Assembly (NCBI GenBank): GCA_902465105.1
Contig: CABQLM010000006.1
Span: forward strand, 1-44,505
Source: an uncultured Collinsella sp.
GTDB lineage: Bacteria; Actinomycetota; Coriobacteriia; Coriobacteriales; Coriobacteriaceae
Length of the DNA: 44,505 nt
Direction of reading: 5' to 3'
Part shown: positions 1 to 44,505 of the stretch, piece by piece
Layout: every line of letters starts with the position of its first letter
Numbering within the stretch: the stretch's first letter is position 1
Translations under genes and position numbers: made by a program
Notes under the pieces: model-generated
What the model was told of the DNA's origin: nothing
What the model saw: the letters and a program-made list of their open reading frames with translations, nothing else
Databases searched by the model: none

Positions 1-50
1 CGCAGACGCTCAAGCAGGAATACCTCGATACATACGAAGGAGGTGAATGA
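1..50 (+). CDS. 3' end of an unidentified gene (cut by window edge)
   Basis: Reading from base 3, a frame runs to TGA at 48-50 and encodes QTLKQEYLDTYEGGE as its last residues. The stop sits two bases before the ATG of the next gene, and the next gene's ribosome binding site lies inside this coding end, which suggests an operon with coupled translation. Too little is visible to name a product. Confidence 0.4.
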   Translation, partial: QTLKQEYLDTYEGGE

Positions 51-51
51 C

Positions 52-480
52 ATGATAGGCAAGAGCTATGCAAAGATAGCGATTGTTGGCTTTGTACTTT
101 GTCTTGCAATGGTGCTATGTGCATCATTTGCGAGGTATAGGTCCGAGCAGTCGTTCATCGATGGCGCTGAAAATGGGTTTGGCATAGACGGGATGTATGT
201 CAACGATGGCGCGACCAGGCCGTCTATGGCGATTCTTGCAGGCGAAGACATGGAATGGCAAATCTGTAATGACGACGGCTCTTGTCTGAGTGGTCGTTTG
301 GCCGCAACGAGCGACCCGAATTCGTTCGATCTTCTCGACAATGATGGAGCGGATTGCGGTTCTGTTCACCTTTCATATGCATCGCGAGATGGGATGGACG
401 GCATTCTCTACGTCTCCCACGAGACTGGCGATTTCAAGATGCGCAGGACTAACCGAGTGCCGGCTTTTATCGAGGAGTGA
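52..480 (+). CDS. small membrane-anchored or secreted protein, unknown function
   Basis: A 142-residue protein whose N-terminus is one hydrophobic helix (about residues 8-27, IAIVGFVLCLAMVLCASFA) preceded by lysines. This fits a signal anchor with the rest outside the cell. The remainder is acidic and polar with several Cys (WQICNDDGSCLSG), so a disulfide is possible. I chose ATG 52 because GGAGG at 39-43 lies 8 bases upstream; the in-frame GTG at 43 falls inside that site. I do not recognise the family. Confidence 0.6.
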   Translation: MIGKSYAKIAIVGFVLCLAMVLCASFARYRSEQSFIDGAENGFGIDGMYVNDGATRPSMAILAGEDMEWQICNDDGSCLSGRLAATSDPNSFDLLDNDGADCGSVHLSYASRDGMDGILYVSHETGDFKMRRTNRVPAFIEE

Positions 481-485
481 GAGTT

Positions 486-514
486 CCCGGCGGTCTGCCG
501 ATCAGGCCGCCGGG
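486..514 (+). terminator. GC-rich hairpin just after the anchored-protein gene
   Basis: CCCGGCGG (486-493) and CCGCCGGG (507-514) form an 8-bp stem five bases after the stop at 480. No T-run follows, so it may be a weak terminator or an RNA end-protecting structure. Confidence 0.3.
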
Positions 515-523
515 GTATTGAAC

Positions 524-559
524 CCCGCATTCATCCGTACACACACGGATGAATGCGGG
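524..559. repeat. perfect 15-bp inverted repeat
   Basis: CCCGCATTCATCCGT (524-538) is repeated inverted at 545-559 around the 6-base loop ACACAC. There is no U-tract on either side, so a simple terminator is doubtful. It lies directly behind another hairpin and ahead of an exonuclease remnant. Confidence 0.7.
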
Positions 560-584
560 AAGTGTCCGGATGAAGTTGATAATC

Positions 585-918
585 AAGGAAACAAAGCCGT
601 TCTGCCTGGGACGGCTTTGGCCTGGACATTAACTACAACATCGCAATCGACACTTATCAGCTCGCGCAACGCGCATGGCCAGATCTCGGGCGCTGGTGCA
701 TGGAGGACCTTCGAGATTTACTGGACATCCAAAACGACGACGCACACCGCGTGCTCGCCGACTGCGAAGACGAGATGGCTGTCTACAATGCGATCAGAAA
801 CGGCGTGAAGTCCGGAGATCTTTCTGTGGAACCGCCGCGCCGTCGCGCGAGCCGACCGGGCAACCCGGGCAATCTGGTCCCGGCTCTCCCGGTCGTATTC
901 CTACGATATCGCCCCTAG
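585..918 (+). pseudogene. remnant of a DnaQ/PolC-type 3'-5' exonuclease
   Basis: One open frame without a good start reads GFGLDINYNIAIDT, then YQLAQRAWPDLGRW, LRDLLDIQNDDAHRVLADCE and DEMAVYNAI, ending at TAG 916-918. The pattern IDT-x-Q-LAxRxWPDL, later NDDAHRxLADxE, is the C-terminal half of DEDD-family exonucleases of the DNA polymerase III epsilon/PolC type, including the H-x(4)-D motif (HRVLAD). The N-terminal DxE motif and a start codon are missing. After the motif the protein drifts into Arg/Pro-rich sequence unlike the family. I infer a decayed fragment. Confidence 0.45.
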
Positions 919-930
919 ATCACCAATGTG

Positions 931-1170
931 TCAGATAAAGAATGAGGCAATGGTTATGATCACGCCTACGGCAGATGCAACGACTACGCCTTTTTTCCTC
1001 TCCTTTAGTCCGACGAATAGGGTTGCCGTAAAGTAAAGGGCGGAAATACAGTCTATGGCAAGCGAAACGAGTTCCTTGGGCGGTTTCAGCAAAAGGTCGC
1101 TAGCAAAGAGTAATGCAAGCAGAGCAAAGCCGATTGTGGTCAAGTATCTCGATTGATTTTGCGACAACAT
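931..1170 (-). CDS. small two-helix membrane protein
   Basis: A 79-residue protein. Two to three hydrophobic stretches (about residues 10-28, 35-53 and 61-79) are interrupted by KPPKE and KERKKG, a usual inside-positive pattern. GAAAGGAAG lies a few bases before ATG 1170. The stop of the upstream reading frame (TGA at 1183-1185) is just ahead of that site, so this gene looks co-transcribed with the secreted-peptide gene above it. I do not recognise the family; an immunity or bacteriocin-accessory role is only a guess from size and neighbours. Confidence 0.55.
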   Translation of the reverse strand: MLSQNQSRYLTTIGFALLALLFASDLLLKPPKELVSLAIDCISALYFTATLFVGLKERKKGVVVASAVGVIITIASFFI

Positions 1171-1325
1171 GGCAACTTCCTTTCAGAACATGCAAATGAA
1201 AAGTCGGTACGATGTCATTGCGGTTGCAAAAAAGCCGCCGCTAGGACCGGTTGTCACGAGACCGGCGATAACTTCAGCGGTGCCAGCAAGGTAGGGATCG
1301 CGCAGGCAAGCCTCCTCCTTCGCGT

Positions 1326-1586
1326 TCAGCTTGACCTTGTGAGGGACGGGGCGGTTATTTGCAGATCCGTGAGAATCGCACCACGCCTTGGAATATGAAT
1401 CCGTGCAGCGTCCGCGCTCAAAAGGGATATATCGTAATTTTCGTCGTAGTTGTCTCCGACGTAGATCTCGCTGCTCTCGGCGGGAGATCCCTCGTCGGCA
1501 TAGGCTGCCGCAACGGGCACAAATGGTGTCATGACAAGTGAGAGGCAAAGAGCTGCTGAGACGATGGAGGGCAGGCATTTCTTCAT
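1326..1586 (-). CDS. small secreted protein with signal peptide, possibly frameshifted
   Basis: An 86-residue protein that starts with a clear signal peptide: MKK, a hydrophobic core to about residue 20, then VPVAAAYADE with a likely AYA cleavage site. AAGGAG lies 6-8 bases before the ATG. The mature part is acidic (YVGDNYDENYD). Near its end the adjacent frame stays open to TGA at 1183 and encodes a more protein-like tail (KVKLNAKEEACLRDPYLAG, then a Gly/Ala-rich hydrophobic stretch). The true product may therefore continue to 1183 through a frameshift, making this either a pseudogene or a sequencing error. Function unknown. Confidence 0.5.
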   Translation of the reverse strand: MKKCLPSIVSAALCLSLVMTPFVPVAAAYADEGSPAESSEIYVGDNYDENYDISLLSADAARIHIPRRGAILTDLQITAPSLTRSS

Positions 1587-1615
1587 GGCTGGCTCCTTAA
1601 TCTGGCCTTTGATAG

Positions 1616-1786
1616 TTACTCGATGTCGCCTCCTTCCGCTTTATATCCGTTGTATTCGGCGTATTTCTTTAATAAGGCAAGAGGTTCTTCCTCTCCTTCG
1701 GATAAGCCGATGATGTTTCCTTGATCATCCAGTATGAATACGGACGGAATATGCTCAAGTTCATATTGGTCATACACGGTATTATC
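1616..1786 (-). pseudogene. 3' fragment of a thioredoxin-like protein
   Basis: The minus strand reads NTVYDQYELEHIPSVFILDD, QGNIIGLSEGEEEPLALLKK and YAEYNGYKAEGGDIE, then TAA at 1616-1618. The segment LEHIPSVFILDDQGNII matches the cis-Pro loop and following strand of thioredoxin-fold proteins. The N-terminal half with the CxxC site is absent: going upstream the frame meets a stop near 1790, where a DUF6273 fragment begins on the other strand. The secreted-peptide gene follows 30 bases downstream on the same strand. Confidence 0.55.
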
Positions 1787-2290
1787 TTAATTTTTGCTGA
1801 TGGCTCAGGCAAGGCGGGGCTTACGTTCGAGGCGACCAACAATGCCCTGGCCCTACAGAGAATAAACGCCACGAACACGCACGCCGGCGGCTGGGAGAAG
1901 TCCGAACTCCGCGGCCTCCTCAATACCGGCGACCTCTGGTCGCTTTTGCCTTGCGAACTCCAGTCCAAGGTGAAGTCCGTCACGAAGATGACCGACAACC
2001 TGGGCGACGGCAAGGCAGGCACCCCCTCGGCCACGACTGACAAGGTCTTCCTGCTCTCGATGATTGAAGTCTACGGTGACCTCCAGTCTGACGGCGCCCA
2101 GTACGAGTACTACAAATCCAAGGGCGTGACAACGTCGAACTATTCCAGTGCTTCGTCGAGCAGCTATCACTGGACTCGCTCCGTGCATCCGAGCAACTCC
2201 GCGTCTTTCCGCTGTGTCCACAGCAACGGCAGCTATGACTACTACAGCGCGACGAACATCTACTGCGTGTTCCCCGCCTTCTGCTTTTAG
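1787..2290 (+). pseudogene. 3' part of a DUF6273-type surface protein
   Basis: From about 1796 the frame reads ADGSGKAGLTFEATNNALAL, then GGWEKSELRGLLNTGDLWSL, KSVTKMTDNLG, ATTDKVFLLSMIEVYG and a tail ending YCVFPAFCF. This is the DUF6273 layout: GGWE-SE-R-L, LP-LQSK, TDK-FL-S--EVYG, and an aromatic/Ser-rich end. Such proteins normally have an N-terminal signal peptide and repeats, and none are present here. Upstream in frame the sequence is only the antisense of the thioredoxin-like fragment, so I treat the first part of the open frame as accidental. A good terminator follows. Confidence 0.6.
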
Positions 2291-2305
2291 CCTCATCTGC
2301 AACCA

Positions 2306-2343
2306 ATGAAAAGCCCGTGCGATTCTGCGCGGGCTTTTCATTT
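2306..2343 (+). terminator. Rho-independent terminator after the DUF6273 fragment
   Basis: ATGAAAAGCCCG (2306-2317) pairs perfectly with CGGGCTTTTCAT (2330-2341), with a 12-base loop, and the descending arm supplies TTTT. It lies 16 bases after the stop. Its retention suggests this gene end is original. Confidence 0.75.
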
Positions 2344-2732
2344 GGCAACCAAACGAACGATTCTCGTCTTGAAGCATAGTTATCGGTTTGAGTAGAAATG
2401 GGGTCGTACAGCGGCTCTCAGAGCGCCTGCCGCCCTCCCCCGCCATTATCTCTGCGGCTCCTTCGTATGGAGCCCATCCTGCTTGGCGTTTCGTTGCAAC
2501 AGCCCACTTGTCCACCGATCAAGTGAACTACTGGAGTAAATACAGTGACACGCTTGTACGTTACAGTCGCTATATTGGCGTAAATCGCCGCGATAAATGC
2601 CGCCAATTCTCGGCGTGTACCTGCTGCGCGTATGTAGAATCATATCGCGCTAATAAATCGGCTCAAGCGCGTGCAAAACACGCAAGTAACCGCACAAAGC
2701 GATTATCGCGCAGGTAGATTTTTGGCACCCCG
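2344..2732. other. gene-free stretch
   Basis: No frame here has both a plausible start and protein-like content. The longest plus frame (2388-2717) is rich in Arg/Ser/Cys without domain pattern, and I reject it. I see no RNA gene or array. Confidence 0.5.
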
Positions 2733-2754
2733 TTGCTTAATCAAAATTAAGCAA
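2733..2754. repeat. AT-rich perfect inverted repeat
   Basis: TTGCTTAAT (2733-2741) and ATTAAGCAA (2746-2754) pair perfectly around CAAA. The arm sequence TTGCTTAA recurs directly afterwards (2755-2762). It could be a protein-binding palindrome or a second-stage terminator for the tRNA-Pro transcript. Confidence 0.5.
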
Positions 2755-2760
2755 TTGCTT

Positions 2761-2795
2761 AAAACAAAAAAGGTCAGGCACTAGGTGCCTGACCT
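2761..2795 (-). terminator. terminator of tRNA-Pro
   Basis: AGGTCAGGCAC and GTGCCTGACCT (2771-2795) form a perfect 11-bp stem with loop TAG. On the minus strand it is followed by a T-rich run (complement of AAAACAAAAA, 2761-2770). It lies 10 bases beyond the tRNA 3' end. Confidence 0.8.
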
Positions 2796-2804
2796 GCAAA
2801 CTTC

Positions 2805-2881
<77 letters not shown>

Positions 2882-2923
2882 AAGCTTTTGTTTGTTGCTC
2901 TGCTCTCGCTCGCAACAGGGAGT

Positions 2924-2953
2924 ATATTAACCCGAAACTTTGCCCTTGTGCAA
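2924..2953 (-). promoter_or_regulatory. promoter of tRNA-Pro
   Basis: On the minus strand, TTGCAC (2948-2953) and TAATAT (2924-2929) are 18 bases apart, with TATACT overlapping just downstream. The -10 box is about 43 bases before the tRNA 5' end. The -35 box sits just past the coaBC stop. Confidence 0.5.
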
Positions 2954-2961
2954 GAACTTTT

Positions 2962-4176
2962 TTAAATATTTTGAAGCAAGTCCAAAATTGTATCTGCAAG
3001 CTGGGGTTTTGTTAGTACGGGAAGTTCTTGCGTGCCCGTTGCGCTCACAATCCAGGCCTTGTTGGTGTCGGTCCCAAAGCCCGAATCAGCGCGCGAGACA
3101 TCGTTGGCGATAATGGCATCGCAGCCTTTGCGGGTCAATTTACGCTCGGCGTACTCGACGACGTTATCGGTCTCGGCCGCAAAGCCAATCACGCGGCGAT
3201 CGCCCTTTTGGCGTGAGAGCTCGGCCAAGATGTCAACGGTCTCGACGAGCTCAATTCGGTCCAGGCGCTCGTTGGCCTTTTTGAGTTTGTGATCCGCAGG
3301 GGCGGCAGGCGTGTAGTCGGCGACGGCGGCCGCGCAAATGGCCGCATCGGCCGTCTGAAAGGCGCTCAGAGCCGCCTGCAGCATCTCTGCTGCGGTCTGC
3401 ACGCGCACGCAATCCACGCCGCGGCCCACGTCGAGCGATGTCGGTCCCAGCACAAGCGTGACCGCAGCGCCGCGGCGAGCAGCCTCCCCCGCCAGGGCGA
3501 TGCCCATCTTGCCCGACGACCGGTTGCCAATGAAGCGCACAGGGTCAATCGGCTCGTGCGTGGGGCCGGCGGTAATCACGACGCGCTTGCCCGCCAGGTC
3601 TTGCGGGACGGGGTTGAGCACCTCGCAGACGGCCTCGACGATGTCCTCGGGCTCGCTCATGCGTCCCGTGTCCACGTCGCCGCAGGCAAGGTAGCCGCTG
3701 CCGGGTCCCACTACATGAACGCCACGGTCGCGCAGCGTGGCCATATTGGCCTGCGTCGCCGGCGCCTTCCACATACCGTTGTTCATGGCGGGTGCGACCA
3801 CGATGGGTCGCGGTGTGGCAAGCAGCGTGGTGGAGATGAGGTCGTCGGCGATACCGTTTGCCATCTTGGCGATGATATTGGCCGTCGCGGGCGCCACGAC
3901 CACCAGATCGGGCTCCTGCGCCAGCGAAATGTGGTGGATGGGGTCGGAGGGGTCGTCGAACAGGCCCACGGCGACCGGCTCGTTGGTGAGCGCACGGAAG
4001 GTGAGCGGGCCCACAAACTCCGTGGCATGCTCGCTCATAACGACCTTGACGCGCGCGCCGCGCTTTTGCAGCAGGCGCACGATATTGCACGACTTATAGG
4101 CGGCGATCCCGCCGGTAATGCCCAGCAGGATCGTTTTTCCCTCAAGTTGCATTGAATTGTTGGATGCCGCCGTCAT
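2962..4176 (-). CDS. coaBC: bifunctional phosphopantothenoylcysteine decarboxylase / phosphopantothenate-cysteine ligase
   Basis: A cytoplasmic coenzyme A biosynthesis enzyme. The ligase half joins cysteine to 4'-phosphopantothenate and the flavin-dependent decarboxylase half makes 4'-phosphopantetheine. The 404 residues match the usual bacterial length. The CoaC half has GITGGIAAYK (about 19-28), the catalytic His in IHHISLA (81/82), PAMN (129-132) and the flap Cys in GYLACGD (C165). The CoaB half starts near 196 with VVITAGPTHEPIDPVRFIGN and SSGKMG and contains the KLKKANE lysine motif. AAGGAAG lies 8 bases before ATG 4176. It is last in the housekeeping run, two bases after the zinc-ribbon gene stop. 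Confidence 0.96.
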   Translation of the reverse strand: MTAASNNSMQLEGKTILLGITGGIAAYKSCNIVRLLQKRGARVKVVMSEHATEFVGPLTFRALTNEPVAVGLFDDPSDPIHHISLAQEPDLVVVAPATANIIAKMANGIADDLISTTLLATPRPIVVAPAMNNGMWKAPATQANMATLRDRGVHVVGPGSGYLACGDVDTGRMSEPEDIVEAVCEVLNPVPQDLAGKRVVITAGPTHEPIDPVRFIGNRSSGKMGIALAGEAARRGAAVTLVLGPTSLDVGRGVDCVRVQTAAEMLQAALSAFQTADAAICAAAVADYTPAAPADHKLKKANERLDRIELVETVDILAELSRQKGDRRVIGFAAETDNVVEYAERKLTRKGCDAIIANDVSRADSGFGTDTNKAWIVSATGTQELPVLTKPQLADTILDLLQNI

Positions 4177-4178
4177 CG

Positions 4179-4898
4179 TTAGGCTTCCTTGCTGGGGAGC
4201 ACGAGCAGGCGGTGGCAGTACGGGCAGTGCGTAATCTCACTACCGTCGTGGTTGAGGTCGCTCATGGACGACGCCTGCAGCGCGGTGTGGCAGACCGTGG
4301 GGATGTTGCCCTTGATGGTCTCGACGGCCAGGCCGCGGAACTGCTTGAGCAGGCGCTCGTAATCGGTGAGCACGTCAGTCGGAAGCGTAGCGGCCAGTGC
4401 GGTGCGCTCCTTGGTGGCGGCATCAATCTGGGCCTGGAGGTCGGCTGCCTTGGCGCGGGCGGCCTTGGTATCGGCCTTCACACCCTCCTCGAACTTGGCG
4501 ATGATGGCCTGCGCGCGAGCCTCGCGGTCGAGCGCTTCCTTGTGGGCGACGACGACGTCCTTGCGGGTGTGCTCGATCTTGTCCAGACGCTTGGCCAGGG
4601 TGGCGAGCTCATTCTCCAGGTCCTGCACCTCGCGGTAATCAGAGCCGTCAACGTGGCGCTTCTTGGCGGCCTCGATGGCGTTGTTGGTCTGGATCTCGGT
4701 GGTGTTGAGGTCGTCGAGCTCGATATCCAGATCCTTGCGCTGGGCGTAGAGCTTGGTCATCTCGGACTTGAGCTTCACATAGGTCTTACGCTTGGAAGCG
4801 AGCTCCTTGAGCTCCGGCATATTGGCAAGTTCGCTCTTGTTGCGGGCGAGTTCCAAATCGATCTGTTGCAGCTTGAGTAGCGTAGCGCCGGCGCTCAT
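4179..4898 (-). CDS. coiled-coil zinc-ribbon protein (CdsZ/DUF-type C4 zinc ribbon)
   Basis: A 239-residue protein, mostly long charged helices that would form a coiled coil (about 1-185), followed by a C-terminal zinc ribbon whose visible half is CPYCHRLLVLP and whose other ligand lies nearer C in VCHTALQ. Proteins of this design are common in Actinobacteria beside nif3-like genes; some are described as zinc-ribbon RNA/DNA-binding or chaperone-like, but the role is not settled. I chose ATG 4898, not the longer frame to 4934, because AAAGGAGA precedes it and because it overlaps the Nif3 stop as ATGA. Confidence 0.85.
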   Translation of the reverse strand: MSAGATLLKLQQIDLELARNKSELANMPELKELASKRKTYVKLKSEMTKLYAQRKDLDIELDDLNTTEIQTNNAIEAAKKRHVDGSDYREVQDLENELATLAKRLDKIEHTRKDVVVAHKEALDREARAQAIIAKFEEGVKADTKAARAKAADLQAQIDAATKERTALAATLPTDVLTDYERLLKQFRGLAVETIKGNIPTVCHTALQASSMSDLNHDGSEITHCPYCHRLLVLPSKEA

Positions 4899-5704
4899 AA
4901 GTTCTCTCCTTTTGTCACAGTCCACCATTGGCAAGGGTTCAGTATTTTAATCGCATGACGGGGGTCGACCCCGGCGTCAACTGCAGAGTTCATCAATATA
5001 TCAACGAACGGCTCCTCGGAGCGGTCATGGCCGAGCAAGATCACCGGCAGTCCGCGCAACGCAAGGTCTTGCGCCACGTGGTAGCCCGCCTCGCCCGTCA
5101 CGACAACATCCGCACCGGCGGCAATGGCGAGCTCTCCAAAGTCGCCCAAGGAGCCGCCCAAAATGGCGATGGTGCGGCACGGGTGCTCGGCATCGCCCCA
5201 CACACGGGGGTCGCTGCCATAGGCCATGGCAGCGCGCGTGGCAAGGTCGCGCAGCGTGCACGGTTCGTTGAGCGTTGCTAACGCGCCCAGGCCGCAGGCC
5301 TCGGGCTCGTCAATGTGCTCCAGCGAGCTCATGGGCTCAGCGCCCAGCAACTCACTCAGGCAAACGCGAGCCTCATGCGAGCGGTCCAGATTGGTGTGGA
5401 GCGAGATGATACTCACCCCGCAGCGGGCAGCCTCGTAGAGCGCCGCACTGCACTGGGGACGAGTCGCGCTGGGCGGGCAAAATGCCTCGGGCGCCTTGAT
5501 ATAGATGGGATGATGCGTCAGCAGCACGTTGGCGCCGGCCTCGAGAGCGCGGTGCACGTTGGCCTCGGTCGCGTCGAGTGCACAGGCAACACCGGTGATC
5601 TCTGCAGTGGGATCTCCCACGGATAGCCCAACATGATCCCAGCACTCGGCGTCTGCCTTGGGGTAGCGCGCCAGCAGCGCACGTTCAAGCTCGGAGACGA
5701 TCAT
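4895..5704 (-). CDS. Nif3-like dinuclear metal centre hexameric protein
   Basis: A 269-residue protein of the NIF3/YqfO family, which binds two metal ions and forms a toroidal hexamer. Metal-binding signatures are visible: LTHHPIY (about 62-68), SLHTNLDRSHE and, near the end, GHDRSEEP where the family usually has GHYxSE. Some members were named GTP cyclohydrolase 1 type 2, but a firm physiological activity is lacking. Its stop overlaps the next gene's start and its own start overlaps the cysteine desulfurase stop. It lacks the inserted PII-like domain of longer relatives such as B. subtilis YqfO. Confidence 0.9.
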   Translation of the reverse strand: MIVSELERALLARYPKADAECWDHVGLSVGDPTAEITGVACALDATEANVHRALEAGANVLLTHHPIYIKAPEAFCPPSATRPQCSAALYEAARCGVSIISLHTNLDRSHEARVCLSELLGAEPMSSLEHIDEPEACGLGALATLNEPCTLRDLATRAAMAYGSDPRVWGDAEHPCRTIAILGGSLGDFGELAIAAGADVVVTGEAGYHVAQDLALRGLPVILLGHDRSEEPFVDILMNSAVDAGVDPRHAIKILNPCQWWTVTKGENL

Positions 5705-6879
5705 GCGGCGCCTACGATCGAGAGGAGCGTCTGGGCAAAATCGTCCAGATCGGCAGGGTTCACGCGGTCATCAAACGAGATGCGCAGCGACCCCAATGCC
5801 TGCTCGCGACCAATGCCCATGGCGCTGAGCACGTGGCTCGGGTCCATACTGCCGCTCGAGCATGCCGAGCCTGCCGACACCTCAAAGCCGGCGGCGTCCA
5901 GCTTGATGATGAGCTCCTCGGAGTCCATGCCGTCAATGTAGATCGATACTATGCCGGGCAGACGGTCGGCATGCGCATAGTCGCACATCGTGGCGTGAAT
6001 GCGCGGATGGGCCGTAAGCGTGGCGTAGAGCTTGTCGGAAAGGGCTTGCAGCTTCTCGCGCTCCTCGGCCACATGGGGCTTCAGCGTGCGGGCGGCAGCG
6101 GCAAAGGCGAGCTGCGTGCGCAGGTCCTGCGTGCCGGCACGTCGTCCGGCTTCCTGTCCACCGCCAAAGATGCGGGGGCGCAGCGGCGTGCGGTTCTTAA
6201 GGTAGAGCGCGCCGGATGCCACAGGGCCGCCGATCTTATGTGCGGCAACGGTCATAGCATCGACGCCCAGCTCGGTGACATCGAGCGGAATATGTAAGTA
6301 GCCCTGGATGGCATCGGTGTGGAACAGGGCGCCCACGGTATGCGCCGCGGCGGCCAGCTCGCGGATGGGCTGCACCACGCCGGTCTCGTTGTTGGCGGCC
6401 ATGATGCTCACGAGCGCGACGTCGTCGCCGAGCAAGTCGCTCAGCGCGGCGGTCTCGATGTAGCCCGCACGGCAGGGCTGCACCAGATCGACGGTAAAGC
6501 CGGCTGCACGCAGCAGCGGCAGGTTATCCAGAATCGAATCGTGCTCGATGGCCGAAACGATTACACGATCGCGCTTACGATCGCGCTGGCGAGCGCCTTC
6601 GGCAAGACCGAGGAGCGCCAGCTGGTTTGCCTCGGTACCGCCGTTGGTCAAGATAATCTCGGACGGGCGGACGCGCGCGCCAAAGCTGCGGGCAATCTCG
6701 CGACGCGCCACTTCTAGGCGCGCAGCGGCCTTGCGGCCGAGCGAATGTAGCGAGTTGGGGTTGACGCCGGCAAGCTCGCTGTCGTCGTACTCGCGCTGCG
6801 CAAGGAGCGCCTCGGCGCGCATGGGCGTCGAGGCGGCATAGTCAAGATTCACGGGTATGCGGTTTTGACCTGCGGTCAT
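5701..6879 (-). CDS. cysteine desulfurase (NifS/IscS family)
   Basis: A pyridoxal-phosphate enzyme that takes sulfur from cysteine for Fe-S cluster assembly or tRNA thiolation. At 392 residues it is of normal size. Visible are the N-terminal LDYAASTPM, GGTEANQLAL, EHDSILDN, ANNETGVVQPI, the cofactor lysine in VAAHKIGGP (K215) and the catalytic cysteine in SAGSACSSGS (C340). No iscU or mnmA is next to it, so the acceptor cannot be told. AGGAGG lies about 11 bases before ATG 6879. The start is inside the operon, 6 bases after the rpe stop. Confidence 0.95.
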   Translation of the reverse strand: MTAGQNRIPVNLDYAASTPMRAEALLAQREYDDSELAGVNPNSLHSLGRKAAARLEVARREIARSFGARVRPSEIILTNGGTEANQLALLGLAEGARQRDRKRDRVIVSAIEHDSILDNLPLLRAAGFTVDLVQPCRAGYIETAALSDLLGDDVALVSIMAANNETGVVQPIRELAAAAHTVGALFHTDAIQGYLHIPLDVTELGVDAMTVAAHKIGGPVASGALYLKNRTPLRPRIFGGGQEAGRRAGTQDLRTQLAFAAAARTLKPHVAEEREKLQALSDKLYATLTAHPRIHATMCDYAHADRLPGIVSIYIDGMDSEELIIKLDAAGFEVSAGSACSSGSMDPSHVLSAMGIGREQALGSLRISFDDRVNPADLDDFAQTLLSIVGAA

Positions 6880-6885
6880 AAGGGT

Positions 6886-7557
6886 TTATGCCTCCTGTGC
6901 GGCCTCGTTGCCCAGCTTCTGCAGCAGCGCAACCTCGGCAGCGGGATCTTCGGACTTAAATACGGCGGAGCCGGCCACCAGGACATTTGCGCCGGCCTTG
7001 ACGACCTCGGCGATGTTTTTGGAAGAGATGCCGCCGTCGACCTCGATCACGGGCGACACGCCGTGGCGCTCGCACATGGCTTTGAGCTCGTGCAGTTTAG
7101 CAATGGTACCCGGGATAAAGCTCTGGCCGCCAAAGCCCGGGTTTACACTCATCAGCAGCACGATATCGACGACCTCGATGATGCTCTCGAGCACGCAGAC
7201 GGGCGTTGCGGGGTTGAGCACCACGCCGGCCTTGACGCCGCGCTGCTGCAGGTGCGTGAGCGTGCGGTGCAGGTGCGTGGAGGCCTCGTAGTGAACGGTG
7301 ATCATATCGGCGCCGGCGTCGGCGTACCAATCGACGGTCTCGTCGGGGTTCGACACCATGAGGTGCGCGTCGACCGGCACGTCGGTGGAGCGCTTGACGG
7401 CCTTGAGGATGTCAACGCCAAAGGTGAGGTTGCCGGTAAAGTGACCGTCCATCACGTCGAAGTGCACAAAGTCGGCACCGGCGATCTTGTCGAGGTCGCC
7501 CTTGAGGTTGGCCATATCGGCCGAGAGGACGGACGGAGCGATTTTGATGGAACCCAT
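6886..7557 (-). CDS. rpe: ribulose-phosphate 3-epimerase
   Basis: Interconverts ribulose 5-phosphate and xylulose 5-phosphate in the pentose phosphate pathway, in the cytoplasm. The 223-residue TIM barrel shows the full family set: IAPSVLSADMANL, HFDVMDGHF, VDAHLMVSNPD, VVLNPATPV, VLLMSVNPGFGGQSFIP, EVDGGISSKN and VAGSAVF. Metal-binding His and Asp residues are intact. It follows gpsA by 18 bases and precedes the cysteine desulfurase gene by 6. Confidence 0.97.
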   Translation of the reverse strand: MGSIKIAPSVLSADMANLKGDLDKIAGADFVHFDVMDGHFTGNLTFGVDILKAVKRSTDVPVDAHLMVSNPDETVDWYADAGADMITVHYEASTHLHRTLTHLQQRGVKAGVVLNPATPVCVLESIIEVVDIVLLMSVNPGFGGQSFIPGTIAKLHELKAMCERHGVSPVIEVDGGISSKNIAEVVKAGANVLVAGSAVFKSEDPAAEVALLQKLGNEAAQEA

Positions 7558-7575
7558 GGTAGTAGCCTTTCTGCG

Positions 7576-8583
7576 CTAGTCGGTGAGTCCGTAGAACTCT
7601 TGCGATGGGACACGGTCGGTGAGAATTTCGAGCGCCCTATCCAAAGTAACACCGTTGTAGAGCGTTTGCTCCACGGCAAAGGTGAGCGGAATGTCTACGC
7701 CCAGTGAACGGGCGAGCTCGCTGACGCTGTGGGCCGCAACGGCGCCCTCGACCACCATGTGCGTGCGTGCCTGGTACTCGTCGAGCGACACGCCGTGGGC
7801 AAATTCGTAGCCAAAGGTGCGGTTGCGCGAATGCTCCGAGGTACAGGTGGCGATGAGGTCGCCCATGCCGGCAAGACCCATGCAAGTCATGGCCTGCCCG
7901 CCGCGGGCATGCACCAGTCGGCTGATCTCGGCCAGACCGCGCGTCATGATGAGGGCGAGCGTGTTGTCGCCCGCGCCGGAGCCGGCGGAAATGCCGCACA
8001 CGATGGCGATGACGTTTTTCATGGCGCCGCAAACCTCGACGCCGGTCATGTCCTGCGACAGGTAGATGCGGAAGGCCGTGGATAGGAGCAGGTCCTTAAA
8101 GGTCTCCCCTACCTGCGGATCTTTGCTGGCGATGACGGCGGCAGAAAGTCCGCCGCGGCAGATCTCCTCGGCATGGTTGGGGCCCGAGAGTGCCGCCACG
8201 CGCGCATCGTTGCCGATCTCGCTGGCAATGACCTCGCTCATGAGCAGGCCGGACTCGGGCTCAATACCCTTGGTGAGGCAGAGCACCGGGGTGTCGGTGG
8301 CGATACGGGGTGCCGCCTGATGGCATACGCTGCGTAGGTGCGTGGAGGGCACGGCGAAGATAATGGCATCGGCGCCGTCGAGCGCCTGCGACAGGTCCGT
8401 GGTGGCGACAATGTTGTCGGGCAGCTCGTAGCCCACCAGATACCGGGGATTGCGGCGCTCGCCATTAATGCCGGCGGCCGTCTGCTCGCTATGGGCCCAC
8501 ATGGTCACGCGCTCGGCTCGAGCGGCGGCAAGGCCGGCGACGGCGGTTCCCCAGGAGCCGGAGCCAATCAGCGCAACATTCAT
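7576..8583 (-). CDS. gpsA: glycerol-3-phosphate dehydrogenase [NAD(P)+]
   Basis: Reduces dihydroxyacetone phosphate to sn-glycerol 3-phosphate, the backbone of membrane phospholipids. The 335-residue protein begins with the NAD-binding MNVALIGSGSWGTAVAG. It has CLTKGIEP, ALSGPNHAEEI, the catalytic lysine in GAMKNVIAI, and GLAGMGDLIATCTS with SRNRTFGYE. It sits directly upstream of the rpe gene and 9 bases downstream of plsY, whose product consumes the glycerol 3-phosphate, so the pairing makes metabolic sense. Confidence 0.97.
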   Translation of the reverse strand: MNVALIGSGSWGTAVAGLAAARAERVTMWAHSEQTAAGINGERRNPRYLVGYELPDNIVATTDLSQALDGADAIIFAVPSTHLRSVCHQAAPRIATDTPVLCLTKGIEPESGLLMSEVIASEIGNDARVAALSGPNHAEEICRGGLSAAVIASKDPQVGETFKDLLLSTAFRIYLSQDMTGVEVCGAMKNVIAIVCGISAGSGAGDNTLALIMTRGLAEISRLVHARGGQAMTCMGLAGMGDLIATCTSEHSRNRTFGYEFAHGVSLDEYQARTHMVVEGAVAAHSVSELARSLGVDIPLTFAVEQTLYNGVTLDRALEILTDRVPSQEFYGLTD

Positions 8584-8592
8584 GACTCTCTC

Positions 8593-9276
8593 CTACTTAT
8601 CGTCGGGCTCGGTGACGCGCTTGGTAAACGAGAGCTTGGACTCCTTACCCGCCATGAGCTTTTTGATGTTCGCGCGATGGGCCCACACCACGGTGATGCC
8701 GATCATCGCCATGCAAAACTTGAGGCCCAGGCTGCTGTACGGAAAGACCGCGCAGGCAGCGATGGGAAGACCGATGGCGGCGGCAAGCGAGCCCACCGAC
8801 ACAAACTTGGTGATGGCGACGGCCACGATAAACATACCCAGCAGCGAAAGCCCAATGGGCCAGTACCAGGCGAGGATGACGCCCAAGCCCACGGCGATAC
8901 CCTTGCCGCCGTGGAAGTTGAGGTAGGGCGAGAAGATGTGGCCCCACACGGCTGCCAGGCAAATGACGCCGAGCATCCAATCGCCGGGGGCTCCGGGCTC
9001 CATGATGCTCACGGGGAAGCCATAGCCCACGCTCGCGATGAGCGGACGGGCGATAAGAACGCAGATGGCGCCCTTAAGGCAGTCGAGGAGCAGCGTGAGC
9101 GCGGCCACCTTGGGGCCGGCTACGCGCAGGGCGTTGGTGGTGCCGATGTTGCCGGAGCCCGCTTTGCGAATGTCGGTGTGGTTGAACACACGGCCCAGGA
9201 TCAGGCCAAACGGAATCGCTCCGATAAAGAACGAGACCACGGCGCAGATGGCGGTCAGCAGAATCGGATTATGCAT
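8593..9276 (-). CDS. plsY: glycerol-3-phosphate acyltransferase PlsY
   Basis: A multi-pass membrane enzyme that moves the acyl group from acyl-phosphate onto glycerol 3-phosphate, the first committed step of phospholipid synthesis. It is 227 residues from MHNPILLT. Loop motifs are present: GSGNIGTTNALR, NFHGGKGIAVGLG and the late AHRANIKKL. I chose ATG 9276, not the longer open frame to 9354, because AAGGAG precedes it by about 7 bases and because an 8-base overlap with der is plausible. The neighbour gpsA makes its substrate. Confidence 0.95.
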   Translation of the reverse strand: MHNPILLTAICAVVSFFIGAIPFGLILGRVFNHTDIRKAGSGNIGTTNALRVAGPKVAALTLLLDCLKGAICVLIARPLIASVGYGFPVSIMEPGAPGDWMLGVICLAAVWGHIFSPYLNFHGGKGIAVGLGVILAWYWPIGLSLLGMFIVAVAITKFVSVGSLAAAIGLPIAACAVFPYSSLGLKFCMAMIGITVVWAHRANIKKLMAGKESKLSFTKRVTEPDDK

Positions 9277-10603
9277 CCTTTTGCTCCTTCTTCCTAAAGA
9301 AGAGTCGAATGGGCGTGCCGGAAAAATCGAAGGTCGAGCGCATGCGGTTCTCAACGTAGCGCTGGTAGGTGTCGTTGACCAGGTCGCTGTGGTTGACGAA
9401 GAACGTAAACGTCGGCGGGTTGACGCCCGTCTGGGTCACGTAGTGCATGCGTAGGCGACGCTTGCCGTCCACCACGGTGTGGCCAAACTCGCGCAGGTCG
9501 GTGAGGAACGTATTGAGGCGCGAGGTGCTGATCTTTTGCGAGCGCGTCTTCTCGGCGGCGTCGACCATCGCCCAGATCTTCTCGACGCTGCGACCGGTCA
9601 GGGCAGAGATGCGCAGGTACTGGGCCCAGGGAGCCATGACGCCCAGACGGCGGTCGACGGTCTCCATGCAGGCCTCGCGCTTGCGGTCGTCGTCGAGAAG
9701 GTCCCACTTGTTGAGCAGCACCACGATGGCGCAGCCGCGCTCGATGGCCAAGCCCATGACCTTCTGGTCCTGCTCGGTGACGCCCACGGAGGCGTCGACG
9801 ACGAGCAGCGCCACGTCGGCGCGGTCGATGGCGCGCAGGCCGCGGACCATGGAGTAGTACTCGATGTTCTCGTACACGGTGCTCTTCTTGCGAATGCCCG
9901 CGGTGTCGACCATGCGGTAGTGCTTGCCGTTGCGCTCGACGACGGTGTCGATAGCATCGCGCGTGGTGCCGGCGATGTTGGACACGATGGAGCGGTCGGC
10001 GCCCAGGATGCGGTTGAACAGCGAGGACTTACCGGCGTTGGGGCGGCCGATGATGGCGACGTTCAGCGCGTCAGGGAACGCGTCGGCGACCTCGTCCTCC
10101 TCCTCGGGCAACAGGGCTACGATGTCGTCGAGCAGGTCGCCCGTGCCGTGGCCGTGCAGGGCCGAGAGCGGCGTGGGCTCACCGATGCCGAGCGAATAGA
10201 ACTCCCAGATGCTGTCGTTCTCGCGATCGGGGTTGTCGAGCTTGTTCACCAGCAGAAAGACCGGCTTGTCGCAGCGCTTGAGCATGCGGGCGACCGACTC
10301 GTCCTCCTCGGTGACGCCGGTGCGGCCGTCGACCACAAATAGGATGACGGCGGCTTCCTCGGCGGCGGCGAGGGCCTGGTCGCGGATGGACGTGGCAAAG
10401 ACGTCATCGCTCTTGAGCGGCTCGATGCCGCCCGTGTCGACGATGGTGAACTCGCGGCCGTTCCAATCAGCCGTGTGGTATGAGCGGTCGCGCGTGACGC
10501 CGCGGGACTCATGGACGATGGCGTCCGAGGTCTGGGCCAGGCGGTTGACGAGCGTGGACTTGCCAACGTTGGGGCGTCCGACGACGGCGACGATAGGTTT
10601 CAT
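9269..10603 (-). CDS. der: ribosome-assembly GTPase Der (EngA)
   Basis: An essential GTPase with two tandem G domains and a C-terminal KH-like domain, acting in 50S subunit maturation. The 444-residue protein shows G1 motifs GRPNVGKS (about 9-16) and GRPNAGKS (second domain), switch DTGG and DTAGI, NKLD and NKWD, and a basic tail ending RKKEQKDA. I chose ATG 10603 (MKPIVAVVGRPN) because AAAGGAG precedes it; the longer frame upstream is the end of the DUF512 gene read out of frame. Confidence 0.97.
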   Translation of the reverse strand: MKPIVAVVGRPNVGKSTLVNRLAQTSDAIVHESRGVTRDRSYHTADWNGREFTIVDTGGIEPLKSDDVFATSIRDQALAAAEEAAVILFVVDGRTGVTEEDESVARMLKRCDKPVFLLVNKLDNPDRENDSIWEFYSLGIGEPTPLSALHGHGTGDLLDDIVALLPEEEDEVADAFPDALNVAIIGRPNAGKSSLFNRILGADRSIVSNIAGTTRDAIDTVVERNGKHYRMVDTAGIRKKSTVYENIEYYSMVRGLRAIDRADVALLVVDASVGVTEQDQKVMGLAIERGCAIVVLLNKWDLLDDDRKREACMETVDRRLGVMAPWAQYLRISALTGRSVEKIWAMVDAAEKTRSQKISTSRLNTFLTDLREFGHTVVDGKRRLRMHYVTQTGVNPPTFTFFVNHSDLVNDTYQRYVENRMRSTFDFSGTPIRLFFRKKEQKDA

Positions 10604-10613
10604 CTGCACTCCT

Positions 10614-12056
10614 TTAATGGGTAGGGTCAGTGGAATTAGTAGAGTCGGCAGGCACAATGCCAAGGATATGCTCCAGGGTATCGAGCAGCTCATGTGGCAT
10701 GGTCGACACCACATGAACCTCGGCGCCGCGACTGGTAAGGCTTGCAAGTAAATCGTCACGATGATACTCGTCAAGCGTCATGCCGTCAGCGTTGAACATG
10801 AGCTTAGGCACAAAGAGCATAACCCCCGAGAGGTCCTGCGGCAGCTGCTCCAGAATGTCGCAGGCGACGATGAGACCGGTCACGTCCACGTTGCCGCCAA
10901 AGTAGCGGTTTTTGATGGCCGTGACGGTGCCGTCGAGGCCATGTGGCGACTCCACAAAGCGCGCCACCGTATCGCGCGCGCTGGCGCCCGAGAGGCACAG
11001 GAGGCGCTGGTTGCGCTCGGCGATGCCAGCGCGGACGCAGGCCAGACGCTCGGTGTCGGCGGCAAGCACGTCGTCGGTCTCGTCCAGATACGAGCGGATC
11101 ATGCCGATGCCGTCGTAGTACTGCGGATAGCCGTCGTAAAAGTCCGCCTCGGGAGGATCGATGCCGGCGTCCAGATAGAACTCGTCGCTCATCTGAAAGG
11201 TGTGGCGGCCAAAGCGTTCGAAAGCGCGGTCCTGGTAGGGCCGGATCATGGCGATGGTCTCGCGCGCGAGCTCGGGTTTGTCGCTGTATGACCAGGTAAA
11301 GCGATTCTGGTGCTTGGTAAAGCCCAGCGGCACGATGCCCAGGCTCGTGATCTGCTCGTGCTCCTCGCAAAAGCGCAGGGTCTTTTGCAGCTCCTCGCCG
11401 TCGTTCATGCCGGGACATAGCACAATCTGCGCGTGAATCTCGATGCCGGCGGCCATGATGGCCTCGAGTACGTCCATGCCGCGCTGGGCGTTGCGGCCCA
11501 TCATGCGGCGGCGGACGTCGGGGCTTACGGCATGGACCGACACGTTCATGGGGCTCATGTTGCGTTGGATGACGTTTTGAACATCTTCGTCGGTGAGGTT
11601 CGTGAGCGTGACGAAGTTGCCCTGCAAAAAGCTCAGGCGGTAGTCGTCGTCGCGGATGTAGAGCGTGGAGCGACCGCCCTTGGGCAGCATGGTCATAAAG
11701 CAGAACACGCAGGCGTTCACGCAGGTGCGCATGCCGTCGAAGATGGGGCCATCGAACTCAAGGCCCCAGTCCTCTCCCGGGAAGCGGTCGAGCTCGACGG
11801 GGGTAACGCTGTTGTCACGCGGGTCGAAAACCTCCAGCTCGACGGTGTCGTCGTCTGCCTCCCAGAGCCACACGATCATATCGGTCAGCTGCTCGCCGTT
11901 GACCGTGAGCACGCGCATACCCGGCTCGATACCCACATCCCATGCGGGCGATTCGGGACGCACGTTTTTAACGAGCGCGCCCTCACCCGGCTCGGGGTCG
12001 CGGCTGCGCCCGTAATCGGCCACCTCGGCGGCGTATGCGGGTACGGTCTGGTCCAT
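10614..12056 (-). CDS. DUF512 radical-SAM protein with PDZ-like N-terminus
   Basis: A 480-residue protein with an N-terminal PDZ-like fold (ALVKNVRPESPAWDVGIEPG and RVLTVNGEQLTD), a radical-SAM-like core with C112-x3-C116-x2-C119 in RTCVNACVFCFM, and a C-terminal DUF512 domain (LVKP-like region, FGGNVDVTGL). The family is widespread in Firmicutes and Actinobacteria, often beside der, and its reaction is not established. MDQTVPAY at ATG 12056 is the likely start; AAGGAG is about 13 bases upstream, which is somewhat far. The gene lies between ispH and der. Confidence 0.85.
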   Translation of the reverse strand: MDQTVPAYAAEVADYGRSRDPEPGEGALVKNVRPESPAWDVGIEPGMRVLTVNGEQLTDMIVWLWEADDDTVELEVFDPRDNSVTPVELDRFPGEDWGLEFDGPIFDGMRTCVNACVFCFMTMLPKGGRSTLYIRDDDYRLSFLQGNFVTLTNLTDEDVQNVIQRNMSPMNVSVHAVSPDVRRRMMGRNAQRGMDVLEAIMAAGIEIHAQIVLCPGMNDGEELQKTLRFCEEHEQITSLGIVPLGFTKHQNRFTWSYSDKPELARETIAMIRPYQDRAFERFGRHTFQMSDEFYLDAGIDPPEADFYDGYPQYYDGIGMIRSYLDETDDVLAADTERLACVRAGIAERNQRLLCLSGASARDTVARFVESPHGLDGTVTAIKNRYFGGNVDVTGLIVACDILEQLPQDLSGVMLFVPKLMFNADGMTLDEYHRDDLLASLTSRGAEVHVVSTMPHELLDTLEHILGIVPADSTNSTDPTH

Positions 12057-12058
12057 GA

Positions 12059-12958
12059 TTAGCGGCAAAGCTCCTTGATGCGCTCGACGGCGCGTTCGAT
12101 GTGTTCTTGCGGAGTGGAAGCGCCGGCGGTGATGCCGATGTGGCGTGCGTTAGCAAACCATGCGGCCTCGAGCTCACTTGCCTCCTCGATATGATGCGTG
12201 CGCTCGCAGGCGCCCGCACAGATCTGCGCCAGACGGCGGGTATTGCCGGAGTTTTTGCCGCCCACGACGACCATGCAGTCGCTGCGGTTGGCAAGTGCGG
12301 CGGCGGCCTGCTGTCGCTCGCTCGTGGCGGCGCAGATCGTGTTGATCACACGCAGCTCCTGCACGCGCGGCGTGATAGCAGCCACGACCTCGGCGAGGTT
12401 CTGCGCGGTCTGGGTGGTCTGCACAACGAGGCCCACCTTGCCCTTGAGCGGCAGCGCGTCCGCATCGGCAGCGCTGCTTACGACCTGTGCGTCATCGCCG
12501 GCGTGGCCCAGGATACCCTCAACCTCGGGATGGCCCGGCTCGCCCACGACTACCACGTGGTAGCCCTCGCGTACCAGGCGCTCCGTCGCCACGTGGACCT
12601 TTTTCACGTAGGGGCAGGTGGCGTCGACCACGGTAAGACCGCGATCGTGAGCCGCATCGATCACCTGCGGCACCACACCGTGGGCGCGAATGATTACGGT
12701 GCCCGACGCTGCGTCGTCCAGGGTCTCGGCTAAGCCAATGCCAGCCTCGGCAAGCTCGCGCACCACGATGGGGTTATGGATGAGTGGGCCCAGGGTGTGG
12801 ACCTGAGTGCTCCCCCCTGCCTGCGGCGCGGCGGCCAGCGCCATGTCGAGCGCGCGCTGCACTCCGTAGCAGGTGCCGGCGTGGGCTGCGATCTCGATGA
12901 TGGTCGCGCCGTCCTGGTCGGATGCAGTCGCGGCGGTGCCCATAACGTTCTCGTCCAT
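12059..12958 (-). CDS. ispH: 4-hydroxy-3-methylbut-2-enyl diphosphate reductase
   Basis: The last enzyme of the MEP isoprenoid pathway, producing IPP and DMAPP with a [4Fe-4S] cluster. It is 299 residues from MDENVMGT. The three cluster cysteines are in AGTCYGVQRA, DATCPYVKK and NTICAATSERQ. Also visible are GPLIHNP, IIRAHGV, GEPGHPEV and the substrate-binding GITAGASTPQEHI. The first ~17 residues extend beyond the usual start, so ATG 12943 (MGTAATAS) is an alternative. It overlaps no neighbour but is 2 bases from both. Confidence 0.95.
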   Translation of the reverse strand: MDENVMGTAATASDQDGATIIEIAAHAGTCYGVQRALDMALAAAPQAGGSTQVHTLGPLIHNPIVVRELAEAGIGLAETLDDAASGTVIIRAHGVVPQVIDAAHDRGLTVVDATCPYVKKVHVATERLVREGYHVVVVGEPGHPEVEGILGHAGDDAQVVSSAADADALPLKGKVGLVVQTTQTAQNLAEVVAAITPRVQELRVINTICAATSERQQAAAALANRSDCMVVVGGKNSGNTRRLAQICAGACERTHHIEEASELEAAWFANARHIGITAGASTPQEHIERAVERIKELCR

Positions 12959-12960
12959 GG

Positions 12961-13689
12961 TTAGAACCTGCCCGGATGCTCGGCGCACAGCTCGTCTCGC
13001 ATAGCGTAGACGCGGTTCATGGCCTCGGACTCAAACCAGGCCAAGCGCTCCGTGCGCTTAAGCCCGGCCGGCGCGTCGGAAAGCGAGACGGCCTTGCCGG
13101 CGCGGATCCAGCACTTCTTGGGACGCATGATCTTTTTGCCCGCAGGTGTAATATCGGACCATCCGCAGATGGCGAGCGGGTTCACGGGTGCCTTGCCCAT
13201 CTGGGCAATGAGCGCAAAACCGCCGTGGACTTCGGGTTTGATCTCGCGCGAGCGGATGCGCGTGCCCTCGGGGAAGATCAGGACGTCCTCGCCGCGCTGC
13301 AGCGCATGCTGGGCGGCACGCAGACACTTCATGTCGGCGGTGCCGCGCTCGACGGGAATGCCGCCTACGCGGCTAAAGGCCCAGCGTACGATCTTACTCT
13401 TGGCAAATTCGGACTTAAAAATGGGGCGAATGCGGCGGCCGCCAAAGAACAGCGCCGTCTCTACAGCCAGGAGCTCGGCCATCGAGGTGTGGTTGCAGAT
13501 GACCACGCTGCCGCGGCCTTCCTGGCGCTCAAACAGCAGATCGGCGTCCTCTACCTTCCAGCGCCACATGAGCTTGGAGAAAGCCCAAAGGATTGCCATG
13601 ACCACGAAGACGGTGCCGCGGATGAGTGCGGGAAACTCGGCATACGGGGCGTTGTAATAGTCCTCGGGCGTCTGCTTAAACAGGCGCAT
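12961..13689 (-). CDS. plsC: 1-acyl-sn-glycerol-3-phosphate acyltransferase-like protein
   Basis: A 242-residue PlsC-fold acyltransferase that should add the second acyl chain to lysophosphatidate. One membrane helix is visible near residues 22-40. The catalytic block I reads CNHTSMAE, i.e. H67-x4-E72 where the family nearly always has H-x4-D. Block II (GGIPVERG) and block III FPEGTR (139-144) are normal. It lies between cmk (3 bases) and ispH (2 bases). The Asp-to-Glu change makes me hold the substrate assignment loosely; the fold is secure. Confidence 0.85.
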   Translation of the reverse strand: MRLFKQTPEDYYNAPYAEFPALIRGTVFVVMAILWAFSKLMWRWKVEDADLLFERQEGRGSVVICNHTSMAELLAVETALFFGGRRIRPIFKSEFAKSKIVRWAFSRVGGIPVERGTADMKCLRAAQHALQRGEDVLIFPEGTRIRSREIKPEVHGGFALIAQMGKAPVNPLAICGWSDITPAGKKIMRPKKCWIRAGKAVSLSDAPAGLKRTERLAWFESEAMNRVYAMRDELCAEHPGRF

Positions 13690-13692
13690 GGG

Positions 13693-14379
13693 CTACCTCC
13701 TTTGGTTGATGAGGTCCTCGATAATGCGGACGACCTCGTCGATGGTGTGGGCGGTGGAGTCGACATGTACGGCGTCCACGGCAGGCACGAGCGGCGCGAC
13801 CTCGCGGCTGCTGTCGAGCTTGTCACGCTGCTTGAGGGCGTCGAGGGTCTCGTCGACCTCGGCCTCGAGCTGTGGCGTGGTGAGCGGTTGCGCATCGTTC
13901 TGGTGGCGCTGCAGCACGCGCCGACGGGCGCGCTCGCGCGGGTCGGCGGTCAGGAAGACCTTGACTTGCGCGTTGGGGAATACGACGGTTCCGATGTCGC
14001 GACCCTCGGCCACGATATCGCGGTCCTCGGCGGCGCGGCGCTGATGGATGAGCATGGCCGCGCGCACGCCCGGGTAGGCCGAGACCTTGGACACGTTGGC
14101 GTCGACCTGCGGGGTGCGAATGGCAGCCGAGGCGTCCTGGCCGTCAATGGTCAGACGTGTGTCTTCGCCGGTGCTGTTGGTAAAGCGGATTTCGATCTGC
14201 TCGGCGAGGGCGTCGATGGCCGCCTCGTTATCCAGGTCGATGCCGCGGTCGAGCGCGGCGAAGGTAACGGCGCGATACATGGCGCCCGTATCGAGCTTGT
14301 TAAAGCCCAACTGGCGGGCGATCTCCTTGGCGATGGTGGACTTGCCGGAACCGGCGGGGCCGTCGATGGCGACGATCAT
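13693..14379 (-). CDS. cmk: cytidylate kinase
   Basis: Phosphorylates CMP and dCMP with ATP. At 228 residues it is of standard length. It begins MIVAIDGPAGSGKST (P-loop 8-15) and continues with KLDTGAMYRAVT, the NMP-binding insert with DANVSKVSAYPGVR, IVAEGRDIGTVVFP and the lid RARRRVLQ. GAAAGGAAG precedes ATG 14379. The gene is three bases upstream of plsC-like and about 66 bases downstream of the pseudouridine synthase gene. Pairing cmk with a pseudouridine synthase and scpAB is common in Gram-positive genomes. Confidence 0.96.
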   Translation of the reverse strand: MIVAIDGPAGSGKSTIAKEIARQLGFNKLDTGAMYRAVTFAALDRGIDLDNEAAIDALAEQIEIRFTNSTGEDTRLTIDGQDASAAIRTPQVDANVSKVSAYPGVRAAMLIHQRRAAEDRDIVAEGRDIGTVVFPNAQVKVFLTADPRERARRRVLQRHQNDAQPLTTPQLEAEVDETLDALKQRDKLDSSREVAPLVPAVDAVHVDSTAHTIDEVVRIIEDLINQRR

Positions 14380-14445
14380 GTAATGCTTCCTTTCGGTGGT
14401 TTACGTGCTGGTATGATGTGCGGGCGCTGCGGTTTGGCGGGTTGC

Positions 14446-15420
14446 CTAGTCCGTGTAGCGCTCACGGTAGGTGTTGCGCTTGGGTGCGGAGCCGTGGCTG
14501 CCGTGATGACGCGTGTGGGCCGCGGGCGTGTCCTGGGGCTTGCCGCCGTTGCGCTTGGAGTTGGCCTTCTTAGGCGGGATGCCGCCGGACTTGAGGATCT
14601 GCACCTCGCGGTCGGTGAGTTCGCGCCACGACCCCTTGGCCACATCCTCGAGCTCCAGGCCGGCAAAGTTGCAGCGATGCAAGCGGATTACGGGATGATG
14701 AATCTTGCTCAGCATGCGCTTGACCTGGTTTTTACGACCCTCACGGATGATGACCTCCACGGCGGTGGTGCCGGGCTTGACGCCCTGGGGAGCTACGGCC
14801 TCGGCCTCGCGAGCGGTGATGACGCGGCAGATTGCCGGCTGGCATAGGCCGTCGTCGAGCTCGATGCCACGGCGCAGCGGCGTGAGGTCGCGATCGGACA
14901 GTTCGCCGTCAACGAGTGCCTGGTAGGTCTTGTAGACGTGCTTGCTCGGGTGCAGCAGGTCCTGCGACAAGTCGCCGTCGGTGGTAAAGAGCAAGAGTCC
15001 CGTTGTGTCGCGGTCCAGGCGACCCACCGGGAACAGGCCCGGAAATCGGTCGCGGGGAACCAGGTCCGCCACACAGGGGCGCTCCTGCGGGTCGCTCATG
15101 GTGGTGAGGTAGCCGGTCGGCTTGTAGAGCATCAGGTACACGGCGCCCTGGTTGAGCTTGACGGACATGCCGTCGACCTCAATGTGATCGCGGTCGACAT
15201 CGACCTTGGTGCCCAGCTCGGTCGCGACCTCGCCGTTAACCGTCACGCGGCCGGCGGTCATCAGGTCCTCCGACCCACGGCGGCTCGCCACGCCCGCGCG
15301 CGCCAAAAAGCGCTGCAGGCGCATCGTGTGCGGGTAGACGGGCTGGGCGTCGCCTGTGGGCGACGTAGCGCCCGCGGCACGTGAGGTGCGCGTCTCCTCT
15401 GCTTCGTTAGTCCTCGTCAT
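14446..15420 (-). CDS. rluB: large-subunit rRNA pseudouridine synthase (RluB/RsuA family)
   Basis: A 324-residue protein with an N-terminal S4 RNA-binding domain (MRLQRFLARAGVASRRGSED) and the RsuA-type catalytic core: GYLTTMSDP, PVGRLDRDTTGLLLFTTDGD with the catalytic Asp, then EGRKNQVKRMLSKIHHPV and LHRCNFAG. RluB converts a uridine in helix 80 of 23S rRNA; the exact target here is inferred. A Lys/Arg/His-rich disordered tail follows residue 285, and a 30-residue unordered leader precedes the S4 domain. GGAGG precedes ATG 15420, which lies inside the scpB coding end (14-base overlap). Confidence 0.92.
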   Translation of the reverse strand: MTRTNEAEETRTSRAAGATSPTGDAQPVYPHTMRLQRFLARAGVASRRGSEDLMTAGRVTVNGEVATELGTKVDVDRDHIEVDGMSVKLNQGAVYLMLYKPTGYLTTMSDPQERPCVADLVPRDRFPGLFPVGRLDRDTTGLLLFTTDGDLSQDLLHPSKHVYKTYQALVDGELSDRDLTPLRRGIELDDGLCQPAICRVITAREAEAVAPQGVKPGTTAVEVIIREGRKNQVKRMLSKIHHPVIRLHRCNFAGLELEDVAKGSWRELTDREVQILKSGGIPPKKANSKRNGGKPQDTPAAHTRHHGSHGSAPKRNTYRERYTD

Positions 15421-16126
15421 GCAAATCCTCCGAGGTATCACCGCTGGTCAGGATCTCTTCATCTGCGTCGTCCTCAACATCGGTATCGATCAGTTCGCGC
15501 TCTTCGTCCAGGTCCTCGGCCTGCTCCTCGAGCGTGGACTGAATACTGCGGCCGCTCAGGCGCTCGCGGATAAATTGACGCGACTGCTCGTCGGGGGCAA
15601 ACTGCTCTAGATCGGGAAGGTCGCGGGTGGAGCGCAGACCGAACTTCTCCAAGAAGGCGTTGGTCGTGCCGTAAATGATGGCCTGCCCGCGCTGGGGGTC
15701 GCGACCGAGCTCGCGCACCAGACCCTTGTCAACGAGCGAAGCGATGACGCCGTCGGAGTTGACGCCGCGGATGCCCTTGACCACCTCGCGCGTAACGGGC
15801 TGGTGATAGGCGATCACGGCCAGGGTCTCGAGTGCCGCCTGCGACAGTTTTTGCGTGTCCCAGCTCAGCACGTAGGCCTCGACCACGTCGTGATAGGCGG
15901 GATGCGTAAACAGGCGCCAGCCACCGGCGACCTCGCGCAGCTGAAAGCCCCGGTTGGCCTCCTCGTACTCAACTTTGAGCTCGGCGAGCAGCGATGCGCA
16001 CTCGCCGGGGGCGATATCCAGCGCACCAGCCAGCGCAGGGGCGCTCACCGGATCGCTCGACACCAGCAGCAGCGCCTCCAAGGCGCCTTTGAGGCTGTTT
16101 GCCTCCAGCGTGGAAAGGGTTGACAT
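15407..16126 (-). CDS. scpB: chromosome segregation and condensation protein ScpB
   Basis: A winged-helix partner of SMC and ScpA in chromosome condensation. It is 239 residues from MSTLSTLEANSLKG. The family core is visible: ALEALLLVSSDPVSAPALAG, GWRLFTHPAYHDVVEAYV, LSQAALETLAVIAYHQPVTR, IRGVNSDGVIASLVDKGLV and YGTTNAFLEKFGLRS. The last 50 residues are strongly acidic. TAGGAGCGGTTACT provides the ribosome site before ATG 16126; the longer open frame to 16333 is inside scpA and unlikely. It is 11 bases downstream of scpA, as expected for partners. Confidence 0.94.
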   Translation of the reverse strand: MSTLSTLEANSLKGALEALLLVSSDPVSAPALAGALDIAPGECASLLAELKVEYEEANRGFQLREVAGGWRLFTHPAYHDVVEAYVLSWDTQKLSQAALETLAVIAYHQPVTREVVKGIRGVNSDGVIASLVDKGLVRELGRDPQRGQAIIYGTTNAFLEKFGLRSTRDLPDLEQFAPDEQSRQFIRERLSGRSIQSTLEEQAEDLDEERELIDTDVEDDADEEILTSGDTSEDLHDED

Positions 16127-16137
16127 AGTAACCGCTC

Positions 16138-16947
16138 CTATTCGGTGAGTTCGGGGCCCTCGCCGGGCACGTATGCCTCGGCGCCCTCGACGCGGTTGAT
16201 TTGAATGGTTCCAAAGATCTCGTCCTGGCTCAGGGTGAGCGAGCCTCGCTTGGCAAGCTCCAACATGGCCAGGAAGGTAACGACGAGCTGCTCGGTGGTG
16301 GCGTCGCCGTCCAACAACTCGCGGAAGGTGCATGTTTGGTGCGCCATGGTAAAGCGGTCGACCGAGGCCACCGTTAGATCGAGCGGCACGCGATGCGGTG
16401 CCACGTGCTCGGCCTCCAGCAGGAAGGTCTGGCGCTTGCCGTCCAGGTCGGCACAGATGACGGCGAGGCCGCGCAGAGTAATGCCGGCAAGGTAGTCGGG
16501 CATAAGGCCCAAGAACTCGGGGTCGGGGCCGGCCACGCGCGGATGCATGCGGCTTTCGGCCTGCATGCGGGCGCCGAGAGCCGCCGCCGCGCCCTTAAAC
16601 TGCTTGTAGGCGATCAGGCGCTGAATCAGGACCTCGCGCAGGGCGTCGCCGTCGAGCGCGCTGAGCTCCTCGAGGTCTTCGTCATCCTCGTCATCGTCGA
16701 CGGTTTTGTTCGGGGCCTCCTGAGGCACCAGCGAGGCAGCCTTGATGTCCAAAAGGGTTGCCGCAACCAACAAAAAGTCGCTCGCCACGTCCAGGTCTAG
16801 TGCCTCGATGCGTTCGGCTTCGGCCAGGTATTGCTCGGCCACCTCGCTAATGGAGATGGCGCCGATATCTACTTTTTGACGGGTTACCAGCTGCAGCAGC
16901 AGGTCGAACGGTCCGCTGTAGACCTGCGTCGACACGCGATACGACAT
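16138..16947 (-). CDS. scpA: segregation and condensation protein ScpA (kleisin)
   Basis: The kleisin subunit that bridges the SMC heads. At 269 residues it starts MSYRVSTQVYSGPFDLLLQL, the typical ScpA opening, followed by RQKVDIGAISISEVAEQYL and ASDFLLVAATLLDIKAASL. There is a central acidic linker (DDDEDDEDLEE), and the C-terminal winged helix region has VTFLAMLELAKRGSLTLSQ and EIFGTIQIN. AAGGAGGTC precedes ATG 16947. It starts the scpA-scpB-rluB-cmk block; 84 bases separate it from the site-2 protease gene, and the whole run remains on one strand. Confidence 0.95.
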   Translation of the reverse strand: MSYRVSTQVYSGPFDLLLQLVTRQKVDIGAISISEVAEQYLAEAERIEALDLDVASDFLLVAATLLDIKAASLVPQEAPNKTVDDDEDDEDLEELSALDGDALREVLIQRLIAYKQFKGAAAALGARMQAESRMHPRVAGPDPEFLGLMPDYLAGITLRGLAVICADLDGKRQTFLLEAEHVAPHRVPLDLTVASVDRFTMAHQTCTFRELLDGDATTEQLVVTFLAMLELAKRGSLTLSQDEIFGTIQINRVEGAEAYVPGEGPELTE

Positions 16948-17031
16948 CTTCGACCTCCTTTGACGGCGCCTTCGCGGCGCGGTTTGGGTGCATGTTGCGA
17001 CCGTTTTGCGCGGTCGACCTGTAAGTTTACC

Positions 17032-17715
17032 TTAGATGCCGGCGATTGCGAAGTTGAGCAGCCACTCGGCGAGCGGATACACGGTAACGTCGAAATAGCG
17101 GCCGATCACATCGATGCCGGTCCACATGGGCAGCAGATACAGCACGATGATGAGAATGGGCATGGCGTATTGCTGAAGGTGGTAGTAGTTGGTGAGCGCC
17201 TTACCTTTGAGGAACGGCACGATGATAGACGAGCCGTCAAGCGGCGGAATCGGAATGAGGTTAAAGAACGCGAGCGATAGGTTGACCACGATAAACGCGG
17301 CGCCAAAGTTCATGATTTGCGACGCCACGCCAAAAGACATGCTGGCGTAGAGGTTGCCATAGGCCAGGTGCATGAAGGCTGCGGCCAGGCACGCGAGTGC
17401 GATATTCGATGCGGGGCCGGCCGCGCTCACCAGGACCTCGTCGCGCTTGGGGTGCTTGAGGTTGTTGAGGTAGACGGGCACGGGCTTGGCGAAGGCGAAC
17501 ACCGGGCCGCCGGCCGCGAGCATAAGCAGCGGCAGGAGGATGGTGCCAAACGGGTCGATGTGGTTGAGCGGGTTGAGCGAGACGCGGCCACGGGAGCGTG
17601 CCGTCTTGTCGCCGAGCGCCCAGGCCGCCGCGGCGTGCGCGCTTTCGTGAATGACGATGCCCACGATGACGGCGACGGCGCTGGCGAGCAGGTTCATGAA
17701 GTAGCTGCTGGACAT
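17032..17715 (-). CDS. site-2 protease family (M50) membrane metalloprotease
   Basis: A 227-residue polytopic membrane protein. The first helix carries HESAH (H23-E24-x2-H27), the zinc site of M50 proteases, and a later segment NLIPIPPLDGS supplies the third ligand Asp. The short form without a PDZ domain, with VSLNPLNHIDPFGTI after the active site, is typical of the B. subtilis YwhC-like group found near scpA in Gram-positive genomes. Its substrate is unknown. It is first after a small membrane protein gene (9 bases upstream). Confidence 0.9.
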   Translation of the reverse strand: MSSSYFMNLLASAVAVIVGIVIHESAHAAAAWALGDKTARSRGRVSLNPLNHIDPFGTILLPLLMLAAGGPVFAFAKPVPVYLNNLKHPKRDEVLVSAAGPASNIALACLAAAFMHLAYGNLYASMSFGVASQIMNFGAAFIVVNLSLAFFNLIPIPPLDGSSIIVPFLKGKALTNYYHLQQYAMPILIIVLYLLPMWTGIDVIGRYFDVTVYPLAEWLLNFAIAGI

Positions 17716-17724
17716 GGCACTCCC

Positions 17725-18021
17725 CTAGCGGACGCGGCGCGAGGCGCGCGTGAGCAGGTAGTCGGCCACAAACAGGATGACGGCCACGATGGCGTAATCC
17801 AAGCGGAACACGCCGCCAAAAGGCGATGCGATAACGCCGTAGCCGGCGATGGAACTCGGCAGTGCGCGCGAAAGCTCGACGACAAAGCCGACGATCTGCA
17901 GCTTGGCGGTCAGGCCGCTAAAGCACAGCAGCACGGTCATAGCGCTCATAAAGATGCCGCAGATGCGGCACGCGATGGCAATGATGCTCATCGCCACGGC
18001 AGCGGCCTTACGAGAGTTCAC
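17725..18021 (-). CDS. small membrane protein, unknown
   Basis: A 98-residue protein from GTG 18021, which overlaps the ABC-F gene end by 14 bases and has GAGGAG about 5 bases upstream. Three hydrophobic stretches are seen (about 11-34, 38-55 and 68-90), with a basic end TRASRRVR. The longer open frame to 18141 would be buried in the ABC-F gene and is unlikely. No family is recognised. The tight packing between ABC-F and site-2 protease genes supports it being real. Confidence 0.7.
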
Positions 18022-20038
18022 GCGCGGTCTCCTCTTCGATCTGGGTGGAAAGCTCGAGCCATTCGTCCTCGAGCTTGGGCAGCTCTTGCTTAAGGCCGTT
18101 ATATTCCCCCAGCGCGGCGTTGAACTTGTCCTGATCGGCATAAAGCTCTTCGCTTGCCATCAATTCCATAAGCTCGTCATAGCGGGCACGCTTTTTGTCG
18201 AGCTCCGCCTCGATCTTCTTAAGCTGGTTGCGCACACCCTTGAGCTTTTTGTTGAGCGCGGCGCGGGCCTGGGCCTCGGCGCGCTTTTGCTCCTTGGTCT
18301 TTTTACCCTCGGCCGGCTTGGGGGCGGCGGCGCTGGGCTGGGTGGAGCTGGTCGGCTTGGTTGCCTTGGTCGCGGCCGGTATGCTCTCCCCTGCTGCCTC
18401 GGCGGCGGCGCGGGCTGCGAGGTCCTCGCGTTTGTAGAGGTAGTAGTCGTAGTCGCCGTCGTAGACCGTGACCTTGCCGTCGCGGATGTCGATGATACGG
18501 TTGGCCACGGCACGCACCAGGTGCTCGTCGTGGCTGATCAGCACGATAGTGCCTGGGAAGTTTTGCAGGGCGTTTTCGAGCATATCCACCGAGTCGATGT
18601 CCAGGTGGTTGGTGGGCTCGTCCAGGCAAAGGAGTGCCTCGGGGGCCACGAGCATCTTAGCCAGGGCCAAGCGCGCCTTTTCGCCGCCAGAGAGGACGCG
18701 TACCTGCTTTTCGATGGAATCGTTGTCGCTAAACAGGAAGGCGCCCAGCAGGCTGCGCTGCTGCGGCACGGTCCACTTGGGCGTAACGGTGTCGATTTCT
18801 TGCAGGACCGTGTTGGACTCGGTCATGCCCTCGAGAGCATGCTGGGCGTAATAGGCTACGCCCACGTTGGTGCCCAGGTCGCGCGTACCGGTAGTGGGCG
18901 GCTCCAGGCCGGCGAGGATCTTCATGAGGGTGGACTTGCCAGCGCCGTTGGGGCCGACGAGCGCCACGTGCTCGCCGCGGTAGAGTTTGAGGTCGATGTC
19001 GCTATAGATGTGCTTGTTGCCGTAGGACTTGGACACGCCCTCCAGGCCCACGACCATATCGCCGGAGCGTGGCGGATCGGGGAACTTAAAGTCGATGTGC
19101 TTGTGGCCTTCGGGCAGGATGACGAGCTCCTTTTTGATTTGCTCGATCTTGCGGATGCGCTCCTGCGCCTGGGCGGCCTTGGTGGGCTTGTAGCGGAACT
19201 TGTCAACGAAGACCTGCATGTGGGCGATGTCGCGCTCTTGGGCAGCGCGCTTGGCGCGCATTTGCTCCAGGTTGTCCTCGCGTTGCTTAAGGTAGCTGCT
19301 GTAGTTGCCGGTGTAGGTGGTCACGCGGCGGTTCTCGAGCGCGGCGACGTGGTCGACGCAGGCGTCCATAAAGGCTCGGTCGTGGCTGACGATGAGCACG
19401 GCACCGTCGTAGTTGGCGATAAAGCCGCGCAGCCACTGGACGCTCTCGAGGTCCAGATGGTTGGTGGGCTCGTCCAGAAGGAGCAGGTCGGGATGGCGCA
19501 GGAAGAGCTTGGCCAGCGCGATGCGCATCTGCCACCCGCCGGAAAACTCGGAACACGGGCGCTCAAAGTCAGTGACCTTAAAGCCTAGGCCGGACAGGAT
19601 CTTGCGGGCGTTGCTCTCGAGCTCGTAGCCGCCCAGATGCTCAAAGCGGTCCTGGACCTGGCCGTATTCGTTGAGGAGGGCGTCGACGTCCTTGCCCTGT
19701 TCGGAGAGCTCGGTGATCTGGGCCTGCAGCTCGTTAGCGCGCTCGCCCATGCGACGGATTTCCTTGGCAGCGGCCATGACCTCGGCAAGGATGGTGGTGT
19801 TCTTTTGCTCCAGGTTGGTTTCCTGCTCTAGGTAGCCTACCTGGCAGTCCTTTGCGTACTGGACCATGCCGGCGTCTGGGCTGTCGATGCCCATAATAAT
19901 CTTGAGCATGGTGGTTTTGCCGGCGCCGTTGGGGCCCACGAGCGCGAAGCGCTCGCCGGGGTTGATCTGGAAGGACGCGCCACTAAAGAGGACGCGCGCG
20001 CCGAAGCTTTTTTCGATCTTGTCGACCAGGAGGATCAT
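18008..20038 (-). CDS. ABC-F family ATPase
   Basis: A soluble protein with two ATP-binding cassettes and no membrane domain; the family acts on ribosomes, in translation or antibiotic protection. The 676 residues show Walker [10 protein letters not shown] (35-43), signature FSGGWQMR, Walker [14 protein letters not shown], then a linker with the PtIM-like arm ([20 protein letters not shown]). The second cassette has [20 protein letters not shown] and [12 protein letters not shown] Pro/Ala/Lys-rich spacer leads to a C-terminal coiled coil (about 580-670), as in Uup/YheS/YdiF. The exact subgroup cannot be told by eye. AAAGGCGG precedes ATG 20038. Confidence 0.93.
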
Positions 20039-20068
20039 GGTGCCGCCTTTGACCTTGTGTGCCTATAT

Positions 20069-20099
20069 GAAAAAAGGCCCCAACTTGCGTTGGAGCCTC
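20069..20099 (-). terminator. terminator of tRNA-Ala
   Basis: On the minus strand AGGCTCCAAC pairs with GTTGGGGCCT (one wobble) around GCAA, followed by TTTTTT. It lies between the tRNA and the ABC-F start. Confidence 0.8.
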
Positions 20100-20113
20100 A
20101 TTCAATGCTCGGG

Positions 20114-20186
20114 TGGAGACGAGGGGGATCGAACCCCTGACCTCTTGACTGCCAGTCAAGCGCTCTCCCAGCTGAGCTACGCCCCC
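20114..20186 (-). tRNA. tRNA-Ala (anticodon GGC)
   Basis: The minus strand reads GGGGGCG TA GCTC...GAGC, anticodon stem CTTGA/TCAAG with loop CTGGCAG (anticodon GGC), T arm AGGGGTTCGATCCCCT, acceptor CGTCTCC with G-U pairs and discriminator A. The 3' CCA is not encoded (CCC follows), unlike the tRNA-Pro in this window. Confidence 0.95.
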
Positions 20187-20198
20187 GTGCGAAAAAGT

Positions 20199-20227
20199 AC
20201 TATACGGGAACTCGGACGGCGATGCAA
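20199..20227 (-). promoter_or_regulatory. promoter of tRNA-Ala
   Basis: TTGCAT (20222-20227) and TATAGT (20199-20204) on the minus strand are 17 bases apart. The -10 box is 12 bases ahead of the tRNA 5' end. Confidence 0.55.
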
Positions 20228-20384
20228 GGACAATTTTGGAAAAACTTTCGCCGCCGCGGCCGCGGATACGGACGCGGGAACGGGCCGCGAAGCCCCGCGA
20301 TGCCCTTTCCGCCCGCGGGGCGCGCCCCGCGGGCGGGCGCCGGCGGCGCCGCACGCCTTTCCGGCTCCAGTCCGGTCGCCCCCG
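20228..20384. other. extremely GC-rich gene-free stretch
   Basis: Runs such as CCGCGGCCGCGG and nested palindromes around GCCCGCGGGGCGCGCCCCGC (20308-20330) would fold strongly. Frames exist on both strands but read as Arg/Pro/Gly/Ala strings. I see no gene. Confidence 0.5.
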
Positions 20385-20565
20385 GGGACCTCCCGCCACG
20401 AAACCGGCCCATCTACTACGTTCGGCCGGCACTGCCCGACCATGTAGTCTTGGGCAAAAATAAAACCGCAGGTAGACGGCCTGCGGTTTTCGCTAAACAC
20501 CGGGTATGGTCGAAGGGTCGGGGCCAAACGTAGTAGATGGGCCGGTTTAGTGGCGGAGACATCGC
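20385..20565. repeat. MITE-like element with 22-bp perfect inverted ends
   Basis: Bases 20401-20422 are exactly the reverse complement of 20527-20548; the arm contains CCGGCCCATCTACTACG. The match extends outward imperfectly (CCCGCCACGAAACC against TCCGCCACTAAACC), giving ends of about 37 bases. Between them is a hairpin AAAACCGCAGG/CCTGCGGTTTT (20461-20490). It is about 180 bp long and non-coding, so it may be a mobile non-autonomous repeat or a transcribed structured RNA. Confidence 0.55.
20461..20491. terminator. bidirectional hairpin inside the inverted-repeat element
   Basis: AAAACCGCAGG pairs with CCTGCGGTTTT around a short loop; T-runs on both sides make it usable as a terminator in either direction. 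Confidence 0.5.
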
Positions 20566-20636
20566 GGGAAGCCGATCCCAGGCATTCGGAAGTGGGCAAA
20601 CAGGCTACTTGCAGGAAAATGTTGCCAGAATAAAGA

Positions 20637-20667
20637 AAACAGGCCAAACAAATTGCCTGACCTGTTG
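20637..20667 (-). terminator. terminator of the tRNA used as attachment site
   Basis: ACAGGTCAGGC and GGCCTGT on the minus strand form a hairpin followed by TTTTCTTTATTC. It lies just downstream of the CCA end of the tRNA 3' half and is therefore host sequence left in place at the prophage border. Confidence 0.55.
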
Positions 20668-20674
20668 AAAAATC

Positions 20675-20719
20675 TGGTGGGCCCTCCGGGATTCGAACCC
20701 AGAACCCAGGGATTATGAG
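20675..20719 (-). other. prophage attachment site: 3' half of a tRNA(CAT)
   Basis: The minus strand carries, in order, an anticodon loop CTCATAA (anticodon CAT), TCCCT (3' anticodon stem), variable loop GGGTT, T arm CTGGG TTCGAAT CCCGG, acceptor AGGGCCC, A and CCA. The bases preceding the loop (GCAAA) cannot pair with TCCCT, and no D arm or 5' acceptor exists, so tRNA identity stops at the anticodon loop. This is the usual footprint of phage integration into a tRNA 3' end. The tRNA is Met or Ile2 type. The intact copy should lie at the other prophage end, beyond 44,505. Confidence 0.8.
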
Positions 20720-20784
20720 TTTGCGCCAAGTGGAACAGATGGCACCTCTGTCTGCGGTTATACATTTTCACGGTCTGAAAGCCG

Positions 20785-20806
20785 ACCTATAGTGACCTAT
20801 AGTTAC
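20785..20806. repeat. short tandem repeat next to the attachment site
   Basis: GACCTATAGT occurs twice in a row (20785-20804), followed by TACC. It lies about 65 bases inside the prophage border. A role as arm-type integrase or excisionase sites is possible but only inferred. Confidence 0.4.
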
Positions 20807-20853
20807 CCGAGCGTGGAGACATGCAGGGACAGGTCCCGACGGCGGCGTCCTTG

Positions 20854-20888
20854 CAAAAGAGCCCGCCCGGGATAACCCGAGCGGGCTG
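20854..20888 (-). terminator. terminator of the phage late operon
   Basis: On the minus strand GCCCGCTCGGG, TTAT, CCCGGGCGGGC forms a strong hairpin followed by TCTTTTGC. It ends the leftward transcript after the lysis genes, close to the attachment site. Confidence 0.8.
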
Positions 20889-20891
20889 CGG

Positions 20892-20981
20892 CTAACTCCG
20901 GTTGATGCTCACGATGCAGAGGCCGATTGTCGCCACGGTGCCGCCGAAGAGCGAGCCGAGTACGAATGCCAACGCGATCAT
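20892..20981 (-). CDS. 29-residue single-helix phage peptide (DUF3789-like)
   Basis: ATG 20981 follows the endolysin stop by one base and encodes [29 protein letters not shown], stop 20892. It is one transmembrane helix with a Gly-rich face, in size and pattern like DUF3789 peptides seen near lysis cassettes and in Gram-positive mobile elements. The function is unknown; a lysis helper is one possibility. The operon terminator follows immediately. Confidence 0.5.
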
Positions 20982-20982
20982 G

Positions 20983-22044
20983 CTAGTACGGGTTGCCGTC
21001 AGTGATGCACACCTGGAGTCGGTCAAGCGGCTCACCGTACATACCAGCGAAGTCATCGCCGCCGTAGGTGGAGCCATCGTCGCAGACGGTTCCGAGCCAT
21101 CCGGCGCGCGCGGTGGTCTGCGAGCGGTACCACGCCTGCTTGTACTCCTCGCCGCCCGGGGTCACGTAGTACATGCGCACGCCGTCGATGGTATGGCCGG
21201 CGATGCCGGCGCAACCGTTGACGGTGTCGTTGCGGTCGCCCTTGGTCACATAGCCGAGCCAGCCGTCCTCGATTGTGTGAACCTGATACTTGAGCGTGCC
21301 GCGGTCGACTCGGGCGCACAGCAGGTCGTGGCGCTTGCACGGGTAGCCAGCGAAACCATTATCGCCAGTGCCGAAGTCAGTCACCTCGTCCAGCCAGCCG
21401 CCGCCCTTGAGGTGGAGGGAGTAGTGGACGGGGACGCGCTTGCCAGATGCCTTTGAGAAGCCGCCAGATGCCGCCTGAGCGGGCTTTGCCGCCATAGGCT
21501 TAGCGGTGGAGGGGGCGGGCGCCTTGCCGCCCTTCATGGCGTCATACCACGCCTGCGCGCGCTGCATGTAATGGTCGCGCTGGGAGCCGGCCAGTTCTCC
21601 CGGGCATGCCGTGCTCGACCAATAGCGGTGCGGGAAGACGTTCTTGCACCACGCGGGACGGCCGAGCTTGTAATACAGGCACAGAGCCGCGACGAGGTGA
21701 GCGCCGCTTTCGATTGCCTTCTCGTGCACGGTCCACGGGCCGCGTGCGCTGTTGGCGTGCTCGATGCTGATGGTGGTATCGTTGCCGCGCCCCGTGCCGA
21801 TGCCGTCGCCACACGCCCATGCGCGGTCAGTATCATTAACGTGCTGCGTGATATAGCCGTTGCGATCGACCGCGTAATGCGCGGACGTGCCAGCGCCGCG
21901 CCAGATGCCGTTGCACTGGTTGCCGGTGAGGTCGCCCGCCATATGATGAATGGTTACGCCCCTGATGCCGAACGGGCGGCCAGCCGAGAAGTTGCAGCCG
22001 AGCAGCATATACTTGTCGGGCTGAACGTTTGCGAAGTCTGCCAT
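20983..22044 (-). CDS. phage endolysin, N-acetylmuramoyl-L-alanine amidase
   Basis: A 353-residue cell-wall hydrolase. The N-terminal Amidase_2/PGRP domain has zinc-site signatures GVTIHHMAG (H33/H34), [19 protein letters not shown] (E95) and H139 with C147 in [13 protein letters not shown] Pro/Ala/Lys linker (about 170-195) leads to a C-terminal region with repeated elements [22 protein letters not shown] and [11 protein letters not shown], presumably wall binding. ATG 22044 has AAGGAGG upstream and overlaps the holin stop (TAATG). The open frame further upstream is holin sequence out of frame. It is placed after the holin, as in many siphoviruses. Confidence 0.93.
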
Positions 22045-22349
22045 TAGTCCTCCTTGATGTCGCCGAGCGCCAGAAGCGCGTCGAGCCATTTGTCGGTAAC
22101 ACCGACGGTCTTGAAGGCCGCGTAGGCCACCTGCACGCCGCCGACGCAGGCGAAGATGGACGTAACCCATGCCGACGCATCGGTCGGCATACCGCCCGAC
22201 ATGGCCGTGAGGACGCCGCATAGCGCCGATACCCCAATGGCAATCCAGCGTGCCACGTTGCCTGTCATGGCCTTCGATTTAATGGCCTGCACGATGTACG
22301 GCACGACCAGCACCGTGCATACCGTCAGGCCCGCCTGAATCTCATTCAT
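22044..22349 (-). CDS. phage holin
   Basis: A 101-residue protein with three hydrophobic stretches (about 7-23, 33-50 and 60-80) and charged ends (MNE, GDIKED). The pattern CTVLVVPYIVQAIKSK, then an AIGVSALCGVL helix, matches small phage holins that open the membrane for the endolysin. GGAG lies about 8 bases before ATG 22349. It sits between a coiled-coil membrane protein gene and the endolysin. Confidence 0.8.
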   Translation of the reverse strand: MNEIQAGLTVCTVLVVPYIVQAIKSKAMTGNVARWIAIGVSALCGVLTAMSGGMPTDASAWVTSIFACVGGVQVAYAAFKTVGVTDKWLDALLALGDIKED

Positions 22350-22359
22350 TCGATTGCTC

Positions 22360-22773
22360 CTATCTATCTGATTCCTTGCTATAGATCAGGTCAACCCGGT
22401 CGCAGATGTGGTCAACCTTCTCGGCCATCCCCTGACTACGCGCCCGACTGTGCGCCAAGTCGGCGTGAAGAACCTCGTTGGATGTGACGACCGACTCCAT
22501 GAGCGTCTTCATGGCCTCCATCAATGAGTTCGAGTGCTCCATCTGGGCGGCAATGCGGCCCTCCATCTCAGACCGCTCACGGTCGCGCTGAGCGCGCTCC
22601 TTGACCTCATCCTGCTTGCGCTCCTCGCGCTTCAGGTCAATCTCGCCCTTGCGCTCGTTTTGGCGTTTGTATTCCTCTAGGAATTGACGCCCAAAGTAAA
22701 AGGCGATAAGCGCCAGCATCACGCCGCCGAGCCACCCTGGGCCATAGGGCGCAAAGAGCTTTAGCACTTCCAT
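22360..22773 (-). CDS. membrane-anchored coiled-coil phage protein (lysis cassette)
   Basis: A 137-residue protein with one N-terminal membrane helix (about 12-27), then a long highly charged helix (KRQNERKGEIDLKREERK) and a terminal helix with VDHICDRVDLIYSKE. Size and layout resemble XhlA/holin-accessory proteins. GGGAGGAGG precedes ATG 22773. It is the first gene of the lysis group (10 bases before the holin) and lies left of the shufflon. Confidence 0.75.
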   Translation of the reverse strand: MEVLKLFAPYGPGWLGGVMLALIAFYFGRQFLEEYKRQNERKGEIDLKREERKQDEVKERAQRDRERSEMEGRIAAQMEHSNSLMEAMKTLMESVVTSNEVLHADLAHSRARSQGMAEKVDHICDRVDLIYSKESDR

Positions 22774-22850
22774 CCACTCACCTCCTCCCCTCCTATGCTT
22801 GCTGCCTTACGCGAGTATCGAGGTGCCGTCCCCCGCGTCCCATGAGCAAT

Positions 22851-22899
22851 AAATCCCAGACGTAACGCGGCGGGCTACCATGCGAAACGTCTGGGATTT
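22851..22899. terminator. long-armed hairpin between lysis genes and recombinase
   Basis: AAATCCCAGACGT (22851-22863) and ACGTCTGGGATTT (22887-22899) are perfect 13-bp inverted arms around 23 bases. The plus side ends in TTTT. It may stop leftward or rightward transcripts. The arms contain ATCCCAG, also the end of the shufflon core, so a recombinase-binding role is worth keeping open. Confidence 0.45.
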
Positions 22900-22921
22900 T
22901 CGAGAGATTGGATTAGTAAAA

Positions 22922-23788
22922 ATGCTGTTTTCCGCCGCAGTAACCGAGTACATGGCCGACAAGGGCAAGCGTCTCCGCGCCACCACACTGGAGGGCTACC
23001 GCAGCGCAATACGCTGCCACCTGATGCCGCAGTGGGGCGGGCGCGAAATCGAGACGATCACATTCGAGCAGGTGCAAGATTGGGTGGACAGGTTCGACCT
23101 CCCCGGCGCAGCTGAAAAGGCGTACAAAACTTTCCGCCAGATATACCGCTGGGTCTTGCGCCGCCACCAGCTGCGCATATGGGACGTGACGCAGGGCGTG
23201 GAGCTGCCGAAAAAGCCCGCCGTGCGCCGACCGACGCTCACTGCCGAGCAGGAGCGCGTGACGCTCAAAGCGATAGTCGGACAGCCATTCGAGGCCGCCG
23301 TGCTCTTGGGCGCCGCGCTCGGGCTGCGTCGCTGCGAGGCGTGCGCCGTGCGCATCGAGGGTGTTGACTGGCGTAGCGGATGGGTGCATGTGCGACGCGG
23401 GCTGCATGTCGTGGGTGGCGAGGTCATCGAGACTGGATGCAAGACAAAGCTGTCAGACCGCAAGCTGAAACTGCCGCGATTCGCCCTAGAGCGGTTGCGC
23501 ATGATTCGCGGCTCGCGTAGGTCTGGGCGGCTTTGCCTGCTAGACCCGAATGCCGTGGCCCGCCGCTTCAGCGCGTTCTGCAAGCAACACGAGCTGCCGC
23601 ATGTGCCGATGACATGCCTGCGCCACTCATGGGCGACCATATCGCTTGAGCGCGGTGCGGCCATCGAGGATATAGCCGTGGCGCTGGGGCACAGTACGGT
23701 CAACACGGCCATGAGCCACTACCTGCAATCATTCCGCACGGTCGAGGCCAGGGCGAGCGATTCATACACGGCGGCGATGGAGATGTAG
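22922..23788 (+). CDS. tyrosine recombinase, likely shufflon invertase (Rci-like)
   Basis: A 288-residue recombinase, opposite in strand to the phage genes. The N-terminal SAM-like core-binding domain covers about 1-85 (TTLEGYRSAIRCHLMPQWGG). The catalytic domain has GLRRCEA (R136), a beta-hairpin lysine in GCKTKLSDR (K174/K176), TCLRHSWAT with R234 but Thr231 where the HxxR His normally sits, ALGHS (H257) and the nucleophile in SHYLQS (Y267). The gene stops three bases before recombination site A, the same arrangement as rci beside the R64 shufflon. It could instead be the integrase, but it is 2 kb from the attachment site with lysis genes between. Start: ATG 22922; ATG 22880 would lie in a hairpin and add 14 residues. 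Neither has a good ribosome site. Confidence 0.85.
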   Translation: MLFSAAVTEYMADKGKRLRATTLEGYRSAIRCHLMPQWGGREIETITFEQVQDWVDRFDLPGAAEKAYKTFRQIYRWVLRRHQLRIWDVTQGVELPKKPAVRRPTLTAEQERVTLKAIVGQPFEAAVLLGAALGLRRCEACAVRIEGVDWRSGWVHVRRGLHVVGGEVIETGCKTKLSDRKLKLPRFALERLRMIRGSRRSGRLCLLDPNAVARRFSAFCKQHELPHVPMTCLRHSWATISLERGAAIEDIAVALGHSTVNTAMSHYLQSFRTVEARASDSYTAAMEM

Positions 23789-23789
23789 G

Positions 23790-23807
23790 GCATTCCGTAT
23801 CCCAGCC
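23790..23807 (+). repeat. shufflon recombination site A
   Basis: GCATTCCGTATCCCAGCC. The 14-bp core ATTCCGTATCCCAG (23792-23805) is common to four sites. Forward orientation; left end of module 1, directly behind the recombinase stop. Confidence 0.85.
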
Positions 23808-24090
23808 GGTGAAGCTCTACGATGACGGCAAGGGTGTGTGCTGGTACTGCCGCACGGGCAACGTCGTTACAGTTGTATGCCAGAACGTGCAGGTCGAGGC
23901 GAAGAAGGAAGTCCAACTTGGTGTGTTGCCCGAGGAGCTGCGTCCGAGCGTGCGCTTTGTCGGCTTCGGCATCATCCCCGGCTCTGTCAGCGTCGGTCAG
24001 ATCGCGGCAAACGTCAGCGGCAACGTGCGTGTGTACAGCGCGAGCGGAACGGGTGCGTTTACCGCGAATCTGACCTATCCGATTGTCTAG
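23794..24090 (+). other. silent receptor-binding cassette A (98 codons)
   Basis: In the frame set by the core, this cassette reads SVSQPVKLYDDGKGVCWYC, later VLPEELRPSVRFVGFG and ends FTANLTYPIV at TAG 24088-24090. It has no start or ribosome site of its own. Inversion between site A and site D would place it after the fixed 167-residue N-terminus, giving a 265-residue protein. It resembles cassette C (LP-ELRP followed by a Gly/aromatic segment), which suggests the same beta-rich receptor-binding fold with diverged surface. Its stop codon shares CTAG with cassette B. Confidence 0.8.
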
Positions 24091-24371
24091 GCGAGATTCT
24101 TCCTGTACAGCACGGTGAGCGTGACTTTCAAATCTCGCCACGTGCCTCTGTTGGAAACCTCGTTGTTCTGGATACCCGCAAATGCGGTTCCATCGCTGCG
24201 AAGCCCGAATTGCGTCACGACGCATGAACCTGTGTGATTCGACTTTACTTCCGTGATGCACACGGGCGTATAGCCGTCAATTTTCACGCTTGTATCAATA
24301 GCAGCAGATGCTCCATATTTAATGACTTGCGCAGTGGATGTAAACGTTTTAGTCGTGTACTGGGATACGGA
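24087..24371 (-). other. silent receptor-binding cassette B (94 codons)
   Basis: On the minus strand the frame from the core reads SVSQYTTKTFTSTAQVIKYG, later VKIDGYTPVCITEVKSNHTG and ends LTVLYRKNLA at TAG 24087-24089. It differs from the other three in sequence type and has lower GC, so it was probably acquired separately. It lies in the same direction as the expressed copy, so two inversions would be needed: first module 1 (A x B), then A x D. The fusion product would be 261 residues. An ATG inside (24287) is not preceded by a convincing ribosome site. Confidence 0.8.
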
Positions 24372-24375
24372 ATGC
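24360..24375 (-). repeat. shufflon recombination site B
   Basis: CTGGGATACGGAATGC on the plus strand, i.e. the core in reverse. It shares GC before the core with site A but is followed by TA instead of CC. Right end of module 1. Confidence 0.85.
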
Positions 24376-24398
24376 TACCGCTTAAGTTTTGAGCTGTA
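24376..24398. other. 23-bp spacer between the two invertible modules
   Basis: It lies between sites B and C and contains CTTAAG and a CGCTTAAGTTTTGAGC stretch. It is too short to code. Recombination between B and C would only flip this spacer. Confidence 0.6.
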
Positions 24399-24414
24399 AT
24401 TCCGTATCCCAGCC
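24399..24414 (+). repeat. shufflon recombination site C
   Basis: ATTCCGTATCCCAGCC in forward orientation; left end of module 2. Confidence 0.85.
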
Positions 24415-24712
24415 ACCAGTGATGCTCTATACCGAGCGCGACGGCAACGGCACCGTTTATTACCGCAAATCCGGCGGGCTGGTCTGCATCGTGGTCAATT
24501 TCGTGTCGATCGAGCAGAAGAAGGAGAAGGTGTTCGGCACGCTCCCCGCCGAGCTGCGGCCTGAACATGACGTAATCGGCTACGGATGGGCGCGTGGCAC
24601 AAGCAGCTCAATCGGCCAGGTCGCGGTCAATGTTGACGGCAAGGTCACCGGATGGTGCAGCATCGCGTCAACGAAATATTTCTGCGGCTCAATCTGCTAT
24701 CCGCTGCCCTAG
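24401..24712 (+). other. silent receptor-binding cassette C (103 codons)
   Basis: Reads SVSQPPVMLYTERDGNGTVY, then GTLPAELRPEHDVIGYGW, SSIGQVAVNVDGKVTG and ends CGSICYPLP at TAG 24710-24712. The frame is that of the fixed tail-protein N-terminus, and no independent start with a ribosome site is present. One inversion (C x D) would express it as a 270-residue protein. The stop codon shares CTAG with the expressed cassette D on the other strand. Confidence 0.8.
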
Positions 24713-25548
24713 ACGGGGTAGCAGAAATCGACGGAGTAGTAACTGCATGGGGAGCCCGAAGTGTTACGCACAGAGAGCTTCTTCGTTCCCCTTTCGACGC
24801 GCACGCCGACGGAGTCGGTGAAGCTCGTTCCCTGCTTCGGATAGCAGGCGGCTGACGCGCCGTGTGCTGACGGCAGGGCCTCGTCCGGTAGCGTGGCGAT
24901 GTCCGTTTCCGCGCGCGCCGCTGCTTTGACGCTCCAGTTTCCGCCGCAGTCGATGCTCAGATAGCAGATACCATTGCAGACTCGGTAGGCCAAATGGTTG
25001 TCGTCGATTCTGCCTTTGAGCACAGTCCATGCTGGCTGGGATACGGAATCCCCGAGCGTGGCAAGCGGGGTCAGGACGGAGAACAGCGGCTCCGGGTCGC
25101 TCGCGTTGATGCCGCTCAGCTTGACGCGGTACAGAGGCATGAATGCCTCGGCGTCGCCCTTGAGCAGATCGCCCGCCGCGAATGCCGGGTCCGCCGCCGC
25201 GCCCTCGCTCGCCGCCGGCTCGCCGGTGAGCACCTGGAGCTCGAGACCCTCGCGGCCGCTCGTCTCGCGTGAGAAGTGCATGCCGACGATGTCGTGCCGG
25301 AACTGTCCCTGTGTGCCGCTCTGGATGTTGACGGTCGTCGTGGTCGAGCAGCGGAAGCGGGACCCCTGGAGGCTGCCAGCGCCCGTGCCGATCGTGACGG
25401 TGTTGGCGTCGACGAGCGTCGCCTTGAGCTGCGACCCCGTCGGGAAGACATAGCTGTCGAGGCCGGTGATTCCGGCCAAGCACTCGCGGTCGTCCGCCGC
25501 CTGGATGTTCTGCTCGCCGGTCGCGCCGGTCATTAGCTTCACGCCCAT
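24709..25548 (-). CDS. phage receptor-binding / tail fibre protein with switchable C-terminus
   Basis: A 279-residue protein. Residues 1-167 are fixed (MGVKLMTGATGEQNIQAADD, ending LATLGD) and resemble baseplate-attachment regions of siphovirus tail proteins, with GSLQGSRFRCSTTTTVNIQ and MPLYRVKLSGIN. Residues 168-279 (from SVSQPAWTVLKG) are the cassette now in place, with YLSIDCGGNW, LPDEALPS and a Cys-containing end SVDFCYPV. The 14-bp core lies across the border. By position (last tail gene, before lysis) it should contact the host surface. It would be transcribed in the late operon. Confidence 0.85.
   Translation of the reverse strand: MGVKLMTGATGEQNIQAADDRECLAGITGLDSYVFPTGSQLKATLVDANTVTIGTGAGSLQGSRFRCSTTTTVNIQSGTQGQFRHDIVGMHFSRETSGREGLELQVLTGEPAASEGAAADPAFAAGDLLKGDAEAFMPLYRVKLSGINASDPEPLFSVLTPLATLGDSVSQPAWTVLKGRIDDNHLAYRVCNGICYLSIDCGGNWSVKAAARAETDIATLPDEALPSAHGASAACYPKQGTSFTDSVGVRVERGTKKLSVRNTSGSPCSYYSVDFCYPV
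25034..25049 (-). repeat. shufflon recombination site D (expression site)
   Basis: GGCTGGGATACGGAAT on the plus strand; on the minus strand it is the core followed by CC. It lies within the coding sequence and is read as Asp/Ser-Val-Ser-Gln-Pro. Right end of module 2. Confidence 0.85.
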
Positions 25549-25551
25549 CCG

Positions 25552-25815
25552 CTACTCCTTCTTCTCGTTGTCCTTGTAGCTGTTGAAGAACGCGCTGACC
25601 ATGCTGTCGGCCATCTTGCGCTGCTCGTGGTACTCGCGTGCGCAGTCGGGGCCGAGCACGACGTTGCGCTCGGTGCCGTCGTCGAAGACGTAGCGCACGC
25701 GCTCCCAGCCGATGGCGCTCTCGGCGCCCATGGCCATGTACCTCTTCTGGTCTTTCTGCCTCTGGCCGCCGCAGCAGTCGCACTCCCAGCAGCTCATGTT
25801 CTCGGTTACCGGCAT
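25552..25815 (-). CDS. small Cys-rich phage protein
   Basis: An 87-residue protein with a clustered Cys motif near the start (CWECDCCGG) and a later Cys in GPDCAREYHEQ, which may hold a zinc ion. The centre reads AIGWERVRYVFDDGTERNVV; the end is charged. AAGGAGAG precedes ATG 25815. It lies between the baseplate gene (9 bases) and the receptor-binding gene (3 bases), so a tail-tip or assembly role is possible. I do not recognise the family. Confidence 0.65.
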   Translation of the reverse strand: MPVTENMSCWECDCCGGQRQKDQKRYMAMGAESAIGWERVRYVFDDGTERNVVLGPDCAREYHEQRKMADSMVSAFFNSYKDNEKKE

Positions 25816-25824
25816 GATCTCTCC

Positions 25825-26805
25825 TTACTCGAATTCCTTCTCGTCCTTCCACGACGCGAAGTCCGGCGTGACGGTCGCGTGGCCGTCGGCCACCTTCACG
25901 GTCAGCTTCGTCACCGTGCCGCGCGTCGATACCCCGACGGCGGGCGAGTACGCCGTGACCGTGTCGCCCACGGCCACGCCCGCGCCCGAGTCGAGGTCGA
26001 CGTCGATGTCGTCGGTCTGCCGCAGCTTGGCCAGCTTGTCGCGCGCCTTGACCTTCAGGTCCGCGAGCTCGGCGTTGCTGTAGTCGTAGACGTAGCATCT
26101 CTCGTCGAGGCCCGTCATGGTCTGGTGCTCGGAGATGTTGCCCGCCGCGTCGCTGTACAGATGGTAGACGGCGCGTGACGCGCCCTCGCCCTTGCCCAGC
26201 GCGATGAGGTGGTTGTACTTGCGGTAGTCCAGCTCCGCGCTGTACACGGTCGAGCCGGAGACGCCCGGCACGTCGCCCCAGTCGCGCACCGGCACCGCCG
26301 ACAGCACGCACCTCATGGCCGCCGTGTCCCACGCCGCCCTGAGGCGCGCCCCCGACGCCGCCAGCATCTCGACGATGCCGGCGTAGCCGGAGCGGTAGCG
26401 GAAGGACCCTGCGACGTTGATGCCGGCGTAGCTGCCCGCGCCGAAGATGTCGCCGAGGCCCATCGCCTGCACGAGCCGGCGCAGCACCGCGTTCGCGTCG
26501 CCGCTCACGGCGAGGCGCGCCTTGCCCGAAGGCGGGCAGATGACGTGGTCCTCCAGGATGCCGTGCCACGTCCGCCCCTTGTAGCTGATCGCGTCGCCGT
26601 ACCTCGTGCGCGCCGGGCAGAGGACCGACACGACGCCGCCGTACTCCGTGCCGGGCACGAAGACGCGGCTCCCCGGCTCGATGCCGGAGGCACCCGGCGC
26701 GGACAGCTCGAAGTCGTTCTCGTCCGCGCCGAAGGCCATGTCCAGATCGAAGGAGCGCAGGCGGGACACCGTGCGCCCCCTCGGGTCCGTCACGAAGAGG
26801 TCCAT
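25825..26805 (-). CDS. phage tail/baseplate protein (ReqiPepy6 Gp37-like)
   Basis: A 326-residue protein. The opening MDLFVTDPRGRTVSRLRSFD and the following FGADENDFELSAPG, GTEYGGVVS, YKGRTWHGILEDHVICPPSG match the layout of Gp37-like siphovirus tail proteins, which sit at the tail tip after Dit. The later half (YNHLIALGKGEG, VAVGDTVTAYSP) looks like a baseplate hub region. ATG 26805 overlaps the Dit stop by 16 bases. The open frame upstream to 27570 is Dit read in another frame. Confidence 0.75.
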   Translation of the reverse strand: MDLFVTDPRGRTVSRLRSFDLDMAFGADENDFELSAPGASGIEPGSRVFVPGTEYGGVVSVLCPARTRYGDAISYKGRTWHGILEDHVICPPSGKARLAVSGDANAVLRRLVQAMGLGDIFGAGSYAGINVAGSFRYRSGYAGIVEMLAASGARLRAAWDTAAMRCVLSAVPVRDWGDVPGVSGSTVYSAELDYRKYNHLIALGKGEGASRAVYHLYSDAAGNISEHQTMTGLDERCYVYDYSNAELADLKVKARDKLAKLRQTDDIDVDLDSGAGVAVGDTVTAYSPAVGVSTRGTVTKLTVKVADGHATVTPDFASWKDEKEFE

Positions 26806-27623
26806 GGCACCGCACCGTCCTCTCGGTAGACCTCGAGGTCCCATCCGAAGCTGCCGTCGTAGCTCACGGTCGACGTGCCCACCGGGATGTCCTCGAAGAT
26901 GTACGAGCCGCTGCCCGCGCCGCCGCCGAGCACGGCGTCCGGCAGTGCGTTGGTCCTGTACCCGTTCTTGGCGACCTTGGTCACGGTGCCCTCGATGGAG
27001 TCGATGAGCAGGTAGCCGCCGTCCGGCACGTCGGTCGATACCTGGTACCGGTTGCCGCCCACCGTCACGGACGGGCGCACGGCCGGCCCGTAGACGATGA
27101 TGCGGAAGGGCGACGCGACGATGCTGCCGACCTCGATCTCTCTGCTCGTCTCCTCGCTGTAAGGATAGCCGTAGGCGTACCCGTAGTCGTAGCCGTGGCC
27201 CGCGCCGACGGTGCCCGAGCCCGCGCCCGGGCGGAACTCGTAGGCCTCCTTGCGGCGCCAGACGCCGTCCAGCAGCACGGCCTCCAGCTTCACGACGGCC
27301 GCGCCCCCGGTCACGGCCTTGGCCTCGACGCCCGCGATGTAGCAGCGCTGGCTCCAGCCGTCGAAGTCGAGCGTGCCCGGCGTCATGGACGCGAGGTCCG
27401 CGTCGGCGGCCAGGCGCAGGGCGTCGGCCGCCGCGAGGTCGAGCATCGCGACCGTCACGGTCTCCTTGCGCGCCTTGCGCGCCGCGTAGGACAGGTCCCG
27501 GTAGCCGGCCTTGTAGTCCCAGCTGTCCGCGCGCACCGCGCCCGGCTCGCCGCCGACGATGCGCGCGCACTGCATGTCGTGGCGCGCCCTCGTCACGGCG
27601 CTCGTGTAGCCCAGGCTACGCAT
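26790..27623 (-). CDS. phage distal tail protein (Dit-like)
   Basis: A 277-residue protein just downstream of the tape measure, the standard Dit position. The region AYEFRPGAGSGTVGAGHGYD with a Tyr/Gly run (YDYGYAYGYPY), then EVGSIVASPFRIIVYG, TVGGNRYQV and GGYLLIDSIEGTVTKV is typical of the Dit C-terminal galectin-like domain, which binds the next baseplate protein. It overlaps the tape-measure end by 8 bases and the Gp37-like start by 16. Confidence 0.8.
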   Translation of the reverse strand: MRSLGYTSAVTRARHDMQCARIVGGEPGAVRADSWDYKAGYRDLSYAARKARKETVTVAMLDLAAADALRLAADADLASMTPGTLDFDGWSQRCYIAGVEAKAVTGGAAVVKLEAVLLDGVWRRKEAYEFRPGAGSGTVGAGHGYDYGYAYGYPYSEETSREIEVGSIVASPFRIIVYGPAVRPSVTVGGNRYQVSTDVPDGGYLLIDSIEGTVTKVAKNGYRTNALPDAVLGGGAGSGSYIFEDIPVGTSTVSYDGSFGWDLEVYREDGAVPWTSS

Positions 27624-29865
27624 ATGCCACCGCCTTCCTCGCGAGTCGGTCGAAGTCCCTCATTCCGGTGTACGGCGTGCGGCTCGCGATCACGTCGCCC
27701 AGGTTCGCGTCGAGCCACGCCACGACCGACGCCGTCGCCGCCGCGCTTCGGACGTCGGGCGCGTCCATCTGGATGCTGCCCGCCTCCGCCACGGCGGCCA
27801 TGGCCTTTTCGGCGGCGCCCAGCGGCAGCCCGGCATTCTGCTCGATGCCGAGTCTCATGCCCTCCATCGTGTAGAAGCCGAACTTCTTGAACACCTTCGA
27901 GGGCGACGCGATGCCGAGGATGTGCTTCGCGAAGTCGACGGCGTTGCCGATGGCGTTGGAGATGGCGTCCTTGACCCTGCCGGCCGCGCCCGTGATGCCG
28001 TTCACGATGCCCTGGATGATGTTCGAGCCGATGTTGCCCAGCGTGCCCGGGATGGCCGCGAGGCCGCTGCGCAGCCTGCTGCCGAACTGCGACGCCGCAG
28101 ACGTGGCGTTGCTCGCGAACTGCGACACCCATCCGACGACGGTCGAGATGGCTCCCGACAGCCATGACGCGACGTTGCCCGCGAGGCCCGACATGAACCC
28201 GGCTAGACCGGAGATGAACCGCGAGCCGGCGCTCACGGCCTGCGAGGCCATGCTGGTAACCCATCCCACCACGGCCGAGATGGCGCCCGAAAGCCACGAC
28301 GCGATCAGACCCGGCAGCGCCATGAGCGCCGTGCCGACTATCGAGACGAACCCGAGCGCCGCGTTGATGCCGTCGAGCAGCCCGTCGGCGAAGGCGACCA
28401 CGGCGTCGACGACGGCCGCGATGGTCTCCGCCAGCGCCGCAACGACCGTGACGACGGCCGCGACGGCGAGCCCGAGCGCCGCTCCTAGCAGCTCGGCGAT
28501 GGCCTCGAGCCACGGCTGCGCCGCCTGGACCGCGTCCATGAGGTCGGCCCAAGCCGACGACAGCAGGTCGAGCGCCGGCGCGAGGTACGACTCCGCCGCC
28601 TGCCCGAGGCCCGTCATGAAGGACTCCGCCGTCTCGAGCGCCGTCGAGATCGCTCCAAGCGTCGAGGAGAAGGCGTCCGACTTGAACGCGTCGGTCAGCG
28701 CCGACGTGATGCCCGATAGGTCGGGCGTCGCGCCGGAGAACGCGCCGTCGAGCAGGCCCTTCACCGAACCGGACAGGCCGCTGCCGTCGACGGCCTCGAA
28801 TGCCGCCGACAGCATGTTCTGCACGTCGCCCGGGAGCGACTGCCACAGCGTGTCGAGCGCCGTGGAGAACAGCTCGCTGAAGAACGAGGCCACCTCCGGC
28901 GCGAGCGTGCCGACAAGCTCCGGGAGCGACTCGATGACGGTTGTCACGATCTCCGTCACGCGGGGCAGGACGTTGGACGCGACAGTCTCGAGCGAATCGG
29001 CGAGCGCCGATGTCGTCTCGCTGACGTCCCAGTCCTCGGAGCCGAGCGACGTGAGCCAGTTCTCCCACGCCGCCTTCATCATGCCCACGGAGCCCTCGAT
29101 GGTGGTCGCCGCCTCGCGCGACGTCGTGCCCGCTATCTGCTGCTTCTGCTGCACCAGGTCGATGGCGTCGACGATGTCAGAGAAGCTGTCGATGGACAGA
29201 TCCCCGGCCTTGCCGATGGACTTGCCGTACTCGTTGGCGTCGTCGATGAGGCGCTGCATCTCGGACTGCGTGCCGCCGTAGCCCAGCTTCAGGTTGTCCA
29301 GCATCGTGTAGTTCTGCTTGGCGAAGCCCTGGTAGGCATTCTGGACGTCCTGCATGGACGTGCCGAAGGTGTTGACGTTGTCGGACATGGACACCATGGC
29401 CTTCTGGGTCTGCGCGGCCGCCTTCTCGGTGTCGCCGCCCAGCGAGTTGATGAGCGCCGCCGAGAAGCTCGTGGCCTGCTCCATGTAGGCGTTCGCGCTC
29501 ATGCCGCACGTGGCGAAGGCGCCCTGAGCCTGCTTGAGCATCGTCGTCTGCGCGTTGCCCAGCGCCTGCCACTTGGCGCGCGCCTGGTCCGTGGTCTGGC
29601 CCACGCTCGCCGCGTACTCCCCGAGGGTCAAGCCCATGTTGCCGTACAGCTTCTGTATGCCGCCGACGTTCTGCTCGTAGGCCGAGTACCCGTCGAGCGA
29701 CGCCTTGGTGACGGCCGCCACCCCCGCCGCCGCGGCGGCGACGCCGCCCGCGACCACCTTGGCCGCGCCGCCCACGATGCCGGCCGCCTTGCCGCCGATC
29801 TCGGCCAGCTTCGACGTCGCCTGGTCGTCGACGCCGACCTTGACCATCAAATCCAAGAGGTTCAT
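27616..29865 (-). CDS. phage tail tape measure protein
   Basis: A 749-residue protein that sets tail length and is packed inside the tail tube. It begins with a coil region MNLLDLMVKVGVDDQATSKL, then a hydrophobic Ala/Gly/Val section, YEQNVGGIQKLYG and a conserved block with MKAAWENWLTSLGSE. Several hydrophobic stretches (about 430-560) and repeats of the SWLSGAISTVVGWV type follow. The end carries VDFAKHILGIASPSKVFKKF, a well-known tape-measure motif. Its size would suit a tail of roughly 110 nm by the usual 1.5 A per residue rule. Confidence 0.95.
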   Translation of the reverse strand: MNLLDLMVKVGVDDQATSKLAEIGGKAAGIVGGAAKVVAGGVAAAAAGVAAVTKASLDGYSAYEQNVGGIQKLYGNMGLTLGEYAASVGQTTDQARAKWQALGNAQTTMLKQAQGAFATCGMSANAYMEQATSFSAALINSLGGDTEKAAAQTQKAMVSMSDNVNTFGTSMQDVQNAYQGFAKQNYTMLDNLKLGYGGTQSEMQRLIDDANEYGKSIGKAGDLSIDSFSDIVDAIDLVQQKQQIAGTTSREAATTIEGSVGMMKAAWENWLTSLGSEDWDVSETTSALADSLETVASNVLPRVTEIVTTVIESLPELVGTLAPEVASFFSELFSTALDTLWQSLPGDVQNMLSAAFEAVDGSGLSGSVKGLLDGAFSGATPDLSGITSALTDAFKSDAFSSTLGAISTALETAESFMTGLGQAAESYLAPALDLLSSAWADLMDAVQAAQPWLEAIAELLGAALGLAVAAVVTVVAALAETIAAVVDAVVAFADGLLDGINAALGFVSIVGTALMALPGLIASWLSGAISAVVGWVTSMASQAVSAGSRFISGLAGFMSGLAGNVASWLSGAISTVVGWVSQFASNATSAASQFGSRLRSGLAAIPGTLGNIGSNIIQGIVNGITGAAGRVKDAISNAIGNAVDFAKHILGIASPSKVFKKFGFYTMEGMRLGIEQNAGLPLGAAEKAMAAVAEAGSIQMDAPDVRSAAATASVVAWLDANLGDVIASRTPYTGMRDFDRLARKAVAYA

Positions 29866-30155
29866 CCGGTTACCTCCAATCCGAGCCTAGTGATGACGTC
29901 CGCCGCGATCTCGTCGCCCGTCCTCGTGTCGGGCCTCTCGCCCAGCGAGGCGAGGACCTCCGCGTACGGCTTGACCAGCGCCCTGCCCTGCGGGGCCAGC
30001 CTGAGCGATTCCGCGACGTATGCCCGGAAGGCCTCGTCGCGCGAGTGCGCCCTGTCGCGGGCGTCGAGGTAGCAAAAGAAAGGGTGCATGCGCGGGGGTC
30101 CCGCGTACGCACCCATGTAGAGCCATTGCCGTCCCTCGCCGTCCAGGGCTAGGCG
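29862..30155 (-). CDS. tail assembly chaperone, frameshift extension (GT-like)
   Basis: A -1 frame reached by slippage in the upstream gene. After the slip it reads RLALDGEGRQWLYMGAYAGP, then MHPFFCYLDARDRAH and ends TRLGLEVTG at 29862. It has no convincing start of its own. The fusion with the 123 residues before it would be 220 residues, analogous to lambda gpGT, and would be made at a low ratio during tail assembly. It ends 4 bases inside the tape-measure gene start. Confidence 0.8.
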   Translation of the reverse strand, partial: RLALDGEGRQWLYMGAYAGPPRMHPFFCYLDARDRAHSRDEAFRAYVAESLRLAPQGRALVKPYAEVLASLGERPDTRTGDEIAADVITRLGLEVTG

Positions 30156-30523
30156 AAAAAAGAGATGAACAGCGCGCGGAGGTCGCCGTCCTTCCCGCAC
30201 GCCTTCACGAGCGCGCGCGTGTCCGCGGCGAACTTGGCCGGCGTGAAGCAGGCCTTGTACTCCTCGACCGTCTGGCCGTCGAGGGCCGCGAGGACCATGT
30301 AGGCGTCCGTGACGTTCTCCTTGAGCACGCGCGGGAGGTACTTGGCGATGATGCCCATGCCCCACTCGGCCGCGTCCTCCTCGCTGGATGCCTTGCCGGC
30401 GCCAGCCTTCATCTCCCCGAGCAGGGACTTGCCCAGCTCGCCGTTGGCGATGTGCTCGACGGCCTCGCCGATGAGCGCCATGGATGCGGCGAACTCGTCC
30501 GCCGTCAAATCGTTGATTCTCAT
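30149..30523 (-). CDS. tail assembly chaperone (G-like)
   Basis: A 124-residue protein, MRINDLTADEFAASMALIGE, with a helical acidic character (SSEEDAAEWGMGIIAKYL) as in G-type tail chaperones. The end reads LRALFISFFA, TAG at 30149-30151. The codons TCT TTT TTC at 30155-30163 contain T_TTT_TTC, an ideal slippery site just before the stop. ATG 30523 overlaps the major tail protein stop (TGATG). It lies between major tail protein and tape measure, the canonical place. Confidence 0.85.
   Translation of the reverse strand: MRINDLTADEFAASMALIGEAVEHIANGELGKSLLGEMKAGAGKASSEEDAAEWGMGIIAKYLPRVLKENVTDAYMVLAALDGQTVEEYKACFTPAKFAADTRALVKACGKDGDLRALFISFFA
30155..30161 (-). promoter_or_regulatory. programmed -1 ribosomal frameshift site T_TTT_TTC
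   Basis: GAAAAAA on the plus strand is TTTTTTC on the minus. In the zero frame it is read as (TC)T TTT TTC, fitting X_XXY_YYZ, three bases before GCC TAG. The -1 frame then runs 97 codons to 29862. This is the conserved arrangement of siphovirus tail chaperones. Confidence 0.8.
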
Positions 30524-31122
30524 CAGGCCGCCGCCTCCTCTGCCTTGCCGGCCACGGTGTAGATCTCGAACGGCACCGTGTCGGGCGCGTCCATGGAGTA
30601 GTGGCCGGTGAACTCGAAGGCGAACTGGCCCTTTGCCTTGTCGGAACTCTGGATGGCGTAGCCGCCGGTGCTCAGGGAGTTCATCATGTGGACGGCGATG
30701 AAGCCGGCCTTGCCGGTCTTGGCGCCGTCCTCGTTGACCTCGGAGTAGTCGCCGACCCACCACAGGTCGGTGAAGTCGGAGCCCTTGAGGTCGTTGCGCG
30801 GGGTGACCTTGGTGCCCTCGACGTCCGCCGCGCCGGTCAGCATGCCGGTGGTGGCCGGGGTGACGGTCACGAAGGTGCCCGACATCTTGACCTCCCAGCT
30901 GTCGAGGCGCTTCAGCTCCTTCATGTTCTTGGGGCAGTTGTCGATGTCCTCGCCGAGGTCGCTGTAGGTCGGCACGGCGGTGAAGTTGACGCCGCCGCTC
31001 GTCGCGCCGACGATGCCGTCGGCCGAGAGCGTTCCCTCGGCAGGCTTGAAGTCCTTGAGCAGGACGCCAGCGCCCATCTGGAGGTTCTGGAACGTCGTCT
31101 GCGGGATCTGGGTGAATTTCAT
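30523..31122 (-). CDS. phage major tail protein
   Basis: A 199-residue tail-tube protein. It shows MKFTQIPQTTFQNLQMGAGV, GIVGATSGGVNFTAVPTYSD, EDIDNCPKNMKELKRLDSWE and VKMSGTFVTVTP, then LWWVGDYSE and a beta-rich end. This is the pattern of Gram-positive siphovirus major tail proteins of the TP901-1/phi13 kind. AGGGGGG lies just before ATG 31122. It is followed by the tail chaperone gene, with overlapping TGATG. Confidence 0.88.
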   Translation of the reverse strand: MKFTQIPQTTFQNLQMGAGVLLKDFKPAEGTLSADGIVGATSGGVNFTAVPTYSDLGEDIDNCPKNMKELKRLDSWEVKMSGTFVTVTPATTGMLTGAADVEGTKVTPRNDLKGSDFTDLWWVGDYSEVNEDGAKTGKAGFIAVHMMNSLSTGGYAIQSSDKAKGQFAFEFTGHYSMDAPDTVPFEIYTVAGKAEEAAA

Positions 31123-31131
31123 GGGACCCCC

Positions 31132-31503
31132 CTAAAAGGTCGTGAAGTTCTCGATTGAGAGGTTGATGTAGCGTCGCTTGACGCCCGGCTCGCCCGAGTC
31201 GGCGGCCTGCCAGAACGGCGAGCCGCGCTTGACCCACAGGCCGCCGCCGTCGCAGGGCAGCATCACGCCGCCGAGCCCCAGCGCGCGCCCGATGGCCTCG
31301 GCGTCGGCGTTGACCTCGGCCTCGGACGCCGTGCGGCGCCAGACCTCGACGGTGACGGCCTGCTCGCCGTCGCCCCACGCGCCCGACACCGGCGTGAACG
31401 TGAGGTACGGGAGCGCGGCCCCGTCGGGCACGGCCTGCGCCGCGTAGGCGGGCATGCCGAACCGGCCGAGCCATGCGGCGAGCGCCGCGGTCCTACTGGG
31501 CAT
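31132..31503 (-). CDS. tail terminator / tail completion protein
   Basis: A 123-residue protein directly before the major tail protein. LPYLTFTPVSGAWGDGEQAV and TVEVWRRTASEAEVNADAEA, then IGRALGLGGVMLPCDGGGLW match minor-capsid/tail-terminator proteins that cap the tail tube at the head side. GGAGG precedes ATG 31503, which lies within the end of the upstream connector gene (11-base overlap). Confidence 0.7.
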   Translation of the reverse strand: MPSRTAALAAWLGRFGMPAYAAQAVPDGAALPYLTFTPVSGAWGDGEQAVTVEVWRRTASEAEVNADAEAIGRALGLGGVMLPCDGGGLWVKRGSPFWQAADSGEPGVKRRYINLSIENFTTF

Positions 31504-31846
31504 CGGGCAGCCTCCACTCCTCGGCCGTGCACTGCGTGAAGCTGAACGTCGCGCACGCTGGCGGGCGTCCGTCGTCGGCGTTGGACGTGACGCGGAACAC
31601 CTGCCCGTCGGAGACGCGCCTGAACACGTCGCCGTGGGACAGCTCCTCGGAGCACGTCACCGTGTAGGCGTTGGCAACGCCCGCCGCCCCGGCGATTCGG
31701 GCCTCTGCCGACGTGTCGCGGACGATCGTCGCGGCGAAGCTGCGGCCCTCGGCCCACGTCTCGGTCCAGCCGCCCTCGCCGTCGGCGACACTCCTGCGCA
31801 CCATGCGGACGCACGGCACGCGCATACGCTCGTACAGACGGCTCAC
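31493..31846 (-). CDS. head-tail connector / head closure protein
   Basis: A 117-residue protein from GTG 31846, whose GTGA overlaps the upstream stop and has GGAGG before it. It reads GGWTETWAEGRSFAATIVRD, then NAYTVTCSEELSHGDVFRRV, SDGQVFRVTS. This beta-rich pattern is that of phage head-closure proteins (SPP1 gp16 / minor capsid type). Position between adaptor and tail terminator agrees. Confidence 0.65.
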   Translation of the reverse strand: MSRLYERMRVPCVRMVRRSVADGEGGWTETWAEGRSFAATIVRDTSAEARIAGAAGVANAYTVTCSEELSHGDVFRRVSDGQVFRVTSNADDGRPPACATFSFTQCTAEEWRLPDAQ

Positions 31847-32262
31847 AGCTTCCTCCACGGGTCCATGCGCGCCCTGAACTGGTCGCGCCACGTCAGCGGC
31901 CGGCCGTCGGCGCCCATCGCGCGGGTGTAGCTGTAGCCGCCGAAGCTCTCGGACTGGTACGGGCCGTCCAGCTCATCGGCGTGCTCCTTGCACCACGCGT
32001 CGATCTCGTCCGCGAGGTCGATAACGGCCTTCGGCACGGCGAGCGCCCAGACGGTGCCGACGAACTCCTCGTCCGTGAGGCCGTTGTAGGGCCATGAGTG
32101 CAGCCCGTCGTTGAACGTCGAGCCCGTGATGCGGATGTACTGGCCCTCCTTGAGGTCGAGCCCCGCGGGCGGCACGAGGCGGCCGCCCGCGATGCGGACG
32201 CGCCCCGTGCGCTTGCCTGCGACGAACCAGTTGCGCAGCGACAGAAGCACCTGCTCGAGCAT
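31843..32262 (-). CDS. head-tail adaptor protein
   Basis: A 139-residue protein following the coat gene. It reads MLEQVLLSLRNWFVAGKRTG, later GLTDEEFVGTVWALAVPKAV and DEIDAWCKEHADELDGPYQS, and ends WRDQFRARMDPWRKL. The C-terminal SFGGYSYTRA segment with an aromatic end is typical of connector/adaptor proteins next to P22-type coat genes in siphoviruses. ATG 32262 has GGAG unusually close; GTG 32250 is an alternative start. The long open frame upstream is antisense-frame coat sequence. Confidence 0.65.
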   Translation of the reverse strand: MLEQVLLSLRNWFVAGKRTGRVRIAGGRLVPPAGLDLKEGQYIRITGSTFNDGLHSWPYNGLTDEEFVGTVWALAVPKAVIDLADEIDAWCKEHADELDGPYQSESFGGYSYTRAMGADGRPLTWRDQFRARMDPWRKL

Positions 32263-32270
32263 CTCCGCGC

Positions 32271-33152
32271 CTATCGCTTGTCGGTGATGACGGCGGCGAG
32301 CTCGGGGCTGAGGGTCTTGACGCCGCAGAGCATGTCGATGGAGACGGTGTCGGTCTTGGTCTTCTGGTCGTAGCCCTGCACGACGCGCAGGCCGAAGCCG
32401 TCGTAGGAGGTGGAGAATGCCTTGGGGGCGCCGAGCGGCATCTCGAGCTGGCGGGTCACGAGCGCGAAGGCGTTCTTGTGGAATGCGATTGACGGCGTGT
32501 AGTTGGCCGTCTCCGCCGTGGTCTTCTGCACGTTCTGGTCGCAGTAGAAGTCGAGGCCGTACTTGCGGCCGAGCGACGCCTCCTTGAGGGCGGTGCCGTT
32601 GTCGCCGACGGCGGACGCGTTGGTGAACGCCTCGGTGTTGAGCAGGTCGGCCTCGGCCTGGGAGCCGTAGACGAAGCGGCGCTCCGTGGAGGGCGCCTTG
32701 GCGTCCACGAGGAACTTGCGTGCGGCGATGATGTCCGCCACGGCGATGGCGCCCTTGGTGTGGTCGACGCGGTTCGTGACGTCCTTCTCGAGCGCGAGCA
32801 GGTAGCCGTCGATCTTGTCGGCGAAGGCCTGCATCGCGGGGACGAGGAACTGCGCGGAGAAGTCGACGATGCCCATCGTCAGCTCCTTGGACGTGACGGC
32901 GAACGTCACGTCGAGCAGCTTGTCCATCTTGACGGGGACCTTGCCCTCCGTGGCGTCCTGCACCTCGACCTGGGTAGTGAACTCCTTGGCCTCGAAGGTG
33001 GCGGGCTTGCGGACGGTGATGGTGTCGCCCACGCCGGCGACGAACTCGGAGGAGTAGTCGCGGTGGACGAGGTTTGCCATGACGGCGTTGGTGCGCAGAA
33101 CGTCCAGCGCCTCGTTGGCGATGATGTTGGGTGTAAGGATGGTGTTCGACAT
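32271..33152 (-). CDS. phage major capsid protein (P22 coat-like)
   Basis: A 293-residue coat protein. MSNTILTPNIIANEALDVLR, then GDTITVRKPATFEAKEFTTQ, KLLDVTFAVTSKELTMGIVD and FLVPAMQAFADKIDGYLLAL match the P22 coat protein gene 5 family used by many Gram-positive siphoviruses. The end has GYDQKTKTDTVSIDMLCGVK. It follows the scaffold gene by 9 bases and shows the HK97-type fold pattern expected of the family. Confidence 0.92.
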   Translation of the reverse strand: MSNTILTPNIIANEALDVLRTNAVMANLVHRDYSSEFVAGVGDTITVRKPATFEAKEFTTQVEVQDATEGKVPVKMDKLLDVTFAVTSKELTMGIVDFSAQFLVPAMQAFADKIDGYLLALEKDVTNRVDHTKGAIAVADIIAARKFLVDAKAPSTERRFVYGSQAEADLLNTEAFTNASAVGDNGTALKEASLGRKYGLDFYCDQNVQKTTAETANYTPSIAFHKNAFALVTRQLEMPLGAPKAFSTSYDGFGLRVVQGYDQKTKTDTVSIDMLCGVKTLSPELAAVITDKR

Positions 33153-33161
33153 AGAAACCCC

Positions 33162-33725
33162 TTAGCCTCTCTGCTCCGCCTTGTACTTCATGTACTCGGC
33201 GGTGCTCATTTCGTTGATGTCCTTGCCGCCCTCGCCCTTGGGGGCGTGGGCCACGTCGGCACCCTTGACGGTCGTGGTGGGGATGAAGTCGGCCCAGTCG
33301 GCCTTGATGCCCTCGGTCAGCTTGTCCGCGCCCTCGATAGCGCCGTCCTTGACGGTCACGCCCTCGAGGTCGGAGACCTTGAGGACGGTGTCGATGCGCT
33401 TCGGGTCCACACCTGCCGACTTGAGCAGCTCTCGGTACAGGCCGCGCTTCTCGGCTGCGGCCTTCTCGCCATCGACCTTCGCCTTGAAGTCGTCGAGCTC
33501 CTTGCACTTGGCCTTGTACTTTTCCTCGTACTCTCCCGCGCCCTCGCCCTTGGCCTTGAGTGCGTCCAGCTCCTTCTTGTAGCCGTCCGCCTTGTCCGCG
33601 GCCTCCTTGAACTCGTCGCGCTGGGCCTTGAGCGCGTTCACGCTCTCGGCATGCTCGTCGATGATCTGGTCGATTTTCTCGTCCTCGATGCCCATTGCCT
33701 TGAGCATCTTTCGTGTGAGTGCCAA
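33162..33725 (-). CDS. phage scaffolding protein
   Basis: A 187-residue protein from TTG 33725, with AAGGGAGA about 5 bases upstream. It is an almost continuous charged coiled coil (NALKAQRDEFKEAADKADGY, ELDALKAKGEGAGEYEEKYK) with a short C-terminal segment MSTAEYMKYKAEQRG that may bind coat protein. Placement just before the coat gene is standard. The open frame extends to 33818 but has no ribosome site there. Confidence 0.85.
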   Translation of the reverse strand: MALTRKMLKAMGIEDEKIDQIIDEHAESVNALKAQRDEFKEAADKADGYKKELDALKAKGEGAGEYEEKYKAKCKELDDFKAKVDGEKAAAEKRGLYRELLKSAGVDPKRIDTVLKVSDLEGVTVKDGAIEGADKLTEGIKADWADFIPTTTVKGADVAHAPKGEGGKDINEMSTAEYMKYKAEQRG

Positions 33726-33834
33726 CAGAATCTCCCTTGCTTCGGAATGGGCGGGTTCCCGCCTGTTGCCTCGGCAGGGCCCGCGCCGCAATACCTCGCG
33801 GCTAGGGTGAGTATCCAAACGGAGTAACGCGGCC
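33726..33834. other. structured intergenic region before the scaffold gene
   Basis: Two hairpins: GGCGGG-TT-CCCGCC (33750-33763), 25 bases ahead of the scaffold start, and GCGGCTAGGG / CCCTAGCCGC (33798-33807 with 33833-33842), which includes the stop of the preceding gene. No T-tract follows, so they may set mRNA stability or limit read-through from the minor genes into the abundant scaffold-coat transcript. Confidence 0.45.
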
Positions 33835-34308
33835 CTAGCCGCCGAGATGCTTCTGCATGATGGCGCGGTATGTCGATGCGTGGTCCTTTGCCGCCGGCTT
33901 CAGGAACGGCTGCGGGTCCTGGTGCACGGTGCCGTACTCGACGCAGGGCGCGTACTCTACGTTCGTGCCGATGTACACGGCCTTCTCGTCCGGCCTCGTG
34001 ACGTGGGTAATGGAGTTGCGCAGGCGGCCGGTATCGACCGGGCAGGCGCGTTTGGCGTAGCCCTCCGCGACGAGGCCGACCTCCTCGAGCGCCGTGGCGA
34101 GCGCCTGGTCGATGGCCTCCGCGATGGCCTCGCGGTTGTCCTCGCGCACCTCGACGAGGCCGGAGATGTCGGAGGCGAGCAGGCCCTTGGCGCTGCCCCG
34201 CGTGAAGCCCTTGGCGCCCATGCCCTCCGTTACGGCGCCGTTTCGGTCGGTCCACGTGTCGTTCTTGGCGCTCCGCTTCTCCTTGCCGACCTTTCGAGGC
34301 GCTGCCAT
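33835..34308 (-). CDS. HK97 gp10-like phage morphogenesis protein
   Basis: A 157-residue protein. Its second half shows the HK97-gp10 signature: CPVDTGRLRNSITHVTRPDE, KAVYIGTNVEYAPCVEYGT and PQPFLKPAAKDH. Such proteins usually act in tail completion and lie after the connectors, but here the gene is upstream of the scaffold. ATG 34308 overlaps the preceding stop (ATGA). The first 60 residues are basic and less typical. Confidence 0.75.
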   Translation of the reverse strand: MAAPRKVGKEKRSAKNDTWTDRNGAVTEGMGAKGFTRGSAKGLLASDISGLVEVREDNREAIAEAIDQALATALEEVGLVAEGYAKRACPVDTGRLRNSITHVTRPDEKAVYIGTNVEYAPCVEYGTVHQDPQPFLKPAAKDHASTYRAIMQKHLGG

Positions 34309-34529
34309 CAGCCCAGCGCCTCCGTGCCGTAGCCGACGCGGCCGGACAGGTCCGCCTCGCACGCCTCGACGGCCTGCACGGGCTCGCCGGGGCTGCCCAG
34401 GGTGCAGCCGTCGCCCGGCCCCACCTCGTCGCCTCGCACGGTGCATATCAGCACGTCGGGCTGGGTGAAGCCGAATCCGAGCCTGATGGCGCAGTCGGAG
34501 CATCTGTTGCATTCGGTTATGGGGTTCAT
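34308..34529 (-). CDS. small Cys-rich phage protein
   Basis: A 73-residue protein from MNPITECNRCSDCAIRLGFG with five Cys, including CNRCSDC near the start and single Cys in LICTVRGDE and GDGCTLGSPGE; zinc or Fe-S binding is possible. GGGAGGACCC precedes ATG 34529; the frame to 34613 runs back over a terminator and is unlikely. It is the first gene after that terminator. Confidence 0.6.
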   Translation of the reverse strand: MNPITECNRCSDCAIRLGFGFTQPDVLICTVRGDEVGPGDGCTLGSPGEPVQAVEACEADLSGRVGYGTEALG

Positions 34530-34576
34530 GGGTCCTCCCTCGTTCGGGAGGATGTTCCCGCCGCGGTCACGCGGCA

Positions 34577-34603
34577 TGAAAAAGCCCCGCCGGGGCGGGG
34601 CTG
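34577..34603 (-). terminator. Rho-independent terminator after the toxin-immunity pair
   Basis: On the minus strand AGCCCCGC and GCGGGGCT pair around CCCG and are followed by TTTTTC. It lies 40 bases after the candidate immunity gene. It divides the head gene cluster, so the downstream genes need read-through or their own promoter. Confidence 0.8.
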
Positions 34604-34642
34604 AACTAGGCAAGCGGCTAGACCGATTAGCCGATTGATGGG

Positions 34643-34834
34643 CTAAAGGAAGATGTTAGGGTCATGCTCCATAAGCTTAGGCTCACCGGACGAGATGGAC
34701 TCTTCCAGAAGGTCGGCATATTCGCAAACGTGCCCGTAGAACATAGGCTCATAGCCGAACATCTCGATAAAGACGGGTTTGGCCTTCTCGATACGGGCTT
34801 TTGCTAGCTTCTCCTGCTCAACCTGGCTTTCCAT
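34643..34834 (-). CDS. candidate immunity protein of the MuF toxin
   Basis: A 63-residue protein, MESQVEQEKLAKARIEKAKP, then VFIEMFGYEPMFYGHVCEYA and acidic DLLEESISSGEPKLMEHDPN. It is small, acidic and helical. ATG 34834 overlaps the stop of the MuF-toxin gene (TGATG), with GAGGAG upstream. Its GC is as low as that of the toxin half, unlike other phage genes. In MuF polymorphic toxins an immunity gene directly follows, so I infer this role. I recognise no named family. Confidence 0.6.
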   Translation of the reverse strand: MESQVEQEKLAKARIEKAKPVFIEMFGYEPMFYGHVCEYADLLEESISSGEPKLMEHDPNIFL

Positions 34835-36828
34835 CAAATCAGCTCCTCAAGCATCTCTTCGAATATTTTACTCGATTCAGGTAGGTATTTCCGCAGGACA
34901 TCAAGCGATTCCTGGTTAGCGGTATGAGCGCTGAAGAACTCGGCAAAGCCTTCATGGGACAGGCGCATCAGAGTGAAGTCCTCGCCTGACCCCTTGGGCC
35001 TCCAATAGTCTCTATCATGGATCCAGCCGTCTTTGCACTTGTTCAGCGTCGCCCCGCCGAAAAGGTCGGAAAGGTCGGCCTTGTCCGCATCGCTCATCTC
35101 ACATATCTCGGAGGCGACCGAGCGGTACGCGTCTTTCTTCGAATGATGGAGTGTCGAGAGTGCGAGATCGGTTCTTTCCGGGTTCTTCCTCAGGAAATCA
35201 ACTCTCCACTTCTCCATGTAGCCATTTGACTGAAGCCAGTCCAAGTCCTCGGCCTCGACCGCCTTCTTGAACCCTTCCCGCATCTCCTTGTTCCGAGCGT
35301 CGATGTATGCGTTCACCTCCTTCTTGATCGTCTTCGCGAATACCCCACCCTTGTAAGTCTCCGATATATTCGAGTTGAGACCGTCGACCATGTGCCCGAA
35401 CTCATGGAACCAGGTCGTTCCTTGGGGTCTCAATCCATCTTTCGAAAACACTCTTTCAAGGTTGAGCCTCACGCCACCGTCCGTTGGGCTGTAGTGGGCG
35501 GTCCCGCCCCATCCGCCGTTCAGCAAAACGAAATCCCGCTCATGCTTCAGATAAACGCTACGGGCAGCCTTGTCCGAACGCTTGAGAATGCCTTTCACCG
35601 CATCCCTTTGGTCCCCATTGAGGCGCGAGTAGACGGAAGCGGACATATCGGGCTTGCCCGCGGTGCGCCGAATTCGGGCCAGCGCCGTGTCCAACACCTT
35701 CTGCTGGTCACCCGCGCTCATCTTGCGGAACGAGCCGGACGGTATGCCGTACTCCTTGAGCTGCTCGGTGAGCCTCTTCCTCGCCTCGGTCGGCGACACG
35801 CCCGCCACGTCCAGCTTGCGCTTGGTGCCGGGCATCTCCATGAACTCGGAAATGGTGCGGTTCGCGGGCTTGGCGCCGGTGACGGCGGGCTTGCCGGCCT
35901 TCCATTCCTCGTAGGTCATGCCCTCGGGCAGCCTGCTCCACCTCTTGCCGTCGGAGTAGTCGACGCCATCGACGGCCGCGATGAGCGCGCAGCGGCAGTT
36001 GCACGTCTCGGCATACGCCGCCTCGGGGTCGCCCGGGTAGCGGCACCCGTTGCTGAACTTCTCCCCGACCTCCACCTTCTCGCCGTCGAGCTTCCTGTGG
36101 CTCGAGCGCGTGCGCAGGTCGAGCGTGGCCAGCCACTCCTGCTTGAGCTCGATGCCGAGCGACCGCGCGCGCCTGTAGCTGTCGACGCGCCCGGCGTTCT
36201 CGGCGGCCGTAACGGACGTGCGGGCCGTGCGCATGGCCGTGGCCATGTTCGACAAGGTGACGTCGCGCACACGGCGCGCGATCTTGGGCATGGACTCGCC
36301 CAGCAGCACGCCCTGGGTGATCTGGTTGGCCAGCAGGCGCCGGTTCCAAGCGACGTCCTTGGCCGCGTTCACGGTCGGCTTGGGCAGGTAGCTGCCGTGG
36401 TCGGTCAGCAGGCGCTGCACGGTCGAGGCGTCCTGCAGCGCGAATGCGTCGTCGACGCGGGCCGCGGAGTACGCCTGGAACGTCCCGTAGTTGTAGTTCT
36501 CGGCATAGACGCCCGGCAGCCTGCCGTCCAGCGCGTCCATGGCGGCCTCGTTGGCGTGGGTGTAGCCCTCGGCCACCTGCTTCAGCACGACGCGGTAGCG
36601 CCGGCCCGTCAGTATCTTGCCCCGGCGCCATGCCTTCCACTGGGCCTCGGTCGCCTCGCCGCGGGCCACCCTGTCGCGCCAAGCGTCGTCCTGCTCGCGG
36701 AAGCGCTCGAGGTACTCGCCGAGCGTCTGGGATGCCGTTTTCTGGGCCTCGGCGTAGATGCCGGACACTTCCCTGCGGAAGGCCTCTATCTCGGCGTCTG
36801 CGGCCTCGTGGGCCACGTCGGCGGCCAT
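34834..36828 (-). CDS. MuF-type minor head protein fused to a zincin metallopeptidase (toxin) domain
   Basis: A 664-residue protein. Residues 1 to about 310 are an SPP1 gp7/Mu F head-morphogenesis protein, with WLATLDLRTRSSHRKLDGEK and CRYPGDP, TCNCRCALIAAV at the usual end of the domain. After a linker (about 320-385) comes a different domain with HEFGH at 475-479, the zinc site of zincins, and LSHEGFAEFFSAHT (about 623-636), whose Glu can be the third ligand. The C-terminal half has lower GC than the N-terminal half. Head proteins of this type can be injected with DNA, so the extra domain may act in the host or on rivals. GAGGAG precedes ATG 36828. Confidence 0.85.
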   Translation of the reverse strand: MAADVAHEAADAEIEAFRREVSGIYAEAQKTASQTLGEYLERFREQDDAWRDRVARGEATEAQWKAWRRGKILTGRRYRVVLKQVAEGYTHANEAAMDALDGRLPGVYAENYNYGTFQAYSAARVDDAFALQDASTVQRLLTDHGSYLPKPTVNAAKDVAWNRRLLANQITQGVLLGESMPKIARRVRDVTLSNMATAMRTARTSVTAAENAGRVDSYRRARSLGIELKQEWLATLDLRTRSSHRKLDGEKVEVGEKFSNGCRYPGDPEAAYAETCNCRCALIAAVDGVDYSDGKRWSRLPEGMTYEEWKAGKPAVTGAKPANRTISEFMEMPGTKRKLDVAGVSPTEARKRLTEQLKEYGIPSGSFRKMSAGDQQKVLDTALARIRRTAGKPDMSASVYSRLNGDQRDAVKGILKRSDKAARSVYLKHERDFVLLNGGWGGTAHYSPTDGGVRLNLERVFSKDGLRPQGTTWFHEFGHMVDGLNSNISETYKGGVFAKTIKKEVNAYIDARNKEMREGFKKAVEAEDLDWLQSNGYMEKWRVDFLRKNPERTDLALSTLHHSKKDAYRSVASEICEMSDADKADLSDLFGGATLNKCKDGWIHDRDYWRPKGSGEDFTLMRLSHEGFAEFFSAHTANQESLDVLRKYLPESSKIFEEMLEELI

Positions 36829-36831
36829 GCG

Positions 36832-38280
36832 CTACTCCTCGCCGTCGCCGTCGTCGTCGCCCTCATCGCCATCGGCGCCTCCGTCGCCCCCGGAACCCAT
36901 GGCGTTTGCGGCGAGCGCAGGCGGCAGCGCGGCCATTCGCTCGGCGGCCTCCTCGTCCTTGCGGCGGAGTATCTCGGCGACCTCGTCGGGCGTGATGTTC
37001 GGCAGCTTGCGCAGGATGGTCTCCTCGTCGAGCCACTCGGCCTCCAGGCACACGGTCTCTACCTGCTCCTTGACGTTGCTGATCCTGTTGCGCGTGAACA
37101 CGGGTATGTCCTCGATGCCCTGGAGGGCGAGGATGTCCATGATGCCCTCGCGGATATGCCGCTCGAACTCGTCGGCCTCCTCGTCCATCGGCTGGTAGGC
37201 CGCATCGATGTGGTCGTTGGTAGCGCCGGCTGCGACGGTGTGCACGTCCAGCGCCCCGAAGTCCTCGTAGATGTCGGCCTTTAGCTGGGCCAGCGTCTCC
37301 CTGCGGCTCTCGACGGGCACCTCCTGCGTGTACGGCGTCACGGACTGCCCCTGCTCGGCGTCCACCTCGGCCACGTGCGTCAGCTTGAGCTTCGCCCTCC
37401 ACAGGTCGAGGTCCCTGTCGTCCATGCCGCCCGCGCCGTTTATGATCCAGTAGATCTGGGCGCAGTCGTGCGTGTCGTTCACCAGGCCGCTCTTGATAAG
37501 GTCGTAGGCGTCGATGCCCTCGCGCATGCCGACGAGCGTCGACTGGTGCGCGTCGCTGCCCCAGACCGCCACGATGGGCAGTCGTGAGTAGTTCTCCGCA
37601 TCGACTGCCAGCTTCATCCCGTCCGCCGGTGTCTCCTTATACGTAACCTTGTATGCGCGCTTGGCATCGGTCACCTCGAAGTCGAAGCCGCTGCCGTCCG
37701 ACACCATCTCCGTGTAGCCGTCCTGCTCGTAGAGCGTCGCGTGCCACGGGTGGTCGGAGTCGAGCCGCCAGAACCGCACGCCGGCGTAGAGCGCCCCCGA
37801 GTGCTCATCCCATACCGGGCAGAACTCGTCGGCGGTGAACACGTCGATGTGGTCGAGGTTCCAGAACGGGAAGCTGACGCCGTGGATGAGGGCCTTGAGC
37901 CCCATCAGCTTCACGTCGTCGTCGAAGCGGCGACCGAGCCCCTCCTTGGTCGTGTCCTCGCCGCTCTTGGAGACGTCGACGAAGCTCACGCCCTTGCCGA
38001 GGCTGTACATGCACCGCTGCACATTCAGGCGCTTGAACAGGTTGCTGGCGAGCCTCATCTTCGACGCCGTGAAGTCCTCGGCCTCGGCCCCCGTGCATGA
38101 GTAGATCTTCTGCACGAACTGGTTGATGGTCACGTTGCGCTGGCGGTAGTACGCCTCCGCCGTGACGGCGTTGCGGTACATCTCGCCCGACATGTGCCGC
38201 TCGATGGCATCGGCCGCGAACGCCGTCGCCGACGCCGCCTCCCTGAGGTCGCAGTCTGTCACCAAAGGACCCTTGGACAA
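36832..38280 (-). CDS. phage portal protein (SPP1 gp6-like)
   Basis: A 482-residue portal that forms the DNA channel at the capsid vertex. It shows YYRQRNVTINQFVQKIYSCT, later LIHGVSFPFWNLDHIDVFTA, LPIVAVWGSDAHQSTLVGMR and EGIDAYDLIKSGLVNDTHDC (the usual portal core), and NGAGGMDDRDL. The C-terminus is a run of Gly/Asp/Glu. The start is TTG 38280 with GGGAGG 8 bases upstream. It is 3 bases upstream of MuF-toxin and 5 after terminase. Confidence 0.92.
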   Translation of the reverse strand: MSKGPLVTDCDLREAASATAFAADAIERHMSGEMYRNAVTAEAYYRQRNVTINQFVQKIYSCTGAEAEDFTASKMRLASNLFKRLNVQRCMYSLGKGVSFVDVSKSGEDTTKEGLGRRFDDDVKLMGLKALIHGVSFPFWNLDHIDVFTADEFCPVWDEHSGALYAGVRFWRLDSDHPWHATLYEQDGYTEMVSDGSGFDFEVTDAKRAYKVTYKETPADGMKLAVDAENYSRLPIVAVWGSDAHQSTLVGMREGIDAYDLIKSGLVNDTHDCAQIYWIINGAGGMDDRDLDLWRAKLKLTHVAEVDAEQGQSVTPYTQEVPVESRRETLAQLKADIYEDFGALDVHTVAAGATNDHIDAAYQPMDEEADEFERHIREGIMDILALQGIEDIPVFTRNRISNVKEQVETVCLEAEWLDEETILRKLPNITPDEVAEILRRKDEEAAERMAALPPALAANAMGSGGDGGADGDEGDDDGDGEE

Positions 38281-38285
38281 AGCCG

Positions 38286-39482
38286 CTACCTCCCTTCGAA
38301 GAATGGGTTTACCTGCCGTTTAGCAGGCCTGTACATCCGCAGTGTCTCCACGCCGTAACGAAGGGCGTCGCAGCTGTGGTCCTCGACCTTGACTGGCCTG
38401 TCGACGTCGGACTTCTTGTCCCACGCGTAGCCGCCGAGCTCTCCCAGCAGCCCCGCGCAGCCCTCCGAGATGCGGACGAGCCCGCGCCTCATGCAGACGC
38501 CCGTGTGCCTTATGCCGTCCCCGACGTCGTTGCGGGCGTTCCTAACCTTGAAGCCGGCGCGGCGCATCGCCTCGATGAAGCTCGACGCCGACGGGTCGAC
38601 GATGAAGAGGGGGCGCTCCGGGAGCCCCTCGACGAACGCGGCCATGTCCTCGACGTAGTCCTGGTCGGTCTTCTGGCGGCCCGTGTCGCGGCCGCTGTAG
38701 CGGTACTCGTCGACCACGTGCCACACGCCGCCGTCGAACTCCCAGAGCAGCGCGGCGAAGGCGTTCTGCGTGCCGTAGTCGAGCGACACGGCGCGCCTCA
38801 GCGCGTGCCCCGAGAACCTCGGCTCGAGCGCGGCCTCGTAGTCCGGGTAGACGAGCCCCTCGGCCAGCGTCCACTTGCCGAGGATGAAGCGGTCGTAGTA
38901 GACCGTTCCCTCGTAGTCGCGGCAGAGCTCCTCGACGACCTCCGGCGCGAGGGCGCCGTCCCAGATCGTGTAGTCCTGGCGGTAGATGTCCGAGCCCCCG
39001 TCGAGGAACTGCTTGAACCAGTGGTGGGGGCTGTCGGGGTTGCACGTGCCGTCGAAGTGGCTGTGCGGGCAGCGCAGGCGGCTCTTGAGCATCTCGAACG
39101 CCTCCTGCGACCACGTCGCCACCTCGTCGCCGTAGACGTACTCGAACGTCGCCCCCTGAATCCTGGCGACGCTCGTTCGCTTGTCCGCGCCCAGGCAGTA
39201 GACCTTGTGCCCGAAGATGTGGGCTATGTTCTCGTTGCTGATGGTCCCGACCACGTCGGGGGTGTAGAGCGAGCGCATGGGCTCGAGGATGTTGCGCTCG
39301 AGCGTGGCCCGGGTGTTCCCGATCATCACCGCCAGGCCCTCCCCGCGCATGGCCTCGAGCCTCTGCGGGATGGTGACGGCGATGTCGAGCCAGCTCTTGC
39401 CCGAGCCCGTCGCCCCGCACTTCACGTTGTAGCGGTGCGTGCAGCTGGCGAGGTACTCGCGCTGCATCCTCGTGAGCGGCAT
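38286..39482 (-). CDS. terL: phage terminase large subunit
   Basis: A 398-residue DNA-packaging motor and nuclease. The ATPase half has Walker A GATGSGKS (23-30), motif FEYVYGDEVATW (Walker B-like) and GTCNPDSPHHWFK. The nuclease half has SLDYGTQNAFA, FIVDPSASSF and VEDHSCDALRYG, giving the acidic triad of RNase H-type terminases. It belongs to the PBSX/SPP1 type group. It is 3 bases after the small subunit and precedes portal. Confidence 0.95.
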   Translation of the reverse strand: MPLTRMQREYLASCTHRYNVKCGATGSGKSWLDIAVTIPQRLEAMRGEGLAVMIGNTRATLERNILEPMRSLYTPDVVGTISNENIAHIFGHKVYCLGADKRTSVARIQGATFEYVYGDEVATWSQEAFEMLKSRLRCPHSHFDGTCNPDSPHHWFKQFLDGGSDIYRQDYTIWDGALAPEVVEELCRDYEGTVYYDRFILGKWTLAEGLVYPDYEAALEPRFSGHALRRAVSLDYGTQNAFAALLWEFDGGVWHVVDEYRYSGRDTGRQKTDQDYVEDMAAFVEGLPERPLFIVDPSASSFIEAMRRAGFKVRNARNDVGDGIRHTGVCMRRGLVRISEGCAGLLGELGGYAWDKKSDVDRPVKVEDHSCDALRYGVETLRMYRPAKRQVNPFFEGR

Positions 39483-39485
39483 CGG

Positions 39486-39881
39486 CTACTCGTCCCCGCC
39501 GATTGAGGACGGCACGGACAGCACCAGCTCCTTGGCGGCCTTGAGTACCGCCGTGTCGGTGGTGTCCATGATGCGCTGCGCCTTGGCGTACTCCTGCGGG
39601 TACTTGCGCTCGAGCAGCCATGCCGCCGCCTGCCAGCTGTCGTCGCTCGCGTCCATGATGCGCTCCACTAGGGCGGCCTTGCGCTCGACCTCGCCCTTTT
39701 TTAGGGCTTGCGCAAGTTGTCTTTGGTTATTCGTCTTAGGGTGGTTGATCCAGTTGCTGTAAGTTGATGGCGTGACACCGAGAGATGCCGCTATGTCCTT
39801 GTCCATCATGCCGGCACGGCAAAGTCGAACGGCGTCCGCGATGCCGTCCTGTGTCAATCTCTCTTTGCCGGTCTTTGCCAC
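39486..39881 (-). CDS. terS: phage terminase small subunit
   Basis: A 131-residue protein from GTG 39881 (VAKTGKERLTQDGIADAVRL). A helix-turn-helix covers residues 12-37 (KDIAASLGVTPSTYSNWINH), followed by helical oligomerisation sequence with QAAAWLLERKYPQEY and a C-terminal tail. This fits DNA-recognition subunits of terminase. GAGGAAA lies about 10 bases upstream. The long open frame upstream crosses a terminator and a different gene. Confidence 0.85.
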   Translation of the reverse strand: MAKTGKERLTQDGIADAVRLCRAGMMDKDIAASLGVTPSTYSNWINHPKTNNQRQLAQALKKGEVERKAALVERIMDASDDSWQAAAWLLERKYPQEYAKAQRIMDTTDTAVLKAAKELVLSVPSSIGGDE

Positions 39882-39996
39882 AAAATCACGTTTCCTCTGG
39901 TAGATAGCCCTATGGAAACGCGTACGTTCCCACCTTTTTACGCACGTGGACAAGCGCGTGCGTTTGCCCGCGAGCGTAAAAAGAGGGTAACGTGCA
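39882..39996. other. intergenic region before the terminase genes
   Basis: About 115 bases between the terminator at 39,997-40,027 and terS, probably the start region of the packaging/late transcript. GCGTACG and GCGTGCG-like palindromic bits (CGCACGTGGACAAGCGCGTGCG) are present. No consensus promoter stands out. Confidence 0.35.
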
Positions 39997-40027
39997 AAGA
40001 AAAAGGCCCCGGTTTCCCGGGGCCTTT
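39997..40027 (-). terminator. terminator upstream of the packaging genes
   Basis: AAAGGCCCCGG and CCGGGGCCTTT pair perfectly around TTTC (40002-40027); on the minus strand TTTTTCTTT follows. It separates the early/middle genes from the terminase-head operon. Confidence 0.85.
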
Positions 40028-40030
40028 CGG

Positions 40031-40447
40031 CTACTCGGCCTTCTTCCTGTGCGCGGCCTGTCGTATGCGGTTGCTCTCCGCCTCCTCCTCGAGCCGTCTC
40101 TTCCGCTCCGCCAGATAGCACCCCTTGCACAGCCTCCACCTCTTCGCCTGCGCCGAGGTGTCGAACACGGGCCGCGCGTCGCACGCGATGCACAGGCCGT
40201 CCGTTCCGGTCGAGAAGCGCCCGTACCGCTGCCGCGCGTGCCTCACGGCGCTCGGCGTCACCCTCAGCTCCGCCGCGATCTCCGCCGCCGTCCGCTCCGG
40301 GTGCGCCTGCATCCGCCCTATCATATCGTCCGTCCAGAGGACGTAAGAGGAGCGCCCCTTCCGGAGCGCCCACTCGTCCCTCAACGGATATGTTGACTTT
40401 GTGGATGGGCCAAAAGGCCCATCTCCCGTCGGCGTCCTGCCCGCCAT
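40031..40447 (-). CDS. HTH phage protein with a zinc-binding segment
   Basis: A 138-residue protein from ATG 40447 (MAGRTPTGDGPFGP), with TTAGGGGG about 8 bases upstream. The middle has an HTH-like helix pair (HPERTAAEIAAELRVTPSAV, RHARQRYGRF). It then has CIACDARPVF and LCKGCYLAERKRRLEEE, probably four zinc ligands, with a basic tail. It lies last before the terminator that precedes terS, where late-gene activators or HNH proteins often lie, but HNH motifs are absent. A regulatory role is inferred. Confidence 0.65.
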   Translation of the reverse strand: MAGRTPTGDGPFGPSTKSTYPLRDEWALRKGRSSYVLWTDDMIGRMQAHPERTAAEIAAELRVTPSAVRHARQRYGRFSTGTDGLCIACDARPVFDTSAQAKRWRLCKGCYLAERKRRLEEEAESNRIRQAAHRKKAE

Positions 40448-40507
40448 TCGCATACCCCCTAAAGCTCGCCTGCCACGGCTGAACCTTATCAAGCGCCGGG
40501 GACCAAC

Positions 40508-40819
40508 TCACCGAGGACGCTCGATTATCGACCCGCAATCAGGGCAGTACGTTGCATCCAGTAGGCATAGCGCAGTGCACCCGCACTCTGAACAGGCTGT
40601 GCGCCCGTCCTCGTCCTCGACGAGATGGCACGTCGGCCGGTCGATGAGGTCTGCAAGGGCCGCGTACGTCTCGTTCTCAACCTCGTGGCTGAACTTGCCG
40701 GCCACCTCGACACCGACAGAGCCTGCAATCACGTCGAGTGAATCAACGTGGCGGTATGCCCCTGTCGATGCTTCACGCAACTCGGTCACCGCTCGCCTGC
40801 GCTCCTTGTCGCTAATCAT
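40508..40819 (-). CDS. small zinc-ribbon phage protein
   Basis: A 103-residue protein from ATG 40819 (MISDKERRRAVTELREASTG). The end carries CSECGCTALC and YCPDCGS, a zinc ribbon with two CxxC. The start overlaps the end of the preceding gene by 8 bases. Its N-terminus resembles that of the gene upstream (MRISDEQRREVAENLRHLT), pointing to duplication. Function unknown. Confidence 0.65.
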   Translation of the reverse strand: MISDKERRRAVTELREASTGAYRHVDSLDVIAGSVGVEVAGKFSHEVENETYAALADLIDRPTCHLVEDEDGRTACSECGCTALCLLDATYCPDCGSIIERPR

Positions 40820-41012
40820 CGTCTCCCCCTTCCGGGTCGATGAGGTCGGCGAGCTTATCGAGGACGACATCGAAGTCGTGGTAGTCCTCGAAGTCGACCA
40901 CCACCTCGGCAAGCTCGTCGAAGAACTGCTCCTTGTACTGGATGGAGTGGCCGATGGTCAGGTGTCGCAGGTTCTCGGCAACCTCGCGGCGCTGCTCATC
41001 GCTAATCCTCAT
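40812..41012 (-). CDS. small acidic phage protein
   Basis: A 66-residue protein from ATG 41012, MRISDEQRREVAENLRHLTI, followed by acidic sequence (ELAEVVVDFEDYHDFDVVLD) and ending LADLIDPEGGDDD. It shares its opening pattern (ISD-R-R-V-LR) and LADLID with the zinc-ribbon protein just downstream, but lacks the ribbon. Function unknown. Confidence 0.6.
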   Translation of the reverse strand: MRISDEQRREVAENLRHLTIGHSIQYKEQFFDELAEVVVDFEDYHDFDVVLDKLADLIDPEGGDDD

Positions 41013-41115
41013 ACAGCACCTCAAGCCCGTACGCGACGGCGGCATCATGCTCGATTCGGCACCCGCGCGCCTTCTCCCAGCCCTTGCAGAAGTAGGCCGC
41101 ATGGCACAGGCTCAT
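41002..41115 (-). CDS. 37-residue Cys-containing phage peptide
   Basis: A short frame not covered by longer ones: MSLCHAAYFCKGWEKARGCR then IEHDAAVAYGLEVLYED, stop at 41002-41004, overlapping the next gene start by 11 bases. Coupled overlaps are the rule in this operon, and the 125-base gap would otherwise be empty. No strong ribosome site is visible. Three Cys and one His may bind metal. Low confidence. Confidence 0.4.
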   Translation of the reverse strand: MSLCHAAYFCKGWEKARGCRIEHDAAVAYGLEVLYED

Positions 41116-41140
41116 GTTCTCAAGCGACTTCGCGAGATAA

Positions 41141-41371
41141 TCATGACTCCACCTCCATCACGAGCTCGTGTATGTCCATGGCCGTCTCTTCGGCAATGGA
41201 GAACAGAATGTTCAGCGGAATGCCCTTACGACCGTTCAGCAGCTCGCTGAGATATGAGGTCGAGATGCCAAGCGTCTTGGCAAAATCGCCTTGCGTGAGA
41301 TCGTGGTCAATCAGGTAGTGCTGGACGGCCCTCTTGTTGAGCACGTAGCGGGTCGATGCCTTGGTCGTCAT
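41141..41371 (-). CDS. XRE-family helix-turn-helix protein
   Basis: A 76-residue Cro/CI-type DNA-binding protein. The HTH is DLTQGDFAKTLGISTSYLSE (about 24-43), followed by LLNGRKGIPLNILFSIAEE, the usual helix 4-5. No C-terminal cleavage or dimer domain, so it is more Cro/HigA-like than CI-like. ATG 41371 overlaps the preceding stop (ATGA). It sits within the early operon, not at a divergent promoter, so it may act as an operon autoregulator. Confidence 0.8.
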   Translation of the reverse strand: MTTKASTRYVLNKRAVQHYLIDHDLTQGDFAKTLGISTSYLSELLNGRKGIPLNILFSIAEETAMDIHELVMEVES

Positions 41372-41763
41372 CAGTCCTCACCCCTCAGCTTGCGGGATGC
41401 AATGTCGCGCATGGCAGCTGAGTCGCAGCTGCCTACATCGCCAATGACGCACGTGTCACAATCGACGGCGTTCTTGCCAAAATAGTCGCAGGTGCCGCAG
41501 TGCGTTTTGCTTGCTGCCCTGTCCAAGTCCTCCTCAAGCTTCTCCCAGCTGTCGGGCGGTTCCGGCGGCGTGAGGTAGAAGGAGATGCAATAGTCATATA
41601 GGCAATCCACGAACACGACGCCCCACTTTAGGTCGGGTATCGTCTGTACCACAGAATAGGTAAAGCGGTTGACCTTGAGACACTTGCCGTCCTCGTTGTA
41701 CAAAATCTCGGTGTCAAGCGGAATCTCGCGGCCCTCGGCGTCCTTTGGCAGTTCGACACTCAT
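41371..41763 (-). CDS. Cys-rich phage protein, unknown
   Basis: A 130-residue protein, MSVELPKDAEGREIPLDTEI, with a beta-rich N-terminal part (YNEDGKCLKVNRFTYS, WGVVFVDCLYDYC, FYLTPPEPPDSWEKLEEDLD) and a C-terminal Cys cluster (CGTCDYFGKNAVDCDTCVIG, later SCDS), probably zinc binding. The pattern is common in phages of Coriobacteriia-like hosts from memory, but without known function. ATG 41763 overlaps the upstream stop. Confidence 0.65.
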   Translation of the reverse strand: MSVELPKDAEGREIPLDTEILYNEDGKCLKVNRFTYSVVQTIPDLKWGVVFVDCLYDYCISFYLTPPEPPDSWEKLEEDLDRAASKTHCGTCDYFGKNAVDCDTCVIGDVGSCDSAAMRDIASRKLRGED

Positions 41764-42065
41764 AGCCCAAACTCCTCGTAGTCGCGGCACTCGCCGCACT
41801 CGTCCTCGCAGTACAGCAGGTTCTCCATGAGCCACGCCACGGCCCACTTCGCCAGGCGCCAGAGCCCTTCCTTGCGGTCAGGCGCCTCTGCGTCGTAGGC
41901 GCGCTCGAACCCGAGGTGGCAGTAGCCGTAGTCGACGTGGATGTCGCTGCTGCAGAAATGCCTGCAGTTCCCGCACATCCTGGGCTCGCAGGCCCCGCCG
42001 AAGTGACGCTCAATGGCGGCGTCCGTTACCCCCATCGGGTAGCCGCCGACCCTCGAGTCACTCAT
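41760..42065 (-). CDS. Cys-rich phage protein, unknown
   Basis: A 101-residue protein with seven Cys plus His: CEPRMCGNCRHFCSSDIHVD, YCHLGFERAYD and LLYCEDECGECRDYEEFGL. The spacing suggests a metal-binding module. It overlaps the next gene's start and the preceding gene's stop. No family name can be given. Confidence 0.6.
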   Translation of the reverse strand: MSDSRVGGYPMGVTDAAIERHFGGACEPRMCGNCRHFCSSDIHVDYGYCHLGFERAYDAEAPDRKEGLWRLAKWAVAWLMENLLYCEDECGECRDYEEFGL

Positions 42066-42369
42066 CGCAGTCCGCCCCCCCTACGCTCTCGTCGAGCAGG
42101 TCGATGGCATCCCCGACGGTCGCCTCGATGCTCGTCAGCTGGCGGCGCAGGTTCTGCACGAGGTTCGCGCCTGCGACCTCCGCCCTTCCCGCCTCGTAGG
42201 CGCGCTCGATCATGTCGGTCACCGCGACCTGCATCGCCGTGTCGTTGTAGCCGCGCCTGACGCGGTACTTCCCCAGGTAGGCGTGCGCCCTGTCCTGCGG
42301 CCTGCACTCGCGGTCGAAATGGAACACCTCGACCGCGTCTGCCTTGATCTGATCCAAAGCCTCCATCAC
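42058..42369 (-). CDS. phage protein, unknown
   Basis: A 103-residue, mostly helical protein: MMEALDQIKADAVEVFHFDR, AHAYLGKYRVRRGYNDTAMQ, DMIERAYEAGRAEVAGANLV, SIEATVGDAIDLLDESVGGA. It has no recognised motif. It overlaps both neighbours by a few bases, so it is translated with them. An RNA or protein partner role is possible; I do not assign one. Confidence 0.6.
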   Translation of the reverse strand: MMEALDQIKADAVEVFHFDRECRPQDRAHAYLGKYRVRRGYNDTAMQVAVTDMIERAYEAGRAEVAGANLVQNLRRQLTSIEATVGDAIDLLDESVGGADCDE

Positions 42370-42668
42370 AGACGTCCCCTCTCACAGTTCCTCTCGTCCA
42401 TGCGCCGGATGGCGGCATCGACCTCGCCCTGCGTGGCGCCGACGGCTGCCAGCAGGTTGACGGTCGCCTGCACGGTGCCCAGGCACTCGTCGATGAGGTC
42501 GTCGCGGTACGCCCTGCGCGCCGTCATGATCGGGCTGAGGCGCATGTCGTCGCAATCCTGCCACGCGCCGTATACCTCGGCCGCCTCCTCGAGCGGCTTT
42601 AGCGCCTGCGCCTTGTCGTCCCTCACCTCGCGGAACGTCCGCAGGTTGAGCAGGTAACCGTCACGCAT
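42366..42668 (-). CDS. MazG-like all-alpha nucleotide pyrophosphohydrolase
   Basis: A 100-residue helical protein with EEAAEVYGAWQDCDD and DLIDECLGTVQATVNLLAAV, matching the metal-binding E-x(2)-E and D-E pattern of MazG-type NTP pyrophosphohydrolases. Phages carry such enzymes to change nucleotide or alarmone pools. The protein is shorter than full MazG, as in MazG-like/YpjD proteins. It sits in a run of overlapping small genes. Confidence 0.7.
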   Translation of the reverse strand: MRDGYLLNLRTFREVRDDKAQALKPLEEAAEVYGAWQDCDDMRLSPIMTARRAYRDDLIDECLGTVQATVNLLAAVGATQGEVDAAIRRMDERNCERGRL

Positions 42669-42901
42669 CAGATGCGCCTCCCCTCCGCCAGCGCCGCACG
42701 CATGGCGTTGACCTCTCGGCCCGACTCACTCCTCGTTCCGAGGTACACGTCCACGGGCCGCTTGCTCGCGTTCCTGTGCGCCACGTTCTCGCACCATCCG
42801 CAGCAGTACCGCTGGCGAGCGCTTATCGCCCGGAACCGCCTGCCGCACTGACGGCACACGAGCACGTGGCCACCTCGCATGTCCCACGACTCAGCCCTCA
42901 T
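42668..42901 (-). CDS. small zinc-finger phage protein
   Basis: A 77-residue protein with CRQCGRRFRAISARQRYCCG and WCENVAHRNASKR, i.e. CxxC ... CCxxC, a treble-clef-like zinc finger with many Arg, suited to nucleic acid binding. It overlaps the neighbouring genes at both ends. Confidence 0.65.
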   Translation of the reverse strand: MRAESWDMRGGHVLVCRQCGRRFRAISARQRYCCGWCENVAHRNASKRPVDVYLGTRSESGREVNAMRAALAEGRRI

Positions 42902-43133
42902 GTCGCGCCTCCCAGTAGTTGCACCTCGCGAGCCCCTGCGTGGCGTGCACGAAGTCGGGGCAGCGCATGCACGTGTACCGCTCGCGGCCCTCGCCGGACG
43001 CCGTCATGACCGCCTCGCTCACGGCGCAGAACCCGCACGTCTCGCAGCGGGCGCTGCGCGGCCCGTCGTCGTAGATGCTCACAGACCCCTTCGGTCTGCC
43101 CATGTTCTCGTTCCTCTCGGCGTCCAGACTCAT
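42891..43133 (-). CDS. small Cys-rich phage protein
   Basis: An 80-residue protein, MSLDAERNENMGRPKGSVSI, then CETCGFCAVSEAVMTASG, YTCMRCPDFV and ARCNYWEARHEG. Pairs of CxxC suggest a zinc ribbon. ATG 43133 overlaps the replisome-organizer stop (ATGA); ATG 43103 (MGRPKGS) is an alternative start. Function unknown. Confidence 0.6.
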   Translation of the reverse strand: MSLDAERNENMGRPKGSVSIYDDGPRSARCETCGFCAVSEAVMTASGEGRERYTCMRCPDFVHATQGLARCNYWEARHEG

Positions 43134-44002
43134 GACGCCCTCCTCTCGCATGCGGCCCTCGCGTCCAGCAGACGCCGCGCGTCCTGGTACGCCTTGAGCG
43201 CCACCGGGTCGGCGGTCGTCCCCCTCGGGGCCTTCACCTTCGCCGGGTCGATGCCCGGATGTTCCTCGCGCCACCTGCGCTCGAGCTCCGACCTCGTCTG
43301 CTCGGGCGTCCTTGTCGGCTTGAACGTGGCGGCCTCGACCTCCGAGGCGGTGGGCTTGCCGCGGCTCCGGCTCTCGGCGTCGAGCTCGCGCTGGCGGCGG
43401 TGCCACTGCCGGGCCTGCGGCTGCCAGTCCGAGATCGGCATGCCGTTGGACTTGCGCCAGCCCTGCGACGCGTAGAAGTCGAAGAACGCCTGCGGGTCGC
43501 CGTTCAGGCAGTTGGCCCCGAAGTACGCGGCGACCTCCTCGGCGGTCGGCGGCTCGAAGCCCTCGGGCGCGGCGCACGCGTCCGCACTGCCCTGCACTGG
43601 GATGGCCTGGCTTGGTATGGACTGGTATGGATTGGTATATAAGGAGGGGTTTTCAGGTTCAGAAACCCCCGTTTCGGCAGTTTCCGAAACCCCGAAACCA
43701 CAGTTTCCGTTTACCGAAACCCCCGTTTCCGAGGTTTCCGTACACTCCGAAACCCCCGTTTCGGCCTTGGCGTCCTTGCGCGGCCTGCCTCCTTTGTTCT
43801 TGTTGCGGGCGGCGATGCTGTTGTCGATGTCGTTGCGGAGGCTCGTGAAGAGCGCTTCGGACTGCCAATCGTCGCCAAAATCCGGCTCTATGCCGTTTGT
43901 CCCGTATTGAACGAGCATCCAAAGCATCTTGCCGCGCGGCCCCTCCGGCATTTTCTCAAGCGATTTAGTGAGCGTCGGGAACCACGTGAACTTGCTCGCC
44001 AT
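43130..44002 (-). CDS. phage replication initiator / replisome organizer (DUF6291 N-terminus)
   Basis: A 290-residue protein. MASKFTWFPTLTKSLEKMPE then MLWMLVQYGTNGIEPDFGDD and DIDNSIAARNKNKGGRPRKD is the DUF6291 pattern seen at the start of replication proteins in Gram-positive phages. A low-complexity middle has four copies of ETGVS, followed by YTNPYQSIPSQAIPVQ, encoded by iteron-like DNA. The C-terminal part has AAYFGANCLNGDPQAFFDFY and WRKSNGMPISDW, typical of replisome organizers that deliver the helicase. It lies after SSB and a 36-residue membrane peptide. Confidence 0.8.
   Translation of the reverse strand: MASKFTWFPTLTKSLEKMPEGPRGKMLWMLVQYGTNGIEPDFGDDWQSEALFTSLRNDIDNSIAARNKNKGGRPRKDAKAETGVSECTETSETGVSVNGNCGFGVSETAETGVSEPENPSLYTNPYQSIPSQAIPVQGSADACAAPEGFEPPTAEEVAAYFGANCLNGDPQAFFDFYASQGWRKSNGMPISDWQPQARQWHRRQRELDAESRSRGKPTASEVEAATFKPTRTPEQTRSELERRWREEHPGIDPAKVKAPRGTTADPVALKAYQDARRLLDARAACERRAS
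43612..43762. repeat. iteron-like repeats inside the replication gene (possible phage origin)
   Basis: Three tandem 10-mers TTGGTATGGA, CTGGTATGGA, TTGGTATATA (43612-43641) lie next to three exact copies of GAAACCCCCGTTTC (43662-43675, 43716-43729, 43749-43762), plus a variant at 43686. The 14-mer has inverted ends GAAAC/GTTTC. Location within the initiator gene is like lambda ori in gene O. Confidence 0.6.
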
Positions 44003-44112
44003 CAGAACCACCCCCATAGAAGCGAGGAGAAGAACAGGAAACCCGCGGCGAAGGAGGCGGCGAACAGTGCCGCCTCCCAGTGGTCGCGGATGATGTCGGG
44101 TACGTGCCTCAT
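44002..44112 (-). CDS. 36-residue phage membrane peptide
   Basis: MRHVPDIIRDHWEAALFAAS then FAAGFLFFSSLLWGWF, stop 44002-44004. It has one hydrophobic helix (about 14-36). Start and stop overlap the SSB stop and the replisome-organizer start, both as TGATG, which argues that it is translated. Function unknown. Confidence 0.55.
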   Translation of the reverse strand: MRHVPDIIRDHWEAALFAASFAAGFLFFSSLLWGWF

Positions 44113-44505
44113 CAGAACGGCACGTCCTCGTCGTAGAGCTCGGGCTGCGGGTCCGCGGCGTAGGCCTGCTGGGCGCTCCACTGCGGCGCGGCCTGCGCCC
44201 GTGGCGGCACGGGCACCGTGTCCGCGAGGCTCTGCTGCGGCTGGGCCTGCGTCTGCCCCTCACGGCGCACCATGACCTCGATCTCGTCGACGATAACCTC
44301 GAGCTTCGAGCGCTTCTGACCGTCGCGCTCCCAAGAGCTGTAGCGCAGCTTGCCCTCGATGGCGACCTTCATCCCCTTGGCGAGGAAACGGCTCACGGCC
44401 TCGGCGCGGGTGCCGAACATGGTGCAGTCGACGAAGTTGGGGTAGTCCTCCCACTCGCCGGTCTGCGCGTTGCGGCGACGGTCGTTCACGGCGACGCCAA
44501 AGGAC
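44112..44505 (-). CDS. ssb: single-stranded DNA-binding protein (5' end beyond window)
   Basis: The OB-fold is visible from SFGVAVNDRRRNAQTGEWED, YPNFVDCTMFGTRAEAVSRF and LAKGMKVAIEGKLRYSSWER, with a Gln/Pro/Ala linker and acidic tip ELYDEDVPF, the partner-recruiting tail. The first residues (about 25, judged by family) lie beyond 44,505; the GTG at 44,489 is internal. It protects ssDNA in phage replication and is followed by the replication initiator. Confidence 0.93.
   Translation of the reverse strand, partial: SFGVAVNDRRRNAQTGEWEDYPNFVDCTMFGTRAEAVSRFLAKGMKVAIEGKLRYSSWERDGQKRSKLEVIVDEIEVMVRREGQTQAQPQQSLADTVPVPPRAQAAPQWSAQQAYAADPQPELYDEDVPF

Follow-up and report, generated by a model that had tools for sequence, protein, structure and literature searches.

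A Rin-type shufflon predicted to switch the receptor-binding protein of a gut actinobacterial prophage

Four identical sites open onto four alternative C-termini

A prophage of a Collinsella-type gut bacterium carries a recombinase gene (rin) together with four identical 14-bp sites (rix) and four alternative C-termini of a receptor-binding protein (RBP). The locus is a Rin shufflon, a family already described in prophages of Bifidobacterium and Eggerthella lenta, and very probably one by which the integrated phage is predicted to join one of four heads to the 167 constant RBP residues (Rc). Its features are listed in Table 1.

Table 1. Features of the locus, with positions in the window (the whole 44.5-kb stretch of DNA that was analysed)
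Feature	Position	Strand	Remarks
Lysis genes (endolysin 20983-22047, holin 22044-22349)	20983-22349	-	PHROGs; opposite side of rin
rin leader element, AAATCCCAGACGT-N23-ACGTCTGGGATTT inverted repeat	22851-22899	+	predicted RNA hairpin, lies shortly before rin
rin, tyrosine recombinase, 288 aa from ATG 22922	22922-23788	+	PF00589, PF14659; XerD/XerC-like
rix site 1	23792-23805	+	3 bp past rin stop codon
Cassette A, silent, 98-aa alternative RBP C-terminus	23794-24090	+	open frame
Cassette B, silent, 94-aa alternative RBP C-terminus	24087-24371	-	stop overlaps stop of A
rix site 2	24360-24373	-	
Spacer, 25 bp, between outward-facing sites 2 and 3	24374-24398	strandless	sequence
rix site 3	24399-24412	+	
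Cassette C, silent, 103-aa alternative RBP C-terminus	24401-24712	+	open frame
Cassette D, fused C-terminus, 112 aa	24709-25047	-	stop overlaps stop of C; head-domain fold
rix site 4	25036-25049	-	within RBP gene, codons Asp167-Ser168-Val-Ser
Rc, constant 167-residue RBP N-terminal part	25048-25548	-	fold like phage 1358/p2 RBP N-terminal part
Upstream tail genes (minor tail protein 25825-26805, Dit 26790-27623, tape measure 27616-29865)	25825-29865	-	PHROGs

The site ATTCCGTATCCCAG occurs in four exact copies in the window, where it is the sole 14-mer with at least four copies, and none of 200 dinucleotide shuffles contained such a 14-mer. All four sites are read in one frame (Ser-Val-Ser) and each opens onto one C-terminus, with 98, 94, 103 and 112 open codons from the site for A, B, C and D, respectively. 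Exact matches and open frames thus confirm the original prediction that four copies of one core each open a frame into a C-terminus; three of the four positions given for them were exact, while the fourth, 24362, was wrong by 2 and should read 24360. Its start coordinate, 22922, is the likely ATG of rin, a gene that it left unnamed. Cassette D is joined to the fixed N-terminus in the sequence, as had been proposed, and the frames and the 167-residue fixed part agree with the four proteins foreseen, of 279 (D), 270 (C), 265 (A) and 261 (B) residues. Cassettes A, B and C, described as startless, indeed have no ATG at the site, but GTG/TTG codons in frame are found at 23809, within A, and at 24389, a little before C. 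The count of eight arrangements is correct provided that the outward-facing sites 2 and 3, 25 bp apart, stay unused.

The recombinase gene beside the array

The rin product matches XerC/XerD chains. A longer ORF of 302 aa runs from 22880, a start within the leader repeat; in this ORF, PF14659 (core-binding) covers residues 17-71 and PF00589 residues 139-284, and the profile search gave no match to an arm-binding domain. Tyr267 of the 288 residues is invariant in Rin and is followed by 21 residues. The bifidobacterial phage compared was PMBT6: its rin is 37% identical over 90% of the query, and its RBP base is 32% identical to the one described here.

Databases and the PMBT6 annotation label this recombinase "integrase", and it could be asked whether it is an ordinary prophage integrase, the repeats being incidental and the array a passive store of tail-fibre ends used by homologous recombination. 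We give this reading almost no chance. rin is situated between tail and lysis genes, away from the prophage end, and a site lies 2-8 nt beyond the base at which the rin stop codon begins in 42 of the 44 usable loci of our comparison (see below). The inversions seen in relatives end exactly in the core, a stretch shorter than homologous recombination needs. The 44.5-kb window stops short of the right prophage end and so shows no second integrase; one scores above the cut-off in two of seven related records, possibly as fragments. Rin is the likely enzyme for inverting the modules at this locus.

It is improbable that this copy is a dead shufflon, which no longer inverts owing to a damaged enzyme or locked sites. 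The rin ORF is intact and 81-93% identical to its seven relatives, the four 14-bp sites do not differ from one another and the four frames are open. The enzyme lacks the usual first His of the HxxR catalytic box, as might be expected if it were damaged, but so do all 18 aligned Rin proteins, among them the C. stercoris one, and the array of C. stercoris occurs in both orientations. Exact-word scans of viral contigs found no second arrangement of exactly this prophage, and they gave no confirmed relative of Rc or of cassette C.

The switched protein resembles a receptor-binding protein

The 279-aa protein, used as a query, matches 874 database proteins. Besides the fold of Rc (Table 1), fold prediction gives the variable head of the D form a fold like the bIL170/TP901-1 head domain, and these matches put the crossover residue Ser168 where the fixed domain gives way to the receptor-binding head. 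TM-scores to the p2 RBP are low over the whole protein (0.33-0.36), and the top VIA rows also take in other tail proteins, namely the phi812 baseplate and the HFTV1 fibre.

The switched protein might instead form part of the tail structure, its variants serving to escape antibodies or to change stability and not to alter host binding, an idea consistent with the PHROG matches of the N-terminus, most of which are to "unknown function", beside weak ones to "head protein". The fold matches to lactococcal RBPs, the head-domain match exactly on the variable part and the place of the gene after those of the tape measure, Dit and minor tail protein make this highly unlikely. The original reading as an RBP shufflon is thus backed by the adjacent tyrosine recombinase, the RBP-like fold, the inversions in relatives and the relatives of all four cassettes.

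These cassette relatives, including those of the silent A, B and C, are public proteins in which the cassette stands on an N-terminus about 95% identical to Rc: P0016 for A (73% identity), P0081 (85%) and P0108 (73%) for B, P0025 (89%) and P0027 (87%) for C, and P0004 (91%) for D. With identities of 73-91%, they come from other phages and not from this prophage.

Proposed mechanism of switching

We propose that Rin acts on the opposed site pairs 1x2, 3x4 and 1x4, with DNA exchange inside the central TTCCGTA of the rix site. Either module, A/B or C/D, would be flipped in this way, or the two would trade places, and one of the four head domains would end up in frame with the constant 167 residues; the reading frame would be preserved because all sites share one frame. 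Each inversion would replace the entire head, because the join lies where the receptor-binding head meets the tail-attachment/shoulder domain, and would thereby probably change which surface structure is bound. Were its ends flipped in and out of use in this strain, as predicted, the phage would be able to change its choice of cells and could thus alter its host range.

Comparison with known systems

Bifidobacterial prophages, mentioned as a parallel in the original prediction, proved to be the right family, Rin, whereas Rci of R64, also named there, is the poorer parallel. In Bb423phi1 and its relatives, as outlined in PMC6109161, inversion was shown by sequencing; there, as here, an armless tyrosine recombinase adjoins an array of variable RBP C-termini, with a short asymmetric site before every C-terminus and inside the RBP gene. 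The same account gives a constant N-terminus of 168 residues (167 here) and C-termini of 95-100 residues (94-112 here), the former akin to the phage 1358 RBP and the latter to the TP901-1 RBP in both systems. The two differ in the site (ATTCCGTATCCCAG here, TTCCCTAACCC there) and in layout, with two convergent back-to-back modules here and mainly tandem genes there. The Rin of Eggerthella lenta clade 1 prophages has a host of the same class, Coriobacteriia, but of another genus, and the 8-bp site ttccgtat given in the description of PMC8778435, on which the likeness is based, is contained in the site found here. With the present locus, this phage switch, on which few studies exist, extends to one more host group among gut actinobacteria.

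The R64/IncI2 shufflon (Rci, sfx, pilV), for which the accounts in PMC11852207 and PMC5430464 give 2^n x n! orders for n segments, is likewise built of multiple invertible segments, the majority holding two partial ORFs that face opposite ways, and swaps an adhesin C-terminus. Its target is the plasmid pilus adhesin pilV, while the target here resembles a phage RBP, and its 31-bp sfx sites are unlike our 14-bp site in sequence. Rci bears, as described in PMC11852207, an extra C-terminal domain that Rin, ending 21 residues past Tyr267, is without. Gin/Cin/Min of Mu, P1 and p15B also switch tail-fibre ends through inversion (as summarized in PMC6109161), but are serine recombinases, and we rejected that class here as the enzyme is of the tyrosine type. 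An integron was rejected as well, the IntI profile TIGR02249 scoring 36.6 bits against a cut-off of 265.

Comparison of Rin arrays

We consider the wider comparison of arrays to matter more than the locus itself. From 48 distinct rin, L014, L025, L032 and L097 were dropped for too short a downstream sequence and L035 and L090 because no site at their rin stop was convincing, so that 42 arrays with 176 sites remained. Sites were accepted with at most 2 mismatches of 12 to both the first site and the array consensus; site 2 of L007 and some of those of L010 are doubtful (a site inside the L010 RBP gene is uncounted). Convergent back-to-back modules (+-+-) are found at the present locus alone among the 42 arrays. 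Site bases 5-9 vary from array to array and are constant inside 40 of the 42, an agreement somewhat favoured by the mismatch rule, by which strongly diverged sites are missed.

Related prophages are not all in one arrangement, since relatives differ by inversion at this site type (L004/L005 and L008/L010). In one case the inversion, whose crossover falls within TTCCGTA, separates two records with 100% identity elsewhere over 12.2 kb. Whole cassettes have also been gained or lost between direct sites in related phages (L087/L089 and L084/L085), which bears on a question left open in PMC6109161, namely what prevents deletion between direct rix sites.

Complete site-to-site cassettes are common to distant phages, and RBP heads also occur on different tail N-termini. 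A tail base 91-97% identical bears at least 51 head clusters (one of them the incomplete protein P0039) at a 50% identity link, and at least 27 at the loosest link, both among the 120 matches listed. From the number of head clusters on one near-constant base, it seems that these phages share a large common reservoir of receptor specificities.

Tentatively, and with slightly more doubt than confidence, we suggest that Rin loci serve inter-phage head exchange as well as switching. The rix core would be a universal socket, and rix-to-rix cassettes would pass from phage to phage through site-specific recombination, integron-like, also onto unrelated tail N-termini; the crossover bases would act as a compatibility code, and the hairpin leader, with the site motif ATCCCAG on both arms, would set the amount of Rin. 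The site-base pattern, the shared cassettes, the heads on other N-termini and the covarying rin leader go beyond PMC6109161 and PMC8778435. The leader has a computed fold of -31.3 kcal/mol (z -5.1) and precedes rin in 22 of 40 arrays; its inner stem covaries, and all 18 exact leader matches in viral contigs lie beside rin.

A Rin shufflon in a prophage of a Collinsella-type host

About 20 kb of bacterial chromosome open the window and are followed by an integrated phage, whose left attachment site (attL) is probably the 3' part of a tRNA listed in the table, lying in a tRNA-Met gene. From the similarity of a chromosomal gene to genomes G007 and G002 (table), we describe the host as being of the Collinsella type and assign no species. 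The prophage genes are arranged in the order endolysin and holin (both on the minus strand), rin (plus strand), cassette array, base of the receptor-binding protein (RBP), minor tail protein, Dit and tape measure; beyond these are a portal-like protein and a terminase-like one, each scoring under the NCBI cut-offs.

Features of the prophage and of the adjoining chromosome
Feature	Position	Strand	Remarks
Host gene	18008-20038		95% identity to genome G007 (one of the genomes listed under the genus of C. stercoris G002), 77% to G002
tRNA 3' part	~20675-20725	-	CAT anticodon, CCA end; our own reading of the sequence, not called by ARAGORN
rin leader hairpin	22851-22899		Upstream of rin; arms AAATCCCAGACGT and ACGTCTGGGATTT; predicted RNA fold
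rin	22922-23788	+	Tyrosine recombinase Rin
rix site 1	23792	+	Exact copy of ATTCCGTATCCCAG
rix site 2	24360	-	Exact copy of ATTCCGTATCCCAG
rix site 3	24399	+	Exact copy of ATTCCGTATCCCAG
rix site 4	25036	-	Exact copy of ATTCCGTATCCCAG
Rc	25048-25548	-	Constant N-terminal part of the RBP
tRNA-Ala (cgc)	28198-28278	-	Called by ARAGORN within the tape-measure gene; probably spurious

The recombination site rix is the sole 14-mer with at least four copies in the window, and such a 14-mer was found in none of 200 dinucleotide shuffles. Every copy opens the frame TCC-GTA-TCC (Ser-Val-Ser), with 94 to 112 codons before a stop; in the remaining two frames the open stretch runs to 5 and 9 codons in cassette A, 28 and 6 in B, 6 and 53 in C, and 29 and 93 in D. 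The cassettes, of which D is fused to Rc and A, B and C are silent, form the convergent pairs A/B and C/D, with stop codons overlapping in a common CTAG. Cassettes A and C share 43% identity and D shows a distant similarity to both (about 24%), while no significant similarity was found between B and A, C or D.

We assign the locus to the Rin shufflon kind because it matches the Bifidobacterium-prophage Rin shufflon in four tested features (PMC6109161) and because the site of the Eggerthella lenta clade 1 Rin locus, ttccgtat (PMC8778435), is contained in the window's site. Our literature search returned no further account of such a Collinsella locus or of inter-phage cassette exchange, within a scope lying mostly outside subscription journals and preprints, so that absence is unproven.

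Rin and its sites across related arrays

The rin stop codon lies 3 bp before site 1, and the product is a tyrosine recombinase (PF00589, PF14659) that begins directly at the core-binding domain, as in XerD. Among viral contigs, seven relatives share 81-93% identity with it and one shares 55%. Residues R136, K174, R234, H257 and Y267 (numbered from the ATG at 22922), which we take to be the catalytic residues of the tyrosine recombinase family, are invariant in an alignment of 18 relatives. Judged against the XerC-like chain 4a8e, the HxxR box is devoid of its first His (position 231 in the window enzyme) in 18/18 aligned Rin. Where enough downstream sequence was present and a site was sought within about 30 nt, the first rix starts 2-8 nt past the first base of the rin stop codon in 42 of 44 rin genes.

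Across 42 arrays, 176 sites, each accepted with no more than 2 mismatches in 12, gave the rix 12-mer ATTCCGTATCCC, with little conservation beyond it. Bases 5-9 take nine forms between arrays (CGTAT in 27/42) and are identical within 40/42 arrays; the exceptions are L007, with one doubtful site, and L010, with a site carrying TTCCGTAG. The base at position 6 matches in 99% of within-array versus 55% of between-array site comparisons. This agreement calls for caution on two counts, the mismatch limit used in gathering sites and a possible recent common descent of the sites in one array. Bases fixed within and variable between arrays are the trace expected of a recombinase that requires matching crossover bases, and this agrees with the bound of TTCCGTA set by an inversion between two related loci, L008 and L010 (C. 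stercoris DSM 13279). These two are 100% identical across all 12.2 kb of L008, save for 1,095 bp that are inverted, and TTCCGTA is what both ends of the inverted segment have in common. The first site of array L058 (2436-2458) can be read as an overlapping inverted pair, TTCCGTATCCCAAAATACGGAA; it is nearly symmetric, which is unusual for an inversion-biased system.

The prophage of the window is seen in one arrangement only, and inversions are seen in its relatives. Besides L008/L010, two contigs from metagenomes whose flanks match at 100% (L004/L005) differ in array order, which in our own reconstruction is explained by two inversions without loss, and between L029 and L085, which match at 96% along the 2.46 kb leading to the array, cassettes are oppositely oriented.

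Possible exchange of heads and cassettes

The 279-residue D-fused RBP retrieved 874 relatives, of which 120 listed ones were examined. Within these 120, the N-termini are 91-97% identical to Rc, and single linkage groups the C-termini into 27 clusters when E <= 1e-4 is required, into 51 with a minimum identity of 50% and into 72 with a minimum of 80%, one cluster being the incomplete protein P0039. The join region contains SVS in 102/120, almost always at residue 168. Relatives of all four window cassettes are found on Rc-like N-termini: P0016 (73%) for A, P0081 (85%) and P0108 (73%) for B, P0025 (89%) and P0027 (87%) for C, and P0004 (91%) for D. These sequences are evidence that the silent cassettes may indeed be used. 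The D head alone matched eight proteins, P0004 among them; in two (P0124, P0128) it follows an N-terminus that has diverged, and in five (P0125, P0126, P0127, P0129, P0130) it follows N-termini of three other kinds, which by eye look unrelated to Rc. The join reads DSVS in 7/8 of these proteins and NSVS in P0004.

Cassettes common to different arrays gave 28 pairs, which are not mutually independent: in 19 the homology begins no more than 12 nt from the start of a rix, in 8 the adjoining stretch is homologous too, and one gave no block. Four blocks cover a single cassette and stop no more than 5 nt from the following rix (L046/L063, L087/L089, L006/L063 and L084/L085). That of L046/L063 spans 313 nt at 91% identity, in loci whose RBP bases are 36% and whose 87 comparable rin residues are 45% identical. 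One whole cassette was gained or lost between direct sites in L087/L089 and L084/L085; for IncI2 shufflons, closely related arrays have been reported to differ by the insertion or deletion of whole segments (PMC5430464). For exchange between distant phages, no account was found in the passages of shufflon literature examined. Finally, between L085 (site 4) and L093 (site 1) identity is 100% over the 3,853 nt right of rix and 71% on its left; site-specific recombination between phages could explain this switch, as could a chimeric contig or assembly.

A leader element upstream of rin

The leader hairpin is predicted to fold at -31.3 kcal/mol (z -5.1). Its arms include ATCCCAG, with which the rix of the window ends on the right; the last two site bases (AG) are just partly conserved across arrays. 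The hairpin is a candidate terminator, attenuator or Rin operator; at the pneumococcal tvr locus, the recombinase is limited by an attenuator (PMC6265443).

Of the 40 arrays whose upstream sequence spans 120 nt or more, 22 have an inverted ATCCCA/TGGGAT pair close to the start of rin and the other 18 do not. The gap is 33 or 34 nt in 20 loci, 35 in one and 36 in one, and no such pair was found elsewhere in those loci (353,968 bp). Seven pairs of the stem are invariant and the next five, forming the inner stem, covary, with a score of 0.518 that no shuffle among 500 attained (shuffles 0.197, sd 0.041); slid controls reached at most 0.236. Two of five covariation measures were unexceptional, namely double-change pairs (126/500 shuffles as high) and further pair types (65/500). 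The exact form is absent from most of the 15 genomes bearing a rin relative in the family of genome G001. It occurs in 4 of that family's 137 genomes, beside rin in all four, and in 18 stretches of viral contigs, 18/18 of them beside rin.
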